Shown: positions 1-64,000 of the stretch, piece after piece
Position numbering within the stretch: the first letter of the stretch is position 1
Layout of the letters: each line of letters starts with the position of its first letter
Source: Fusobacterium necrogenes
GTDB lineage: Bacteria > Fusobacteriota > Fusobacteriia > Fusobacteriales > Fusobacteriaceae
DNA length: 64,000 nt
NCBI RefSeq assembly: GCF_900450765.1
Contig: NZ_UGGU01000003.1
Span: forward strand, 1,502,854 to 1,566,853
Direction of reading: 5' to 3'
Position numbers and translations under genes: made by a program
Notes under the pieces: model-generated
What the model was told of the DNA's origin: nothing
Database searches by the model: none
What the model saw: the letters and a program-made list of their open reading frames with translations, nothing else

Positions 1-2739
1 AACCTCAGTTGAATATTTCCAACATCTTTCACATTTTTCTCCCTCTGCATGTACAACTTTTATGTATAATTCTTTTAATTCTTCTCCCTCTACAAATGTT
101 TCATCATAAGAATTTACTATTTCAACATTTGAAACAATTAATGCTAACTCTAGTCTATCTCTATTTTCTACTAAGAATTTTTGCATATCGACGTTTTTAG
201 AGAATAGCACTACTTTAGCATCAAGAGAATTCCCAATTATTCTATTCTCTCCTTGTCTTGCTTTCTCTAGAGATTTATTGGCTTCTTTTCTTATTTTTAT
301 AATATCTGCCCATTTAGCTTCTACTTCTGGATTTAAGTACTCATCATTTTCCTCATACCATGAAGTTAAAAGTACTGATTCCTCATCTTTTAAAGCTTCT
401 GGTAATGTATCCCAAATCTCTTCAGCTGTAAATGAAAGAATTGGAGCTATCATCTTAGTTAAAGTTAATAATATCTCTGTCATTACTGTTTGAGCTGATT
501 TTCTATCTAATGAGTTTGTTCCTTCTGTATATAATCTATCTTTTATAATATCTAAATAGAAAGCTGACATGTCTACACCAGCAAAGTAATGAATATCTTG
601 GAATAAGTTATAGAACTCATATTTTTCATAATTTTCTGTAACTTTTCTCTTTAAAATTTCTAATTTATTTAATGCCCATTTATCAATTTCCATTAAATCT
701 TTGTAAGCTACTTTATCAGTTGTAGGATTGAAATCATTGCTATTACCTAAAATATATCTAGCAGTATTTCTTACTCTTCTGTATGCCTCTGCCATTTGTT
801 TTAAGATATTATCAGAGATTTTCACATCCTCTCTGTAATCTACTGAAGCACACCATAATCTCAAGATATCTGCTCCATATACTTTTATAACATCAGCTGG
901 CACTACTACATTTCCTACCGATTTAGACATTTTCTTACCTTCTCCATCATTTACAAATCCATGAGTTAAGATTTTTTTGTATGGAGCATCATGTGTAGAA
1001 CCTATTGAAGTAAGAAGTGATGTTTGGAACCATCCTCTATGTTGGTCAGAACCCTCTAAGTACATATCAGCTGGTCTATGTAATAGTTCTCCTCTAGTTT
1101 CTAAAACTGATCTATGAGATACTCCAGAGTCAAACCAAACGTCCATAATATTTGTTTCTTTTCTTAATGTTACTCCTTTTAAGTTATATTTCTCTAATAA
1201 CTCTTCTCCTATTAACTCTTCAGCTGTATGAGTTAACCAAGCTGCTGTTCCCTCTTTTTTAACTATCTCTACTATTCTTGCTAAAATCTCTTTATTATAA
1301 ATCTCTTTTCCAGTCTCTTCATTGTAGAATACAGGAATTGGTACTCCCCATACTCTTTGTCTAGAGATACACCAGTCAGGTCTTGTTTCTAGCATAGAAC
1401 CTATTCTATTTCTTCCCCATGCTGGTACAAACTCTACATTATCAAGAACTCTTAACGCTTTCTCTCTTAAATCTGAACCTTCAGCTTTTACGAACCATTG
1501 CTCTGTAGCTCTAAATATTACTGGAGTTTTTGACCTCCAATCGTGTGGATAAGAGTGCTCTATATTTTTTAATTTTAATAAGTGTCCAGTCTCTTCAATA
1601 TGAGTAACTATTGCTTTATTTGCCTTTAAGTAGAATAATCCAGCAAACTGTCCTGCTTCCTCAGTAAGTACCCCTTTGTTATTAATAGGAGAGATTACCT
1701 CAATTCCATATCTAGTTGCTACTACATAGTCATCTTGTCCATGTCCAGGAGCTGTGTGTACACAACCTGTTCCTGCATCAGCAGTAACGTGTGTTCCTAA
1801 TATTATCATACCTGTTCTCTCTAAGAATGGATGTTTATAAGTTGCTCTTTCTAAGTCACTTCCTATAAACTCTTTTACTAATTCATATTCAGCTATTTCC
1901 ATCTCAGCAAAAGCTTTTTCTGCTAAATCTTTAGCTAGAATTAGATTTCCTTTTTCTGTTTTATATACTCCATATTCGAAGTTAGGATTTAATGATATAG
2001 CCATATTTGCTGGTAATGTCCAAGGAGTTGTTGTCCAAATTACTACCCAAGTTTGTTCTGTAAGTCCTAATCTTTCTAATAAATCAGCATTAGCTTCCAT
2101 TTTTACATAGATAGATGGAGAAGTTACATTCTTATACTCTATTTCAGCTTCTGCTAGAGCTGTTTCTGTAACTGGAGACCAATAAATTGGCTTTAATCCT
2201 TTGAAAATATATCCATTTTCATAAAGCTCTCCAAATACTTCTAATTGTTTTGCTTCATACTCTGGTTTTAAAGTTAAGTAAGGATTTTCCCAATCTCCTA
2301 GTACTCCTAATCTTTTAAATCCTTCTCTTTGAATTCCTACCCATTTAAGAGCATATTCTGTACAAAGTTTTCTTATCTCTAATGGAGACATCTCCTTTGC
2401 TTTCTCTCCTAATTTTTCTGTTACTTTTAATTCAATAGGTAATCCATGTGTATCCCATCCTGGAATATATGGTGCATTATAGCCTCTAAGTCTTTTATAT
2501 TTTAAAATTATATCTTTTAATATCTTATTTAAAGCATGTCCTATATGGATATCTCCATTTGCATAAGGTGGCCCATCATGTAGTATAAATGATTTTGTTC
2601 CCTTACTTAATCCTTTTTCATAAATTTTATTTTTTTCCCATTTTTGAATAATTTTTGGTTCCTTATTTGGAAGATTTGCCTTCATTTGAAAACTTGTCTT
2701 CGGAAGATTTAATGTAGACCCATAATCCTTTTCACTCAT
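1..2739 (-). CDS. ileS: Isoleucyl-tRNA synthetase (3' end beyond the window)
   Basis: Class I aminoacyl-tRNA synthetase that charges tRNA-Ile with isoleucine in the cytosol. The reading frame is open from the ATG at 2739 to the window edge (913 codons). The N-terminal part reads [19 protein letters not shown], the HIGH ATP-binding signature, followed by [11 protein letters not shown]. The last codons before the edge encode CERCWKYS, the start of the C-terminal zinc-binding motif of bacterial IleS, so only about 20 residues should be missing. The start is supported by an AGGAGG-type ribosome-binding site and overlaps the stop of the upstream kinase gene by one base (TAATG), suggesting translational coupling. 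No T-box leader is visible upstream; expression probably depends on the tex promoter or an internal one. Confidence 0.97.
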
Positions 2740-5147
2740 TATAAAATTTCCTCCTTATATATATTTAAAGTTATTTTTACTTCTGTCCCTTCATCTACTT
2801 GGGATGAATATTTTATTACTCCATAGTGATCCTTTATTATTCTTGAAACTATTGAAAGCCCAAGACCTGGAGCATTTTCATTATATCCTACAAACGGTTC
2901 AAATATATTTTCTAGTTGCTCTTTAGACATTCCAATTCCATTATCTATTATACTAATTTTTATTTTATCAATATTTTTTTCCTTTGTAACTATTATATTT
3001 ATTTTTTTATTATTATCATTCTTCCTATCAAAAGATTCCTTAGCATTTTTTATTATTTCATAAAAAGCCCTCGTAAGTCTAGCTCTATTTGCTAATATTT
3101 TTGCATTATAGTTAATAAATGTAGATAAATTTATCCCAAGCTTTTCTAATTTAGGCTCTACTTCTTCTATTGCATCTGATAATATTGTTTCTATTTCAAC
3201 TACTTCTAAAGAGGTATTCTTTTTTACATTCACATACTCATTCAAAATCTCTTTCTCTCTTTTTAGTTTTCCTATTTCATTTTTTATCTCTTCTATCTGA
3301 ATTTTAAGTAGATCATTATTTAAATTTTCTTTATATATCTTTTTGATAAGTTCCAGTATCTTTTCAAAAGACACCTCTCTTCTTTTAAAAAATCTCTCTA
3401 CAAGTTTTCCGATAGTAGCTGTTCTTTCAGAATCTATTTTTTCCTTTTCTAAGTTTTTATTTTTTATTCTGATAGAGATATTTAAAAAAAGTAAAGTCAA
3501 TAATTCAACTTCTTCTTGTGTTACATTATTTTCTTTTCCAAAATAATCTACCACTATACATCCATAATTTCTAATTTCTGTAAATATTGGCATAATTAAA
3601 AAATTATTTATTCCTAAACTTTTAAAAAGTTCATTCCCAAGTTCATGCTTATATCCTTTATCATTTTGAAATATTATTCTTCTTTCAATAAGAGATTTAG
3701 CTATTAAATTCTTATTTTTAAATGGTATTTTTATCAATTTTACTAATTTATTTAACTCTTCTATCTGAAATTTAAATCCATCTGTTCCATCAGTTCCATT
3801 TAATATCTCACGCTTAACTTTATTATTTGTAGTGGCAAATTCCCCTACCATAGTATCAATCTCTCTACTATATCTAAAGTACATAGCTCTACTGAAACCA
3901 AGTCCTATCTCTGATGTCAAAGCTGACATTATTTCCTTTACAGTAGTATTCATATCATCTTCTATCTGTATATTCATAAGAATTTTCTCTACAGCGTCTA
4001 TTCTTTTAAGAGTTCCCACTAACTTTCTATTTTTATTTTTACTTTGTTCTTCGTTAGCTCTGATATCAGTAGCCATTTTATTAAAAGTTTTAGATAAGGT
4101 TCTCATCTCATCTACACCTTCAGGTTTTACAAATATTTTGTAATTTCCTTTACTTACCTCTTCAGCTGCTTCAACTATTCTTCCTAATGGTTCTAATAAT
4201 TTACTAAACATTCTAGCTGATATTGTAGTACTTAAGATTATAAATACCAATACTATAAACATGACAGAAAGAGAAACCATAAGCTTCATAAATTCAATAT
4301 TCTCATAATATATTCCAACTCCAAAACTTCCTATATAATCATTTTTATAATCATATATATCAGATAATGCAATATAATAAGTCTCATTATTAATACTTCT
4401 TTTTTTATAAATATAATTATAATTTTTTAATGAAAATTTATTTATATCACGTCTTATTAAAATTGGAGTATCCTCTTTTAAGTCAAAAGTCCCAAGTTTG
4501 TATTTATCATCTATTAATAGAAAAATTTTATCTCTTTCTCCTATTGAAGACAATACAGAAAGATTTTTTAAAGTAGTATTATCTATTGGTAAAGTCAACA
4601 CTAAATATAATTTTTGATTAGTTTCATCATTATATCTAACAATAATTCTATTGAATATTTTATCCTCTACCTTTGAAAAATAGCTAGTCTTTATATCACT
4701 ATCAGCATTAGATACATTAGCCTTAAATCCATCTTTATCTATTTTTGAATATATAGAATTATCCTTTGTTTTTCCTAAAACAAAGCCGTTCTCATCAACA
4801 ATACAAAGTGTAGAATTTGAATATAATTCATAATTTCTTCTTATCAATTGATTTCTTACTAAATTAGCTTTTTCATTATAATTTAATATATTTTCTGAAT
4901 TCCTAGTTTCAAATGCAAAAAAAGTTCTTAAAGTCTGATTTAAATCATCTTTTACTTTTAAGACTTCTCCATTATAAACCCTATTTATTAAGGATATTCT
5001 ATCTCTTGCTGATTCTATTACTCTAGATTCTATATTCTGAAAGGCTGTAAATGTTAAAAAAAGAGCTATTGTAATAGAAGATACTGCTATAGCAATATCA
5101 TTGTAAAATATCATTCTGACTAAAAGGGAATTCTTACTTACTTTCAT
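2739..5147 (-). CDS. Membrane sensor histidine-kinase-like protein lacking the phospho-acceptor His
   Basis: An 802-residue membrane protein built like a sensor kinase. A first membrane helix lies near residues 13-36, then an extracytoplasmic sensor region of about 245 residues (Cache-like by layout only), a second helix near 287-309, a HAMP domain ([20 protein letters not shown]), a GAF-like region around 390-560 and a C-terminal HATPase_c domain. The ATPase boxes are intact: N box [11 protein letters not shown]1 box DNGIGM, and APGLGLSIV. The place where the dimerisation helix normally carries the H box reads [20 protein letters not shown], with Lys where His is expected, and no other His lies in that helical region. 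It may therefore not autophosphorylate conventionally. No response regulator is nearby. It lies 5 bases after tex and overlaps ileS by one base. Confidence 0.85.
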
Positions 5148-5152
5148 TACAG

Positions 5153-7318
5153 CTATTTCTCCTTCTTAGTTAATCCTACTCTCTCTCTTTCTTTATCAAT
5201 ATCTTTTATCCTAACTTTAATAATTTGCCCCACTGACAAAACTTTACTTGGATCATCTATAAACTTATTTGAAATTTCTGAAATATGTAAAAGTGCATCA
5301 TTTTTTAAGCCTATGTCTATAAAGGCTCCAAATTTTACGACATTTCTAACAGTTCCCTCCAACTCCATTCCAGGTTGCAAATTCTCAATTTTCAATATAT
5401 CTGACTTTAGTAACGGCTTTTCAAAACTATCTCTTGGGTCTCTTCTATCTCTAATTAAAGCTTCATATATATCCTTTACTGTTTCTGCTCCATATCCTTT
5501 TTCTTTAGCAAATTTATTATAATCGAATCCTTTCAATCTTTCTCTAGCTACATTCAAATTAACTCTATACTCTCCTACTGTAAGTCCTGCCTCGGTCAAC
5601 AACTCTTCAGCTATATAATATGACTCTGGATGAATTATTGTATTATCCAATATATTCTCACCATCTACTATTACAAGAAAACCTGCCATCTGTTCATAAG
5701 CTTTTGCTCCTATTCCTTTTACCCTTAAAAGCTCTTTTCTATTTTGAAAGTTTCCATTTTCTTTTCTATAATCAACTATGTTTTTAGCTATATTTCTTTT
5801 TATTCCTGAAATATGTGAAAGCAATGCCCAAGAAGCTGTATTTAAATTCACTCCAACACTGTTTACCACATAGGCTATTACACTCTCTAAAGATTCATCT
5901 AATCTACCTTGATTTACATCATGTTGATACATACCTACTCCTATAGATTTAGGATCTATTTTAACTAATTCAGCAAGTGGATCTTGTACTCTCCTTCCTA
6001 TTGAAATAGCACCCCTTACAGTTACATCTAGGTCTGGAAATTCTTCAGCTGCTATTTTTGAAGCTGAATAAATAGAAGCTCCCGCTTCATTTGATATAAG
6101 ATATTTCGCACTTAAATCATGTTTTTTTATTACATTTGCCACAAAATTTTCTGTTTCTCTTGATGCAGTTCCATTTCCTATTACTATTATATCTATATTA
6201 TATTTATTTACGTAATTGACTATCTTTTTTTCAGCAGTTTCTAATTGTTTTGGAGTATGCATTTCTTCTATTAAAAAAAATACATCATTTTCTACATAAA
6301 AACCATTCTTATCTATTATAGCTACCTTACATCCTGTTCTATAACCTGGATCTAGTGCTAATATACTTTTTTCTCGCAAAGGTGGTTGCATCAAAAGATT
6401 TTTCAAATTTTCTTTGAACACTTTAATTGCTTCTTTTTCTGCTTTATCTGTTAAGATATTTCTTACCTCTCTTTCAATAGAAGGAAGTATCAATCTATCT
6501 AATGCATCTACTACTATTTTTTGATAAATATCTTGAAGATTTTTATTTTTAAAATCCTTTAGTATAAGTCTTTCTACTCTTGTTCTTACTTCATTTTCAA
6601 ATCCTATTGAAACAGATAGTATCTCTTCACTCTCTCCTCTATTTACAGCTAAAATTCTATGAGAAGGTATTTTAGATATAGACTCACTATATTGATAATA
6701 GTCAGAATAAACTTTTTTTATATCTAACTCTTTTGCTTTCTTACTTTCTTTAGTTGTAATTACTCCTTTATTAAGCATCATCTCTCTGATTTGTTCTCTA
6801 TAAGCAGGAGTTTCAGATATATTTTGAGCTAATATAAGCATAGCTCCTTCTATTGCTTCATCTACATTAGAAACTTCTTCTGTTATAAAGTCCTTTGCTT
6901 TTTCAGTTACTGCCTCATTTGATACAGCTTCTAATATATAATCAGAAAGTGGTTCTAATCCTCTTTCTTTTGCTGTATCTGCCTTAGTTTTTCTCTTTTT
7001 TCTATAAGGAAAATATATATCTTCTACCTCTTGAAGTTTAGTTGCTAAAGCAACTGACTTTACTATTTCATCAGTAAGTTTTCCTTGCTCTTCAATAAGT
7101 CTAATTACCTCTTCTTTTCTTTTCTCTAAATTTCTTTGATAAGTAACTGTCTCTAAAATTTTTCCAATCTCTATTTCATCAAGATTATTAGTAACTTCCT
7201 TTCTATATCTAGCTATAAAAGGAACAGTTGCTCCTTCATCTAAAAGTTGCATAGTATTTATTACTTGAACTGGAGATAATTCCAATTCCTTTGCTACCTG
7301 TTCAAATATCTTTTCCAT
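5153..7318 (-). CDS. tex: Tex-family RNA-binding transcription accessory protein
   Basis: A 721-residue Tex protein, normal length for the family. Tex proteins bind nucleic acid and associate with transcription. The order is an N-terminal helical region (PFIARYRKEVTNNLDEIEIG), a YqgF/RNase H-like core (ILALDPGYRTGCKVAIIDK), helix-hairpin-helix motifs (LLRVKGIGAKAYEQMAGFL) and a C-terminal S1 domain beginning near GMELEGTVRNVVKFGAFIDI. It is first in the run tex-kinase-ileS and is preceded by a clear sigma-70-like promoter on the minus strand. The exact role in this organism is not shown by sequence; family membership is secure. Confidence 0.96.
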   Translation of the reverse strand: MEKIFEQVAKELELSPVQVINTMQLLDEGATVPFIARYRKEVTNNLDEIEIGKILETVTYQRNLEKRKEEVIRLIEEQGKLTDEIVKSVALATKLQEVEDIYFPYRKKRKTKADTAKERGLEPLSDYILEAVSNEAVTEKAKDFITEEVSNVDEAIEGAMLILAQNISETPAYREQIREMMLNKGVITTKESKKAKELDIKKVYSDYYQYSESISKIPSHRILAVNRGESEEILSVSIGFENEVRTRVERLILKDFKNKNLQDIYQKIVVDALDRLILPSIEREVRNILTDKAEKEAIKVFKENLKNLLMQPPLREKSILALDPGYRTGCKVAIIDKNGFYVENDVFFLIEEMHTPKQLETAEKKIVNYVNKYNIDIIVIGNGTASRETENFVANVIKKHDLSAKYLISNEAGASIYSASKIAAEEFPDLDVTVRGAISIGRRVQDPLAELVKIDPKSIGVGMYQHDVNQGRLDESLESVIAYVVNSVGVNLNTASWALLSHISGIKRNIAKNIVDYRKENGNFQNRKELLRVKGIGAKAYEQMAGFLVIVDGENILDNTIIHPESYYIAEELLTEAGLTVGEYRVNLNVARERLKGFDYNKFAKEKGYGAETVKDIYEALIRDRRDPRDSFEKPLLKSDILKIENLQPGMELEGTVRNVVKFGAFIDIGLKNDALLHISEISNKFIDDPSKVLSVGQIIKVRIKDIDKERERVGLTKKEK

Positions 7319-7363
7319 ATTTCACCTTTATTTTTCTTTGTTATAATTTATGAACTTCTTTAT

Positions 7364-7392
7364 ATTATACCAAAACTTTACTAGCTTGTCTA
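7364..7392 (-). promoter_or_regulatory. Probable sigma-70-type promoter of tex-kinase-ileS
   Basis: On the minus strand a TAGACA -35 box (7387-7392) is followed after 17 bases by a perfect TATAAT -10 box (7364-7369), about 45 bases before the tex start. Spacing and boxes match the housekeeping consensus; activity is inferred. Confidence 0.7.
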
Positions 7393-7506
7393 ACAAAAAA
7401 GAGTTTTATATATGTGCATCTTTTTTTATTTTTACAAACTTAAAACAGTTCTTTCAACTATTTCTAAACATAAAAATAGAAATGAAATCTATGAAACTAT
7501 TAGTAA

Positions 7507-7536
7507 TAAAAAAGGCTCAGTATTATACACTGTACC
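7507..7536 (-). terminator. Rho-independent terminator after chorismate mutase
   Basis: Read on the minus strand, GGTACAGTGTATAATACTGA-GCC forms a stem (outer GG/CC and inner CAGT/ACTG with a small internal loop) followed by a run of seven T. It sits about 35 bases after the chorismate mutase stop and separates that gene from tex. Confidence 0.65.
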
Positions 7537-7569
7537 TCTTTTATAAACTCTTTATTTTACATTTTAAGC

Positions 7570-7848
7570 TCAATCTTTTCTTCCCAAAATATCTCCTTGA
7601 TACTCTTTTGAGATCCTCATTATTTCAAGAATAAAACTCAAGTAGTATCTTTCGTATTTCTTTTCAATAATAAAAGCTTTATTTTTTTGAATGATATCTT
7701 TTTCTCTATTACTATCTAAAATTTTCATATTATGTTGGAACTTATATTCTATTACTTTTTCTACAGCTTTCATTCTTTCTACAAAAAGCTCAGCCATTTC
7801 TCTATCTATTTCATTTATTTTAACTCTTGCTTCTTCTAATTTATTCAT
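7570..7848 (-). CDS. Chorismate mutase (AroQ type)
   Basis: A 92-residue, all-helical, stand-alone AroQ-class chorismate mutase, converting chorismate to prephenate for phenylalanine and tyrosine synthesis. The family pattern is visible: MNKLEEARVKINEIDREMAE at the start, then VERMKAVEKVIEYK and NREKDIIQKN with the conserved basic and acidic active-site positions. I chose the ATG at 7848 rather than an in-frame GTG at 7857, because an AAGGTG ribosome-binding site overlaps the GTG and is correctly spaced for the ATG. It is divergent from aroA, so two enzymes of the aromatic pathway share a roughly 85-base intergenic region. No other shikimate gene is in the window. Confidence 0.88.
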   Translation of the reverse strand: MNKLEEARVKINEIDREMAELFVERMKAVEKVIEYKFQHNMKILDSNREKDIIQKNKAFIIEKKYERYYLSFILEIMRISKEYQGDILGRKD

Positions 7849-7857
7849 ATCTATCAC

Positions 7858-7934
7858 CTTTTTTATTTAATTATAACACTATTAATTCAGAAAAAAAAGT
7901 TGTAAAATATAATAAAAAATTTTAAGGAGTTATT
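7858..7934. promoter_or_regulatory. Divergent promoter region, chorismate mutase / aroA
   Basis: This short region must serve both directions. A TATAAT on the minus strand (7870-7875) suits chorismate mutase and a TATAAT on the plus strand near 7906-7911 suits aroA. The corresponding -35 boxes are weak, so exact promoter assignment is uncertain. aroA has a good TAAGGAG ribosome-binding site. Confidence 0.45.
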
Positions 7935-9209
7935 ATGAAAGTCAAAATATATCCATCTAAATGTTTTGGTGAAATATTAATCCCACCATCTAAAAGTATA
8001 GCTCATAGAGCTATTATCTGTGCTTCTCTTGCAGATGGAAAAAGTAAAATTGAAAATATCACATACTCAGATGATATTTTAGCAACCATCGCTGGAATGA
8101 AAAAATTAGGAGCTAATATTGTTAAAAATAAAAATACTTTATATATTGAAGGAGTTAAAAATTTTTCAGGAATAAAAGATGATATAATAGATTGTAATGA
8201 ATCTGGTTCAACACTTAGATTCCTCATTCCTATATTTTCATTGACAAATAAAAAGATAGAATTTAAAGGAAAAAATAGACTGCTACATCGTCCTTTAGAA
8301 ATATATAAAAATATCTTTTTGAGACAAGCTCTCTTTTATAAACAAGATAAAAAAAGCATAAAAATCTTAGGTAGATTACAACCTAATGAATATACCATTC
8401 CTGGAAATATTAGCTCTCAATTTATTAGTGGACTTCTTTTTGCTCTTCCACTTTTAAAAGAAAATTCTACAATAAAAATTATTCCACCTCTTGAATCAAA
8501 ATCATATATTGATTTAACTATTGATACATTAAAAACTTTTGGTATTAAAATTAATTTTATAAATGAATTGACCATTTCAATCCCAGGAGGTCAAAAATAT
8601 ATTCCAACTGATTATAAAGTTGAAGGTGATTTTTCTCAATTAGCCTTTTTTGCAGTTTTAGGAGCTCTTAATAATACAATAACCTGTAGAGGTTTACAAA
8701 TTAATTCAAAACAAGGTGATAAAGAAATAATAAAGATTTTAAAGAAAACTGGAATTAAAATCGAAAAATTAAAGGATGGATATAGATTCTTTAAAGGTAT
8801 TCCCAAAGGAAATATTATAAATTTAGAAAATTGCCCTGATCTTGGTCCTATCCTTACTGTTTTCTCTTCTTATGGGAATGGAAATTTTAAACTATATAAT
8901 ACCCAAAGACTAAGATATAAAGAAAGTGATAGAATAGTTTCAATGGAAAAAGAATTAAGAAAATTTGGTGTTGAAATATCCTCAGATAAAAATAATATTT
9001 ATATCAAAGGAAAAACAAAGTACAATAGCTGTGGTGAAGTTTTTGGTCATAAAGATCACAGAGTTATTATGAGTCTTGCTATATTTGCTACCTTACTTGA
9101 TACTCCTTTGATTATTAATGGTGCTGAATTTATTTCTAAATCTTATCCTAATTTTTTTGAAGACCTTAAAAAGATCAATATTTTTCTCAAGATTTATAAT
9201 GAGGATTAA
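7935..9209 (+). CDS. aroA: 3-phosphoshikimate 1-carboxyvinyltransferase (EPSP synthase)
   Basis: A 424-residue cytosolic enzyme that joins shikimate-3-phosphate and phosphoenolpyruvate to form EPSP, the step before chorismate synthase. Family motifs are clear: PPSKSIAHRAIICASLA near the start, ESGSTLRFLIPI, SSQFISGLLFALPLL, RLRYKESDRI and HKDHRVIMSLA near the end. Length is typical. The start has a TAAGGAG ribosome-binding site 6 bases upstream. It is divergently transcribed from chorismate mutase. The rest of the shikimate pathway is not adjacent, so either it is dispersed or this gene is isolated in this genome. Confidence 0.96.
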   Translation: MKVKIYPSKCFGEILIPPSKSIAHRAIICASLADGKSKIENITYSDDILATIAGMKKLGANIVKNKNTLYIEGVKNFSGIKDDIIDCNESGSTLRFLIPIFSLTNKKIEFKGKNRLLHRPLEIYKNIFLRQALFYKQDKKSIKILGRLQPNEYTIPGNISSQFISGLLFALPLLKENSTIKIIPPLESKSYIDLTIDTLKTFGIKINFINELTISIPGGQKYIPTDYKVEGDFSQLAFFAVLGALNNTITCRGLQINSKQGDKEIIKILKKTGIKIEKLKDGYRFFKGIPKGNIINLENCPDLGPILTVFSSYGNGNFKLYNTQRLRYKESDRIVSMEKELRKFGVEISSDKNNIYIKGKTKYNSCGEVFGHKDHRVIMSLAIFATLLDTPLIINGAEFISKSYPNFFEDLKKINIFLKIYNED

Positions 9210-9222
9210 AAACTAAAAATGA

Positions 9223-9430
9223 AATAAACATAAGAAAATATATAAAGTATTAGAAACTTATATAAAACAACTAAGTTTTAAAGAAAGAGAAGGAATATAT
9301 ACCAAAATAACATATAGACTAGAAAATTATCTTGTACTTGATAAAAAAGTAGTGGAAAAAATAAAAAAGGCACTAAAATCTATATTTTTGAGGTAAGGTA
9401 TAAGTCCTCTAAAGTTTTAGAAGGGGATTA
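9223..9430 (+). pseudogene. Short decayed coding remnant, family not recognised
   Basis: A startless open frame of 58 codons (9223-9396) has coding-like composition, for example LETYIKQLSFKEREGIYTKI followed by RLENYLVLDKKVVEKIKKAL. A second frame continues with VRYKSSKVLEGD to a stop near 9430, as if a frameshift had split one gene. It has no start codon or ribosome-binding site and lies between aroA and the C-N hydrolase gene. I do not recognise the family. It could be chance open frame, but the coherent charged/helical sequence favours the remnant of a lost gene. Confidence 0.4.
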
Positions 9431-9467
9431 AAAAGGATTTTATGAGGTCAAATTAAAAGGAGAATAT

Positions 9468-10277
9468 ATGAAAATAGGAATTTTACAGCTAGATATTTCT
9501 AAGGATATAAATAAAAATATTACTAAAATTTCAAAAATAATTTCAAATAATAATGCTGATATATTTATTTTACCTGAACTATCAGATAGAGGATACCTTT
9601 ATAATAATAGAGAAGAGCTTTTTTCTATAGCTACAGAATTAGAAAAAAATATTTTAATAAATAAGTTGAAAAATATAACATTAGAAAATAAGAAATCTGT
9701 AATAGTTGGAGTAGCTGAAAAAGATGGAGAAAAAATATATAACTCTGCTATTATAATAGATAAAGGACAGGTAATTGGAGCATATAGAAAAATTCATTTA
9801 ACTGATTTTGAAAAGAATTTGTTTGAAGCTGGAGAGGAAAATAAAATTTTTAAAGTTCAGGGAGTAAATATAGGACTTCAAATATGCTTTGATGTGTGGT
9901 TTCCAGAAATATCAAGAGAACAATTAAATTTAGGAGCTGATTTAATTTTTATTCTAGGCAATTTTGGAGGAATAACAACATATGAAATTTGTAAAATAAG
10001 AGCTATTGAAAATTTAATTCCTGTTATTCTTTGTAATCGTGTTGGAAAAGAAGAAAATAATAGTTTATCAACAAGCTTTTTAGGAAATAGTACCATTTAT
10101 AATTATGAGGGAACTCAATTAATTTTTCCTTTAAAAGAAAAAGAAATCTATTTAGAATTTGATATACAAGAGTTTAGAAAAAATTCAAATATAATGTGTA
10201 AAGATTTTGATTTTGAGAGAAAAAAGGGGTATTTTTGTGGAAAAGAAAGAAAAGATATTGAAATATATAAAAGATAA
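9468..10277 (+). CDS. Carbon-nitrogen hydrolase (nitrilase superfamily)
   Basis: A 269-residue member of the nitrilase/amidase superfamily, cytosolic, hydrolysing a C-N bond in an amide or nitrile-like substrate that sequence does not identify. The Glu-Lys-Cys catalytic triad is visible: Glu in FILPELSDRGY, Lys in AYRKIHLTDFE and Cys in LQICFDVWFPE. Length is typical for the small branch. It has an AAAGGAG ribosome-binding site. Its 3' end overlaps the next gene, a nucleotidyltransferase, by about 41 bases, so the two are probably co-translated. It lies in a patch otherwise rich in broken genes, yet is itself intact. Confidence 0.88.
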   Translation: MKIGILQLDISKDINKNITKISKIISNNNADIFILPELSDRGYLYNNREELFSIATELEKNILINKLKNITLENKKSVIVGVAEKDGEKIYNSAIIIDKGQVIGAYRKIHLTDFEKNLFEAGEENKIFKVQGVNIGLQICFDVWFPEISREQLNLGADLIFILGNFGGITTYEICKIRAIENLIPVILCNRVGKEENNSLSTSFLGNSTIYNYEGTQLIFPLKEKEIYLEFDIQEFRKNSNIMCKDFDFERKKGYFCGKERKDIEIYKR

Positions 10278-10851
10278 ATATAATCCTATAAGTATATTTG
10301 TCTATGGTTCTTTCAATAAAGGAACAAATAATCAAAACAGTGATTTTGATTCATTAATTATAGTAAATGAAAAAGTTACTTCGTACGATAATACTATGAT
10401 TTCAAATACCTATTTAGATTTATTTATCTATACTTTAGAAGAAATTGAACACCTACAAAACCTACAAAATTTTGTACATCTTTATAATGCTTCTCTTGTA
10501 TTGGATAACCAAAATATTGGGAAAAATTTCTTAAAAAAAATAAAAAAGTATGTGGACTTGAATTCCTTAAAATCTTTAGAAGAGAAAAAACATTTATCTA
10601 TTTGGATTGATAAAATGATTGAAAGAATAAAAGTAAAAGATACAGAAGGAATGTATAGATATCATTGGTTGATAATGGACTCCTTGGAACTATATTGCAT
10701 ATTTCGTGATAAATTTTTTCGGGGTTCAAAGGATACTATAGAGTATTTAGAGAAATATGATGAAGTTGGATATAAATTATTTTGTACATCTTTAAAAAAT
10801 TTTGATATTGATAATCTTGAAAAATGGTGTTTATATATTAAAACAAATTAA
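10237..10851 (+). CDS. Nucleotidyltransferase-domain protein (MNT fold)
   Basis: A 204-residue protein. The N-terminal part carries the minimal nucleotidyltransferase signature, VYGSFNKG followed after a few residues by NSDFDSLIIV, giving the G-S motif and the D-x-D metal ligands. The C-terminal half is helical and resembles the C-terminal domain of stand-alone aminoglycoside-type or uncharacterised nucleotidyltransferases (WLIMDSLELYCIFRDKFFRG). I prefer the GTG at 10237, preceded by an AAGGGG ribosome-binding site, over an in-frame TTG at 10207. It overlaps the C-N hydrolase gene by 41 bases. The substrate is unknown. There is no separate HEPN partner, so it is not an obvious MNT-HEPN toxin-antitoxin pair. 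Confidence 0.75.
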   Translation: MEKKEKILKYIKDKYNPISIFVYGSFNKGTNNQNSDFDSLIIVNEKVTSYDNTMISNTYLDLFIYTLEEIEHLQNLQNFVHLYNASLVLDNQNIGKNFLKKIKKYVDLNSLKSLEEKKHLSIWIDKMIERIKVKDTEGMYRYHWLIMDSLELYCIFRDKFFRGSKDTIEYLEKYDEVGYKLFCTSLKNFDIDNLEKWCLYIKTN

Positions 10852-10944
10852 TTTTCTAATATATTTGAGAAATTTCCTCAAATAATTCTAAATCAAATTA
10901 AAACATGATATAATTTTCTTAAAAATAGTATAAGGAGGTTGCTC

Positions 10945-12160
10945 ATGTTAATACAATTTTCTTTTAAAAATTTTAAATCTTTTAAAGATGAAGTAACTCT
11001 TGATATGACAGCTTCTTCAATCAAAGAACATACAGATAAATTAATTGAAAATGGAAATGAAAAATATCTTAAAGTTACAGCTATATATGGTGCTAATGCC
11101 TGTGGAAAATCTAATGTTATAGAAGCTTTTTCCCATATGAAAAGAATTATTTTAGATTCTTTTACTGAAGAAGCAAAGTGGGAAAATATCCCTCTAAAGA
11201 GATTTGCTTTTGATGAAGAGAGTAAAACTCTAATAGTATGTTTGAAGTCTTTTTTAAATACAATAATGAAGTATATCAATATGGCTTTGAATTAGATAAT
11301 CATAGTATAAAAGAGGAATGGCTATATAAAGAAAAAAAGTAAAATATAGAAAGTTTGAGTTAGTTTTTGCTAGAGAAAATAATAGTTTTGAACTTTCAAA
11401 AGAATTGAAAATATATAGTGAAATGTTAAATGGACTTTCTGAAAAAACTCTTATCTTATCTTTCTTAGCTAATATTAAAATTGGAGATATAAAGAATACT
11501 TATGAGTGGTTCAAAGAAACTAAAGTTTTAAATCTAGGAACTTTTAATTCAGGAGAAAATTTATCTGAATTTTTACCAAAAAAGCTATTAAAAGGAGATT
11601 TAAAAGCTAAAGATAATTTCAATAATTTTCTTTCAGATATAGATGTAGGAATTAAAGATATAAAGATTGAGGAAACTAATAATGAGGATAAAGGGAAATA
11701 TAGTATTTTTTCTATTCACTTAAACAACGATACTAATAATAATGAATATCTGCCTATATCTGAAGAATCTGATGGAACATTAAAGATGATTTCTCTTTAT
11801 TCAGATATAGAGAAATGTCTAAATAATGGTGGAACTATCTTTATAGATGAACTTGACGTAAAGTTACACCCACTTTTAACTAAATATTTAATTCAAAAAT
11901 TTCACAATAAAAATAGTAATCCTAATAAGGCACAACTTATTTATACAACCCATGATGTAATTAACCTAAAGAAAGAAAACTTTAGAAGAGATGAGATTTG
12001 GTTTGTATAAAAAAATATAAAGAATGAATCAACACTTTATTCCCTTGTAGAATATAAAATAGATAATAACAAAGTTAGAAATGACGCAAGTTATAATAAA
12101 GACTACTTACTTGGTAAGTATGGAGCTTTACCATTATTAAAAGAGTTTGAGAAAATATAA
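10945..12160 (+). pseudogene. Broken RloA / AAA15-family ATPase (AbiL-type defence ATPase)
   Basis: Originally about 405 codons encoding an SMC/ABC-like ATPase of the RloA (AAA15) type. The start has an AAGGAGG site and an ATG at 10945. The Walker A motif is intact (AIYGANACGKSNVIEAF) and the Walker B is FIDELDVKLHPLL with TTHDV downstream. The gene is broken three times: the frame shifts near 11238, after which FEVFFKYNNEVYQYGFELD continues in another frame; shifts again near 11340, resuming at KYRKFELVFARENNSFELSK; and has an in-frame TAA at 12008-12010 after EIWFV, beyond which the expected sequence continues to LLKEFEKI. It is followed directly by a broken RloB. No full-length product is expected. 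Confidence 0.8.
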
Positions 12161-12162
12161 TA

Positions 12163-12730
12163 GGATTTGATGATTTACATAGAAAAAGACAAAGGAATTT
12201 AAGGAAAAGAAAAACTTTATAACTCTAAAAGTTGACTGTGTAGATATTATAGTAAAAGGAAGAAATACTGAATCTCTAGTTGAATATACTAAAAAACTTA
12301 GAGAAATGCACTAATTGGTTATGGAAATGTTTGGTGTGTATTTGATAAAGATTCATTTAATCCTAATCAATTTAATAGTGCTATAATAAAAGCTGAAAAA
12401 TGAAGATATAAATGTTACTTGGTCTAATGAAGCTATTGAACTATGGTTCTTACTTCATTTTGAATTTATTAGTACTGGAATTTCAAGGGAACAGTATATT
12501 GGAAAATTAAACTTCTACTTTAAAAAAATAGTATAAATAATGGAAAGTATAGAAAAAATCTTGCTAATATTTATGAAATTTTAGAAACTTATGGTAATTA
12601 TAATTCGGCTCTTAAATTTGCTAAAAGATTAGAAGAACAACATAAAACAAATACTCCAGCTAATAGTAAACCTATGACCAAAGTTTATAAGCTAGTAGAA
12701 AAACTAAAAGAGTTATTAAATAGAAAGTAA
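12163..12730 (+). pseudogene. Broken RloB-family protein (partner of RloA)
   Basis: Pieces of an RloB-like protein of about 190 residues lie in several frames: DDLHRKRQRNLRKRK, then VDCVDIIVKGRNTESLVEYT, then VWCVFDKDSFNPNQFNSAI, then NEAIELWFLLHFEFISTG, and finally FAKRLEEQHKTNTPANSKPM to the stop. The VFDKD and AIELWFLLHFE blocks are characteristic of RloB. At least four frameshifts separate them. It follows the RloA remnant, which is the usual order of the two-gene RloAB/AbiL-like anti-phage system. The system is clearly dead here. Confidence 0.72.
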
Positions 12731-12732
12731 AA

Positions 12733-12772
12733 AAAAGCTGTTGTACTCAATTACAACAGCTTTTCTTTTTTT
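12733..12772 (+). terminator. Strong Rho-independent terminator after the RloB remnant
   Basis: A perfect 13-bp stem (AAAAGCTGTTGTA, 12733-12745, with its complement 12752-12764) closes a 6-base loop and is followed by a T-rich tail. The terminator is intact although the genes before it are broken. Confidence 0.85.
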
Positions 12773-12793
12773 AAGTATCACTTTTATCTCAAG

Positions 12794-13361
12794 TTAATTT
12801 ATCATTTGATTTACTTTAATAATTAATTTTGAATAAATATTTTCAACAATCCACCTTTCACTTGATTTTTGGGGGATTTCTTCTATATTTATCAATTCTA
12901 AGTTACTATTTCATCATGTTTTATAAATAATTTTTCAGTAGTATTAGCTTCTAATAAAAATGTCAAATTCAAATGGAGATGTGAAGAAATATATTCTCCA
13001 TTTTTCATATGCCCTGCTACTGTAAGTACTTCTAAAGAAAAAATATTTTCAGATAGAAACCTAATATTAGTTAGCCCACTTTCTTCTTTTATTTCTTTCA
13101 AAATTACATTTTTCAAATTACTATCTCCATCAGTATGTCCTCCTAACCAAATCCATGAATCATATATATTATGATAACACATTAATACTTTTTTTCTATC
13201 AAGACTTACTATCCAAGTAGAGACAGTAAAATGGTATTTTTTATTATCTCTTGTTAAAATACCTTTTTCTTTTTCAAATATTTCTAAAATAAGCTCCTTA
13301 TCTTTTTTTCTTGTTCATTAAAAGGTACATAATTTTTAATATCTCTTTTTAATTTTTCCAT
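12794..13361 (-). pseudogene. Frameshifted NUDIX hydrolase
   Basis: A NUDIX gene of about 187 codons running from an ATG at 13361, with a good GAGGTAGGA ribosome-binding site, to a TAA at 12794. The NUDIX box is readable (GGHTDGDSNLKNV then LKEIKEESGL), as is a strand before it (HFTVSTWIVSLDRKKVLMCY). Two frameshifts break it. The first is at a seven-A tract (13303-13309 on the minus strand), where one more A would join the N-terminal part MEKLKRDIKNYVPFNEQEK to the rest. The second is near 12905, after which INIEEIPQKSSERWIVENIY continues in another frame. The longest intact piece is 94 codons (12898-13182). NUDIX enzymes hydrolyse nucleoside diphosphate derivatives; the substrate is unknown. 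Confidence 0.75.
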
Positions 13362-13441
13362 GTTCCTACCTCAAGTTCTTTTAAAAATTTTTATAAGTCC
13401 TATAAAAATTTAACTTTATGAGGTATATATCTATTTATTTT

Positions 13442-14731
<1,290 letters not shown>

Positions 14732-14739
14732 CTACTAGC

Positions 14740-15435
14740 CTACTTTATTTTTTCAATTTCAATATAGTTAATATTTTTATTATGCTTACATAAAAACAGT
14801 TGTTCAAACTCTGTTTTTATATTATTTTCTACTTTTTCACTTTTATGTAAATCTGAAGTATAATACACCACTCTATATCCATTTAAATTTTCTACTAAAT
14901 CAATTACATCTTGATAATATTTATCATGATCAGTTTTAAAGTAAAACATTCCACCTTTTTTCAATATTACATCTAAAGTTTTGAAAAAACTCTCTTGCAC
15001 AACTCTATTTTTCTCATTTTCTTCCCAAGGATCTGGAAAATTTACATAGATACCATCAACTTCATTTTCAGCTACAAACTCAAGTATCTCTTCTCCTCTT
15101 CTTCTTAAGAAAAGTGCATTTGTAGAACCATCTCTTTTTACTTTTACAGCTGATAGTACAAGTCTTTTAAATCTAAGTTCTAATCCCATATGATTTCTCT
15201 CAGGATATCTCTTTGCCATTCCTTGTGCAAAATTTCCACTACCTGAACCTATCTCTAAGTATATAGGATTATTATTTCCAAAGAACTCATGCCATTTTCC
15301 CTTATAAGAGTCCATTATTTTCTTATCATATATGATATATTCTGGATATTCTAAAAGCTTAAACATATATGGATTATAATTTTTTCTTGGACTTTTGAAA
15401 AAGTGGCTCCATAGATTTTCTCTTAAATCTTCCAT
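14740..15435 (-). CDS. trmB: tRNA (guanine-N7-)-methyltransferase
   Basis: A 231-residue SAM-dependent methyltransferase that forms m7G46 in the variable loop of tRNAs. The SAM-binding motif is YLEIGSGSGNFAQGMAK, the catalytic-site block is IYVNFPDPWEENEKNR, and TEFEQLFLCK is the family's C-terminal motif. It starts 12 bases after the end of waaA and is followed by purA at 17 bases, so it is co-transcribed with both. Confidence 0.95.
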   Translation of the reverse strand: MEDLRENLWSHFFKSPRKNYNPYMFKLLEYPEYIIYDKKIMDSYKGKWHEFFGNNNPIYLEIGSGSGNFAQGMAKRYPERNHMGLELRFKRLVLSAVKVKRDGSTNALFLRRRGEEILEFVAENEVDGIYVNFPDPWEENEKNRVVQESFFKTLDVILKKGGMFYFKTDHDKYYQDVIDLVENLNGYRVVYYTSDLHKSEKVENNIKTEFEQLFLCKHNKNINYIEIEKIK

Positions 15436-15446
15436 TTCTCCTCCAT

Positions 15447-16673
15447 TTATATTAATTTTTTTATTCTCTCTACAATCTTATCTGCTGTTCTACTATTTTT
15501 CTCAAATAGCTCTTTTATTTTTTCAATAGAACTTTCTTGTTTTACATCTATCTCTTTAATAGCTTCTAAAAAATCTTTTACATTAGTTACTTTATAACCT
15601 AATCCCAACTCTAATATCTCTCTAGATATCTCCTTTACATTTTGTAAATATGGACCAAATATGGGAGTCTTTCCATAAAATAATGGTTCAAGTAAACTAT
15701 GCCCCCCAATATTTACTAAAGTTCCTCCTACAAAAGCTATGTCTGTAATTGAGTATATCTTTCTTAATATTCCTATTTTGTCTACTATAACTATGTCAGT
15801 TTTTTCTTTTTTGCTATCTATCTCACTATATTTTTTATAACTAAATCCATACTCTTTTATAATCTCTTCTATCTTAGGAGTTCTCTCTATATGTCTAGGG
15901 ACTAAAACCAATAATGTATCTTTTAATTCTTTAAATGTATCAAGTAAAACCTCATACTCTCCACTTCTACTACTTCCAGCAGTAAAAATTTTTCTACCAT
16001 CTATATTAAATAAACTTTGTAACTCTCTTTTCTCCTTATCATTATACTTTTGAAAAGATATATCAAATTTTAAATTTCCAAGAATTTCTACTCTATTTTT
16101 TTCAGCACCTATCTCTATTATTCTTCTACTATCTTCATTACTTTGCATATAAAATCTGTCTACACACAAAAATATTTTTTTCAAATAACTAGATAGCTTT
16201 TGATATCTCTTAAAGCTCCTATCAGAAATTCTTCCATTTACTATAATGACTTTCGATTTTTTCCCAATCTCTGTTATTAGATTTGGCCAAATCTCAGTTT
16301 CTACTAAAATCAATAGATTTAACTTTATTCTCTTTAAAATATCTAAAATGTTTTTTCTATCATCTAATGGAAAATAAAAAATATCTACTCTCTCATTTTT
16401 TCTAAATTTATCTCTGGCTACTCCTATTCCAGTGTCAGTAAACATAGTCAGAAGTATTCTTTCATTTCTATTCTCTAAAAGTTTTTTTATTAGAGTTTCA
16501 GAAAGATTTATCTCTCCTACTGATGAACAGTGTACCCATATATACTCTTCTTTTTTTAGTGAAGAAAAATCTTGTTTCAATCTTTTTTTTAAGAACTCTC
16601 CCTTTCTTCCACCTATCATCATTAAAATTAGAATAAAAGGTTGTAATATCCTTCTAATTATTTGATAAAACAT
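15447..16673 (-). CDS. waaA: 3-deoxy-D-manno-octulosonic acid (Kdo) transferase
   Basis: A 408-residue inner-membrane-associated glycosyltransferase (GT30) that adds Kdo to lipid A precursor. The N-terminus has a short hydrophobic anchor (FILILMMIGG), followed by WVHCSSVGEINLSETLIKKL with the catalytic Glu, ETEIWPN, and the C-terminal nucleotide-sugar region FVGGTLVNIGGHSLLEPLFY. Its presence shows that the organism makes Kdo-containing lipopolysaccharide. The start is one base after the cmk stop codon (TAG-A-ATG), so translation is probably coupled. Confidence 0.94.
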   Translation of the reverse strand: MFYQIIRRILQPFILILMMIGGRKGEFLKKRLKQDFSSLKKEEYIWVHCSSVGEINLSETLIKKLLENRNERILLTMFTDTGIGVARDKFRKNERVDIFYFPLDDRKNILDILKRIKLNLLILVETEIWPNLITEIGKKSKVIIVNGRISDRSFKRYQKLSSYLKKIFLCVDRFYMQSNEDSRRIIEIGAEKNRVEILGNLKFDISFQKYNDKEKRELQSLFNIDGRKIFTAGSSRSGEYEVLLDTFKELKDTLLVLVPRHIERTPKIEEIIKEYGFSYKKYSEIDSKKEKTDIVIVDKIGILRKIYSITDIAFVGGTLVNIGGHSLLEPLFYGKTPIFGPYLQNVKEISREILELGLGYKVTNVKDFLEAIKEIDVKQESSIEKIKELFEKNSRTADKIVERIKKLI

Positions 16674-16674
16674 T

Positions 16675-17337
16675 CTAAACTCCTATTTTTTCATCTATAT
16701 ATTTAGAAATAACCTCTACTACCTCATCAATACTCATAGTACTACTATCTATTTCATGAGCATCTTCAGCTTTTTTTAGAGGACTTTCCTTTCTAGTAGA
16801 ATCTATAAAATCTCTCTCTTTAATAGATGTTAATACTGATTCATAATCAGCCTCTACTCCTTTTTCTTCATACTCCTTAAGTCTTCTTTTGGCTCTTTCC
16901 TCTGGAGAAGCTACTAAATATATCTTTACATCTCCATTTGGAAATACTACTGTACCTATATCTCTACCATCTAAGATAACACTTTTTCCTTTGCTTATTT
17001 CTCTTTGTAAATCTACAAGTTTTACTCTTACCTCTTTTATTGCAGACACTGGAGATACTATTGCACTTACTCTAGGAGTTCTTATCTCATCAGAAACATC
17101 TTTTCCATTTAGAAAAAATTGATTTCCTACAATATCTAACTTTGTATTTTTAAGCATAGTTTCAATAGCTTTGCTATCTTGTAAGTCAATACTATTCTTT
17201 AAAGCATAAAGGGCTATCATTCTATACATAGCTCCAGTATCTAGGTATGTAAATCCATACTTTTTAGCTATTATTTTAGCTATTGTACTCTTTCCACTTC
17301 CAGCAGGTCCATCTACTGTAACTATAAACTCTTTCAT
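16675..17337 (-). CDS. cmk: Cytidylate kinase
   Basis: A 220-residue kinase phosphorylating CMP and dCMP. The P-loop VDGPAGSGKSTIAKIIAKK is at the N-terminus, followed by YLDTGAMYRMIALY, the NMP-binding block VILDGRDIGTVVFPNGDVKI and the lid region RAKRRLKEYEEKG. Length matches bacterial Cmk. It follows prmA by 12 bases and precedes waaA by one base within the same operon. Confidence 0.97.
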   Translation of the reverse strand: MKEFIVTVDGPAGSGKSTIAKIIAKKYGFTYLDTGAMYRMIALYALKNSIDLQDSKAIETMLKNTKLDIVGNQFFLNGKDVSDEIRTPRVSAIVSPVSAIKEVRVKLVDLQREISKGKSVILDGRDIGTVVFPNGDVKIYLVASPEERAKRRLKEYEEKGVEADYESVLTSIKERDFIDSTRKESPLKKAEDAHEIDSSTMSIDEVVEVISKYIDEKIGV

Positions 17338-17349
17338 TTTCCCTCCTAA

Positions 17350-18279
17350 TTATGCTTTTATAAGTATAGCTCTCCACTCTTTATCAGCTTTTATCTCTTC
17401 TACTGTAAATCCTAAACTCTCTACTTCTCTTTTTAATAACTCACATTTATCTTCAATAATTCCAGAGAAGATAATCTTTCCATTTGGTTTTACAACCTTT
17501 GAAATATCATGTAAAAGTATAAGTAGTACATCAGCTAGAATATTAGCCACAACTACATCAAATTTCTTATTCTCAACAACAGAGATTAAATCTCCTTTAT
17601 AAACTTTAGCTTTCTCTTCACTAATTTTATTTAATTCAAGATTTTCTTTAGCTGATTCAACTGCTAATTCATCTATATCAGTTCCATATATTTCACTAGC
17701 TCCAAGTCTATCAGCTGCAATCATAAGTATTCCAGAACCTGCTCCTACATCTATTACACTATCTCCTTCAGAGATATTCTCTTCCATAAGTTTTAAACAT
17801 AGTGAAGTAGTAGGGTGTGAACCTGTACCAAAAGCTCTTCCTGGATCTAATTCTATTATAAGTTCATCAGCTTCTGGAGTATACTCTCTCCAAGTAGGTT
17901 TTACTACAAATTTTTCACTTACTTTTTCTGGGAATAAATATTTTTTCCAGCTATTTTGATAGTCTTCTTCATCATACTCATAAAAATCAACTGTATAGAT
18001 TATATCATCTCTATCAGCAAATTTTTCTTCAAAAGTAGATAGTATTGCCATCTTTCTCTTTTCAGCATAAGGATTTAATGGAAAGTAAGCAGAAATAGCA
18101 TGATCTACCATTAAAAATTCCTTCTCATTTTTATAAAAATCTAACGGATTTTTACTTTTCATTGGTTCTTCTATCTTTAATCCAGTTACTCCAAACCCAT
18201 AAAATATATCTGAAATCTCTTTAGTAGCTCTTTCTATATCATCACTTTCATATATTACTTTTATCTCTACTACTTTCAT
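17350..18279 (-). CDS. prmA: Ribosomal protein L11 methyltransferase
   Basis: A 309-residue SAM-dependent methyltransferase that modifies ribosomal protein L11. The N-terminal substrate-recognition domain is followed by the Rossmann core: DPGRAFGTGSHPTTSLCLK, then VIDVGAGSGILMIAADRLGA, and DVVVANILADVLLILL. Length and order match PrmA. It lies 10 bases after ymdB and 12 before cmk. Confidence 0.95.
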   Translation of the reverse strand: MKVVEIKVIYESDDIERATKEISDIFYGFGVTGLKIEEPMKSKNPLDFYKNEKEFLMVDHAISAYFPLNPYAEKRKMAILSTFEEKFADRDDIIYTVDFYEYDEEDYQNSWKKYLFPEKVSEKFVVKPTWREYTPEADELIIELDPGRAFGTGSHPTTSLCLKLMEENISEGDSVIDVGAGSGILMIAADRLGASEIYGTDIDELAVESAKENLELNKISEEKAKVYKGDLISVVENKKFDVVVANILADVLLILLHDISKVVKPNGKIIFSGIIEDKCELLKREVESLGFTVEEIKADKEWRAILIKA

Positions 18280-18289
18280 TCTTCACTCC

Positions 18290-19084
18290 TTATAAATATG
18301 AGATCTCCATAAGTGTTTTACTAATTCTCTCTATTTTTTTACACTCTCCAGTTTCCTCATCTAGCTCTATATCCAATCCACAAAGTCTTTCATTTCCTTC
18401 TGCTATTTCAAATCTTTGAGGAAGAGAGTTTAAAAATTTTGGTAATACAGATTGAACTTTCATTCCTATTACTCCATTTTCTGAACCTGTCATTCCAACA
18501 TCTGTAATATACCCTGTTCCCTCTGGTAAAATTCTCTCATCAGCTGTCTGTATATGTGTATGAGTTCCAAATACTACAGAAGCATAACCATCTAAATGCC
18601 AACCCATAGCAATTTTTTCTGATGTTGCTTCAGCATGAAAATCTACTATTATAAATTTTGTCTCTTTCCTAATCTCTTTTATTATCTCTTTAGCTTTTTT
18701 AAAAGGACAATCAATAGGTGGCATAAATACCCTTCCTTGAATAGATAGCACTCCTATTTTATTTCCCTTTCTATCTTTTACTATCGTATATCCTTTACCT
18801 GGTGTATTTTCATCTGGATAGTTAGCTGGTCTTAAAACTCTATCACTTCTATCTAAGTATTCATATAGCTCTTTTTTATCCCAAATATGATTTCCACTAG
18901 TTATTACATCACAACCCCACTCTTGTAATTGATCAGCTAATTTTACTGTAAGTCCAAATCCAGCAGCAGCATTTTCTCCATTTACAATTATAAAGTCATA
19001 ACCTTTTCCTTTTTTCTCTAAAAAAGTTTTTAAAGTCTCTCTTCCTGGGCTTCCAACTATATCTCCTACCACTAAAATTCTCAT
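18290..19084 (-). CDS. ymdB: YmdB-family metallophosphoesterase
   Basis: A 264-residue calcineurin-like phosphoesterase of the YmdB type; characterised relatives hydrolyse 2',3'-cyclic nucleotides. Metal-binding motifs are visible: VVGDIVGSPGR, VNGENAAAGFG, ITSGNHIWDKKE, IIVDFHAEATSEK and VFGTHTHIQTAD. I place the start at the ATG at 19084 (MRILVVGDIV), preceded by AGAGGGA; an in-frame TTG at 19105 would add seven residues without a good ribosome-binding site. It is first in the six-gene operon ending with purA. In Bacillus the gene neighbours rny; here rny is about 10 kb away. Confidence 0.92.
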   Translation of the reverse strand: MRILVVGDIVGSPGRETLKTFLEKKGKGYDFIIVNGENAAAGFGLTVKLADQLQEWGCDVITSGNHIWDKKELYEYLDRSDRVLRPANYPDENTPGKGYTIVKDRKGNKIGVLSIQGRVFMPPIDCPFKKAKEIIKEIRKETKFIIVDFHAEATSEKIAMGWHLDGYASVVFGTHTHIQTADERILPEGTGYITDVGMTGSENGVIGMKVQSVLPKFLNSLPQRFEIAEGNERLCGLDIELDEETGECKKIERISKTLMEISYL

Positions 19085-19121
19085 TAATTTCCCTCTTTCT
19101 ATCAATAGGTTTTTACATTCA

Positions 19122-19151
19122 ATTATATCATAAAACCCATAATTTTGTCCA
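19122..19151 (-). promoter_or_regulatory. Probable promoter of the ymdB-purA operon
   Basis: On the minus strand TGGACA (19146-19151) is followed by an 18-base spacer and TATAAT (19122-19127), about 40 bases before the ymdB start. Confidence 0.65.
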
Positions 19152-19197
19152 AAAATTATTTAATTTTTATTTATTTCTAAGTATATCTTTTCTTTTT

Positions 19198-19225
19198 TTG
19201 CCATAAAAAAATGTTAGTATATCTA
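19198..19225 (+). promoter_or_regulatory. Possible promoter of the acyltransferase gene
   Basis: TTGCCA (19198-19203), a 16-base spacer and TATCTA (19220-19225) lie about 30 bases before the acyltransferase start, but the boxes are imperfect. Confidence 0.4.
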
Positions 19226-19253
19226 TAAAATAACTACTTGAAAGGAGAAATTT

Positions 19254-20312
19254 ATGTACTTAAATTTTTTAAATTATTTTAGGGGATTTGCAATTTTTTT
19301 AATTGTTATGGGGCACTCCTTCTATATTACTAATTTTTTTAATCTTAGTAATCCCATAGGTAATCCATTTTTCAGAAAACTTTTTTTTACTATGACTACT
19401 GGAGGAACATCATTATTTGTCTTTATATCTGGATTTTTATTCCATCATATTTTTTATTCTAGAGGATTCAACTTTAAAAAATTTATGAAAAATAAATTTA
19501 AAAATGTTTTTCTCCCATACTTAATTATAATTACTCCTATTATAATGATTAAATTTCCTGAAACCCTTACAGAAACATCTATCAATATTTCTGATATCAT
19601 CAGGCTAATACTTATGTACCTTTCTGGTGCTTTACTTGATTCTACTTGGTATATTCCATTTGCCTTTTTACTCTTTATATCTTCTCCACTTTTCATAAGA
19701 TATATAGAAGCTAAAAAAGGAAAAATACTTATAATTATAATTGGATTATTAATAGGAATGTTAATACATAGACCTGCACATAATTTACATATCAATGTAA
19801 TTCAAGCACTTCTTTATTTTTCTCCAGCTTATTGCCTTGGAATATATATATCACAAAATAAAGAAAAACTTTTACCTTATTTAAAAAAATATAATTCTTT
19901 TATATTTTTACTTTGGATAGGAATGGGAATTTTTCAAGTACATATAAATAAATTTATGAATATGCATAAAGCCAATATGTTTGTTTATAACGGAATTGAC
20001 TTAATGGGAATACAAAAGATAATAGTTTGTCTATTCTTTGTAGGCTTATTTTACAAAATACAAGATAAAAAATATATTTTAATAGAAAAACCCCTATCTC
20101 TTTTAGCAAATTATAGTTTTCCCATATTCTTTATCCATAATTACTCTATACTAATTACAAAATATTTTTTAGAAAAATATAACTTAACATTAAATTTTAG
20201 CTATTTAGGACTAATATTATTTACCACATATATTTGTATAGTTTCTATGATTTTTACAAAAATAATAAAATTAATTTTTAAAAAAAATAGTAGAATGATA
20301 ATAGGTGGATAG
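19254..20312 (+). CDS. Membrane acyltransferase family 3 protein
   Basis: A 352-residue polytopic inner-membrane protein of the acyltransferase-3 family, which O-acylates sugars of surface polysaccharides, lipopolysaccharide or other carbohydrates. It opens with the family signature NYFRGFAIFLIVMGHSFYI, including the catalytic-region His, and continues with about ten hydrophobic segments, for example TTGGTSLFVFISGFLFHHIF and PIFFIHNYSILITKYFL. The start has a GAAAGGAG ribosome-binding site. It is a single-gene unit between two divergent or convergent neighbours, and shares a terminator with the convergent giant exoprotein gene. The substrate cannot be named. Codon composition is as AT-rich as its surroundings. 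Confidence 0.85.
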   Translation: MYLNFLNYFRGFAIFLIVMGHSFYITNFFNLSNPIGNPFFRKLFFTMTTGGTSLFVFISGFLFHHIFYSRGFNFKKFMKNKFKNVFLPYLIIITPIIMIKFPETLTETSINISDIIRLILMYLSGALLDSTWYIPFAFLLFISSPLFIRYIEAKKGKILIIIIGLLIGMLIHRPAHNLHINVIQALLYFSPAYCLGIYISQNKEKLLPYLKKYNSFIFLLWIGMGIFQVHINKFMNMHKANMFVYNGIDLMGIQKIIVCLFFVGLFYKIQDKKYILIEKPLSLLANYSFPIFFIHNYSILITKYFLEKYNLTLNFSYLGLILFTTYICIVSMIFTKIIKLIFKKNSRMIIGG

Positions 20313-20314
20313 AA

Positions 20315-20351
20315 AAAAGGCTGTTGCAAAATTAATTGCCACAGCCTTTTT
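20315..20351. terminator. Bidirectional terminator between acyltransferase and exoprotein genes
   Basis: AAAAGGCTGT (20315-20324) pairs with ACAGCCTTTT (20341-20350); inside, GCAA pairs with TTGC past one mismatch. Flanking A and T runs let it act on both converging transcripts. Confidence 0.75.
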
Positions 20352-20395
20352 ATATTTTATCCATCTTTATTCTTTAATAAAAAACTCAACTAATA

Positions 20396-23300
20396 TTATG
20401 GATTAACATTATAACTTCCTTTCTGATGTGAAGTAGCTGCATTATATCCTGCTTTTGCAGGGATAATTATAGAGAATATTCCTCCCTTACTTGATTCATC
20501 AGTTACAACATGCTGGGTATTGTTAATATCATTCTTTATATCTGAAGTATCGCTCTTTTCTCCATTAATATTAACATCACCTTTTACAACTATATTTTCA
20601 ATACCTATAGCTGATTCAGTTACTACTTCTTTTTTAAGCTTATCAGCTATCTGTCCGGTAACACCTAGCTCTCCAGCTTGTCCTGCTGAAACAACTACAT
20701 CCGCTCCACCACTGTTACTTTTAGCAGTAACATCATCCAATATAATATTTCCTTCTACTTCTAGACTTCCTTTTTTACTTTCAGATCCTAATACAGACCC
20801 TTTCATATTAAGATTTCCATCAATTTTAGCATTAAGTTCATTTCCAGCTTTAATTCCAGAAACTATTGTAGTTTCAGCATCTTCATAAATATGTCCTCCA
20901 CCTACAGCTCCTGAAAAATTCCCACTAACAATAGTGTTTGATGTAACTTTTATTCCTAATCTAGTTCCTACACTTCCAAATTTTTTATCTTTGTCATGTA
21001 CATCATTTAAACTTTCTATATTTACATCACCATTTACTGCTAAACCAACATTATTAGTAGCTTCAATACTTCCTCCCTTGATATTTAAATCATCCTTAGC
21101 CTTAATAGTAATATCTTTAGCATTCAATTTAGATTGAATATTTTTACTATTATACTCATCAGTTGTATCAGCACTTACATGAGCCCCTAAATTTAGTCCT
21201 ACACCTGCTCCAGACATAGGATTAACACTTGCTGCTTGTCCAAATCTTGACTCTCCATCAGCAGTAATTTTAAAAGAATCTTCGGTAGATTTTGCTGCTT
21301 CAATAGTTATATCTCCAGCTGAATTTAAAGCTAACTCTTCTTCAGCAGTGATATCAACTCCTACTAATTCTATTCCATCACCAGTTGAAGTTAATGAAAT
21401 ATTCTTTCCTGACATACTAGAAATATTTTCTTCAGTTTGATTAACATCAGATTGCTTATAAACAAATCCAGCCTTTAAATAGTTTCCTAAACCAGCAGTA
21501 TCATTAAAAATCATAGTTGTTAAAGCTCCAACTGATTGTAAAACTCCAGTTGTAGGATCTAGCTCAGATCCATTTGATATCATACTTCCAAGTTTATTTG
21601 CAGCATCTACTATCGAACTCTCAAATGCAGTTGAATTTTCAAGATAGAAACTAAATCCATTTTCTTTTTGCTTATATGTATCTTCATACTTTGTAGTTAT
21701 AATCTTTCTAGCTACAACATCAATATTGTCAGTTGCAGAAAAATCTACTCCTCCTATATCAGTAGTATTACCAGAAGTAATATTAATATTTTTTCCAGAT
21801 ATTTTACTATTTTCCCAATTAACTTCTTCTGTAATACCATGATAATTTTCTAATTTTACTCCCATATTAAGATAAGCAGTAGGATCTAACATAGTTCCTC
21901 CTGAACCAGTAGGATATGTTGGTAATGGGGCTGTTGCTGAACCATCAACAGTTTCAATAGAGTAAGTTTTTTCTTCAAAATTGGCAGATGAGCCAGCTGC
22001 TCCAGCCCAACCAACAACATATAGTCCAGCTCCAAAGGAATCTACTTCTTCTTTTATCTCATTTTTACCAGCTTCAAATGTTACATTATTTCCTGCATCA
22101 AAATTAGCTTCTCCTTTTACCTCTACTTTTCCTCCAACTACTTTGATGTCATTTCCTGCACTTATATTTAAATCTCCATCACCAGTTATATTACTTCCTT
22201 TACTTAATGATGCTTCTTTACTTGTTTTTGTTGAACTACCTCCAAATACTTGATATACATCTTTTCTTGTACTTTCCTTTATCTCATCTCTTCCATCTAT
22301 TATATTTACATCATGTTTTGCTGAAATATTAGTGCTTCCATTTGAATTAATATTACTTCCTTTTATTGTCGCATCATGTCCAGCTGATATATATACATCT
22401 CCATTTGTATTTATATTTGATCCATGTGATAATGATGCATTAAAATCTTTTGATCTATATTCTGATGTTAATAACCCTCTTACTGTATCTAAAGTTCTTC
22501 CTGAGCTTGAAATATGTACTACATCAGCTGAATCTTCTACAGTAACATTATCTTCTGCGCTTATACTTATTGTATTTGATTTACTTTTCTCTGCAATCTT
22601 TTCATCTACATCATTTGTTGATAAATCGCTTCCCTTTATATTTACATTTTTTCCACTAATATTAATATTTGAACCTTTAACTTCTGTTCCATTTGAAAGA
22701 GCACTACTTCCTGATTCATTAGAATATCCTTTATCACTATATTCATGCTTATATTCAGAAGAGACAGTGTATATATCTTCTATATTAACATCGCCACCAG
22801 CATTAATATTAATACTTCCAGCATCTCCTGCTATAACATCTTTAGAATCTTTAGCAAAAAGTTCTTTATAATAATTTATATCTTTTACTACTTCTACATT
22901 TTCAACTACTTCATTTCCATTACCTTGACTAACATCTTGAGTAGTTGTTGCCTCTTGTGTATCATTAGTTCTAACTTCATATCCTGAAGCTGTTAACGAC
23001 CCACCTTTTATGTTAATATTATTTTTTGCATCTACTTGAATTCCATTATTAGCTTCTATACCTGCTTTATCAGAAATAATTTGATTTCCTTTTTCATCAA
23101 TTCCTAATGTAGACTCTATGTTGACATCATTTCCACTAACAATTACATTATCACCTTTGAGGCTACCACCTATCATATTAATATTACCAGTAGCATCTAC
23201 AGCAATATTTTTATCTGCGCTAATTCCTCCACTCATTCCACCAGAACTATTATTAGTAATATTTCCTGAAGATTTTATAATAACATTACCAGCAACATCA

Positions 23301-26300
23301 ATATTTCCATTAGTATTACTAAATGATGTATTGTCACTTATAAAGTCTCCTCCAGCTTTTATAGTTGAAGTTCCACCATTACCTTGATTTTGCGCTATAT
23401 CTATTCTACTATTTTTAGATAAATATAATTGTGGAGCTAAAACTTTTTGTCCGTTAACCTCTACCTCAACATACCATACTATATCATGCTCTAAGCTGTT
23501 AATTTGTTCTTGTGTTAAAGCTTTTCCGAGTTGAAGTCCAAGTGCAGTAGACACTTTTGCTGCATTATTAATAAGAGCTTGAATATCCTGTGCATTAATA
23601 TCTTTTACATAACCAAGTCCTTTTTGAATCATATCTTTAATTAATAAATAATCATAATATGCATCCCCTAGAACTGATGATGTTTTATTTTTATCATATC
23701 CTAATTGCTTAAAGAAATAATCAGAACCATAGAAATTATTAGGATCAATAAATTCTATATTAGTTTCAAATAAAGGCTCTCCAGGTTGTGGATCTCCTAC
23801 TACAGGTTTAAACAATCCATTTTCACCAGTTGGAACATCTATAAAGATTATAGGATTTACAGTTCCTGATACAGCTATTGTTCCTGCTAAGTTTCCTGTT
23901 TCAGCAGTTATAGTCACTCCATCTATAGTTATACTTCCAGTTGCTAATTCTACATCATGAGGATATTTTATACCATTCACTTCTTTGATATCGTTTATAT
24001 TTGCAATATTTACTCCTAAATTTCCTTCGATACCATCAACAACATTCTCTCCTATAGTGATATTTACGCTTTTGTTTCCTCCACTTTCTCCACCATTATT
24101 TACTAAACTTCCATCAGTGTGGGTAAAATTTCCTCCTGCTAATATTTGAGCATTTCCATTAGCTGCATAATATTTAAAATTAGCATCTAAATTCCATTTA
24201 TCTTGAGAAATAGGTTTACTCTTATCTTTCCAATCGCTACCAAGAACACTTGAAAGTGCCTTATTAAGTAGTTCATTATCATTTAAAGCTAAAGCTCTAT
24301 AATATGCTTCTCTTCCTTTTCCTAAGTATCCTTGAGTCAATGCATCATATAGACTTCCTTCAAAAGATACTCCAGAATTTCCATGCGCATTAGTTAAATA
24401 AAGTTTTGTTTGCCATGAAAGTTTAACTTTAATAAGTTTTAAAAGTTCTATTACATCAACTTCTTTATAAGATGTATTATTTTGAATATCCCCTTTTATA
24501 GTTATATCCTTAGCTGCTGCAATAGTACCAGATTCATTTAAAACTTTGGTTGTAGCTCCTGTATCACCAGTTATATTTATATTTCCTGCAGCTTCTATTG
24601 TTGCTTTATCTGTTACTACGCTATTATTTTCAATAACTGGTACCCAAACCTCTGTAGTATCTAAGTGATAATTGAAAGTATCATCCCATCTTACTGTATG
24701 TTTTGAATTTTCGGTTCCTACAACATCATATTTGATATCAACTTTACTCTTATTAAGAAGAACATCTGTTTTAATACTTAAATCTTTACCACTACTTATA
24801 GTTCCAGCATCATTTATAATAGCTTTAGCTTTTAGACTCATATCTCCTTTGCTCATAATAAGAGAGTTTAATTTTAAATATATTTTTTCAAGAGCTTCTA
24901 TAAGAAGATTTTGTCCAGCCCAAATAGTTGTACCTTCTTGATTTAAAACATTAGTAGCTTTTAAATTAACATCTTTATTTCCAACTATCATTCCTTCATT
25001 AACTATATCTCCAGAAGTTGATATAGTTATACTTCCAGGAGTTTGGAATTTTTTAACATTAATATCTCCAACAACATTTTCAAGAGTGATATCTCCATTA
25101 CTTATCATAGTACCAGCAACAGTATTAGCGCTTGAATTAGCAAAACTACTACGGAATCCACTACTTAAATTTTGTCTTGAAGAATCAAGCGAAACTCTTG
25201 TACTTTCACCAGTCATTAATGTACCTGTATTATTTAATGATCCTGTCTTTACATCTATATTTTTAGCTGAAAGCTCTCCAGTATTTGTGAAAGATTTAGA
25301 ATCTACTTTCAAATTATTTTCAGTCTGAACTTTACCAGCTAATGATACATCACTAGAAGAAGCTTCTATATCTATATTACCTTTAGCTTTTAACTCTTTC
25401 ATTGATTGAGTTATTCCATTTCCCAAATTAGATATACTTAATTCTGAATTTGATTGGATAGAGTTAGTATTAGAAAAAGAATTATCAACGGTTATTGAAA
25501 CTCCATTTCCAACAACTTCTCCACTATTTGAAAAGTTTTTAGATTTTAAACTTATTTTATCAGTTGAAGAAAGATCTCCGCTATTACTTATATCTTCAGA
25601 TACATTAGTTACTATTTTACCATTAGCAATCAATTTTCCAGCATTTGTAAGAGATGATCCTCCTATATTTATATCTCCATTTACATTAATATTTCCGTTA
25701 TTTAAAGTATTTCCATTAGCTACCTTTAATATTTCTCCAACTAATAGTTCTCCACTATTATTAACTCCTCCATTTATATTTAAGGATTTTCCTACAGATG
25801 CTGTAGCTCCTGATTTATTCGAGAAGTTTCCTGTCAGATTTAAGCCTCCTCCAGTTTCTAATTTACCAGAGTTTTCTAACTTAGAAGAAGTAACATCTAC
25901 ATTACTTCCAACACTTAAATTGTGTGAATTAAAATCCCCAGATATATTTGCGCTTAAGTTCTCCTTAATTGTTAAATCTTTTGAACTAAAACTCTTACCC
26001 TTAACATCTAAGTTCTTTCCTACTGACATTACTCCATTATTTTTAATTGAATCTTCTGATTTTAAACTTACATCACCTTTAGTTATTACTATTCCATTAT
26101 TTTCTAAAGTTGTTTTAGTTGTTATTGCTAAAGTTTCTCCTTCTATCACACCTAAATCAGAAAAAGCTGCTATCTTAGCTTTTAATTCTGCTAATTCTTC
26201 CGCGCTTAAATTTTCTGAATTTAACTTTTGTAATAACTCTAAATACTCTTTTATTTTTTCTTCATTTCCATTAGAAACAAAACTATCACCACTGATTATA

Positions 26301-28660
26301 ATTTTCTTCCCAGCAGTTATTCTTTGAGTATTCACTATTTTTCCAAGAGCTTCAATTAAAAGATTATCTCCAGCTTGTAATACCCCTGAATTAATAACGC
26401 TACCAGTTTCTAGAGTAAGATCTTTTTGTGAAGTAACAACTCCTTTATTTTCAAAAGACTCTTTTGTAGTTATTTTAACATTATCTCCAGATAATACTCC
26501 AAGCATTCCTGTTTTAGATAAGATATCTTTTAAATTATTTAATTTATTTTTAACCTCTTCTAATCCACTTAAAGTAGCTTTTAATTCTGCAAGTTGCGCT
26601 GGATCTTTTTCAGCTGCTATTTTCTTATTTAACTCTGATATAGAATTTTCTACTTTTGTTAACTCCTCCTCAGAATATTGATATAGAGCTCCTAAATATT
26701 TCTCTATCTCTTCTGAGCTTCCAGCATTGAGAAGTTCTTTAACATTTATAACTAAATCTTTTACAGCCGTTATATGTCCCGCATTTAAAAATTTACCTTG
26801 TACAGCCTGAATTAATATAGAATCTGCACCTAGTTTTCCTGTATTTGTTAGATTATTTGCGCTTATTAACTTAAGATCTTTTGTAGCTAATATCTCTCCA
26901 TTATTAACTAGTTCTCCAACAGTAGTAGTTAGAATAATATTTCCATCACTAGCAATAACTTTTCCATTTAAAGCATTTATAAGTTCTTGAGCAGTGATAG
27001 TTATATCTTTTGCTGATATATTTCCATAGTTTTCAAATTTTCCTTTTAAAACTTCAATTTTTAATTTTCCATTAGGATCTACTACCTCATTTAACTCTTT
27101 TTTATTTTCTCTAATCTCTCCTTTGTTAACAAAAGAAGAATTAGCTGTTAACTCAAGATCACTTCCTTTTAATAAAGCATTCTTTTCATTTAATAAGCTT
27201 TCAGCAGTAATAGTTAATTTTCCATCTGCAGAAATAATTCCTTTATTTACTAATTCTTTAGTAAATATTTCTACATCTTTACCTATTATTCCTGTACTTA
27301 CCCATGTAATCTCTTCTGAAGAATAAACTTTTCCACTTTCAATATCTTTTACTTGAAGTGATCCATCACTATTTGATACTATTACTAACTTATTAGAATC
27401 AACTCCTGATACTGTAGGAATTAGTACTCCTTGTACATCTAACTTCTCTGAAAGCTTTAAAGTTATAGAATTTTTACTTATCAATCTAGCAGAAGTCTTA
27501 TCTTGTAGAGTTAATCCTTTAGCAGAAATAACTATATTTCCTCCAGTAGATTGAACAGCTGATCTTATAGTTCCATTTCCTTCTAATTCAAGAGTAATAT
27601 CATTCCCTGCTGAAATAGAATTAATTTGATCTTTTCCAGCAACTTTTATGATTCCACCTTTTGTTTCTAGATCTTTTCCTTTGAGTTTTACACCTTTCTT
27701 CGCGTTAAGTGTAGCTACTGAAATATTTCCATTAGCTTCAATCGCTATATCACCTTCACTAAATATAGCTCCTTCATGTTTTACTCCAAGTCCTTGATCA
27801 GTACTGATAAGTCTAATATTTCTTCCATACATAGCACCTAATCCAGTAGCATATATACCATACTTATCTTGTTTACTATCAGAAGAAGATTTTATAATAG
27901 GATTACTAAAATCTCCCTTCTTTAATTCAATTTTATTTTGTCCTGCGATTAAAGTAATATCAGGAGTTTTTTCTTCCTTTATAGCAGATATTTCGTTGTG
28001 TATCTCAATACTTCTTGCCAAAACATTGAAATAATCTCCACTAGTTCCAACTCCATTTAAAAGAACATTTCCTTTTTGTACATCAAAATTAATATTAGAG
28101 TCATCCTTTAGAACTTTACCAGTACTTAAAGTAACTCCATTAGTATTAATAAAGGTAGCTCCATTGACATTTATTCCATTTTCATTAGCAAGTATGAAAT
28201 CAGCTCTTTTACCAAAAACTTCAATGGTTCCATCTATATTAGATACTTTATTTCCACTAACTTCATTCAAAATAGTAGTAGCGCTACTATTTAAGTTAGG
28301 GTTTTTAGTTACATACCCACCAATTTGTGAGACTCCATGCTCAGTACTATTGTTAAATATAAGCCCATTCCCTGCACCGACACTTAAATCAGTAAATTTG
28401 TTGTGAGAAATCCCATTTTTATCAGGATTAACAATATTAACAACATCTGTTCCATTAGCAGAATTTCCTAAAGTTGGAGCATTGTTTCCCTGAACAGGAA
28501 TAACAGTGTTTCTAGCTCTCAAATCTCTAGCTAAAATAACTTCTTCAGTAGTCCCCAATCCCCCAGTAATTAAAAAACTGACAACCAAAGCTAATGTGAT
28601 ACTTTTTTTGCCCTTAAGATTGCGTTTTAAAACTTTTTCCGACAGTTTAAAATCTTTCAT
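20396..28660 (-). CDS. Filamentous-haemagglutinin-type two-partner-secretion exoprotein (2754 aa)
   Basis: A very large TpsA-type surface/secreted protein. A long signal peptide (basic start, then ITLALVVSFLITGGLG, likely cleavage before RDLRAR) precedes the TPS domain at about residues 45-290, with KNPNLNSSATTILNEVSGN and ADFILANENGINVNG matching the NPNL and NPNG-like motifs recognised by TpsB transporters. Next comes a long beta-helix of degenerate repeats of the form SGDNVKITTKESFENKGVV. Two charged helical insertions occur at about 650-720 (SEEELTKVENSISELNKKIA) and 798-836. A middle domain with many aromatics lies at about 1390-1750, followed by more beta-helix repeats rich in GSNIN and GHDATIKGS. 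The C-terminus (SYNVNP) has no VENN motif or recognisable toxin tip. No TpsB gene is in the window. The likely role is adhesion. Confidence 0.9.
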   Translation of the reverse strand: MKDFKLSEKVLKRNLKGKKSITLALVVSFLITGGLGTTEEVILARDLRARNTVIPVQGNNAPTLGNSANGTDVVNIVNPDKNGISHNKFTDLSVGAGNGLIFNNSTEHGVSQIGGYVTKNPNLNSSATTILNEVSGNKVSNIDGTIEVFGKRADFILANENGINVNGATFINTNGVTLSTGKVLKDDSNINFDVQKGNVLLNGVGTSGDYFNVLARSIEIHNEISAIKEEKTPDITLIAGQNKIELKKGDFSNPIIKSSSDSKQDKYGIYATGLGAMYGRNIRLISTDQGLGVKHEGAIFSEGDIAIEANGNISVATLNAKKGVKLKGKDLETKGGIIKVAGKDQINSISAGNDITLELEGNGTIRSAVQSTGGNIVISAKGLTLQDKTSARLISKNSITLKLSEKLDVQGVLIPTVSGVDSNKLVIVSNSDGSLQVKDIESGKVYSSEEITWVSTGIIGKDVEIFTKELVNKGIISADGKLTITAESLLNEKNALLKGSDLELTANSSFVNKGEIRENKKELNEVVDPNGKLKIEVLKGKFENYGNISAKDITITAQELINALNGKVIASDGNIILTTTVGELVNNGEILATKDLKLISANNLTNTGKLGADSILIQAVQGKFLNAGHITAVKDLVINVKELLNAGSSEEIEKYLGALYQYSEEELTKVENSISELNKKIAAEKDPAQLAELKATLSGLEEVKNKLNNLKDILSKTGMLGVLSGDNVKITTKESFENKGVVTSQKDLTLETGSVINSGVLQAGDNLLIEALGKIVNTQRITAGKKIIISGDSFVSNGNEEKIKEYLELLQKLNSENLSAEELAELKAKIAAFSDLGVIEGETLAITTKTTLENNGIVITKGDVSLKSEDSIKNNGVMSVGKNLDVKGKSFSSKDLTIKENLSANISGDFNSHNLSVGSNVDVTSSKLENSGKLETGGGLNLTGNFSNKSGATASVGKSLNINGGVNNSGELLVGEILKVANGNTLNNGNINVNGDINIGGSSLTNAGKLIANGKIVTNVSEDISNSGDLSSTDKISLKSKNFSNSGEVVGNGVSITVDNSFSNTNSIQSNSELSISNLGNGITQSMKELKAKGNIDIEASSSDVSLAGKVQTENNLKVDSKSFTNTGELSAKNIDVKTGSLNNTGTLMTGESTRVSLDSSRQNLSSGFRSSFANSSANTVAGTMISNGDITLENVVGDINVKKFQTPGSITISTSGDIVNEGMIVGNKDVNLKATNVLNQEGTTIWAGQNLLIEALEKIYLKLNSLIMSKGDMSLKAKAIINDAGTISSGKDLSIKTDVLLNKSKVDIKYDVVGTENSKHTVRWDDTFNYHLDTTEVWVPVIENNSVVTDKATIEAAGNINITGDTGATTKVLNESGTIAAAKDITIKGDIQNNTSYKEVDVIELLKLIKVKLSWQTKLYLTNAHGNSGVSFEGSLYDALTQGYLGKGREAYYRALALNDNELLNKALSSVLGSDWKDKSKPISQDKWNLDANFKYYAANGNAQILAGGNFTHTDGSLVNNGGESGGNKSVNITIGENVVDGIEGNLGVNIANINDIKEVNGIKYPHDVELATGSITIDGVTITAETGNLAGTIAVSGTVNPIIFIDVPTGENGLFKPVVGDPQPGEPLFETNIEFIDPNNFYGSDYFFKQLGYDKNKTSSVLGDAYYDYLLIKDMIQKGLGYVKDINAQDIQALINNAAKVSTALGLQLGKALTQEQINSLEHDIVWYVEVEVNGQKVLAPQLYLSKNSRIDIAQNQGNGGTSTIKAGGDFISDNTSFSNTNGNIDVAGNVIIKSSGNITNNSSGGMSGGISADKNIAVDATGNINMIGGSLKGDNVIVSGNDVNIESTLGIDEKGNQIISDKAGIEANNGIQVDAKNNINIKGGSLTASGYEVRTNDTQEATTTQDVSQGNGNEVVENVEVVKDINYYKELFAKDSKDVIAGDAGSININAGGDVNIEDIYTVSSEYKHEYSDKGYSNESGSSALSNGTEVKGSNINISGKNVNIKGSDLSTNDVDEKIAEKSKSNTISISAEDNVTVEDSADVVHISSSGRTLDTVRGLLTSEYRSKDFNASLSHGSNINTNGDVYISAGHDATIKGSNINSNGSTNISAKHDVNIIDGRDEIKESTRKDVYQVFGGSSTKTSKEASLSKGSNITGDGDLNISAGNDIKVVGGKVEVKGEANFDAGNNVTFEAGKNEIKEEVDSFGAGLYVVGWAGAAGSSANFEEKTYSIETVDGSATAPLPTYPTGSGGTMLDPTAYLNMGVKLENYHGITEEVNWENSKISGKNINITSGNTTDIGGVDFSATDNIDVVARKIITTKYEDTYKQKENGFSFYLENSTAFESSIVDAANKLGSMISNGSELDPTTGVLQSVGALTTMIFNDTAGLGNYLKAGFVYKQSDVNQTEENISSMSGKNISLTSTGDGIELVGVDITAEEELALNSAGDITIEAAKSTEDSFKITADGESRFGQAASVNPMSGAGVGLNLGAHVSADTTDEYNSKNIQSKLNAKDITIKAKDDLNIKGGSIEATNNVGLAVNGDVNIESLNDVHDKDKKFGSVGTRLGIKVTSNTIVSGNFSGAVGGGHIYEDAETTIVSGIKAGNELNAKIDGNLNMKGSVLGSESKKGSLEVEGNIILDDVTAKSNSGGADVVVSAGQAGELGVTGQIADKLKKEVVTESAIGIENIVVKGDVNINGEKSDTSDIKNDINNTQHVVTDESSKGGIFSIIIPAKAGYNAATSHQKGSYNVNP

Positions 28661-29171
28661 CTTATCACCTACCTTCTAATATGAATAATTTACGAAATAG
28701 CAACTAAAACGATAATCATATAATATTGTCCCATGCAAAATATTCCTTAATTAAAAATATTTTAGAATAGAATAAGACATCCGATATAAATATACATTTT
28801 CATTATAAACACATCCTAAATTATACATTTTTATTATGATTACATTTTAAAATATTGATTAAAAAATTTTTTCCTATTTCAGATTAAAATATCATATAAT
28901 CTTACTCTAAATATGAATTATTGCATCTTTATTTTTTTAAATAATAGTTTTTTATTAAATATTAATTTTTAACCTCAAAATTATTCCTCCTAATTAAAAC
29001 TTTTACCTTTTTTTATATTTATATCTCCCAAAATAGAACTCTATAGTTATTTTTTATAGAAAAAAAGAAGAAAGCTTTATTATAAATCATCTCAAAATGA
29101 TCCCTACACTAAAAACTTTCTCCCATTTTTATAAATTTATTTTTTGTTAAAAAAGTATCATCTCTAAATCC
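28661..29171. other. AT-rich intergenic region between the exoprotein gene and rny
   Basis: About 510 bases of very AT-rich sequence with no supported gene. It should contain the exoprotein promoter (transcribed leftward from near 28700-28760) and the end of the rny transcript. I found no confident -35/-10 pair and only a weak hairpin near 29087-29102 (ATCAT/ATGAT) after rny. The exoprotein start has a GGTAGGTGATAAG leader that can serve as ribosome-binding site. Confidence 0.6.
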
Positions 29172-30737
29172 TTATTTAGCATAATCTACTGCTCTAGTCT
29201 CTCTTACTATTGTAACTTTTATTTGTCCAGGATACTGCATAGACTCTTCTATCTTTTTAGCTACCTCTCTTGCCATTTTCGTAGCCTCATCGTCAGTCAT
29301 CGCTTCAGGATTTACTATTATTCTAAGTTCTCTTCCTGCTTGAATAGCGAATGAAGATTCAACTCCTGAGAATGAATTAGCTATTTCTTCAAGACTTTCT
29401 AATCTTTTTAAATAAGCTGTTAAAGTTTCTCTTCTTGCTCCAGGTCTTGAAGCTGATACTGCATCAGCAGCTTGAACTAGTATTGCCTCTACAGTTTCGA
29501 ACTCTACTTCATTATGGTGTGCCATTACTGCATTTATAACTTCTGGTTTCTCTCCAAACTTTTTCAAAAACTCTCCGCCAATCAATGCATGTGAAACCTC
29601 TATATCACTTTCTAAGACTTTACCAACATCATGCAATAATCCAGCTCTTTTAGCTAATTCAGTATCTGCTCCTAATTCCGCAGCTAAATTAGCTGCAAGT
29701 TTTGCTACTTCTATAGAATGAGTTAATACATTTTGTCCATAACTTGTTCTGAATTTTAATCTTCCTAAAATCTTTATTATTTCTGGATGCATTCCAGGAA
29801 TACCTAATTCTATTAAAGCTCCTTCCCCTGCATCAATTATCTCTTTTTCTATCTCTTTTCTAGCTTTGTTTACTACCTCTTCTATTTTTCCTGGATGTAT
29901 TCTTCCATCTGTTACAAGCTTTTCAATAGTAAGTCTAGCTATTTCTCTTTTTACTCCATCAAAACTTGAAAGAACTACTGCTTCTGGAGTATCATCTATA
30001 ATTATATCTACTCCCGTAAGTGCCTCAATAGCTCTTATATTTCTTCCCTCTCTACCTATAATTCTCCCTTTCATTTCATCATTAGGCAAATTTACAACTG
30101 ATACAGTTGCATCTACTACATACTCAGCTGAAGCCTTTCCAATGGCAGTTGATAATATTCTCTTAGATATTCTATCTTTTTCATCTTCAAGCTTATTTTC
30201 AAACTCTCTAATTGCTACAGCTGTTTCATGTGTTAAATCATCTCTTAATTTCGCTATTAAAATTTCTTTAGCTTCATTCTTAGAAAGTCCAGAGATTCTC
30301 TCTAATTCATCTTCCTGCTTCAATTTTATAGCTTCTATTTCGTCTTTTTTTGCTTCTAATTCTTCAGTTGTTTTTTCTAGTTCTTGACTTTTTAATTCTA
30401 ACTTTTCTATTTTACTATCTAATGTTTCTTCCTTTTTAGTTAACCTCGCTTCTTTTTGTAAAAGCTCATTTTTAGCATTTTTTATTTCTTTTTCTGCTTC
30501 TTCTTTTATCAAATATGCATGTTCTTTAGCCTTTAACTCTATCTCTTTCCCTTTAGCATTTGCATCTTTTTCTGCATTCTCTATTATTTCTTTAGCTTTT
30601 ATTTTAGATTTTGTTATCTCATCCTCTAAATCATTTAACTCATTTATTTTTTTATCTATAACAGACTTTTTATATAGTATGGCAAATACTATTCCTAGTC
30701 CAATTACTATCAAACCTATACCTAATATTATACTCAT
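29172..30737 (-). CDS. rny: Ribonuclease Y
   Basis: A 521-residue membrane-anchored endoribonuclease that starts mRNA turnover in many Firmicutes and Fusobacteria. A single N-terminal membrane helix (IILGIGLIVIGLGIVFAILY) is followed by a long charged coiled coil to about residue 190, a KH domain (GRIIGREGRNIRAIEALTGV) and an HD domain with AGLLHDVGKVLESD and VMAHHNEVE. Length and domain order are standard. It is the last gene of the run lipoprotein-RsbW-STAS-rny, 20 bases after the STAS gene. Confidence 0.97.
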   Translation of the reverse strand: MSIILGIGLIVIGLGIVFAILYKKSVIDKKINELNDLEDEITKSKIKAKEIIENAEKDANAKGKEIELKAKEHAYLIKEEAEKEIKNAKNELLQKEARLTKKEETLDSKIEKLELKSQELEKTTEELEAKKDEIEAIKLKQEDELERISGLSKNEAKEILIAKLRDDLTHETAVAIREFENKLEDEKDRISKRILSTAIGKASAEYVVDATVSVVNLPNDEMKGRIIGREGRNIRAIEALTGVDIIIDDTPEAVVLSSFDGVKREIARLTIEKLVTDGRIHPGKIEEVVNKARKEIEKEIIDAGEGALIELGIPGMHPEIIKILGRLKFRTSYGQNVLTHSIEVAKLAANLAAELGADTELAKRAGLLHDVGKVLESDIEVSHALIGGEFLKKFGEKPEVINAVMAHHNEVEFETVEAILVQAADAVSASRPGARRETLTAYLKRLESLEEIANSFSGVESSFAIQAGRELRIIVNPEAMTDDEATKMAREVAKKIEESMQYPGQIKVTIVRETRAVDYAK

Positions 30738-30757
30738 AATTATTTCCTTTCTACATT

Positions 30758-31105
30758 TTATTTAAAGCTATTTACAGCTTCCTCTTCCGTCTCATATATC
30801 TCAAATATTTCATCTAATCCTATCATTTCAAATATTGTTTTGATATGCTCATTTAATTTTATCAATTTTATATCTCCTCCCATCTCCTTTACTACCTTCA
30901 ACTTTCCTCTCAATATTCCCATAGCTAAACTGTTGATGTGAGTAACTTCTTCAAAATCAATAATAAACTTTATACAATCTGCTTCTACTAATTTTGTAAT
31001 CCTTTCTTTTAATTTTGGTGCTACTAAAGCATCTAATTCCCCTATTACTTTTAACTCCTTAACTCCTTCTAAATTTTTTTCAAGTATTTCAAAATTATTT
31101 ATCAT
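30758..31105 (-). CDS. Anti-sigma factor antagonist (STAS domain)
   Basis: A 115-residue single STAS-domain protein of the SpoIIAA/RsbV kind. The pattern ELKVIGELDALVAPKLKERI followed by KFIIDFEEVTHINSLAMGIL includes the Ser of the usual phosphorylated position (INS). It starts three bases after the end of the RsbW-like kinase gene. By family, the kinase phosphorylates the antagonist and so controls which partner it binds. No sigma factor or PP2C phosphatase is adjacent, so the target is not visible here. Confidence 0.88.
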   Translation of the reverse strand: MINNFEILEKNLEGVKELKVIGELDALVAPKLKERITKLVEADCIKFIIDFEEVTHINSLAMGILRGKLKVVKEMGGDIKLIKLNEHIKTIFEMIGLDEIFEIYETEEEAVNSFK

Positions 31106-31108
31106 CTT

Positions 31109-31504
31109 TTATTCTGCCTCCTTAACCTTTTTTTCTACTCTAAATAATGTTCCATTCAATTTTTTTTCAATTTTAAAATCATCTGCGATGGTTCTTGCTA
31201 TAAAAAGTCCCATCCCACCCTCTTCTTTACTCAATTTCTCTTCATCAAATCCTACACCATTATCCTCTACTATCAAACGGATAATATCATTTGACTTTTG
31301 AATTTCTAAGATGATATCTCCAGGCCTATACTCATACCCATGCTCAACAACATTTGTTGAAAGTTCATCCACTACTGATAAAAGTTGAAATACATCTCTT
31401 TGACTTACCTGATGTAACTCTAGATATGTCTTTACCATAGCTCTTATTAAAGATAAATTTTCTAAAGAAGAAGAGACAGTTATTTTCACTTCATTTGGTC
31501 TCAT
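31109..31504 (-). CDS. RsbW/SpoIIAB-like anti-sigma factor serine kinase
   Basis: A 131-residue GHKL ATPase of the anti-sigma kinase type. The ATP-binding boxes are visible: LLSVVDELSTNVVEHGYEYR (N box), VEDNGVGFDEEK (G1) and EGGMGLFIARTI (G2). It acts in the cytosol as a switch protein that binds and phosphorylates its STAS antagonist, which is encoded immediately downstream with a 3-base gap. Directly upstream, separated by one base, is a lipoprotein gene, so all three probably share the promoter at 31924-31952. Confidence 0.9.
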   Translation of the reverse strand: MRPNEVKITVSSSLENLSLIRAMVKTYLELHQVSQRDVFQLLSVVDELSTNVVEHGYEYRPGDIILEIQKSNDIIRLIVEDNGVGFDEEKLSKEEGGMGLFIARTIADDFKIEKKLNGTLFRVEKKVKEAE

Positions 31505-31505
31505 C

Positions 31506-31901
31506 TTATTTCCTTCTCTCTTTAAACTTATTTATTTTCCATTTTTTATTTTTTAATACATATTCAACATCAAAATATATAGTTGTAGTTTGTATATTCA
31601 AAGCAACAACATTCATAGCTTTATTTTTTAAAAACTCAGGTTTTGAATTAAAAATATTTATTTTTGAAAAATCTATATTTTGTATTTCTTCTTTTAAAAA
31701 ATTATTTCCCATATTAGAAATTAAGCTTTGTTCTAAAAATGTTGTTTCCCCATTTTTAAGGCTAGATTTTATCTCTTCTATAAAAATAATTAAAGCTGCT
31801 TTTTCTTCTAAAGTTACTTCTTCTTTTTTTCCAATATTCGAACAACCTATTATAAAAACAGAAGTAATTATAAAAATAAAAATCCTTTTCATTAACAACA
31901 T
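31506..31901 (-). CDS. Small predicted lipoprotein
   Basis: A 131-residue protein with a lipoprotein signal peptide, KRIFIFIITSVFIIGCSN, where Cys is the probable lipidated residue. The rest is charged, with no recognised domain. I start it at the ATG at 31901, which has AAGGA seven bases upstream, rather than at an upstream in-frame ATG at 31949 that would run through the promoter. It is one base from the anti-sigma kinase gene, so a membrane lipoprotein is co-expressed with a partner-switching regulator. The family is not recognised; the end NKWKINKFKERRK-like motif suggests a small extracytoplasmic beta-rich domain. Confidence 0.7.
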   Translation of the reverse strand: MLLMKRIFIFIITSVFIIGCSNIGKKEEVTLEEKAALIIFIEEIKSSLKNGETTFLEQSLISNMGNNFLKEEIQNIDFSKINIFNSKPEFLKNKAMNVVALNIQTTTIYFDVEYVLKNKKWKINKFKERRK

Positions 31902-31923
31902 GCACCATTCCTTATTACTATAA

Positions 31924-31952
31924 ATAATACCATATACATATCTTTTTATCAA
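31924..31952 (-). promoter_or_regulatory. Probable promoter of lipoprotein-RsbW-STAS-rny
   Basis: On the minus strand TTGATA (31947-31952), a 17-base spacer and TATTAT (31924-31929) stand about 23 bases before the lipoprotein ATG. Confidence 0.72.
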
Positions 31953-31960
31953 GAATTTAA

Positions 31961-32875
31961 TTATCCATTTTCTATATTTAATTTTTCTACTATATCCTCT
32001 ACTATCTCATTTTCAGATGTTTCTTCTAAATTATACCAAATATATCTGTGATCATTTTTAAACCAAGTAAATTGTCTTTTAGCATATTTTCTTGAATTTT
32101 GTTTTATTTTTTCTATTGTTTCTTCGTAACTTATCTCGCTTTTGAAATAATCTATAAACTCAGAGTAGCCAATTATATTAATCTTTCTTAATACCTCACC
32201 ATACTTTTTATAAAGCATTCTAACCTCTTCTTCTAATCCTTGTTTAATCATAGCATCTACTCTTGTATTTATTCTTTCATATAGCTCTTTTCTTCCCCTT
32301 TCTAGTGCAATTTTTAAAAAACTGTAGTTATTATTTTTTATATTTTGTTTTGATAAATAGGAAAATTTTTGTCCAGTAAGTATATATACCTCTAGAGCTC
32401 TTTCTACTCTTTTTTTATTATTAAAATGTATCTCTTTTGCTGCTTCTGGATCTACTTTCACTAATTCTTTATAAAGTTCAAGCGAACTTTTTTTCATAAA
32501 TTCCTCTCTTATTTTAGCATTAGATACTGGTAGAGCTGATAGTCCATCTGTAATAGAATTAATATAGAGACCTGTCCCTCCAGTTAATATAACCATTTTC
32601 CCTTTTTTTTCTTCTTCTTTTAATATCTTATCTACATCTCTTTGGTAGTCACCTACACTATATTTTTTTATAGGATCCAAAACATCTAACATATGATGTA
32701 CAATCCCATCCATCTCTTCAAATGTTATCTTAGCTGTCCCTATATTCATCTCTTTATATACCTGTGCAGAATCAGCTGATATAATACTAGCATCTAATAT
32801 TTTTGCCAATTTTATCGAAAGAGCTGTTTTACCTACACCAGTAGGCCCTGCTATCACTATTCCTTTCTTTATCAT
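31961..32875 (-). CDS. miaA: tRNA dimethylallyltransferase
   Basis: A 304-residue enzyme that transfers a dimethylallyl group to A37 of tRNAs reading U-starting codons. The P-loop is VIAGPTGVGKTALSIKLAK, followed by IISADSAQVYKEMNIGTAK (substrate-binding Asp), ILTGGTGLYINSI and KRQFTWFKND near the C-terminus. The start has a TTGGAGGAAAT ribosome-binding site. It has its own promoter upstream, and about 60 bases separate it from the lipoprotein gene. Confidence 0.96.
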   Translation of the reverse strand: MIKKGIVIAGPTGVGKTALSIKLAKILDASIISADSAQVYKEMNIGTAKITFEEMDGIVHHMLDVLDPIKKYSVGDYQRDVDKILKEEEKKGKMVILTGGTGLYINSITDGLSALPVSNAKIREEFMKKSSLELYKELVKVDPEAAKEIHFNNKKRVERALEVYILTGQKFSYLSKQNIKNNNYSFLKIALERGRKELYERINTRVDAMIKQGLEEEVRMLYKKYGEVLRKINIIGYSEFIDYFKSEISYEETIEKIKQNSRKYAKRQFTWFKNDHRYIWYNLEETSENEIVEDIVEKLNIENG

Positions 32876-32895
32876 ATTTCCTCCAATACTAATCT

Positions 32896-32924
32896 ATTTT
32901 AGCAAAAAAAGGAAAAGCTACCAA
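32896..32924 (-). promoter_or_regulatory. Probable promoter of miaA
   Basis: Minus strand TTGGTA (32919-32924), 17 bases, then TAAAAT (32896-32901) preceded by TGC, an extended -10 arrangement. Confidence 0.6.
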
Positions 32925-32999
32925 AGCGAACCACTTTACAGTTCAAATTTGAGATACTCTTTTCCCCTTTTAATCTCTTATTTAACTTTTAAAATATGA

Positions 33000-34286
33000 T
33001 TATTCTACATATTCAAATTCAACATCAGCTATCCTTACACTATCTCCATCTTGAATTCCAGCTTCTCTCATAGCCTCTTCCATTCCTAAAGATCTCATCA
33101 TATGCAAGAAATTTACTATTGATTCATCGTCCATAGTAATTACATACTTAGCTAGTACTCCATCTAGTACCCTTCCTTCTATCACGTAGGTTCCATCTTC
33201 ATCTTGAGTAATAATGAAATTTTCTTTATCTCCTTTTATTTCTCTCAAAACTTCATTTACACTAGCCTCTTCTTCTAATGGTTCTCTATCTATTTTCTCT
33301 AACATGCTCCAACTTTTATACAAAACTTCCTTAATTCCTTCATTTAGTATTACTGATACAGGATATACTTCATTACCTTGAGATTCTACATACTCTTTAA
33401 AAGTATTATATTTTTCCATATCCCATAATAGATCCATTTTATTTGCTAATATTATTTGCTTTTTAGCTGCTAACTTTTCACTAAACTTCTTTAGCTCTGT
33501 ATTTATTTTTTCATAATCTTCAATAGCACTTCTTCCTTCAACTTCAGATATATCAACTAAATGATATATCATTTTACATCTCTCTATATGTCTTAAAAAT
33601 TTATCTCCTAATCCTACTCCTTCATGTGCACCTTCAATAAGCCCAGGTATATCAGCTATTACAAAAGATTTATCCTCTTCTAGTCTTACTACTCCTAATT
33701 TAGGTTCAAGAGTTGTAAAATGGTAATTTCCTACTTTAGAATTAGCAGCTGATACTTTATTAATAAAACTTGATTTTCCAACAGATGGATATCCTACAAG
33801 AGCAACATCAGCTATAAGTTTTAATTCAAGTTTTACTTTTAATTCTGCTCCCTCTCTACCTTTACCAGCTATTTTTGGAGTTTTTCTAATAGAAGATTTA
33901 AAATGAACATTTCCAAAACCACCTTTTCCACCTTTGAGTAAAGTTCTCTTCTCTCCTGGTATATTTAGATCCAGTAAAAGCTTTCCAGTTTCTATATCTC
34001 TTACTTGTGTTCCAACAGGAACCTTAATCACTAAATCCTCTCCTGTTTTCCCATACATTTGTTTTTTTTGTCCATTTTCTCCATTCTGAGCTTTGAATAG
34101 TTTTTTAAATTTAAAATCTATGAGGGTATTTATATTAGAATCAGCTAGAAAAATCACACTTCCTCCATCTCCTCCATCTCCTCCATCAGGGCCACCAAAT
34201 TGTATAAATTTTTCTCTTCTAAAAGCAGCCGAACCATCTCCTCCATTTCCTGCTTTTACAGTTATTATAACCTCATCTACAAACAT
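33000..34286 (-). CDS. obgE: Obg-family GTPase
   Basis: A 428-residue essential GTPase linked to 50S ribosome assembly. The glycine-rich Obg fold is first (GGDGSAAFRREKFIQFGGP), then the G domain with VGYPSVGKSSFINKV, DIPGLIEGAHEGVGLGDKF and NKMDLL, and finally the OCT domain from about residue 345. Length is typical. The start has AGGAGAG nine bases upstream, and a consensus-like promoter precedes it. Confidence 0.97.
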   Translation of the reverse strand: MFVDEVIITVKAGNGGDGSAAFRREKFIQFGGPDGGDGGDGGSVIFLADSNINTLIDFKFKKLFKAQNGENGQKKQMYGKTGEDLVIKVPVGTQVRDIETGKLLLDLNIPGEKRTLLKGGKGGFGNVHFKSSIRKTPKIAGKGREGAELKVKLELKLIADVALVGYPSVGKSSFINKVSAANSKVGNYHFTTLEPKLGVVRLEEDKSFVIADIPGLIEGAHEGVGLGDKFLRHIERCKMIYHLVDISEVEGRSAIEDYEKINTELKKFSEKLAAKKQIILANKMDLLWDMEKYNTFKEYVESQGNEVYPVSVILNEGIKEVLYKSWSMLEKIDREPLEEEASVNEVLREIKGDKENFIITQDEDGTYVIEGRVLDGVLAKYVITMDDESIVNFLHMMRSLGMEEAMREAGIQDGDSVRIADVEFEYVE

Positions 34287-34320
34287 CCATTACTCTCCTA
34301 TCAATTATTTTTATCAATAT

Positions 34321-34349
34321 ATTCTACATTATATTCTAAATTTTTTCAA
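34321..34349 (-). promoter_or_regulatory. Probable promoter of obgE
   Basis: Minus strand TTGAAA (34344-34349), 17-base spacer, TAGAAT (34321-34326), about 35 bases before the obgE ATG. Confidence 0.65.
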
Positions 34350-34508
34350 TAATTATTATTTTCAAAATAAAAAGCAAGTGTAACTATCCTACTAATAAAC
34401 ACTAACTTCATTATTATTTTCAGAGTTGTATTTTTTAGTACTCAACTTTACTAACTTGCTCCAACTTTTTCATTTAGCCCCTTAAATTTTTCCACAGTTT
34501 TAATATCT

Positions 34509-34946
34509 CTATTTAAATTTTGTAAGTAATTCTTTATACTGTTTCAACATAACTTTTAACATACCTTTTTTTACAAACTGGTACCATTTAAAACTCATTG
34601 CTTCCATTCCCTTTATAGAATCAACTATCATTCTCTTCAAAAACTCATACTCTTCAAAACTTAATTTCAATTCCATTTGCTCTTTTGCATCAGCAATAGA
34701 TTTTATATAATCAAAAAATTCTTCTAAACTTGTTGTTTGTGCTCCTATAGCTGAAGAAGTAAGTTGTTTTTTAACTTCATCTATAAATTTAGATAAGAAT
34801 TTTTTATTACTTTTATCTAAATTAACACTTATTTTTCTTTTTCCTTTCCCTATTCTTTGAATAATATTCATCGTCCCCATCATGCTAGACATATTATTCA
34901 TATGCATCGGATTCATTCCATTAGGATTTACTCTTTGTGTTTTCAT
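34509..34946 (-). CDS. Hypothetical protein coupled to tsaC
   Basis: A 145-residue protein I do not recognise. The N-terminus is rich in Met and Asn (NPNGMNPMHMNNMSSMMG), followed by a basic stretch (IGKGKRKISVNLDKSNKKF) and a mostly helical, charged C-terminal part ending KVMLKQYKELLTKFK. There is no signal peptide or membrane helix. Its start overlaps the tsaC stop in an ATGA arrangement, with GGGAGGAA upstream, which argues strongly that it is a real, translationally coupled gene. A link to tRNA modification can only be guessed from position. Confidence 0.75.
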   Translation of the reverse strand: MKTQRVNPNGMNPMHMNNMSSMMGTMNIIQRIGKGKRKISVNLDKSNKKFLSKFIDEVKKQLTSSAIGAQTTSLEEFFDYIKSIADAKEQMELKLSFEEYEFLKRMIVDSIKGMEAMSFKWYQFVKKGMLKVMLKQYKELLTKFK

Positions 34947-35587
34947 AAATTCCTCCCTATACTTTTCCCAATTACTTTTTCTATATCTTTAATTGATATT
35001 GCACCTAATCTTATTATTCTTGGTTCATCACTCAAATCAATTATAGTTGATTCAATCCCTAATGGTGATTTGCCACCATCCACTAAAATATCAACTTTTC
35101 CTTTAAAAACTTCTGATAACTCATCATAAGCTCTTGGTGTTTTTTCTCCAGAGATATTAGCACTTGTAGTTGGAAGCATTCCACCAGCAGATTCTATTAT
35201 TTTTAATGCTACATCTAAAGCTGGCATTCTTATTCCAACTGTATCTCCAAAAGCTGTCATAACATTTGGAATCCACTCTTTTTTTCTCAAAATGATTGTA
35301 AGCCCTCCAGGCCAAAATTTTGCTATTAATCTTTCAACAATTTTTCTATTTTCTTCGCTTATATATGCTATTTCCTCTATTTTTTTTACATCACTTATTA
35401 GAACTATAAGGGGAGATTTAAAACTTCTTTCTTTAGCTTTATAAATACTTTTTATTGTCTCTTCAGAAGAGATAACTCCTCCTATTCCATATACAGTATC
35501 AGTTGGATATATTATGAGTTCTCCAGAATTTAGAGAATTAGCTATTTCCAAAAAATTTATATTTTCTAAATTATATATTTTTTTCAT
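34943..35587 (-). CDS. tsaC: Threonylcarbamoyl-AMP synthase (Sua5/YciO/YrdC)
   Basis: A 214-residue enzyme that makes threonylcarbamoyl-adenylate from threonine, bicarbonate and ATP for t6A37 formation on ANN-decoding tRNAs. Signature blocks are GELIIYPTDTVYGIGG, KSPLIVLISD, KFWPGGLTIILRKK and LPTTSANISGEKTPRAYDEL. The length is slightly longer than minimal TsaC and lacks the extra Sua5 domain. It overlaps the next gene by four bases. The upstream hairpin at 35636-35662 insulates it from prs. Confidence 0.93.
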   Translation of the reverse strand: MKKIYNLENINFLEIANSLNSGELIIYPTDTVYGIGGVISSEETIKSIYKAKERSFKSPLIVLISDVKKIEEIAYISEENRKIVERLIAKFWPGGLTIILRKKEWIPNVMTAFGDTVGIRMPALDVALKIIESAGGMLPTTSANISGEKTPRAYDELSEVFKGKVDILVDGGKSPLGIESTIIDLSDEPRIIRLGAISIKDIEKVIGKSIGRNL

Positions 35588-35635
35588 ACTCTACACCTTA
35601 TTTTAGACTCTTAATATTTTATCATATCTAATTAG

Positions 35636-35662
35636 AAAAAGCTAGTAAAATACTAGCTTTTT
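35636..35662 (-). terminator. Terminator after prs
   Basis: AAAAAGCTAGTA pairs perfectly with TACTAGCTTTTT around a 3-base loop, ten bases after the prs stop on the minus strand; the flanking A/T runs make it work in either direction. Confidence 0.8.
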
Positions 35663-35671
35663 CTGCCTAAA

Positions 35672-36643
35672 TTAATTATCCATTATTAATTTTTTTTCAA
35701 ACAACTCAGAAACTGATTGATTATTTATAATTCTCCTAATTGCTTCAGCAAAAATTTCATCTACTGATAATACAGTTATTTTATCTAATTTTTTTCTCTC
35801 TGGTAAAGCTATTGAATCAGTTATTATAACCTCTTTTAAAGGTGAGGCTGCAAGTCTTTCTATTGCTGGATCTGAAAATACAGCATGTGTACAACAAGCA
35901 TAAGCTTCTTTTGCTCCCCTTTCTATAATAGCAGCAGCTCCATTAGTTATTGTTCCAGCTGTATCTATCATATCGTCTATGAAGATTGCTGTTTTTCCTT
36001 GAACCTCTCCTATTAAGTTCATTACTTCTGACATATTTGGCTTTGGTCTTCTTTTATCAATAATAGCTATTTTACAATCTAGCCATTCAGCTAATTTTCT
36101 AGCTCTTTTTACTCCACCTATATCTGGGGAAACTATAACTACATCATCTCCATATAATCCTTTTTTCATAAAATATCTTACCATTAATGGTAGTGCTTGC
36201 ATATGATCAACAGGAATATCAAAAAATCCTTGAATTTGATCAGCATGTAAATCCATCGCTATTAATCTAGTAGCTCCAGATTTCGTCAATAAATTAGCCA
36301 CTAACTTTGATGTAATTGGCTCTCTGGGATTAGATTTTCTATCTTGTCTAGCATATCCATAGTAAGGAATTATAACATTGATACTTTTAGCTGATGCTCT
36401 TCTTAAAGCATCAGTAAAAATTAATAACTCCATTAAATTTTCATTTACAGGTTCAGAAGTTGACTGTACTACAAACACATCTCTTCCTCTTACTGTTTCA
36501 TCAATTTTAACGAATACCTCTCCATCTTTAAACCTAACTACTTCTGCTTTCCCTAAAGGCAACCCATATTTTTCAGCTATTTTTTTAGCTAAGTCTTTGT
36601 TTGAAGTTCCAGTGAAAATTTTTACATTTTCAGAATTAATCAT
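35672..36643 (-). CDS. prs: Ribose-phosphate pyrophosphokinase
   Basis: A 323-residue enzyme making PRPP from ribose-5-phosphate and ATP, feeding purine, pyrimidine, NAD, His and Trp synthesis. Key motifs are [59 protein letters not shown] and the PRPP loop [18 protein letters not shown]. It follows glmU by 3 bases, an arrangement common in Gram-positive bacteria and kept here. A terminator follows. Confidence 0.98.
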
Positions 36644-36646
36644 TTT

Positions 36647-37996
36647 TTATTTCCTCCAGTCGATCTTAATAATTTGTTTACTTCTCGATACAGCTAATGA
36701 ACTATTAGGAACATCTTTTGTAATCACAGAGCCAGCACCTACAAGAGCTCCTTCTCCTACGTTTACGGGAGCTACGAGCATAGTATCACTTCCTATAAAT
36801 ACATCTTTACCTATTATAGTTTTAAATTTATTTACACCATCATAGTTACATGTGATTGTTCCAGCACCAATATTTGTATTTTCACCAACTTGAGCATCAC
36901 CTAAATATGTCAAATGCCCAGCTTTTACCCCTTTTTCCAAAATGGATTTTTTAACCTCTACAAAATTTCCTATATGTACCTTTTCTTTAAGATAAGTCTT
37001 AGGTCTTAAATGAGCATAAGGCCCAATCGTCACTCCATTGTCTATACTACTTTCTTCTACGACTGAATTTTCTATTCTTATATCATTTCCAAGAACAGAG
37101 TTTACGATTCTACTATTTCCTATTATTTCACAATTTTCTCCAATAACTGTCGCTCCTTGTAAAAATACTCCTGGATATACTATAGTATCTTTTCCTATTT
37201 TCACATCATCTTCTATATAAGTAGTTTCTGGATCAATAAGAATAACTCCTTCCTCCATTAATTCCTTATTTTTTCTATTTCTCAAAATTTTTCCAGCTTG
37301 AGCTAACTCTATCTTAGAATTCACTCCTAAAATTTCCATATTATCTTCTAAAATAAAACTTTGAACTTTCTTATTTTCAGATACTTGAATTCCTATTACA
37401 TCAGTAAGATAATATTCTCCTTTTTCATTTTTGTTATCTATTCTTTCTAAAGCTTTAAAAAGTTCTCTTGAGTTAAAACAATATACTCCTGCATTTACTT
37501 CTTTGATTTTTTTTATCTCCTCAGTAGCCTCTTTTTCCTCTACAATAGCTTTCACTAAACCATTTTCCTTCACTACTCTTCCATAACCAAATGGATTATC
37601 ATAAACTGAAGTAAGTATAGTTGTAACAGCCTCACCTTTTTTATGATACTCATATAAAGCCTTTAATGTACTATCTCTAAGCAGGGGAGTATCTCCACAC
37701 AATATCATTACATCCCCATCATAATTTTGAAGTTTTCCTTTTGCTTGAATAACAGCATGACCTGTCCCCAATTGTTCATTTTGTAAGACATAATTACAAT
37801 TTTCTCCTACAATTTTTAAAACTTCCTCTTTTTTATGCCCCAAAATAAGTATATTTTCCTCTGGATTCAATCCTGATAAGACCTTTATTATCTTTGATAT
37901 CATTGGAACTCCATTTACTTTATGAATAACTTTAGGTAATTCTGACTTCATTCGAGTTCCTTTTCCAGCAGCTAAAATTAACGTTTTTAATTTCAT
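36647..37996 (-). CDS. glmU: Bifunctional UDP-GlcNAc pyrophosphorylase / glucosamine-1-P acetyltransferase
   Basis: A 449-residue two-domain cytosolic enzyme making UDP-GlcNAc for peptidoglycan and lipopolysaccharide. The N-terminal uridylyltransferase carries [20 protein letters not shown] and [10 protein letters not shown]; the C-terminal left-handed beta-helix acetyltransferase has hexapeptide repeats and [17 protein letters not shown] and [20 protein letters not shown]. It is first in a two-gene operon with prs and has a consensus promoter overlapping the end of the upstream J-domain gene. Confidence 0.98.
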
Positions 37997-38055
37997 AAAT
38001 ACACTCCTTATAAAATTGCACTGTACATTTATAAAAGACTTTCCATACGCGCTAA

Positions 38056-38084
38056 ATTATACCATACTTACTTACCTATTTCAA
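38056..38084 (-). promoter_or_regulatory. Probable strong promoter of glmU-prs
   Basis: Minus strand TTGAAA (38079-38084), 17-base spacer and a perfect TATAAT (38056-38061), about 60 bases before glmU. The -35 starts two bases after the J-domain gene's stop. Confidence 0.75.
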
Positions 38085-38085
38085 G

Positions 38086-38640
38086 TTAAGAAAAATCTTT
38101 TGAAAGTTTTTCGTAAGCTTCATTTATCTCCTTTAATTTATTTTCATGCTGTTCCTTTTCTATTTCACTAGCATTGGTAAACTTATCAGGATGATGTTTC
38201 TTTACTAAATCTCTATATGCTTTTTTTATTTCATCTCTACTAGCATCTCTACTAATTCCTAAAATATCATAATACTTTCCTCTATCTTCTGTATAACCAA
38301 ATGGGTTATTTCTATTATGATAACTATCTTGTTGTTGCCCCTTAAAATCTCCACCAGCTTGACGAAAAAAATCCTCAAAATCTTTTGCATTATTACCATT
38401 ATATCTGTAATAGTAAGTTCTTCTTGTACCTTTAGGCTGATTCCTATTTTTTAAATAATTAATAAATATAATTAACAATATTAACCAAAAGAAATTTATT
38501 GCAAACCAACCTAGAAATGTAACTAATAAAAATACTATAAATAATACAGGTGCCATACCTATAGCCCTATTAAAGCCAACTGTTATTCCTATAAATAAAA
38601 ATAGTATTAATATAAAAGTTAATGAAACACTATAAATCAT
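38086..38640 (-). CDS. Membrane-anchored J-domain protein
   Basis: A 184-residue protein with two N-terminal hydrophobic segments (about residues 3-25 and 29-62, including [18 protein letters not shown]), a glycine/tyrosine/asparagine-rich linker, and a C-terminal J domain: [20 protein letters not shown] followed by the HPD motif in [10 protein letters not shown] domains stimulate DnaK ATPase; here the domain is tethered to the membrane facing the cytosol. It follows the TPR gene by 30 bases. It lacks the zinc-finger region of DnaJ itself, so it is a specialised co-chaperone. Function beyond that is unknown. Confidence 0.85.
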
Positions 38641-38670
38641 TTATTCTCCTTACTCTATACTTTTGAAACT

Positions 38671-39246
38671 CTAAATTACTTTTAACTCTAGTTTCTTTTT
38701 CAACTCTCGTATCTTATCCGAAACATTTTTTTCACGCGGATCTATTTCATAAGCGATCGTATACTCTTTTAGAGCCCTTTCTAACAATCCCATTTTCTCA
38801 TATTTTTGTGCAAAATCTATATGAGCCTTATAAATATCTAGATCTAAAAATATTGCAAAATCATAACTCATAACTGCTTCCATAAGCTTTCCTGCTCTTG
38901 AGTAAGCATTACCTAATAAAAAATGTACAAAAGCAACATCCGGATCTATATCTAAAGATTTTTCAAAAGCTTTTATCGCATTTAAATAATCTTCGTTTTC
39001 ATAATAAAGTTGTCCTAAAAAAGCTAATCCTTCTGCTTTATTATCTCTATAATCTAATACCTTTTTATATATTTTTATAGCTCCTGAATAATCCCCCTTA
39101 TGATATAATAAAATAGCTAGCCCTCTTAATAACTCTATATCATTAGGATTGCCCAAAAGTGCTATTCGTATCTCTTCTTCTTTTTTCAATAAATCTTTCA
39201 TATCTAGTTGATTAAAAATTTCTGTCTTTAATATACTTCTATCCAA
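38671..39246 (-). CDS. TPR-repeat protein
   Basis: A roughly 191-residue soluble protein of at least four tetratricopeptide repeats, such as GDYSGAIKIYKKVLDYRDNK, DYLNAIKAFEKSLDIDPD and LLERALKEYTIAYEIDPREK. TPR arrays bind other proteins. The start is uncertain: the open frame begins with a TTG at 39270 that precedes the GGGAGGT ribosome-binding site, so a TTG at 39246, about ten bases after that site, is more plausible. It is the first gene of a pair with the J-domain protein, suggesting a chaperone-related role by position only. Confidence 0.8.
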   Translation of the reverse strand: MDRSILKTEIFNQLDMKDLLKKEEEIRIALLGNPNDIELLRGLAILLYHKGDYSGAIKIYKKVLDYRDNKAEGLAFLGQLYYENEDYLNAIKAFEKSLDIDPDVAFVHFLLGNAYSRAGKLMEAVMSYDFAIFLDLDIYKAHIDFAQKYEKMGLLERALKEYTIAYEIDPREKNVSDKIRELKKKLELKVI

Positions 39247-39384
39247 AATAATTTCAACCTCCCACCCCAAAGAGTTAATACGTTAATATTATATCATAAT
39301 TTTTCATTATATAAAGAATTTTTTTATAAACATGAACATAGTATAAATTAAGTTTAACAAACAACTTTATATAATTTTACATCT

Positions 39385-40137
39385 TTAAAAAGTATAAATT
39401 AAAGCTGCTCCAAACACATAAATCAGATCATTATCAACTATTGGAGAGTTTGATATTTCTTTTGGTAACTTTGTCACACCAGTAAATCCCATTAATGACA
39501 AAGTTTCATTTATTCTATAGTTTCCTAAAACTCCTATCCCTACTCTATGAGCCTCTCTTCCATTAAATGAGTTGGTTATTTTTTCTCCTTCTGCTCTCCC
39601 CAGCTCACTCGAATCAATCCCAAAATAATAATTTATAAAATTCGAATCATAATAAATATAATTTAATGATGGAATTAATACTATTTTTGAAGATACATAA
39701 AAAGGTCTGCTTAAGCTTAAATTAAAATGGCCACCTTCCTTTCCATACTCAACTGCTAACTTTGTTTGAAGATTATATATTCCAGGATAATAAGTTAACT
39801 CCATTCCACCCATAAAATAAGTATTTCTATCATTTATTCCTTTATAACCTGACTTCATATCACTATTCTTTACTTCATATCCACCAAAGGGCATACCATA
39901 AAGGGATAAAACATAATTATCTTCTTCTATTAATTTATATCCTAAAGATAAACCATAAGTACTTCCTCCTTTAAGGAAAAATTTATTATACTCAAAGTCT
40001 ACTATTGGTAAAATATATGTATTTTTATTATTATGATATATAGGTGTTGTCACTCCATATCCTATTCCAATATTTCCAGCTAATATATTTTGAGTTAAAA
40101 TTAATAAACTTCCTAGTAATAGTAGTTCTTTTTTCAT
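39385..40137 (-). CDS. MipA/OmpV-family outer-membrane protein
   Basis: A 250-residue predicted outer-membrane beta-barrel. A signal peptide KKELLLLGSLLILTQNILAG is followed by alternating amphipathic strands. The family-typical IYYDSNFINYYFGIDSSELG occurs in the second half, and the protein ends with an aromatic residue after a strand (VFGAALIYTF), as outer-membrane barrels do. I start it at the ATG at 40137, which has TAGGAGGAAA upstream, rather than at an ATG 16 codons earlier. It is transcribed alone and divergently from the nucleoside operon. MipA relatives scaffold peptidoglycan enzymes or act as porin-like proteins; which applies here is unknown. Confidence 0.87.
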   Translation of the reverse strand: MKKELLLLGSLLILTQNILAGNIGIGYGVTTPIYHNNKNTYILPIVDFEYNKFFLKGGSTYGLSLGYKLIEEDNYVLSLYGMPFGGYEVKNSDMKSGYKGINDRNTYFMGGMELTYYPGIYNLQTKLAVEYGKEGGHFNLSLSRPFYVSSKIVLIPSLNYIYYDSNFINYYFGIDSSELGRAEGEKITNSFNGREAHRVGIGVLGNYRINETLSLMGFTGVTKLPKEISNSPIVDNDLIYVFGAALIYTF

Positions 40138-40155
40138 AAATTTCCTCCTAAATAA

Positions 40156-40185
40156 TTTATACCTAAAATATTTTAATGAATTCAA
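40156..40185 (-). promoter_or_regulatory. Possible promoter of the MipA/OmpV-like gene
   Basis: Minus strand TTGAAT (40180-40185), 18-base spacer, TATAAA (40156-40161), about 20 bases from the ATG. Confidence 0.45.
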
Positions 40186-40295
40186 TAATAAATTTATTCA
40201 ATTTTATCATATTTTTCATAAAAAATAAACACCTCTATATTTTAATATTTTTTATAATTTTTAGACATCTTTATAGATAAAAAACAATTTAATAA

Positions 40296-40324
40296 TTGAC
40301 ACTTTTATTTAGTTATGGTATATT
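40296..40324 (+). promoter_or_regulatory. Consensus promoter of the nucleoside operon
   Basis: A perfect TTGACA (40296-40301), a 17-base spacer and TATATT (40319-40324) lie about 60 bases upstream of udp. Strong boxes suggest that control is by a repressor; the AT-rich stretch just downstream could hold an operator, but no clear inverted repeat was identified. Confidence 0.8.
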
Positions 40325-40383
40325 TTAATTATAAATTATACAACTTTGTAGACATTTATTAAAATTATTCAGGAGGTCATATC

Positions 40384-41166
40384 ATGAAATATGCTGAAGA
40401 AGGGGTACAATATCACATAGGATTAAGAAAGGGAGATGTAGGTAAATATGTAATTTTACCTGGAGATCCTAAACGTTGTGAGAAAATAGCAAGACATTTT
40501 GATGATGCTAAACTTATTGCAGATAGTAGAGAATATGTTACATATACTGGTTATTTAGATGGTGTTAAAGTAAGTGTTACTTCTACTGGAATAGGGGGAC
40601 CATCTGCTTCAATAGCTCTTGAAGAGTTAGTAAGAGTTGGAGCTGATACTTTCTTAAGAGTTGGAACTTGCGGTGGTATGCAAACAGATATAATGGGAGG
40701 AGATTTAGTTATCGCTACTGGGGCTATTCGTATGGAAGGAACTAGTAAAGAGTATGCACCAATAGAGTTTCCTGCTGTTGCTAATCTCGAAATTACTAAT
40801 GCACTTATTCAAGCTGCTAAAGATTTAAATAAAAAATATCATGTTGGAATTGTTCAATGTAAGGATGCTTTTTATGGACAACATGAGCCTGAAACAAAAC
40901 CTGTAGATTATGAACTAGTGAACAAATGGAATGCTTGGGTGCGTCTAGGATGTAAAGCTTCTGAAATGGAATCTGCTGCTTTATTTGTTGTTGGAGATTA
41001 TTTAAAAGTTCGTGTAGGTTCATCTTTTTTAGTTGTTGCTAACCAAGAAAGAGAAAAATTAGGACTAGAAAACCCCGTTGTTCATGATACAGAGGCTGCT
41101 ATTGAAGTTACAGTTCAAGCTATTCGTAACTTAATTAAACAAGATAAAGAATCTGGTCTTTTATAA
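40384..41166 (+). CDS. udp: Uridine phosphorylase
   Basis: A 260-residue cytosolic nucleoside phosphorylase of the PNP/UDP family, splitting uridine (and possibly deoxyuridine) with phosphate to uracil and (deoxy)ribose-1-phosphate. Seen are [60 protein letters not shown] and the C-terminal [14 protein letters not shown]. The Arg and Glu positions match the uridine branch better than DeoD, which is encoded separately downstream. Ribosome-binding site AGGAGG. First gene of the salvage operon. Confidence 0.92.
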
Positions 41167-41192
41167 TTTTAATTAAATAAATCGGAGGAATG

Positions 41193-42395
41193 ATGAAAGG
41201 GATAATAATTTTAATTGGTATAGTTTTACTATTAGGTCTATTGTATCTTATATCTTCACACAAAAAGGAAGTAAAAATTTCTATTGTTGTAAAAGCTTTA
41301 ATTGTTCAATTTATTCTAGCTTTTCTTCTAGTAAAGTTTCCTTTTGGAAGAATTGTAGTATCTAAGCTTTCTGATGTAGTTACAAAAATTCTTAGTTATG
41401 GATTTAATGGATTATCATTTGTATTTGGTAGTTTAGCAGACCCTAGTCAAGCTACTGGTTTCATATTTATAATAGGTGCTCTTGGAAACATAATATTCCT
41501 ATCAGCTCTAGTAGCTGCTCTTTTCTATCTTGGAATATTAGGAGCTATTGTTAAAGTTATTGGTAAAGTAGTAGGGAAAATCTTAGGAACTACTCAAGTT
41601 GAAAGCTTTGTTGCTGTTGCTAATATGTTTCTAGGACAAACTGAAAGTCCTATTCTTGTTAGTAAATACTTAGGAAATATGACTCAAAGTGAAATAATGG
41701 TAGTTTTAGTTTCTGGAATGGGAAGTATGTCTGCTACAATAATTGGAGGATATACTGCTTTAGGTATCCCTATGGAGTATCTACTTACAGCTTCAGCTCT
41801 TGTTCCCTTTGGAAGTATTGCTATCTCAAAAATTCTTTTACCTGAAACAGAGCATGCTAAAGTAATTGAAAATGTAAGTATGGATAGAAAAGGACATCAT
41901 GAAAATATTATATCAGCTGTTACAGAAGGAGCTGTAAACGGTATCCAAGCTGTTATTGCCATTGCTGCTTCTCTTGTAGCATTTATCTCTATTGTTTCTC
42001 TTGTAAATGGTATATTAGGAGTTGCTGGATTAAGCCTTGAGAAAATTTTCGCATATATATTCTCTCCATTTGGTTTCTTTATGGGATTAGAAGGTAAAAA
42101 TATCTTGTATGCTGGAGAATTACTTGGATTTAAATTAGTCTTAAATGAATTTGTTGCTTTTCAAAATTTAGGTCAACACCTTGCTTCTTTAGATTATAGA
42201 ACAGGACTTATGTTAAGTATTGCTATGGCTGGGTTTGCTAATGTTTCTAGTATGGGAATTTGTATTTCTGGAATATCTATACTTTGTCCTGACAAAAGAC
42301 CTGTACTTGCTAGACTTGCTTTCAAAGCTATGATAGGTGGTTTTGCTGTAAGTATTTTAAGTGCGATGATTGTTGGATTTATCACAATTATATAA
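41193..42395 (+). CDS. nupC: Concentrative nucleoside transporter (NupC/CNT family)
   Basis: A 400-residue inner-membrane cation-coupled nucleoside importer. Hydrophobic helices span the length; conserved family blocks are NMFLGQTESPILVSKYLGNM, SGMGSMSATIIGGYTALGIP, GLEGKNILYAGELLGFKLVL and ALCGFANxxS-like MAGFANVSSMGICISGIS. Two adjacent ATGs occur; the second (41193) has better distance from the GGAGG site. It is between the phosphorylase and deaminase genes, so it supplies their substrates. Confidence 0.93.
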   Translation: MKGIIILIGIVLLLGLLYLISSHKKEVKISIVVKALIVQFILAFLLVKFPFGRIVVSKLSDVVTKILSYGFNGLSFVFGSLADPSQATGFIFIIGALGNIIFLSALVAALFYLGILGAIVKVIGKVVGKILGTTQVESFVAVANMFLGQTESPILVSKYLGNMTQSEIMVVLVSGMGSMSATIIGGYTALGIPMEYLLTASALVPFGSIAISKILLPETEHAKVIENVSMDRKGHHENIISAVTEGAVNGIQAVIAIAASLVAFISIVSLVNGILGVAGLSLEKIFAYIFSPFGFFMGLEGKNILYAGELLGFKLVLNEFVAFQNLGQHLASLDYRTGLMLSIAMAGFANVSSMGICISGISILCPDKRPVLARLAFKAMIGGFAVSILSAMIVGFITII

Positions 42396-42412
42396 ATTTA
42401 TGTTATAATATA

Positions 42413-42435
42413 TTGGGGTTGATTTTCAACCTCAA
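42413..42435 (+). other. Intercistronic hairpin between nupC and cdd
   Basis: TTGGGGTTGA pairs with TCAACCTCAA around a 3-base loop (ten pairs including one G-T). No T run follows, so it is not a standard terminator. A TATAAT-like sequence lies just upstream. It may be an mRNA stability element or attenuate part of the operon; this is inference. Confidence 0.5.
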
Positions 42436-42457
42436 TTATTACTAGAAGGAGGTATTT

Positions 42458-42874
42458 ATGCAAAAAATATTTGAACAATATAAAGATATTCTAGATAGAG
42501 CTTTTGAGGTAATGGAAAAAGCTTATGCACCTTATTCAAAATACCATGTTGGAGCTTGTGTAAAAACTAAAGATGGAAAATATTATGTTGGAGCTAATAT
42601 AGAAAATGCTTCTTATGGGCTTACTAATTGTGCTGAAAGAAGTGCTCTATTTCATGTATATTCTTTAGGGTATAGACAAGATGACATTGAATCTATGGCT
42701 CTAGTAACTAAAGGGAACACTTTAGGAAGTCCTTGCGGAGCATGTAGACAAGTTATGGTTGAGCTTTTAAAAAAGGATACCCCTATAATTATTGCTAATA
42801 CAAATTCTCAAGCTATGATCACAAATATTGTTGAACTTTTACCTTTTTCTTTTACAAGTGATGATTTAAAATAA
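42458..42874 (+). CDS. cdd: Cytidine deaminase
   Basis: A 138-residue zinc enzyme converting cytidine and deoxycytidine to uridine and deoxyuridine. The active site is readable: YVGANIENASYGLTNCAERS with the catalytic Glu and a Cys zinc ligand, and GSPCGACRQVMVEL with the other two Cys ligands. Length is standard for the small tetrameric form. It has an AAGGAGG ribosome-binding site and feeds its product to uridine phosphorylase, encoded at the head of the operon. Confidence 0.96.
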   Translation: MQKIFEQYKDILDRAFEVMEKAYAPYSKYHVGACVKTKDGKYYVGANIENASYGLTNCAERSALFHVYSLGYRQDDIESMALVTKGNTLGSPCGACRQVMVELLKKDTPIIIANTNSQAMITNIVELLPFSFTSDDLK

Positions 42875-42891
42875 TAGGAGGATATATTAAT

Positions 42892-43602
42892 ATGACACCA
42901 CACAATAATGCTAAAATCGGAGAAATTGCAAAAAATGTTTTAATGCCTGGAGATCCTTTAAGAGCAAAATTTATAGCTGAAACATTTTTAAAAAATATAA
43001 AACAAGTTAACTCTGTTAGAAATATGCTTGCCTATACTGGAACATATAAAGGAAAGGAAATTACTGTTATGGCTTCTGGAATGGGAATGCCATCAATAGG
43101 AATATACTCTTATGAGTTATTCAAAGTATATGGAGTAGAAAATATTGTACGTATTGGTTCAGCTGGAGCTTATGTTGATAAGTTAGATGTATACGATGTT
43201 GTTTTAGCTGAATCAGCTTGGAGTCAATCAACTTTTGCTCATACTCAAAATGGATATGAAAGTGATACTACATACCCAGATAAAGAATTAAATGAAAAAA
43301 TTATAGCAACTGCTAAAAAATTAGGTATTCCTTTACATGTTGAAAAAATTCATTCAAGTGATGTATTCTATACAGAGCCAAATGTAGATAGCTATAAAGA
43401 GCATTTTGCAAAACATGGTTGTACATGTGTAGAAATGGAGAGCTTTGCTCTATTCCATAATGCTAAAGTTTTAGGTAAAAAAGCAGCTTGTCTCTTAACT
43501 ATATCTGATTCTTTCACTTCTCATAAAGTTACAACTCCTGAAGAGAGACAAACTGCTTTCACTAAGATGATGGAAATAGCTCTAGAAACTTTTATTGACT
43601 AA
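42892..43602 (+). CDS. deoD: Purine nucleoside phosphorylase (DeoD type)
   Basis: A 236-residue hexameric-type phosphorylase releasing purine bases and (deoxy)ribose-1-phosphate. Visible motifs are [56 protein letters not shown] and [19 protein letters not shown], with the catalytic Asp in LLTISDSF. It lies 17 bases after cdd. Together with udp it covers purine and pyrimidine nucleosides. Confidence 0.96.
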
Positions 43603-43615
43603 AAAGGAGATTAAT

Positions 43616-44806
43616 ATGAAAAAATACAAAAGAATTTTTACAATAGTATTAGATTCATTAGGAATTGGGGCTATGAAAGATTCTGAAAAATTTGGAGATA
43701 TAGGAGTAGATACACTTGGTAATATTGCTAAATCTGTTTCTTCTCTTAATATTCCAAATCTGCAAAAATTAGGATTAGCTAATCTACATCCTATTAAAAA
43801 TGTAAATACAGTAGAAAAACCATTAGGATATTTTGCTGTTCTTAATGAAACTAGTGTTGGAAAAGATACTATGACTGGGCATTGGGAGATGATGGGACTT
43901 AATATACAAAAACCTTTCCAAACTTTTACTGATACAGGTTTTCCAAAGGAATTAATAGATGAACTTGAAGCTAAATGTGGACGTAAAGTAGTTGGAAATA
44001 AATCTGCTAGTGGTACAGAAATACTTGATGAATATGGAGAACATGAGATAGCTACGGGAGACATGATAGTTTATACCAGTGCTGACTCAGTTTTACAAAT
44101 CTGTGGACATGAAAAATATATGGGATTAGATAATCTTTATAAATATTGTGAAATAGCTAGAGAACTTACTATGAAAGATGAATGGAAAGTCGGGAGAATA
44201 ATAGCTAGACCATATATAGGTGAAAAAAAAGGAGAATTCAAAAGAACAAGTAATAGACATGATTATGCTTTAAAACCTTATGGAAATACTGCTCTTAATG
44301 TTTTAAAAAATGCTGGACTAGATGTAATTTCTGTTGGAAAAATTAATGATATATTTGATGGAGAGGGAGTTACTGAGTCTCATAAATCAAAAAGTTCTGT
44401 TCATGGAATGGAACAAACTATTGAAATAGCCAACAAAGATTTTACAGGTCTTTGTTTTGTAAATTTAGTAGATTTTGATGCTTTATGGGGACACAGAAGA
44501 AATCCGCAAGGTTATGCTGAGGAGATAGAAAAATTTGATAAAAATTTAGGAGTACTTCTTTCTAAGTTGAGAGAAGATGATCTGTTAATATTGACAGCTG
44601 ATCATGGAAATGATCCTACTTATACTGGAACTGATCACACTAGAGAACAAGTGCCTTTTATAGCTTATTCTCCATCTTTTAAAGAAAATGGAAATTTAGG
44701 AGAATTTGATACCTTTGCTGTAATAGGAGCAACAATAGTTGATAACTTTGGACTAACAATGCCTCAAGATACTATTGGATACTCTATTTTAGATAAAATA
44801 AATTAA
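43616..44806 (+). CDS. deoB: Phosphopentomutase
   Basis: A 396-residue manganese enzyme of the alkaline phosphatase superfamily, interconverting (deoxy)ribose-1-phosphate and 5-phosphate. Motifs are [20 protein letters not shown] (metal Asp), [14 protein letters not shown] (catalytic Thr), [13 protein letters not shown] and [21 protein letters not shown] start it at the ATG at 43616 (MKKYKRIF), which has AAGGAG seven bases upstream; an earlier in-frame ATG-less extension overlapping deoD is unlikely. Confidence 0.96.
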
Positions 44807-44820
44807 GAGAGGATATGTAT

Positions 44821-45489
44821 ATGGATAGAAATAAAATATTAAGTGCTGTTGACCACACACTTTTAACTCAAAATGCTACTTGGGAAGATATAAAACAAAT
44901 TCTTGATGATGGAATAAAATACAGTGTTGCTTCTGCTTGTATTCCAGCTTCTTATGTAAAAAAAGCTAAAGAATATGTAGGAGATAAGCTACCTATTTGT
45001 ACAGTAATTGGTTTCCCTAATGGGTATTCTACAACTGCTGTAAAAATTTTTGAAACTGAAGATGCTATTAAAAATGGTGCTGATGAAATAGACATGGTTA
45101 TCAATATTACTGATGTAAAAAATGAAAATTTTAATGCAATCTTAGAAGAGATTAAAGATATTCATAAAGCTTGTAATGGTAAAATATTAAAAGTAATCGT
45201 TGAAACTTGTCTTCTAACTGAAGAGGAAAAAATAAAAATGTGTGAAATAGTTACTAATTCAGGAGCTGAATATATTAAAACTTCTACTGGATTCTCAACT
45301 GGTGGAGCTACATTTGATGATATAGCTCTAATGAAAAAGTATGTAGGAAAAAATGTTAAAATAAAAGCTGCTGGAGGAATCTCTTCATTAGATGATGCTG
45401 CTAAATTTATGGAACTTGGGGCTGATAGATTAGGTACAAGTAGAATAGTAAAAATCATCAAAGGGGAAAACTTTAAAAATATATATTAA
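44821..45489 (+). CDS. deoC: Deoxyribose-phosphate aldolase
   Basis: A 222-residue class I aldolase cleaving deoxyribose-5-phosphate to glyceraldehyde-3-phosphate and acetaldehyde, the end of the pathway. Seen are [57 protein letters not shown] with the Schiff-base region, and [20 protein letters not shown]. Two ATGs are in frame (44815 and 44821); the second is better spaced from GAGAGG. It ends the operon and is followed by a large palindromic terminator. Confidence 0.95.
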
Positions 45490-45520
45490 AATCTAACAAA
45501 TTGAAAAGAAGAATTTTATA

Positions 45521-45566
45521 CTACAACCTCTATCTTAGATATCTAAGATAGAGGTTGTAGTTTTTA
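45521..45566 (+). terminator. 40-bp perfect palindrome terminator of the nucleoside operon
   Basis: Bases 45521-45540 and 45541-45560 are exact reverse complements (CTACAACCTCTATCTTAGAT and its complement), with no unpaired centre, followed by TTTTT. The position, 31 bases after deoC, makes it the operon terminator; on RNA the central few bases must form the loop. Confidence 0.85.
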
Positions 45567-45795
45567 ACAAAAGAATAAGATTAAAAGGATTAACGTCTAC
45601 AGAATACAGGAGTCAATCCTTATTAATCAATGATTAAATAATAGTATCTAAGAAAGAGAATTCACTACATTTTAATTCAAGAATAATGTTCTTTTTTTAC
45701 TTTTTCCTTTCTTATTCTATTTTTTCAAATTTTAATTATTCAAATACTAATTGAATAAAGAAAATTTAAAAATATCTAAATAATAACTTTAAACT
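45567..45795. other. Intergenic region between the deoC terminator and the glyA 3' end
   Basis: About 230 bases of AT-rich sequence between converging transcripts. A short plus-strand open frame (KNKIKRINVYRIQESILINQ then stop, 45570-45632) has no start and is not recognised. No clear glyA terminator was found on the minus strand. Confidence 0.5.
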
Positions 45796-47031
45796 TTAAT
45801 ACAATGGAAAATTTAAACACAACTCTCTAACCTCTTCTCTTATTTTCAAAAGTTCACTTTCATTTTCAATATTCTCAATAACTCTAAGAATAAACTCTCC
45901 TATTTTCTTCATCTCTTCTTCTTTCATTCCTCTAGTCGTCATAGCAGGAGTTCCTATTCTTATTCCACTGGTGACCATTGGTTTTTCAGTATCATAAGGA
46001 ATACCATTTTTATTTACAGTTATCCCTGCTAAATCTAAAGATTTTTCAACTTGCATACCTGTAAGTCCTTTAGATTTTACATCTATAAGCATCATATGGT
46101 TATCTGTTCCTCCACTTACGATTCTAAGTCCTCCCTCCTCTAAAACTTTAGCTAAAATTTTAGCATTCTTTACAATTTGTTTTTGATATTCAACAAACTC
46201 AGGTGTCAAAGCCTCTTTAAATGCTACAGCCTTAGCTGCTATTATATGCATAAGAGGGCCTCCCTGTATTCCAGGAAATATAGATTTATCAATCTTTTTA
46301 GCTATCTCTTCATCATTAGTCATAATAACTCCACCACGAGGTCCTCTTAGTGTTTTATGAGTTGTAGTAGTTACCACATGAGCATATGGAATAGGAGATG
46401 GATGCACTCCAGCAGCAATAAGTCCAGCTATATGTGCCATATCTACCATTAAATAAGCTCCTACTTTATCAGCTATCTCTCTAAATCTCTTAAAATCTAT
46501 TATCCTTGAGTAAGCACTAGCTCCAGCTATTATCATTTTAGGCTTAGTTTCAAGTGCTATTTTTTCTACTTCATCATAGTCTATTTTTTCATCAGATTGA
46601 GAAACACTATATGATACAATATTGTAGTCTTTTCCTGAAAAATTTACATTTTTTCCATGAGTCAAATGTCCACCATGATCCAATTTCATTCCCAAAACTG
46701 TATCTCCTATACTAAGAAGTGCTTTATATACTCCCATATTAGCTTGTGACCCTGAATGTGGTTGAACATTTACATAGTTTACACCGAATAATTTTTTAGC
46801 TCTTTCAATAGCTAATTTCTCAGCTATATCAACTATATGGCAACCTCCATAGTATCTCTTATCTGGATATCCTTCAGCATACTTATTTGTCATTATACTT
46901 CCAGCTGCTTCTAATACAGCTTCTGATACAAAGTTTTCAGATGCTATTAACTCTATTCCCTCGTTTTGCCTTTTCTTTTCAGCCTCAATAGCTTCAAAAA
47001 TATCTTTATCTACTTCACATAGTTTATTCAT
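45796..47031 (-). CDS. glyA: Serine hydroxymethyltransferase
   Basis: A 411-residue pyridoxal-phosphate enzyme converting serine and tetrahydrofolate to glycine and methylene-THF, the main one-carbon source. Typical stretches are [60 protein letters not shown] and the PLP-lysine site [20 protein letters not shown]. Length is standard. It follows the ArsC/Spx-like gene by 16 bases and likely shares its promoter. Confidence 0.98.
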
Positions 47032-47047
47032 ATTCCCCTCCTAAAAA

Positions 47048-47404
47048 TTATTTAAAAAACTCTTCCCATTTATCCTTTTTAAATCCTATTAAAACACCAT
47101 TTTCTGTAATTAACAAAGGTCTTTTTACTAGCATTCCATTAGATGACAAGATATCTAACATCTCATCTTCAGTAGCAGTAACAAGTTTCTCCTTAAGTTT
47201 CATCTCTCTATAAAGTATCCCACTAGTATTAAAAAATTTTCTTGCTGATAAACCACTTAAAGCTATAAATCTTTTAAGCTCATCTTTGGTTGGATTATTC
47301 TCAACAATATGTCTATTCTCAAAATTTATTTTATTTTCCTCAAGCCATTTTCTTGCATTAATACAAGTACTACACTTAGGATAATTAATAAATAATACTG
47401 ACAT
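47048..47404 (-). CDS. ArsC/Spx-family thioredoxin-fold protein
   Basis: A 118-residue protein of the ArsC/YffB/Spx family. The N-terminal redox motif CSTC is in NYPKCSTCINARKWLEENKI, and the family's Arg-Pro is in LVKRPLLITENG. Members include arsenate reductases and, in Firmicutes, the Spx transcription regulators that sense disulphide stress. The present sequence has two cysteines in the CxxC motif as in Spx and some YffB proteins, and lacks an arsenic-gene neighbourhood, so I do not call it an arsenate reductase. It heads a two-gene unit with glyA. Confidence 0.82.
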   Translation of the reverse strand: MSVLFINYPKCSTCINARKWLEENKINFENRHIVENNPTKDELKRFIALSGLSARKFFNTSGILYREMKLKEKLVTATEDEMLDILSSNGMLVKRPLLITENGVLIGFKKDKWEEFFK

Positions 47405-47442
47405 CTACCCCTCCTTATAAATTTAATAATCTCTATGATTTA

Positions 47443-47472
47443 ATTATACTAAATTAGTCATAATAAATGCAA
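47443..47472 (-). promoter_or_regulatory. Probable promoter of ArsC/Spx-like gene and glyA
   Basis: Minus strand TTGCAT (47467-47472), 18-base spacer, TATAAT (47443-47448), about 39 bases from the ATG. Confidence 0.65.
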
Positions 47473-47493
47473 GCTAAAATTAATAAAAAAAAG

Positions 47494-47527
47494 AGGATAT
47501 TGAAATTACTTCCAATATCCTTTTTTA
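47494..47527 (-). terminator. Terminator after glutamine synthetase
   Basis: AGGATATTG (47494-47502) pairs with CAATATCCT (47513-47521) around a 10-base loop. On the minus strand it lies about 15 bases after the glnN stop and is followed by a T-rich tail. Confidence 0.75.
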
Positions 47528-47535
47528 TATTTCAA

Positions 47536-49650
47536 TTATAATCTAAACAATAAATCATAATAAGTAGGAATAGGCCATACAGTCTTATCAACTAACAGCT
47601 CTAATGAGTCTACTACATATCTCATTTGATTAAATATTGGCACTAACTCTGTATTATAATAACAAGCTCTTTCATACTCATCTGATATCAGCATTGCTAC
47701 TTTTAATCCTTCATTTAATTCAGTTATACAATTTTTTAATTGATTTTTAAATCCTATAACTTTGATTAAATGCTCTTTATCAAATTGAATATACTCCTCT
47801 TCTTTTAATGCTTCTCTTACACTATTAATCATTTGTGATATATTTGTTATATATTTTATAACACAAGGATATATTTCATTTCTTGCCATTCTTATTGCTG
47901 TTGATATCTCAATATTAGTTTGTTTATTATATCTATCACTATAAACCTTAAATCTTGAATAAAGTTCATTTCTCGATAAAACACCATTTCTTTCAAATAA
48001 CTCAATTGTTTCTTCTCTAATATATACAGGTATTCCCTCAATAGTATTTTTTAAATTTGATAACCCAAGCTCTTTAGCTTTACTTATCCATGAACTTTCA
48101 TATCCATTTCCATTAAAAATAACTCTTTTATGAAGATTATACCTCTCCTTAATAAGTTTAATTATATATTTATTAATATTTTGAATTGGATTAGTTTTCT
48201 CTAAAATATCAGCATATTCTCTCAAAATATCAGCAACAATAGTATTTATCATAAATACTGGTGTTGAAGCTGAAGCACTTGAACCAGGCATTCTAAATTC
48301 AAACTTATTTCCTGTAAAAGCAAATGGAGAAGTCCTATTTCTATCTGATAAATCTTTTGCTATTTTAGGAATACGAACTCCTATATTAATTGTTTCATTG
48401 ATATCCGATGTCTCTAAGAAAGAAGCGTTTCCTATATTTTCAAATAATTCTTGCAATTGTTCTCCTAAAAATATTGATATTACTGCTGGTGGAGCTTCAT
48501 GTCCCCCTAGTCTATGATCATTTCCTGGAGTTGCAGTACAAGCTCTCAATATATCAGCATACCTATCTATTCCTTCTATTACTGCCATTGTATATAGTAA
48601 AAATTGAAGATTCTCTGCTGATAAATTATCTGGATCAAAAAGATTTATTCCAGTATCTGTAGCTAGTGACCAATTACAATGTTTTCCTGAACCATTTACT
48701 CCTGAAAATGGCTTCTCATGCAAAAGAGCAGCTAATTTATGCCTATTTGCTATCTTCTTTATAGTATCCATAGCAAGATGATTTTGATCAACTGAAACAT
48801 TTGCCGAAGTAAACATCAACGCTATTTCAAATTGATTAGGCGCCACTTCATTGTGCTTTGTTTTTGCCATTACTCCTAATTTCCAAAGCTCTGCATCTAA
48901 TTCTGCCATGAATATTTCTACTCTTTCTTTAATAGTCCCATAATAATGATCATTCATCTCTTGCCCCTTTGGTGGAAGATTTCCAAATAAAGTTCTTCCA
49001 GCCAAAGCTAAATCTTGCCTTCTATCCCAAAACTCTTTCTCTACAAGAAAATACTCCTGCTCTACCCCTAAAGTTACATTGACATGCTTTGTATCAAAAT
49101 CTCCCAATAATCTTTGCATTCTTAATGCTTGTGCTTCAATAGATTTAATTGATCTTAAAAGTGGAACTTTTTTATCTAATGCCTCTCCATTATATCCAAC
49201 AAAAGCTGTAGGAATATAAAGTGATTTAGTCATTCCCTCTCCTTTTATAAACATAGGAGAACTTGTATCCCAAGCTGTGTATCCACGAGCTTCAAAAGTC
49301 GATCTTAATCCGCCATTAGGAAAAGAAGATGTATCCGCTTCTCCTTTTATTAGATCTTTTCCAGAGAATTGAGACATAATAGTTCCTTCAGAAGTTACAG
49401 ATATAAAAGACTCATGTTTTTCAGCTGTTAATTCAGTAAGAGGTTGAAACCAATGAGTAAAATGTGTAGCTCCTTTTTCTGTTGCCCAACTTTTAACTGC
49501 ATTAGCAATGACATCAGCCACTTCTAATGACATCTCCGCATTACCTTGTTGAACGGCCTTAAATTTTTTAAAAACAGAACTAGGAACCCTACTTTTTAAT
49601 TCAAGCTCTGAAAAATAATTAGCCCCAAAAACATCCAACATAGTGTTCAT
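47536..49650 (-). CDS. glnN: Type III glutamine synthetase
   Basis: A 704-residue GSIII, the long form found in Bacteroidetes, Fusobacteria, cyanobacteria and some Firmicutes, condensing ammonia and glutamate with ATP. Recognised blocks are DVFGANYFSELELKSRVPSS, THWFQPLTELTAEKHESFI, FEARGYTAWDTSSPMF, VEQEYFLVEKE, AKTKHNEVAPNQFEIALMF, LLHEKPFSGVNGSGKHCNWS and PGNDHRLGGHEAPPAVIS. It is a single-gene unit with its own terminator. GSIII is not known to be adenylylated; no regulatory gene is adjacent. Confidence 0.97.
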   Translation of the reverse strand: MNTMLDVFGANYFSELELKSRVPSSVFKKFKAVQQGNAEMSLEVADVIANAVKSWATEKGATHFTHWFQPLTELTAEKHESFISVTSEGTIMSQFSGKDLIKGEADTSSFPNGGLRSTFEARGYTAWDTSSPMFIKGEGMTKSLYIPTAFVGYNGEALDKKVPLLRSIKSIEAQALRMQRLLGDFDTKHVNVTLGVEQEYFLVEKEFWDRRQDLALAGRTLFGNLPPKGQEMNDHYYGTIKERVEIFMAELDAELWKLGVMAKTKHNEVAPNQFEIALMFTSANVSVDQNHLAMDTIKKIANRHKLAALLHEKPFSGVNGSGKHCNWSLATDTGINLFDPDNLSAENLQFLLYTMAVIEGIDRYADILRACTATPGNDHRLGGHEAPPAVISIFLGEQLQELFENIGNASFLETSDINETINIGVRIPKIAKDLSDRNRTSPFAFTGNKFEFRMPGSSASASTPVFMINTIVADILREYADILEKTNPIQNINKYIIKLIKERYNLHKRVIFNGNGYESSWISKAKELGLSNLKNTIEGIPVYIREETIELFERNGVLSRNELYSRFKVYSDRYNKQTNIEISTAIRMARNEIYPCVIKYITNISQMINSVREALKEEEYIQFDKEHLIKVIGFKNQLKNCITELNEGLKVAMLISDEYERACYYNTELVPIFNQMRYVVDSLELLVDKTVWPIPTYYDLLFRL

Positions 49651-49901
49651 TTTTAAACCCTCCTAAGCATTTTTCATACTATAATAATATACTAAACCAA
49701 CTCTAATACATTTATATTCGTGATATTTATCTTATTATTTCTTGACATAGACTATATTATTAATGATTTTAGCACATGTTCATAATATAATCAATAATTT
49801 TTTTAAAAACTTTCCTTTTTCAATTAAAAATTGAAAAAAAAACTAAAATAAGATATAATTTTATGTAGTATATAAGTAGATATAAAGAGGTGGATTTTTT
49901 A
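49651..49901. promoter_or_regulatory. Divergent region between glnN and ptsI, with the ptsI promoter
   Basis: On the plus strand TTGAAA (49831-49836), a 17-base spacer and a perfect TATAAT (49854-49859) lie about 42 bases before the ptsI ATG. A plus-strand TTGACA at 49742-49747 has no good -10 partner. For glnN on the minus strand only weak candidates (TTAGAG, 17 bases, TATAGT) were seen. Confidence 0.65.
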
Positions 49902-51635
49902 ATGAAATACCTGACAGGAAAGTGTGTATATGAAGGTGTTGTAATTGGAAAAACTTATTTAGATACAAATATAAATTTGCAAAATGAAAAAGAGAATATC
50001 AGTTTTGAAGAAATTGAAAAAGAAAAAACAAGGCTAGAAATATGTATAAAAAAATCTATTCTCTCATTAAAAAATTTAAAAATGGACTTAAGTAATAAAA
50101 TTGACAAACAAGAGCTTGAAATAATTGAAGCTCATCTCTTATTAATCTCAGATCCTATATATATTTCTGACATAAGAAAAACAATAGAGCAAAAACAAAA
50201 AAAAGCAGAGTTTGCTATAAAAGAAGTTACAGAAAAGTTTATAAGATTATTTGAGAATATAAATATCCCTATCTATAAACAAAGAGGTTTGGATATTAAA
50301 GATGTGGGTAATAGATTAATCGAAACTTTGAATAATGGGAATGAAAATTATAAAAAATATGATGAGAAAATACTTGTTACAAAAGAAATTTATCCAACTG
50401 AGTTATTAAAAATTCATAAAGAAGGGATTAATCTAAAAGGAATTATTATGGAGTATGGTGGTGAGACATCCCATTTAGCTATTCTTGCTAAAGCACTAAA
50501 AATACCAACACTCATGGGAGTAACAAATATCTTTAATTATGACTGGAAAGAGGAAATTATTTTAGATACTACTCAAGAAAATGGGTTAGTAATTATAGCT
50601 CCAAATGACTCACAAATAAAGGAGTATTCAAAAAAAAGAGAAAATTTTTTAAACATTCTTGAACAAGTTAGACAATCAGCTTCTTCACCTTGTATTACAA
50701 AAGATGGTAAAAATATAAATTTATATTTAAATTTAGGTACTAATGAGCAAAAAATAAACTCTGAAATAGATAGAAAATTAATAGCAGGAGTAGGATTACT
50801 TAGAACTGAACTAATTTATATGAATACTACTTCTTTTCCATCTGAAGAAGAACAATTAAAGAAATACAAACAAATATTAAATGGATTTTCAAAAGAACAA
50901 TCTATCATAATAAGAACCTTAGATATTGGTGCAGATAAACAACTTTCTTATTTTAAAATGAAAAATGAAACCAATCCTTTCTTAGGACTTAGAGGTATTA
51001 GATTTTCTTTGAGATACCCTGATATTTTCGAAACACAATTAAGAGCAATTCTCAGATTATCTAATGAAAAAAATGTAAAAATAATGTATCCTATGATAAC
51101 AAGTATCAATGAAATAAAAAAAGCCAATATAATTTTAGAAAAAGTCAAAGAAAATTTAAAAAAAGAAAAAATTCCTTTTAATGAAAAAATTGAAGTTGGT
51201 ATCATGGTAGAAGTTCCTTCTGTTATCTTACTAGCTGAAGAATTTGCTAGAGAAGTTGACTTTTTTAGTATTGGAAGCAATGATTTAACCCAATATATTT
51301 TAGCTACTGATAGACTTTCAGAAACTGTTGGTGAACTCTATTCTTCATATAATCCAGCTGTTCTAAAAGCTATATACTACATAAAAGAAGCTGCTGATAA
51401 ATATAGAAAAAAAGTTTCTGTATGTGGAGAAATGGCTGGTGATTTAAAAGCAATAATTGCTCTTTTAAGTTTAGGTATAAAGGATTTCAGTATGGTAGAA
51501 AGCTCTATATTGGCTGCTAAAACTTTAATTAGAAATCTCAATTACGAAGATCTAGGCAAAATTAAAGAAAGTATCTTAAATTCTAAAGATGAAAAAGAAG
51601 TAAAAAATATTTTAAAAAAGTACATCAATTATTAA
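49902..51635 (+). CDS. ptsI: Phosphoenolpyruvate-protein phosphotransferase (PTS enzyme I)
   Basis: A 577-residue cytosolic enzyme taking phosphate from PEP to HPr, starting sugar uptake by all PTS transporters. The phospho-His site is GGETSHLAILAKALKIPTLM; the PEP-binding barrel has LLRTELIYMNTTSFPSEEEQ, IIRTLDIGADKQLSYF, NPFLGLRGIRFSL, DFFSIGSNDLTQYILATDR and VSVCGEMAGDLKAI. The ATG at 49902 is preceded by GAGGTGG; an earlier in-frame GTG overlaps that site. Unusually, ptsI precedes ptsH. Confidence 0.96.
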   Translation: MKYLTGKCVYEGVVIGKTYLDTNINLQNEKENISFEEIEKEKTRLEICIKKSILSLKNLKMDLSNKIDKQELEIIEAHLLLISDPIYISDIRKTIEQKQKKAEFAIKEVTEKFIRLFENINIPIYKQRGLDIKDVGNRLIETLNNGNENYKKYDEKILVTKEIYPTELLKIHKEGINLKGIIMEYGGETSHLAILAKALKIPTLMGVTNIFNYDWKEEIILDTTQENGLVIIAPNDSQIKEYSKKRENFLNILEQVRQSASSPCITKDGKNINLYLNLGTNEQKINSEIDRKLIAGVGLLRTELIYMNTTSFPSEEEQLKKYKQILNGFSKEQSIIIRTLDIGADKQLSYFKMKNETNPFLGLRGIRFSLRYPDIFETQLRAILRLSNEKNVKIMYPMITSINEIKKANIILEKVKENLKKEKIPFNEKIEVGIMVEVPSVILLAEEFAREVDFFSIGSNDLTQYILATDRLSETVGELYSSYNPAVLKAIYYIKEAADKYRKKVSVCGEMAGDLKAIIALLSLGIKDFSMVESSILAAKTLIRNLNYEDLGKIKESILNSKDEKEVKNILKKYINY

Positions 51636-51658
51636 AAATTAGGAGATTAAAAAATAAT

Positions 51659-51928
51659 ATGAAAAGTATAATAGTAGAAATCAAAAATAAAGCTGGACTT
51701 CATGCTAGACCTTCATCACTTTTTGTACAAGTAGTAACTAACTACGATTCTAATATAATTGTAAAATGTGGTAATGAAGAAATAAATGGAAAAAGTATAA
51801 TGGGATTAATGTTATTAGCTGCAGAGCAAGGTAGAAAATTAGAGCTCATAGCTGATGGTCCTGACGAAAATGAAATGTTAGAAGCATTAGTAAATCTAAT
51901 AGAAGTTAAAAAATTTAATGAGGAATGA
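51659..51928 (+). CDS. ptsH: Phosphocarrier protein HPr
   Basis: An 89-residue HPr that relays phosphate from enzyme I to the sugar-specific EIIA proteins. The active His is in NKAGLHARPSSLFVQVV, and NGKSIMGLMLLAAEQGRKL carries the Ser that HPr kinase phosphorylates in Gram-positive-like systems. It is 23 bases after ptsI and its stop overlaps the next gene region in an ATGA arrangement. Confidence 0.97.
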   Translation: MKSIIVEIKNKAGLHARPSSLFVQVVTNYDSNIIVKCGNEEINGKSIMGLMLLAAEQGRKLELIADGPDENEMLEALVNLIEVKKFNEE

Positions 51929-51930
51929 TT

Positions 51931-52800
51931 ATGAAAATTATAAGAGCTAAACATATGGGATTTTGTTTTGGAGTTTCTGGAGCTATAAATATATGTCATA
52001 AAATTTCTAATGATGAAAAAAATAAAAATAAAAAAATATATATTTTAGGAATGTTAGTTCATAATGAATATGTTGTTAACCAACTTTCAAAGCAAGGATT
52101 TAAAATTGTTCAAGAACTTGATATTTTACAAGGAAGAGATAAACTTCAAAGAGGAGATATTGTAATAATTCGAGCTCACGGAACATCAGAAAAAATATTC
52201 GAAATTTTAAATAAAAAGAAAGTAGAAATCTATGATGCAACATGTATATTTGTAACACAAATTAGAAAGACTCTTGTAAAAATGGAAGAGAATGGATATG
52301 ATATATTATTTATAGGTGATAAAAATCATCCAGAAGTAAAAGGAATAATCTCTTTTGGTAAAAATGTAACAGTTTGCAATGATCTAGAAGAATTAAAAAA
52401 TATAGTAATAGATCCAAAAAAAAAGTATTGTCTTTTAACACAAACAACTTTAAATAAAAAAAAGTTAGAAAAAATAAAAAGTTATTTGGAAAATAACTAT
52501 CAAAATGTTAAAATATTAGATAAGGTATGTGGGGCTACTCAAGTTAGACAAGAAGCAGTAGAAGAATTAGCCCAACAAGTGGATATGCTTATAGTTATTG
52601 GAGGAAAAACAAGTTCAAACACAAAAAAATTGTATGATATTTCATTAAACTTTAATCCTAATACCTATTTAGTTCAAGATGAAAATGATCTAAGAAAGGA
52701 ATGGTTTGAAGGAAAGAAAAAAATTGGCATAACCGCAGGAGCATCTACACCAGAAGAAATAGTTATTAAAATAGAAAATCAAATAAGGGGGATTCATTAA
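51931..52800 (+). CDS. ispH: 4-hydroxy-3-methylbut-2-enyl diphosphate reductase
   Basis: A 289-residue iron-sulphur enzyme, the last step of the MEP isoprenoid pathway, making IPP and DMAPP. The three cluster cysteines are in HMGFCFGVSGAINI, YDATCIFVTQIRK and DKVCGATQVRQEAVEEL. Other signatures are IRAHGT and VIGGKTSSNTKKLYDIS. The ATG at 51931 has GAGGAATGATT ahead of it; another ATG at 51925 overlaps the ptsH stop. Its stop overlaps the start of rpsA (TAATG). In many clostridia IspH is fused to S1; here the same pair exists as two overlapping genes. Confidence 0.95.
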   Translation: MKIIRAKHMGFCFGVSGAINICHKISNDEKNKNKKIYILGMLVHNEYVVNQLSKQGFKIVQELDILQGRDKLQRGDIVIIRAHGTSEKIFEILNKKKVEIYDATCIFVTQIRKTLVKMEENGYDILFIGDKNHPEVKGIISFGKNVTVCNDLEELKNIVIDPKKKYCLLTQTTLNKKKLEKIKSYLENNYQNVKILDKVCGATQVRQEAVEELAQQVDMLIVIGGKTSSNTKKLYDISLNFNPNTYLVQDENDLRKEWFEGKKKIGITAGASTPEEIVIKIENQIRGIH

Positions 52801-54422
52801 TGTATAATAACGAAAACTATGATGAATTTGAAGCTCTGCTAAACGATTACTTACCAGCAGAGGAAAAAATAAAGGTAAGAGTTACGGGAACAATTGCACA
52901 AAGAGATAGAAATTTTGCTTATCTTGATGTACAAGGACAACCAACAAGTGTTAGAGTTAGAAATGAAGAGCTTTTAGCTTATAACATAGGTGATGAAGTA
53001 GAGATTCTTTTAGTTGGAGAAACTGAAGATGGAGAATTTATAATTGGTTCAAGAAGAAGAATTGATATGGAAGATAATCTAAAAAAATTAGAAGAAGCTT
53101 TCGAGAAAAAAGAGATAATTACAGGAAAAATTATAAAAAAAATAAAAGGTGGATATATGGTAGAGGCTATGTTCCATCAAGGATTTTTACCAAATTCTTT
53201 ATCAGAAATTAATATGAAAGATGGAGATGACTTCATAGGTAAAGAAGTTCAACTTATGATAAAAGATATTCAAACAGAAAAAGACAAAAAAACTAAAAAA
53301 ATAACTTTTTCAAGAAAAGATATCACTTTACAAAAAGAAGAGCAAGAATTCTCTCAGTTAAAAGTAGGAGATATAGTTGAAGCTGAAGTAACCGATGTAT
53401 TAGATTTTGGACTATCTGTAAAAATAGGTCATCTGAGAGGATTTATTCATATCTCTGAAACATCTTGGAAAAAATTAGAAAAGTTAACTGATGAATATAA
53501 AAAAGGCGATTCTATTCAAGGAAAAATTATCTCTTTAGAACCCGAAAAGAAAAATATCAAACTTTCTATAAAAGCTCTAACTAAAAACCCTTGGGATATT
53601 GTAGCTGAAAATATTGGAGTAGGCTCTATAGTCAATGGAAAAGTAACTAAATTACTTCCTTATGGAGCATTTGTAGAAATAACTGATGGAGTAGAAGGAC
53701 TTATTCACATGTCTGATTTTACTTGGAATAAAAAAAGAGTAAATCTTGCAGAATTTACACAAGTAGGAGATCTTATAAAAGTAAAAGTACTTGAATTTGT
53801 TCCTAGCGAAAGAAAATTAAAGTTAGGAATAAAACAACTTTGTGAAAATCCATGGGATTCTGCAGAAGAAAGATTTGCTATTGGTAAAGAATTATCAGCA
53901 AAAGTTTTAGATATAAAACCATTTGGACTATTTGCTGAAGTTGAACCTGGAGTAGATGTATTTATTCATCAATCAGATTACAATTGGCAAGGAGAAACTA
54001 GTAAAAAATTCTCTATTGGTGATAGTATAAACTTTAAAGTTATTGATTTAAATATGGAAGATAATAAAATTAAAGGAAGTATTAAAGCTTTAACTAAGAG
54101 TCCTTGGGAAGTAGCTCTTGAAAATTATAAAGTTGGACAAACTGTAGAAAAAGAAATAAAAAACATTATGGATTTTGGTTTATTTTTAAATTTGAGCAAA
54201 GGTATAGATGGATTTGTTCCTGCTCAAATGGCATCTAAAGATTTTATTAAAAATTTAAAAGATAGATTTAAAGTTGGAGATATTGTAAAGGCACAGATCA
54301 TTGAGATAGATAAAGAAAAACAAAGAATCAAGTTATCTATTAAAAAAATAGAATTAGAAGATGAAAAAAGAGAAAATCAAGAACTTTTATCTAAATATGG
54401 AACTTCTTCTACTGAAGAATAA
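52800..54422 (+). CDS. rpsA: Ribosomal protein S1-like (six S1 domains)
   Basis: A 540-residue RNA-binding protein with six tandem S1 domains, the number found in E. coli S1. The repeats begin near VRVTGTIAQRDRNFAYLDV, IITGKIIKKIKGGYMVEAM, VGDIVEAEVTDVLDFGLSVK, GSIVNGKVTKLLPYGAFVEI, GKELSAKVLDIKPFGLFAEV and VEKEIKNIMDFGLFLNL. Domain linkers show the NPWD-type motifs typical of S1. The protein helps mRNA bind the 30S subunit, though the first domains are divergent as in S1. Start overlaps ispH stop by one base; two terminators follow. Confidence 0.92.
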   Translation: MYNNENYDEFEALLNDYLPAEEKIKVRVTGTIAQRDRNFAYLDVQGQPTSVRVRNEELLAYNIGDEVEILLVGETEDGEFIIGSRRRIDMEDNLKKLEEAFEKKEIITGKIIKKIKGGYMVEAMFHQGFLPNSLSEINMKDGDDFIGKEVQLMIKDIQTEKDKKTKKITFSRKDITLQKEEQEFSQLKVGDIVEAEVTDVLDFGLSVKIGHLRGFIHISETSWKKLEKLTDEYKKGDSIQGKIISLEPEKKNIKLSIKALTKNPWDIVAENIGVGSIVNGKVTKLLPYGAFVEITDGVEGLIHMSDFTWNKKRVNLAEFTQVGDLIKVKVLEFVPSERKLKLGIKQLCENPWDSAEERFAIGKELSAKVLDIKPFGLFAEVEPGVDVFIHQSDYNWQGETSKKFSIGDSINFKVIDLNMEDNKIKGSIKALTKSPWEVALENYKVGQTVEKEIKNIMDFGLFLNLSKGIDGFVPAQMASKDFIKNLKDRFKVGDIVKAQIIEIDKEKQRIKLSIKKIELEDEKRENQELLSKYGTSSTEE

Positions 54423-54434
54423 TCATCTAAATTT

Positions 54435-54466
54435 GGAGATTTCATAAACTTGATTTCTCCTTTTTT
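54435..54466 (+). terminator. Terminator after rpsA
   Basis: GGAGA (54435-54439) pairs with TCTCC (54556-54460 region, at 54456-54460), with an inner TCA/TGA pairing past a TT/TT internal loop, followed by TTTTTT at 54461-54466. Confidence 0.65.
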
Positions 54467-54559
54467 ATTTTCAATCTTTAAATAATAAGGTTAGATTATT
54501 TAGATATTTTCAAATGAAAATTAAGAATTATTTTATTTATAAAAAGTTACAACTATATC

Positions 54560-54597
54560 AAAAAGGAAGTCAATCAATTATTGATGACTTCCTTTTT
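54560..54597. terminator. Bidirectional terminator between rpsA and gpmI
   Basis: AAAAAGGAAGTCA (54560-54572) pairs perfectly with TGACTTCCTTTTT (54585-54597); the loop itself contains TCAAT/ATTGA. It is placed to end gpmI transcripts on the minus strand and backs up the rpsA terminator. Confidence 0.85.
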
Positions 54598-54614
54598 ATC
54601 CTTCTAACAATTAT

Positions 54615-56132
54615 TTACTTAACTAATAAAGATTTTCCATTCATCTCTTCTGGCTTAGCAAGCCCTAAGATATCTAACATAGTTGGAGCTATATCAGATA
54701 ATTTTCCATCTTCTAATTTAGCATTTTTATACTCATTAGAAACTAAGATAAATGGTACATTATTTGTAGTATGAGCTGTGAAAGGAATATGAGTTTCAGG
54801 ATCTTCCATTAACTCTACATTTCCATGGTCAGCAGTTATAAGTAATGTTCCTCCAAGTTCTAAAACTTTTTCAGAAACTTTAGCTATACATCTATCTACT
54901 TTTTGTACTGCAGCTACAGCAGCATCAAATACTCCTGTATGTCCTACCATATCTGGGTTAGCATAGTTTACTATAATTACATCATACTCTCCAGAGTTTA
55001 AAGCTTCCATTAGCCCTTCTGTTACTCCACAAGCTGACATCTCTGGTTGTAAATCATAAGTTGCTACTTTTGGTGATGCAACTAATTTTCTATCCTCTCC
55101 AGCAAATTGCTCCTCTTTTCCTCCATTGAAGAAGAAAGTTACATGGGCATATTTTTCGGTTTCAGCAGTTCTTAATTGTTTCATTCCAGCTTTTGCTAAA
55201 ACTTCTCCAAATGTATTTGTAATATCTTTATCTTCATATACAACTGGAGCATCTATTGTAGAATCATATTGACGCATACAATAATATTTTACTCCTAAGT
55301 ATTCTCTTTCAAATCCTGTAAACTCTTTATCATTTAAAGCTCTTGTAATTTCTCTTGCTCTATCTGGTCTAAAGTTAAAGTTAATAAATACATCTCCAGC
55401 TTTTATAAGTCCATTAACATCTATAACAGTTGGTACAACAAACTCATCTGTTTTCCCTTCTGCATAAGAAGCTTCTACTGCCTCTACTGCTGAGTTAGCT
55501 TTATTTCCTACTCCTAAAACCATAGCATCATAAGCAAGTTTTACTCTATCCCAGTTCTTATCTCTGTCCATAGCATAGTATCTTCCAGAAAGAGTAGCTA
55601 TTGTTCCTTCTCCTATCTCTTTCATCTTAGCTTCTAGCTCTTCTACAAATCCTTTAGCTGATTGTGGAGCTGTATCTCTTCCATCTAGAAAAGCATGTAC
55701 ATAAGCTTTTACTCCATATTTTTTAGCCATAGCTAAAAGACCAAATAGATGCTCTATATGAGAGTGTACCCCTCCATTTGATAAAAGTCCACCAAAATGA
55801 ACATTTTTTCGATTAGCAACAGCATATTCAAAAGCCTCTTTTAACACAGGATTTTCATATATTGTTCCCTCTCTGATATCTTTTGAAATCTCTACTAATG
55901 GTTGATATATTATTCTTCCAGAGCCTATATTTAAGTGTCCTACTTCTGAGTTACCCATTTGTCCATCAGGTAATCCTACTGCCTCTCCTGAAGCTTGTAA
56001 TTCAGAATGAGGATACTCATTCATAAGTCTATTGAATGTTTCAGGGTTAGCAGCAGTTATTGCATTTTTTTGCTCTGGATTTTTATTTATTCCCCAACCA
56101 TCTAATATCATTAACATTACTGGTTTTTTCAT
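54615..56132 (-). CDS. gpmI: 2,3-bisphosphoglycerate-independent phosphoglycerate mutase
   Basis: A 505-residue manganese-dependent enzyme of glycolysis interconverting 3- and 2-phosphoglycerate. Motifs are MLMILDGWGINKNPEQKNAI, GLPDGQMGNSEVGHLNIGSG with the phospho-Ser, HAFLDGRDTAPQSAKGFVEE, SGRYYAMDRDKNWDRVKLAY and LITADHGNVELMEDP. It is 25 bases after tpiA and co-transcribed with it, two glycolytic steps together. Confidence 0.98.
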   Translation of the reverse strand: MKKPVMLMILDGWGINKNPEQKNAITAANPETFNRLMNEYPHSELQASGEAVGLPDGQMGNSEVGHLNIGSGRIIYQPLVEISKDIREGTIYENPVLKEAFEYAVANRKNVHFGGLLSNGGVHSHIEHLFGLLAMAKKYGVKAYVHAFLDGRDTAPQSAKGFVEELEAKMKEIGEGTIATLSGRYYAMDRDKNWDRVKLAYDAMVLGVGNKANSAVEAVEASYAEGKTDEFVVPTVIDVNGLIKAGDVFINFNFRPDRAREITRALNDKEFTGFEREYLGVKYYCMRQYDSTIDAPVVYEDKDITNTFGEVLAKAGMKQLRTAETEKYAHVTFFFNGGKEEQFAGEDRKLVASPKVATYDLQPEMSACGVTEGLMEALNSGEYDVIIVNYANPDMVGHTGVFDAAVAAVQKVDRCIAKVSEKVLELGGTLLITADHGNVELMEDPETHIPFTAHTTNNVPFILVSNEYKNAKLEDGKLSDIAPTMLDILGLAKPEEMNGKSLLVK

Positions 56133-56157
56133 TATTTTTATTCCTCCTAAAATTTGA

Positions 56158-56910
56158 CTACTTTGCAGCTAAAACTATTTTAGCAAATGAAGCTGCCTCT
56201 AATGAAGCTCCTCCAATTAATCCACCATCTATATCAGCTTGAGCTAATAATTCAGCAGCATTTTCAGGTTTCATTGATCCTCCATATTGGATTACCATTT
56301 CATCAGCTACTGCTCCAAACATAGATTTTAATACTTCTCTTATCTCTTTATGAGTCTCTTGTGCCATTTCTGGAGTAGCAGTTTTCCCTGTTCCTATTGC
56401 CCATACCGGCTCATAAGCTATGATTATATTTTTAGCTTCTTCAGCAGTTATATCTTTTAATCCTTCTCTTACTTGAGTTTCATTTACTTCAGCAGTTCTT
56501 CCAGCTTCTCTATCTTCTAATTTTTCTCCAACACATAGGATAGGAGTCATTCCAGCTGCTAATACAGCTTTTACTTTCTCATTGATGAACTCATTTGACT
56601 CTTTGAAGTATTCTCTTCTTTCTGAGTGTCCTAAGATTACATATTTTACTCCTATTGCTTTTAACATTGTAGGAGAAACTTCCCCAGTGTAAGCTCCTGA
56701 TGATCTTGGATATACGTTTTCTGCAGCTATCTCTACATTACTTCCTTCTACTGCTTTTACAGCATCAGATAGAGCTGTAAATGGAGCTCCTATTACTATT
56801 TTTACTCCTTTTATATCTTTTACTAATCTTTTTAATTCAGTAAGCATTTCTACTGCTTCTGTATTGGTTTTATTCATTTTCCAGTTTCCAGCTATTACAT
56901 TTGTTCTCAT
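56158..56910 (-). CDS. tpiA: Triosephosphate isomerase
   Basis: A 250-residue TIM-barrel enzyme interconverting dihydroxyacetone phosphate and glyceraldehyde-3-phosphate. The N-terminal GNWKMNKT carries the catalytic Lys, GHSERREYFKESNEFI the His, and AYEPVWAIGTGKTATPEMA the catalytic Glu and flexible loop; IQYGGSMKPENAAELL and GGLIGGASL bind phosphate. It begins the tpiA-gpmI unit. Confidence 0.98.
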   Translation of the reverse strand: MRTNVIAGNWKMNKTNTEAVEMLTELKRLVKDIKGVKIVIGAPFTALSDAVKAVEGSNVEIAAENVYPRSSGAYTGEVSPTMLKAIGVKYVILGHSERREYFKESNEFINEKVKAVLAAGMTPILCVGEKLEDREAGRTAEVNETQVREGLKDITAEEAKNIIIAYEPVWAIGTGKTATPEMAQETHKEIREVLKSMFGAVADEMVIQYGGSMKPENAAELLAQADIDGGLIGGASLEAASFAKIVLAAK

Positions 56911-56940
56911 TATACTCCTCCATCTTTTTTCTATTTTCTT

Positions 56941-56976
56941 ATTTTAAATCTTATCACAGAGATTATCAATTTTCAA
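56941..56976 (-). promoter_or_regulatory. Two overlapping candidate promoters for tpiA-gpmI
   Basis: On the minus strand TTGAAA (56971-56976), 17 bases, TAAGAT (56948-56953); and, offset by seven bases, TTGATA (56964-56969), 17 bases, TAAAAT (56941-56946). Either fits; the second is slightly closer to tpiA. Confidence 0.6.
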
Positions 56977-57002
56977 ATATTAGATTGATCAGTATCTAAC
57001 TC

Positions 57003-57623
57003 TTAGTTGAGCAATCTTTTACGATTTTCTTCATCTAAGATGTCATTATAATAATTCTCAATATTTTCATAAAAGTCTTTAAGTAGGTTACCTATAGAAA
57101 ATTCCAGCATCTCAACAAACACTTCATAATCTTGAGCATCATATGCCTTTTCAATTCGTTCCATTTCTTGCTCAAATTCAATTATATATTCATCAAAATC
57201 ACTATATAGAAAATCTAAATCTCCACTAGCCTTCATAAGCAATAATAAGTTATAAAACCATCTTAAAAAAATTCCTCTTTCCACCATTTCTATTTCAGTG
57301 ACAACAACAGCTGCTCTACCTACATTAGTGGGATCTTCATCAGCATAATCAAAAATTGAAAAAAATAAATCAATTTGTTCCTTTGCTCTTAATATTGAAT
57401 CTAATAACATTTCTCCTTCTGTTTTTGTAATAACTTCTATCAATCTTAAATCCTTTAAATCTACTATAGAATTTTCTTTTAATTTTTCTCCATTAATATA
57501 AAATTTATAAGGGACTTTATTGCTCAGAGTCAACTGCTTTGTAATTTCATTAATCATTCTCCCAAAACTTTTAAATTTTTTCTGCTTCAATTTCATCTTT
57601 TTATTATCTACGTACAATTCCAT
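57003..57623 (-). CDS. Hypothetical acidic helical protein
   Basis: A 206-residue cytosolic protein I do not recognise. The first 70 residues look like a small beta-grasp-like domain (ELYVDNKKMKLKQKKFKSFG then YKFYINGEKLKENSIVDLKD), the rest is acidic and helical (YSDFDEYIIEFEQEMERIEK). No signal peptide, membrane segment or catalytic motif is obvious. It is the last gene of the rluD cluster, 13 bases after comF, with AGGAG-type ribosome-binding site. Function unknown. Confidence 0.78.
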   Translation of the reverse strand: MELYVDNKKMKLKQKKFKSFGRMINEITKQLTLSNKVPYKFYINGEKLKENSIVDLKDLRLIEVITKTEGEMLLDSILRAKEQIDLFFSIFDYADEDPTNVGRAAVVVTEIEMVERGIFLRWFYNLLLLMKASGDLDFLYSDFDEYIIEFEQEMERIEKAYDAQDYEVFVEMLEFSIGNLLKDFYENIENYYNDILDEENRKRLLN

Positions 57624-57636
57624 CTTTTCTCCTAAA

Positions 57637-58278
57637 TCACGGTTTAAAAATTTTTGAAACTGCTAAAGAAAAAATATATATGCTTTCAGGAGATGCAATT
57701 TTTGTTATTTCTTTTACTATTTCTTTTATTGTATTTCCTGTAGTTACTATATCATCAACTATCAATACATTTTTTCCATTTATATCTAAATTCCTATTTT
57801 TAAAAGCATTATATATATTCTTTTTTCTGTCCTTGCTATCAAGTAATTCATACATATGTTTAGTATTTTTTTCTCTTATTATTCTTTTGTATTCTATTCC
57901 ACATCTATCAAGTAAATCTTCTATCTGATTAAATCCTCTTTCTCTTTCTCTTTCTTTACTTATAGGAACAGGTAAAACTATATCTATTCTTTTTTCTTTA
58001 ATAAGACTCTTAATCGGATCTTTTATTAATAAAGCTATCTCATATCCAAGATTTCTTCTATTTTTCAATTTAAAATCAGCTATTAAACTTTTTATTTCTT
58101 CGTTATAATAGTATAAATAATAATAATTTTTTATATTTTTTATTTTTCCTTTTCTTTTCAATAAAAAGTAACATTCATTACAAATATAATTATTTTCTTG
58201 GGAAATTTTTTTACATATTGGACATCTTTGAGAAAAAACTAACTCTTTAATATTCTGGACAAAGTTTCTTTTTTTCAT
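57637..58278 (-). CDS. comF: ComF-family phosphoribosyltransferase-like protein
   Basis: A 213-residue protein with an N-terminal four-cysteine zinc finger (CPICKKISQENNYICNECY) and a C-terminal phosphoribosyltransferase fold with the PRPP-loop motif VLIVDDIVTTGNTIKEI. The middle has the family motif VLPVPISKERERERGFNQI. ComF proteins support DNA uptake in naturally competent bacteria, but they also occur widely without proven competence. Its start overlaps the zinc-ribbon gene by 32 bases and has only a weak ribosome-binding site, so it is probably translationally coupled. Confidence 0.88.
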   Translation of the reverse strand: MKKRNFVQNIKELVFSQRCPICKKISQENNYICNECYFLLKRKGKIKNIKNYYYLYYYNEEIKSLIADFKLKNRRNLGYEIALLIKDPIKSLIKEKRIDIVLPVPISKERERERGFNQIEDLLDRCGIEYKRIIREKNTKHMYELLDSKDRKKNIYNAFKNRNLDINGKNVLIVDDIVTTGNTIKEIVKEITKIASPESIYIFSLAVSKIFKP

Positions 58279-58456
58279 CTTTTTCCATATTCACTATTTT
58301 TGCAGAATATATCTCTGTATACCCACAATTCAGACAAGTTTTTATATAATAAGTTTCAAATTCTAATTTTAAACCAGGGCTTTTCTCTGGAATAACTGTT
58401 GTTTTTACTTGGTATTTATCACAACCACATTTTATACATTTAAAATCCAATTTCAT
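58247..58456 (-). CDS. Small zinc-ribbon protein
   Basis: A 69-residue protein with two CxxC pairs, FKCIKCGCDKYQVKTT and IKTCLNCGYTEIYSAKI, spaced as in a zinc ribbon. It overlaps yraN by 17 bases at its start and comF by 32 bases at its end. It belongs to a family of short nucleic-acid-binding-type zinc ribbons of unknown role. The ATG at 58456 follows GGGGTG; a GTG one codon earlier is also possible. The conserved gene order and intact cysteines argue that it is real. Confidence 0.75.
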   Translation of the reverse strand: MKLDFKCIKCGCDKYQVKTTVIPEKSPGLKLEFETYYIKTCLNCGYTEIYSAKIVNMEKDEKKKLCPEY

Positions 58457-58802
58457 CACCCCATGTTAAATTTTTTGTCCAAGATATTTTTTCCCCTAAA
58501 AAACTTATACAATCAAACCTAGTCTTAGATGATAATTTTTTATTCAACATTAGATATACTTTAGCAGCATTATATATCCTTCTGATTTTTTTATAGTCTA
58601 CTGCCTCTAAACCATATCCATATTTTAAAGTTTTTCTATACTTCACTTCTACAAACACAATAGTATCTTCAAATTTTGCAATTATATCTATCTCTCCAGC
58701 TTTCACTCTATAATTTCTTTCTACTATTTCATATCCACGAGAGATAAGTAGCTTTACAGCTTTTTCCTCATACTTATCTCCTATCTCTCTATTATTTTGC
58801 AT
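58440..58802 (-). CDS. YraN-family (UPF0102) endonuclease-like protein
   Basis: A 120-residue protein with a restriction-endonuclease-like fold. The catalytic pattern is visible as GEIDIIAKFEDTIVFVEVKY, giving D, then E-x-K. The N-terminus GDKYEEKAVKLLISRGYEIV is typical. The family commonly lies next to rnhB, as here, and may act on Holliday-type or branched DNA; the physiological role is not settled. It overlaps rnhB by 11 bases and the zinc-ribbon gene by 17. Confidence 0.9.
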   Translation of the reverse strand: MQNNREIGDKYEEKAVKLLISRGYEIVERNYRVKAGEIDIIAKFEDTIVFVEVKYRKTLKYGYGLEAVDYKKIRRIYNAAKVYLMLNKKLSSKTRFDCISFLGEKISWTKNLTWGDEIGF

Positions 58803-59412
58803 TTTCTCCTAGTATCTTTGTCAAAAAAGTTTTTCTATGGATAGGTGTAACTCCACATTGTAAAATAGCTTCTCTATGAGCTTTCGTTCCATAACCCTTA
58901 TGTTTTTCAAAATGGTATTCTGGATATTTTTTCCCCTCTTCTACTAATTGCCTATCCCTTGTAACTTTTGCAATTATAGAGGCTGCCGCTATTGATAGAC
59001 TTTTTGTATCTCCTTTAATTACTGGCTCCTGTTTTCTAATATACTCTCTTATTTTAAAATTTCCATCTACAAGTACTAATACATCTATATTAGTTTTTTT
59101 TCCTAATTCCTCTATTGCTCTTCTCATAGCTAAAAATGTAGCATTTAATATATTTAATTCATCTATCTCTTGTACAGAAGCTATCCCTATCCCTACTTCA
59201 AAATTTTCCATAATTATATCAAAAAGTTTCTCTCTCTTTTTCTCAGTAAGTTTTTTTGAATCATTTATCTCCTGAAGTTCTTCTGAATATCTTTTTAATT
59301 TTACAGCAGCTGCTACAACATTTCCAGCAAGAGGTCCTCTTCCAGCTTCATCTACTCCTATTATCTCTTGGCCCTTTTCCAAATCAAATTGATAAAGTAA
59401 ATTATTTTCCAT
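58792..59412 (-). CDS. rnhB: Ribonuclease HII
   Basis: A 206-residue enzyme removing ribonucleotides from DNA and RNA primers from RNA-DNA hybrids. The catalytic acid residues lie in IGVDEAGRGPLAGNVVAAAV and VLVDGNFKI, with IKGDTKSLSIAAASIIAKVT and YHFEKHKGYGTKAHREAI downstream. Length is standard. It overlaps rluD by 11 bases and yraN by 11 bases, part of a compact cluster. Confidence 0.97.
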   Translation of the reverse strand: MENNLLYQFDLEKGQEIIGVDEAGRGPLAGNVVAAAVKLKRYSEELQEINDSKKLTEKKREKLFDIIMENFEVGIGIASVQEIDELNILNATFLAMRRAIEELGKKTNIDVLVLVDGNFKIREYIRKQEPVIKGDTKSLSIAAASIIAKVTRDRQLVEEGKKYPEYHFEKHKGYGTKAHREAILQCGVTPIHRKTFLTKILGENAK

Positions 59413-60358
59413 TTTCTATCTCACTTTCTATTTTAGATATATCTACTCCCACATGTTTTGCTGCCCTTTTAAAATCTTCAGGCAGTGGAGCTATCACTAT
59501 CATCTCGGTATTTTTTGTAGGATGTGTAAATTTTAATCTATATGCATGTAGCATCTGTCTGTCTGCACCATCACTTCCATTTCCATAGGTAGTATCTCCC
59601 ATTATTGGATGATTTAAATATTTCATATGTACCCTTATCTGATGAGTTCTTCCAGTTTCTATTCTCACTTTTACTAGAGAGTGATTCTTCCCTTCATCTA
59701 GTACTTCATAATTTGAAATAGCCATCTTCCCATTCTCATTTACAACAGCCATTTTTTTTCTATCTCTGCTATCTCTCCCTATAAAAGTTTCAATCCTTCC
59801 ACTCTTATCTTTAAAAATTCCTTTAGCTATACATACATAAGTTTTCTCTAAAGTTTTTTCTTTAAACATCTCTGAAAGTTTTCCATGAGCTTCATCATTT
59901 TTGGCTACTACTATTACACCACTTGTATCTTTGTCTAGCCTATGAACTATTCCTGGTCTTATCACTCCATTTATCGTAGATAAATCCTTTATATGGTATA
60001 AAAGAGCATTTACAAGTGTACCACTGTAATTTCCATGAGCTGGGTGTACCACTAGATTTGGAGCTTTATTTATAACTACTATATCACTATCTTCATAAAT
60101 AATATCTAATGGTATATCCTCAGGAGTCAAATCTAACACTTCATCTTCAGGGATATTTACTACTATTATTTCTATTCCTTTTAATTTATTTCCACTCTTA
60201 GTAACTTTTTTTCCTTGTATCTCTACCAAACCATTATCAATTATTTTCTGAATGTATGATCTTGTAGCATCATCAATCAACTCATTTAAAAATTTATCTA
60301 TTCTTTTTCCCTTATCATTCTCATTAGTACAGATTGTTAATGTTTCTTTTATAAGCAT
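59402..60358 (-). CDS. rluD: RluD-type 23S rRNA pseudouridine synthase
   Basis: A 318-residue pseudouridine synthase. An N-terminal S4 RNA-binding domain (DKFLNELIDDATRSYIQKII then GNKLKGIEIIVVNIP) precedes the catalytic domain with the Asp in GIVHRLDKDTSGVIVVAKND, plus PNLVVHPAHGNYSGTLVNAL and GRTHQIRVHMKYLNHPIMGD. The RluA/RluC/RluD branch is certain; assignment to RluD (positions 1911, 1915, 1917) is the best guess. It is first in a six-gene overlapping cluster. Confidence 0.88.
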   Translation of the reverse strand: MLIKETLTICTNENDKGKRIDKFLNELIDDATRSYIQKIIDNGLVEIQGKKVTKSGNKLKGIEIIVVNIPEDEVLDLTPEDIPLDIIYEDSDIVVINKAPNLVVHPAHGNYSGTLVNALLYHIKDLSTINGVIRPGIVHRLDKDTSGVIVVAKNDEAHGKLSEMFKEKTLEKTYVCIAKGIFKDKSGRIETFIGRDSRDRKKMAVVNENGKMAISNYEVLDEGKNHSLVKVRIETGRTHQIRVHMKYLNHPIMGDTTYGNGSDGADRQMLHAYRLKFTHPTKNTEMIVIAPLPEDFKRAAKHVGVDISKIESEIENGK

Positions 60359-60388
60359 AAAATTACCTCTAACTCTATCTACATTTAT

Positions 60389-60417
60389 ATTATATCATAA
60401 TCAAATTTTTTTGTAAA
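60389..60417 (-). promoter_or_regulatory. Probable promoter of the rluD cluster
   Basis: Minus strand TTTACA (60412-60417), 17-base spacer, TATAAT (60389-60394), about 30 bases before rluD. Confidence 0.65.
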
Positions 60418-60640
60418 AAAATATAAGAACTTAAACAAAATATTTTTCAATCTAATATTTTCTTTCTTAAAAACTAAATTTTTCTGATTTTAATCGATCA
60501 AAAGTCTTCTTCCTCTCCTCTATTATTTTCTCATATTTTCTGTATAATTGATTTTTTAAACATAGTACATTATATCAAGTATTCAAAATGGAGTAAATTA
60601 TTTTTTATACTTAGTATTTTTTATAAAATGAAGGAAGGTT
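60418..60640. other. AT-rich intergenic region upstream of the flavodoxin remnant
   Basis: No gene or convincing RNA structure seen. It presumably holds the former promoter of the decayed flavodoxin gene and upstream DNA of the rluD promoter. Confidence 0.5.
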
Positions 60641-61110
60641 ATGAAAATAAGTATTATTTACTATTATGTCTCTGAAGCAACTAAAAATATGGTAAAGTAG
60701 CTTGCATTAACAATATCTAAATTTGAAAATCTTAAAACTAAAAGTTTCTCTATAAATGATATAGATGACAACTTAATTAAAAAAAGTAAAGGAATTTCAA
60801 CTCCTTACTTGTATGGCAAGACATAAGTGCTGAAATGGAAACCGATTATCTAATTCTGCACTGAAAAACTAGAAGAAACTTTTGTTATTCTAATTACATG
60901 CATAAAGATAGAACACAAGCAATTAAAAAATATTTTAAACTATATAGCTAATATTAAGTATACTCACTTATTCAATCAGTACTATGTTTGATACTACTGT
61001 TACCCATTTAGAAGTATTTCTATAAAAAGAAAAATTAATAACTTCAGTATTTTTTGCTGAACGTTTTTCAAAAAATTTTAAAAATTTTTTATTAGATCAA
61101 ATAATTTTAT
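60641..61110 (+). pseudogene. Decayed flavodoxin / WrbA-like gene
   Basis: An ATG at 60641 with an AAGGAAGG ribosome-binding site opens MKISIIYYYVSEATKNMVK, a flavodoxin FMN-loop start, and is stopped by TAG after 19 codons. The same frame continues with FENLKTKSFSINDIDDNLIK and a TPYLYGK, then shifts to LVWQDISAEMETDYLI and later KLEETFVIL. Further on, VTHLEVFL and SVFFAERFSKNFKNF match the end of NAD(P)H-quinone-oxidoreductase-like flavodoxins. At least one stop and several frameshifts make it non-functional. It lies alone between rluD and brnQ. Confidence 0.7.
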
Positions 61111-61120
61111 ATAAAATAAA

Positions 61121-61160
61121 GAAAAGAGAATAGTAATTTATCTATTACTCTTTTCTCTTT
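61121..61160 (-). terminator. Terminator after brnQ
   Basis: AGTAA (61132-61136) pairs with TTACT (61145-61149), extended by a longer A-rich/T-rich imperfect stem including AAGAGAA with its complement. It begins a few bases after the brnQ stop on the minus strand and is followed by T-rich sequence. Confidence 0.6.
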
Positions 61161-61165
61161 ATAAT

Positions 61166-62455
61166 TTATTTTTTTATCTTTTCTATCATACCAAATATAC
61201 CCCCGACTACTATACTTGGTAATATCCAAGCTAAACCATAATCTTGAAAAGGTAGTTTTAAATAAAGATTATATACTAGTGCTGGACAAGTTCCTAACAT
61301 TTCTGATGCTTCAATAGCTCCTATAATTCCAGCTCCAATTACAGATCCTATAAATATTCCCTTGTTTTGTAAATATTCTTTAAACAAATTTAGAATAATC
61401 AGAACTATAGCTATTGGATAAATAAATACTAATATTGGAGCAGCCACTTGAACTATTAAATCAACGCCAAATCCAGCAAATATTAAACTCACCAATACAT
61501 TTATAACTACTATCTTTTCATATCTCATTTTAAATATTGAACTAAAATAATCTCCAACAGTAGCAGTAAGTCCTATTGCTGTTGTAAGGCAAGCTCCAGC
61601 AACACAAATTCCTAAAAGCATACTTCCATTTTTTCCTAAAAGCTCTGCGACAATAGTATTTAAAAGCTGAGTAGTTCCTTTATTTTCTAATACTGCTGTC
61701 GAAGTTGCACCTATATATAAAAGCCCACCATATACTATTGCAAGTCCACATACAGCTATTGCACTAGCTTTCAACAAAAAAGATAACTGTTCTTTTTTTC
61801 CTAACTCTTTATTTTTTGCAGTTATTGTTTTTAAAATTATGCTTGCAAATATTATGGCAGCAAGAGTATCCATAGTTTGATAACCATTATAAAAACCATA
61901 TTTAAAATTATTTGTAGTTTCTGTTGATACTACCTCTCCTATAGGAGTAGATATTCCTTTAAAAATTATTATAGTCAATACTATTAAAAGAATTGGAGTC
62001 AATATTTTTCCTATTCTATCTATTACCTCACTTTCTCTTAAAGAAAAAAGTAAAACTACTCCAAAATAGATTATTAAAAAAATATATTTAACTATTGAAC
62101 TTTCATTTCCTATATAAGGAGTTATCATTACTTCAAATGCTGTTGCTCCAGTTCTTGGTATAGCTAAACAGGGGCCAATTGCTAAAATTAAAACTGTATT
62201 AAAAATTCTACTAAAAATAGGAGAAACTTTATCTGAAAAGTGGTCTAATTCTGTTCCTGCAAATCCTGAAGCTATTATTCCCATTAATGGGAATCCTATT
62301 CCTGTAATACAAAATCCTAAAGCTGCTAATTTCCAGTTATCTCCTACTATATATCCAACTGTTGGTGGAAATATTAAGTTTCCTGCTCCAAATAACATTG
62401 CAAAAAGTGCAAATCCTGTTAATATAATATCCTTCGTTTTGTAAATTTTACTCAC
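61166..62455 (-). CDS. brnQ: Branched-chain amino acid carrier (LIVCS family)
   Basis: A 429-residue inner-membrane cation-coupled importer of Leu, Ile and Val. The N-terminal signature DIILTGFALFAMLFGAGNLI and PPTVGYIVGDNW is typical, followed by twelve hydrophobic segments. The start is unusual: the first in-frame GTG (62455) overlaps its own AAGGAG site, so translation may really begin three codons later at an ATT, seven bases from that site. It has a near-consensus promoter and is a single-gene unit. Confidence 0.94.
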   Translation of the reverse strand: MSKIYKTKDIILTGFALFAMLFGAGNLIFPPTVGYIVGDNWKLAALGFCITGIGFPLMGIIASGFAGTELDHFSDKVSPIFSRIFNTVLILAIGPCLAIPRTGATAFEVMITPYIGNESSIVKYIFLIIYFGVVLLFSLRESEVIDRIGKILTPILLIVLTIIIFKGISTPIGEVVSTETTNNFKYGFYNGYQTMDTLAAIIFASIILKTITAKNKELGKKEQLSFLLKASAIAVCGLAIVYGGLLYIGATSTAVLENKGTTQLLNTIVAELLGKNGSMLLGICVAGACLTTAIGLTATVGDYFSSIFKMRYEKIVVINVLVSLIFAGFGVDLIVQVAAPILVFIYPIAIVLIILNLFKEYLQNKGIFIGSVIGAGIIGAIEASEMLGTCPALVYNLYLKLPFQDYGLAWILPSIVVGGIFGMIEKIKK

Positions 62456-62530
62456 TCCTTTTTTAACTAAAAATTTATAAACTATATAAAATTATTTTAT
62501 ACTATTTTTTTAGACATAAATTACTTATAA

Positions 62531-62559
62531 AGTATACCATTTTTTATAAAAAACGTCAA
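62531..62559 (-). promoter_or_regulatory. Near-consensus promoter of brnQ
   Basis: Minus strand TTGACG (62554-62559), 17-base spacer, TATACT (62531-62536). Confidence 0.75.
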
Positions 62560-62709
62560 TTTATATCTTAAATACAATATATTTTTATAAAAAAAGTTAA
62601 ATAGCATTAAAAAACACTTTACTTAGTTCTCTTTTTTATAGTTTAGTAACTAAATAAAATATACCAAAAGATATATATATTTTTAAAATATATATTCTAT
62701 GATATTAAT

Positions 62710-62904
62710 ATGTTAAATTTTTTAACTCATGTCAAAAAACATTTTAACAATGATCATTTTCTTTATATCAAAGAGATTATTCAAAAATTTCTTACTAAAT
62801 TAATTGTTCATATTCTTCCTAAAAACTTTAAAATGATTGGAAAACTTAGTATCTATTTAAGAAGAACTTCATATTTCAATATATCTACAAACTCAATTTG
62901 CTGA
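62710..62904 (+). pseudogene. Probable remnant of an IS91-like (Y2) transposase
   Basis: A 64-codon open frame contains FLTKLIVHILPKNFKMIGKL, resembling the C-terminal block of IS91-type Y2 transposases, where a phrase like LIxHIPxKxFKMIRxYG is conserved. Only this fragment is visible; it lacks a ribosome-binding site, and the continuation (62905-63000) has stops in all frames. The surrounding sequence (62560-62709, 62905-63001) shows no gene, and no element ends were identified. The match is from memory of the family and is tentative. Confidence 0.4.
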
Positions 62905-63001
62905 AAAGAATATGGTTACTAGAGGTGATATAAAATCAGTTTTTTGTACTACTCATATTTTTATTTTTTATTAGAAAAATCAAATTATAATTTCATTAGA
63001 T

Positions 63002-63034
63002 AAAAAAAAAGCCAAAAGAATTAATTCCTCTGAC
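63002..63034 (-). terminator. Terminator after the rubrerythrin gene
   Basis: On the minus strand, a 12-pair stem with several G-T pairs centred on GGAATTAATTC (63011-63034) is followed by a run of nine T. Confidence 0.7.
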
Positions 63035-63100
63035 TCTTTCTTAATTATAAAAATAGTAAAACATTTAATAGTTTACTTATTTGATTTACCTCAAAATTTA

Positions 63101-63658
63101 TTATAATTTTTTTCCAAAATATCTTTCTAATAACCCTGTGAAAGCTCTTCCATGTCTTGCCTCGTCCTTCGCCATTTCATGAACTGTATCATGAATAGCA
63201 TCAAATCCTAGTTGTTTTGCTCTCTTAGCAATATCAAATTTTCCTGCAGTTGCTCCATATTCAGCTTCAACTCTTCTTGATAAATTCTCTTCAGTAGAAG
63301 TAGTTACACATTCTCCTAATAATTCTGCAAATTTAGCTGCATGCTCAGCTTCTTCAAAAGCAATTCTCTTATAAGCTTCTGCTACTTCTGGATATCCTTC
63401 TCTGTCAGCCACTCTTGACATTGCTAGGTACATTCCAACTTCTGTACACTCTCCTTCAAAATTAGCTCTTAATCCCATGATTATCTCTTCATCTCCACAA
63501 GCTAATCCTTCTCCAACTTTATGCTCAGTTGCCCAAACTCTTCCTTCTCCTTCTACTACTTCTTCCCATTTGTCTTTTCCAGCCTTACATACAGGACAAA
63601 CAGTTATCGCCTCATCAGTTATAATTTCTCCACAAACTTTACATCTCCATTTTGCCAC
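63101..63658 (-). CDS. Reverse rubrerythrin (rubredoxin domain first)
   Basis: A 185-residue peroxide-reducing protein. The rubredoxin-like domain is at the N-terminus ([14 protein letters not shown] then [13 protein letters not shown]), the reverse of classical rubrerythrin, and the ferritin-like di-iron domain follows with [36 protein letters not shown] and [17 protein letters not shown]. In clostridia, reverse rubrerythrins act as NADH-linked hydrogen peroxide reductases in oxygen defence. It is a single-gene unit with a consensus promoter overlapped by an inverted repeat, suggesting stress-inducible control. Confidence 0.93.
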
Positions 63659-63731
63659 TTTAATTTCCTCCTTAAATTTCTTTTAATTTATTTCTATTTT
63701 ACTTTTTTGTAATCATTTCACTTTTACTACA

Positions 63732-63765
63732 GTAATAATATACTATATATTACTCTTTTTGTCAA
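63732..63765 (-). promoter_or_regulatory. Rubrerythrin promoter with overlapping inverted repeat
   Basis: Minus strand TTGACA (63760-63765), 17-base spacer, TATATT (63737-63742): both boxes match or nearly match consensus. GTAATA...TATTAC (63732-63753) is an inverted repeat of 6-bp arms that covers the -10 box and much of the spacer, a good position for a repressor such as a PerR/Fur-type protein. The sequence does not match the PerR box closely, so the regulator is not named. Confidence 0.7.
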
Positions 63766-63786
63766 GTATTTTTTTATTAATTTAAA

Positions 63787-64000
63787 TTATTTCCTTTTTA
63801 TCTGATGTCTCTGTGGTTGTAATATTACTTCTGTAATCACAGTTCCCTCTCTCTGAAACAAAATATTTTCTACAAAAGCTGCTACACATTCTGGGAGAAT
63901 ATAACTTTCTTCATCTTCTCCCTCTTTAAAATTTAATTTATCATAGAAAGGAGTTTTTGTTATATCTGGTAAGATAGAAATTACCTTTACTCCTGTTTTT
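63787..64000 (-). CDS. Short-chain dehydrogenase/reductase, C-terminal part (start beyond the window)
   Basis: The last 70 codons of a minus-strand gene ending at the TAA at 63787. The sequence VKVISILPDITKTPFYDKLN followed by YILPECVAAFVENIL and a tail ending HQIKRK is typical of the substrate-loop and C-terminal helix of NAD(P)-dependent SDR oxidoreductases. The N-terminal nucleotide-binding motif and catalytic YxxxK lie outside the window, so the substrate cannot be judged. Confidence 0.75.
   Translation of the reverse strand, partial: KTGVKVISILPDITKTPFYDKLNFKEGEDEESYILPECVAAFVENILFQREGTVITEVILQPQRHQIKRK

What the first reader, a model, noticed from the sequence alone, without database searches (positions are those of the whole stretch)
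10945..12730. Dead RloA/RloB (AbiL-like) anti-phage pair with intact terminator
An AAA15-type ATPase with good Walker A and B motifs, followed by an RloB-like gene, is broken by two frameshifts plus a nonsense codon (GAA to TAA type) in the first and at least four frameshifts in the second. RloAB/AbiL-type pairs are known defence modules. Still readable blocks and a perfect terminator suggest recent decay, marking this as a defence-island site.
Basis: partly seen in the sequence, partly recalled or inferred. Interest (0 to 1): 0.5.

Follow-up and report, generated by a model that had tools for sequence, protein, structure and literature searches.

The report
Dead AbiL defence operon, surviving operator
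This stretch holds the wreck of a known two-gene bacterial anti-virus system (AbiL, also called RloA/RloB); comparing it with intact relatives turned up a short palindromic DNA switch in front of many such systems that I did not find described and that suggests how they are kept in check.

Summary
Window 10,945-12,730 is a decayed AbiLi/AbiLii (RloA/RloB) pair: all four AbiLi pieces match PADLOC AbiLi and three of four RloB pieces match Pfam RloB. Against an intact same-genus pair (76-81% identity) the ATPase gene has two frameshifts and one nonsense codon. RloB has four frameshifts, no matching start codon, and a deletion of about 38 codons that removes its invariant TE motif. Sequencing error is unlikely. 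"Defence-island site" is not supported. The relic keeps its promoter and a palindrome, TGAG-N7-CTCA, 5 nt before the -35 box. The same dyad precedes AbiL operons of other bacteria: 22 of 95 non-redundant upstream regions against 0.08 expected; 12 of 16 in a hold-out set against none in 12 random draws. Its presence follows the AbiLi tree (8 changes; shuffled labels at least 14), and it is rare elsewhere in those genomes. It is missing before 73 of the 95. Likeliest reading: a dead AbiL module once autoregulated through this operator; the protein that binds it is inferred, and a host Fur-family regulator is the main rival.

The parts
10866..10880 (.). Palindromic operator-like dyad TGAG-N7-CTCA upstream of the operon
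   Evidence: 13 of 14 match to the 15-bp dyad; both 4-bp arms intact; same place as in G003.
10886..10914 (+). Promoter-like pair TTCTAA / 17 nt / TATAAT, -35 box 5 nt after the dyad
10945..12160 (+). abiLi (rloA) relic: AAA_21-type ATPase, two frameshifts and one nonsense codon
   Evidence: PADLOC AbiLi, Pfam AAA_21 over cut-off in two of four pieces; 76-81% identity to the intact G003 copy.
12008..12010 (+). In-frame nonsense codon in the abiLi relic
12160..12730 (+). abiLii (rloB) relic: Toprim-like effector, start codon of the relative absent, about 38 codons deleted, four frameshifts
12210..12220 (+). Junction of the deletion that removes the invariant TE motif (EGxxTE) of RloB
12733..12764 (+). 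Intrinsic terminator, usable from both sides
12898..13361 (-). Convergent Nudix hydrolase relic, both ends out of frame; neighbour, not part of AbiL
   Evidence: intact 207-aa relative in G004. Pfam gave no match for the 94-aa open piece; the name comes from the relative and my reading.

Best explanation
The stretch is a pseudogenised AbiL operon. In its intact form the first gene makes an ABC/AAA ATPase (AbiLi, RloA), thought to sense infection, and the second a Toprim-like nuclease (AbiLii, RloB) whose release stops growth and aborts the infection; that mechanism is inferred from relatives, not shown here. In this genome both genes are broken, and the effector has lost one of its invariant motifs. 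The promoter and a palindrome just upstream of the -35 box survive. Because the same dyad precedes many AbiL operons in other bacteria, and its sequence changes with the AbiLi clade rather than with the host, I infer that it is the operon's own operator, bound by AbiLi, AbiLii or their complex to hold the toxic pair at a low level. Shown: family, breaks, conservation, position and rarity of the dyad. Inferred: binding, repression and the abortive-infection role.
For: Family. Breaks. Not sequencing error: 37 intact ORFs of 200 aa or more outside the relic (48,363 bases) hold 543 A/T runs of 5 or more (they were picked as intact, and the run contexts of the relic's breaks were judged by eye), and a nonsense codon and a deletion are not homopolymer slips. 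RloB residues T40, E41, Y44, D100, D102 and A190 are invariant in 24 relatives; the TE motif is deleted in the window. A predicted RloB model (pLDDT 90.7) aligns with OLD Toprim domains (6nk8 Z 7.8, 148 residues, 4.6 A). Published passages: F. nucleatum AbiLii stops E. coli growth (PMC3985639); RloB is related to OLD_TOPRIM (PMC10440598). Operator: exact 15-mer in 5 of 90 upstream regions, 12 or more of 14 letters in 9 of 90 against 0.19 expected; unbiased scan of 3,328 dyads, TGAG-N7-CTCA first with 22 of 95 against 0.08, hold-out 12 of 16 against none in 12 random draws; 14 of 19 new loci at 12 or more of 14, one of them a near-duplicate; of 27 dyads, 20 have a promoter pair downstream, with the -35 box 4-8 nt away in 18 and 5 nt away in 11, against 4.6 and 0.9 on average when the downstream sequence is shuffled (largest 10 and 4 in 500); 0.83 per kb upstream of rloA against 0.017 per kb elsewhere; TGAG presence needs 8 changes on the AbiLi tree, 300 label shuffles need 14 or more (mean 18.9); same-genus G003, G002/G005 and G011 differ in dyad.
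Against: The TGAG dyad is absent from 73 of 95 upstream regions; 34 of 70 tree rows have none of the scanned types; 7 of 8 plasmid/phage copies lack it, the Lactococcus prophage copy among them; L202, L204, L207, L212 and L214 lack it within the new loci. The clade effect can in part be plain common descent of the upstream sequence. No gene of the intact operon has a recognised DNA-binding domain. Fur-like boxes with the same outer letters exist, and one exact AbiL-type dyad precedes a dps-like gene. AbiLi of F. nucleatum did not neutralise AbiLii (PMC3985639, passages). The structural match of RloB is middling: Foldseek has none at E 0.001, the best VIA row is an uncharacterised protein (2p62, Z 9.1), and lumazine synthases and designed folds score about as high as OLD.
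Confidence: 0.82

Rival explanations
1. The dyad belongs to a host regulator, most likely of the Fur family, so AbiL is switched by metal or redox state rather than by its own products.
For: Boxes TGAGAATNATTCTCA with the same outer arms stand before feoAB (L216) and before a Fur-family regulator gene with a metal ABC transporter (L223); one exact AbiL-type dyad stands before a dps-like gene (L217) and another lies by a ZIP-type gene (L222) (gene names are my reading of the translations).
Against: AbiL dyads carry A at the seventh letter in 21 of 23, where those boxes carry T; same-genus hosts have different dyads according to their AbiLi type; Bacteroidales AbiL operons carry TTTGTA-N7-TACAAA or CGTA-N7-TACG; 9 of 19 genomes have no other site.
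Confidence: 0.15
2. The frameshifts are assembly errors and the operon is intact in the living strain.
For: Several frameshifts lie at or beside short A runs (by eye); the neighbouring Nudix gene is also out of frame.
Against: 543 A/T runs are intact in 37 long ORFs around it; a nonsense codon, an absent start codon and a deletion of about 115 bp are not such errors.
Confidence: 0.03
3. The relic is still useful, for example its promoter and operator act as a decoy or drive the stretch after the genes.
For: The promoter, dyad and terminator look intact, and AbiLi shows no significant excess of amino-acid change.
Against: No open frame of 60 aa or more on that strand lies between the ATPase pieces and the terminator; recent decay explains the intact parts without function.
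Confidence: 0.04

Closest known systems
AbiL (AbiLi/AbiLii, RloA/RloB), Lactococcus lactis and relatives
   Same: Gene order, families (PADLOC AbiLi and AbiLii, Pfam AAA_21 and RloB) and compact operon.
   Different: Both genes are broken here. The dyad before the promoter is not mentioned in the passages on AbiL that I saw.
PARIS (AriA/AriB)
   Same: ATPase sensor plus separate Toprim nuclease; the intact G003 ATPase also matches AriA (3.6e-33).
   Different: AbiLi scores far higher (2.8e-93), and the second gene matches RloB/AbiLii; AriB did not come up.
OLD/Gabija-type ATPase-Toprim nucleases
   Same: RloB model aligns with OLD C-terminal Toprim domains at Z 6.8-7.8.
   Different: Two separate proteins instead of one chain; the match is middling.
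Autoregulated toxin-antitoxin operons (e.g. AbiE, bound at inverted repeats by AbiEi)
   Same: Toxic pair with an inverted repeat at the promoter (PMC7319586, only the start of the abstract seen, in the listing).
   Different: AbiEi binds DNA; no AbiL gene has a recognised DNA-binding domain, and no binding was tested.

Membership tests
AbiL (RloA/RloB) | First gene an AbiLi-type ATPase | tested here: met
   Four of four pieces have PADLOC AbiLi as best match, E 1.2e-38 to 1.7e-5; Pfam AAA_21 over cut-off for two of four pieces.
AbiL (RloA/RloB) | Second gene an RloB/AbiLii-type protein, overlapping or adjacent | tested here: met
   Pfam RloB 48.6 bits over cut-off 31.5; three of four typed pieces match RloB, two of five AbiLii; intact G003 copy 168 bits.
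AbiL (RloA/RloB) | Invariant RloB motifs (TE of EGxxTE, and DxD) | tested here: not met
   DxD still readable, TE motif deleted: a relic, not a working member.
AbiL (RloA/RloB) | Open reading frames | tested here: not met
AbiL (RloA/RloB) | Phage abortive infection; toxicity of AbiLii | not testable with these tools
   Only published for relatives (PMC3985639, PMC10440598, passages).
Toprim/OLD nuclease fold (RloB) | Toprim fold | tested here: inconclusive
   Model of L048 RloB: Foldseek no match at E 0.001; VIA-align OLD Toprim Z 7.8 to 6.8 among unrelated rows of like score.
PARIS (AriA/AriB) | AriB-type effector | tested here: inconclusive
   No AriB match; RloB pieces match AbiLii/RloB.
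Autoregulated operator | Inverted repeat at a fixed promoter position | tested here: met
Autoregulated operator | Bound by the operon's own product | not testable with these tools
   Only indirect: dyad presence follows the AbiLi tree.

The most novel reading that the evidence does not exclude
AbiL operons of several phyla carry their own operator: a dyad of fixed 4-N7-4 geometry (TGAG/CTCA in Bacillota, a Spirochaetales genome and the window's genus; TGTA/TACA and CGTA/TACG in Bacteroidales) set against the -35 box or between promoter and start. Its letters change with the AbiLi clade, so the ATPase or the Toprim effector, neither a known DNA-binding regulator, reads it and represses its own toxic operon until infection titrates it away. 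The dead copy in this window still carries its site.
Probability: 0.5. Interest if true: 0.72.

Novelty: new member of a known kind. Interest (0 to 1): 0.5.

Why it matters
The relic itself is ordinary: one more lost AbiL pair, in which both genes, the effector motif included, have decayed. The operator matters more. I found no regulator of AbiL described, and in the one published test that I saw passages of, its presumed antitoxin failed to neutralise the toxin (PMC3985639). A conserved site that travels with the operon gives a direct way to ask what keeps AbiL silent and what phage infection changes: a gel shift and a promoter fusion would decide. It could also serve as a DNA signature for AbiL operons whose proteins have diverged or decayed.

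Tried and rejected
Defence-island reading: no AbiL was found in the stretches beside purA of 11 same-genus genomes. The tex gene was reached within the fetched stretch in 5 of the 11, so the interval was seen whole only there. Of ten flanking genes of the window, three gave PADLOC hits, to methyltransferase- and kinase-type models.

Viral collection: one scan with the G003 ATPase found no relative; annotated phage records gave 10 matches, 4 of them over at least 80% of the query, plasmids 179 records, all under 60% identity.

Solved structures: no sequence match for the intact ATPase at 0.01; for the intact RloB four rows of E 0.014-0.41 that look like chance. Foldseek gave no match at E 0.001 for the RloB model.

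Relative-rate test: no significant excess of window-side changes in AbiLi against any of ten outgroups or their consensus; RloB 11:1 (p 0.006) and 12:3 (p 0.035) against two of seven outgroups, not significant against the other five. I do not use it to say which gene died first.

Other matches of the dyad: the two further one-mismatch hits in the window's own genome and the exact one in G004 lie inside coding genes; I read them as chance. One search used a mistyped pattern with 8 instead of 7 bases between the arms; I count it only as a wrong-spacing control (none of its 23 listed hits is at AbiL). One search used the right spacing on the same 19 genomes, which I had chosen because their AbiL site fits; 'all 19 have it' is therefore no evidence, only the rarity of other sites is: 40 distinct sites in all, 20 of them at AbiL by coordinate arithmetic. 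I looked at 10 of the other 20 (G000's was seen). One search used 8 Bacteroidales- or Fibrobacter-titled genomes, five of them chosen because their AbiL site fits: 9 distinct sites, 5 at AbiL; the other three genomes have no exact site at AbiL.

Rows dropped: one search dropped 16 of 111 upstream regions as near-copies or too short. The tree has 70 of the rows: 36 of the 46 loci L082-L127, L079 and L080 (short), and L194, L201, L209 (copies) were left out. Its dyad labels come from loose patterns, and 24 of its 67 inner branches are poorly supported. Expectations come from 12 random draws.

In the window rows I set the start one base late; the true distance from dyad to ATG is 79, not 80. My notebook says 15 of 19; the right count is 14 of 19.

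Not in print: string search for the two exact cores of the dyad gave one unrelated human-cell paper (other variants were not searched); AbiLi/AbiLii gave two relevant papers among the 20 listed of 123; RloA/RloB no regulatory study among the 20 listed of 28; a search on abortive infection and operators gave only other systems in the 12 listed of 36. The 1999 AbiL paper was not read.

Full report
What was checked. The window is G000:C3:1502854-1566853 of an unnamed 2.0-Mb genome in five contigs. It reads like a Fusobacterium to me, but no call names it. All four AbiLi pieces match PADLOC AbiLi best (3e-24, 1.7e-5, 1.2e-38, 1.3e-9), and two of five RloB pieces match AbiLii (4.5e-5 and a weak 0.021). 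Pfam gives AAA_21 over cut-off for two of four AbiLi pieces and RloB for three of four RloB pieces, and the RloB profile finds the place in the genome at 48.6 bits with seven stops inside.

How it is broken. The nearest intact pair is in a same-genus genome, G003: ATPase 407 aa, RloB 227 aa, over Pfam cut-off for AAA_21 and RloB and best PADLOC AbiLi and AbiLii. A frame-aware alignment gives two frameshifts and one nonsense codon in the ATPase gene and four frameshifts in RloB. RloB also lacks the relative's start codon and about 38 codons; in DNA, window 12,213 and 12,217 correspond to G003 positions 119 bp apart. In 24 RloB relatives the residues T40, E41, Y44, D100, D102 and A190 are invariant. 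The deletion takes the TE motif; the DxD is still readable.

Error or decay. Outside the relic, 37 ORFs of 200 aa or more cover 48,363 bases and contain 543 A/T runs of five or more. They were chosen because they are open, so this is a density argument, not a blind test. A nonsense codon and the deletion do not fit homopolymer error. Ka/Ks to G003 is 0.13 (ATPase) and 0.18 (RloB) with Ks over 1, so most divergence arose while the genes were under selection. The ATPase shows no significant excess of window-side changes; RloB shows some. Decay is therefore late relative to the split from G003.

The site. In the window, tex, chorismate mutase, aroA, a CN-hydrolase, a nucleotidyltransferase, the relic and a Nudix relic precede purA (tex and purA named by my reading). 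In 11 same-genus genomes the fetched stretch beside purA holds other genes and no AbiL; it reaches tex in 5 of the 11. The window's stretch is a patchwork: 9,450-10,374 matches G009 at 90%, 10,866-12,699 matches G003 at 75-77%, 12,824-13,364 matches G004 at 72%. Nothing here marks a defence island.

Other AbiL pairs in relatives. RloB passes its Pfam cut-off in 12 of 61 genomes. Reading the loci, eight pairs are open (G002, G003, G011, G016, G017, G022, G042, G048), three are broken (G000; G028 in both genes; G005 in RloB), and G036 and G056 show fragments of one gene; the weak hit in G044 was not examined.

The operator. The DNA match to G003 starts at 10,866, ahead of the gene. There both have a dyad: TGAGAAATTTCCTCA in the window, TGAGAAATTTTCTCA in G003. 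Upstream regions of rloA from the named genome collection and relatives showed the exact dyad in an Enterococcus (L050), a Ligilactobacillus (L049), a Spirochaetales genome (L060) and G022. With the whole set, 5 of 90 have the exact 15-mer and 9 of 90 at least 12 of 14 letters, against 0.19 expected from first-order Markov sequences.

Unbiased test. I scanned all 256 four-base arms with spacers of 0-12 in 95 non-redundant upstream regions (of 111): TGAG-N7-CTCA was first, 22 against 0.08 expected. New loci were taken by protein similarity alone from 105 and 397 genomes, of which 7 and 14 had a match. Of 19 non-query loci, 14 have at least 12 of 14 letters (13 of 18 without one near-duplicate); of 16 non-redundant ones, 12 have the dyad, against none in 12 random draws. 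Four of these have ATPases of only 27-32% identity to L049 (L199, L200, L211, L213).

Place. Of 27 dyads listed, 20 have a promoter pair downstream by the scan; in 18 the -35 box is 4-8 nt after the dyad, in 11 exactly 5 nt, and two lie further off (L198, L200). With the downstream sequence shuffled 500 times the means are 4.6 and 0.9, the largest 10 and 4. In the window the pair is TTCTAA-17-TATAAT at 10,886-10,914. The other seven dyads lie 31-35 nt before the start codon (L072, L075, L080, L199, L200, L211, L213).

Rarity. In L048-L127 the dyad occurs 10 times in 12.0 kb upstream of rloA and 19 times in 1,099.8 kb elsewhere. In the 12 same-genus genomes the exact dyad occurs twice, once at G003's AbiL and once inside a dprA-like gene of G004. 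In the genomes of L049 and L050 it occurs once each, at AbiL; in that of L060 twice, once at AbiL. With the looser pattern, 19 genomes chosen for their fitting AbiL site hold 40 sites, 20 of them at AbiL, and nine genomes hold no other.

Whose operator. TGAG presence follows the AbiLi tree: 22 of 70 rows, 8 changes, against 14 or more in each of 300 label shuffles (mean 18.9). This also fits plain common descent of promoter and gene together. Within one genus, G003 and the window have TGAG, G002 and G005 have AAGTGA-N5-TCACTT, and G011 has neither. Bacteroidales copies carry TTTGTA-N7-TACAAA or CGTA-N7-TACG at recurrent distances; the first was sought in eight genomes, five of them chosen because it is there: 5 sites at AbiL, 4 elsewhere. 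A host regulator would not be expected to change with the AbiL clade. The rival is the Fur family, whose boxes share the outer letters, but the seventh letter differs in 21 of 23 AbiL dyads. One exact AbiL-type dyad stands before a dps-like gene in G113, which speaks for the rival.

Limits. The dyad is not universal: absent from 73 of 95 upstream regions, none of the scanned types in 34 of 70 tree rows, and TGAG-N7-CTCA in only 1 of 8 plasmid or phage copies, the Lactococcus prophage copy being without it. Binding is untested. RloB as a Toprim nuclease rests on published passages (PMC10440598, PMC12409363) and a middling structural match. PMC3985639 (passages) reports that F. nucleatum AbiLii stops E. 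coli growth and that its AbiLi did not neutralise it.

Noticed in passing
window 12898-13361 (-): Nudix hydrolase relic with both ends out of frame; an intact 207-aa relative exists in G004 (L156 7363-7986).
   Followed up: partly
window 9468-10851: CN-hydrolase followed by an overlapping nucleotidyltransferase; G009 (L155) has the hydrolase at 86% identity but only 45 residues of the transferase.
   Followed up: partly
window 13442-15435: purA is 96% identical to G005 but only 81% to G009-G011, while the next gene trmB is 94-95% to G009-G011 and 91% to G005: purA seems to have been replaced in one line.
   Followed up: no
L157, L159, L158, L160: Further decayed AbiL genes in relatives: both genes in G028, RloB in G005, fragments in G036 and G056.
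   Followed up: partly
L082-L127 upstream of rloA: Many Bacteroidales-type AbiL operons carry CGTA-N7-TACG about 100 nt and/or TTTGTA-N7-TACAAA-like dyads about 26-50 nt before the start.
   Followed up: partly
L236, L237, L239, upstream of rloA: Three AbiLi copies from phage or plasmid records share a string close to GCGTTGATTTTTCACAAAA, not a simple dyad.
   Followed up: no
L217 3039-3053; L216 3155-3169; L223 3046-3060: AbiL-like or Fur-like dyads before a dps-like gene, feoAB and a Fur-family regulator gene.
   Followed up: partly
L047 (G001): purA, trmB and tex are each split by a frameshift in G001, which suggests a poor assembly.
   Followed up: no
window 20396-28660 (-): One ORF of 2,754 aa, not searched.
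   Followed up: no
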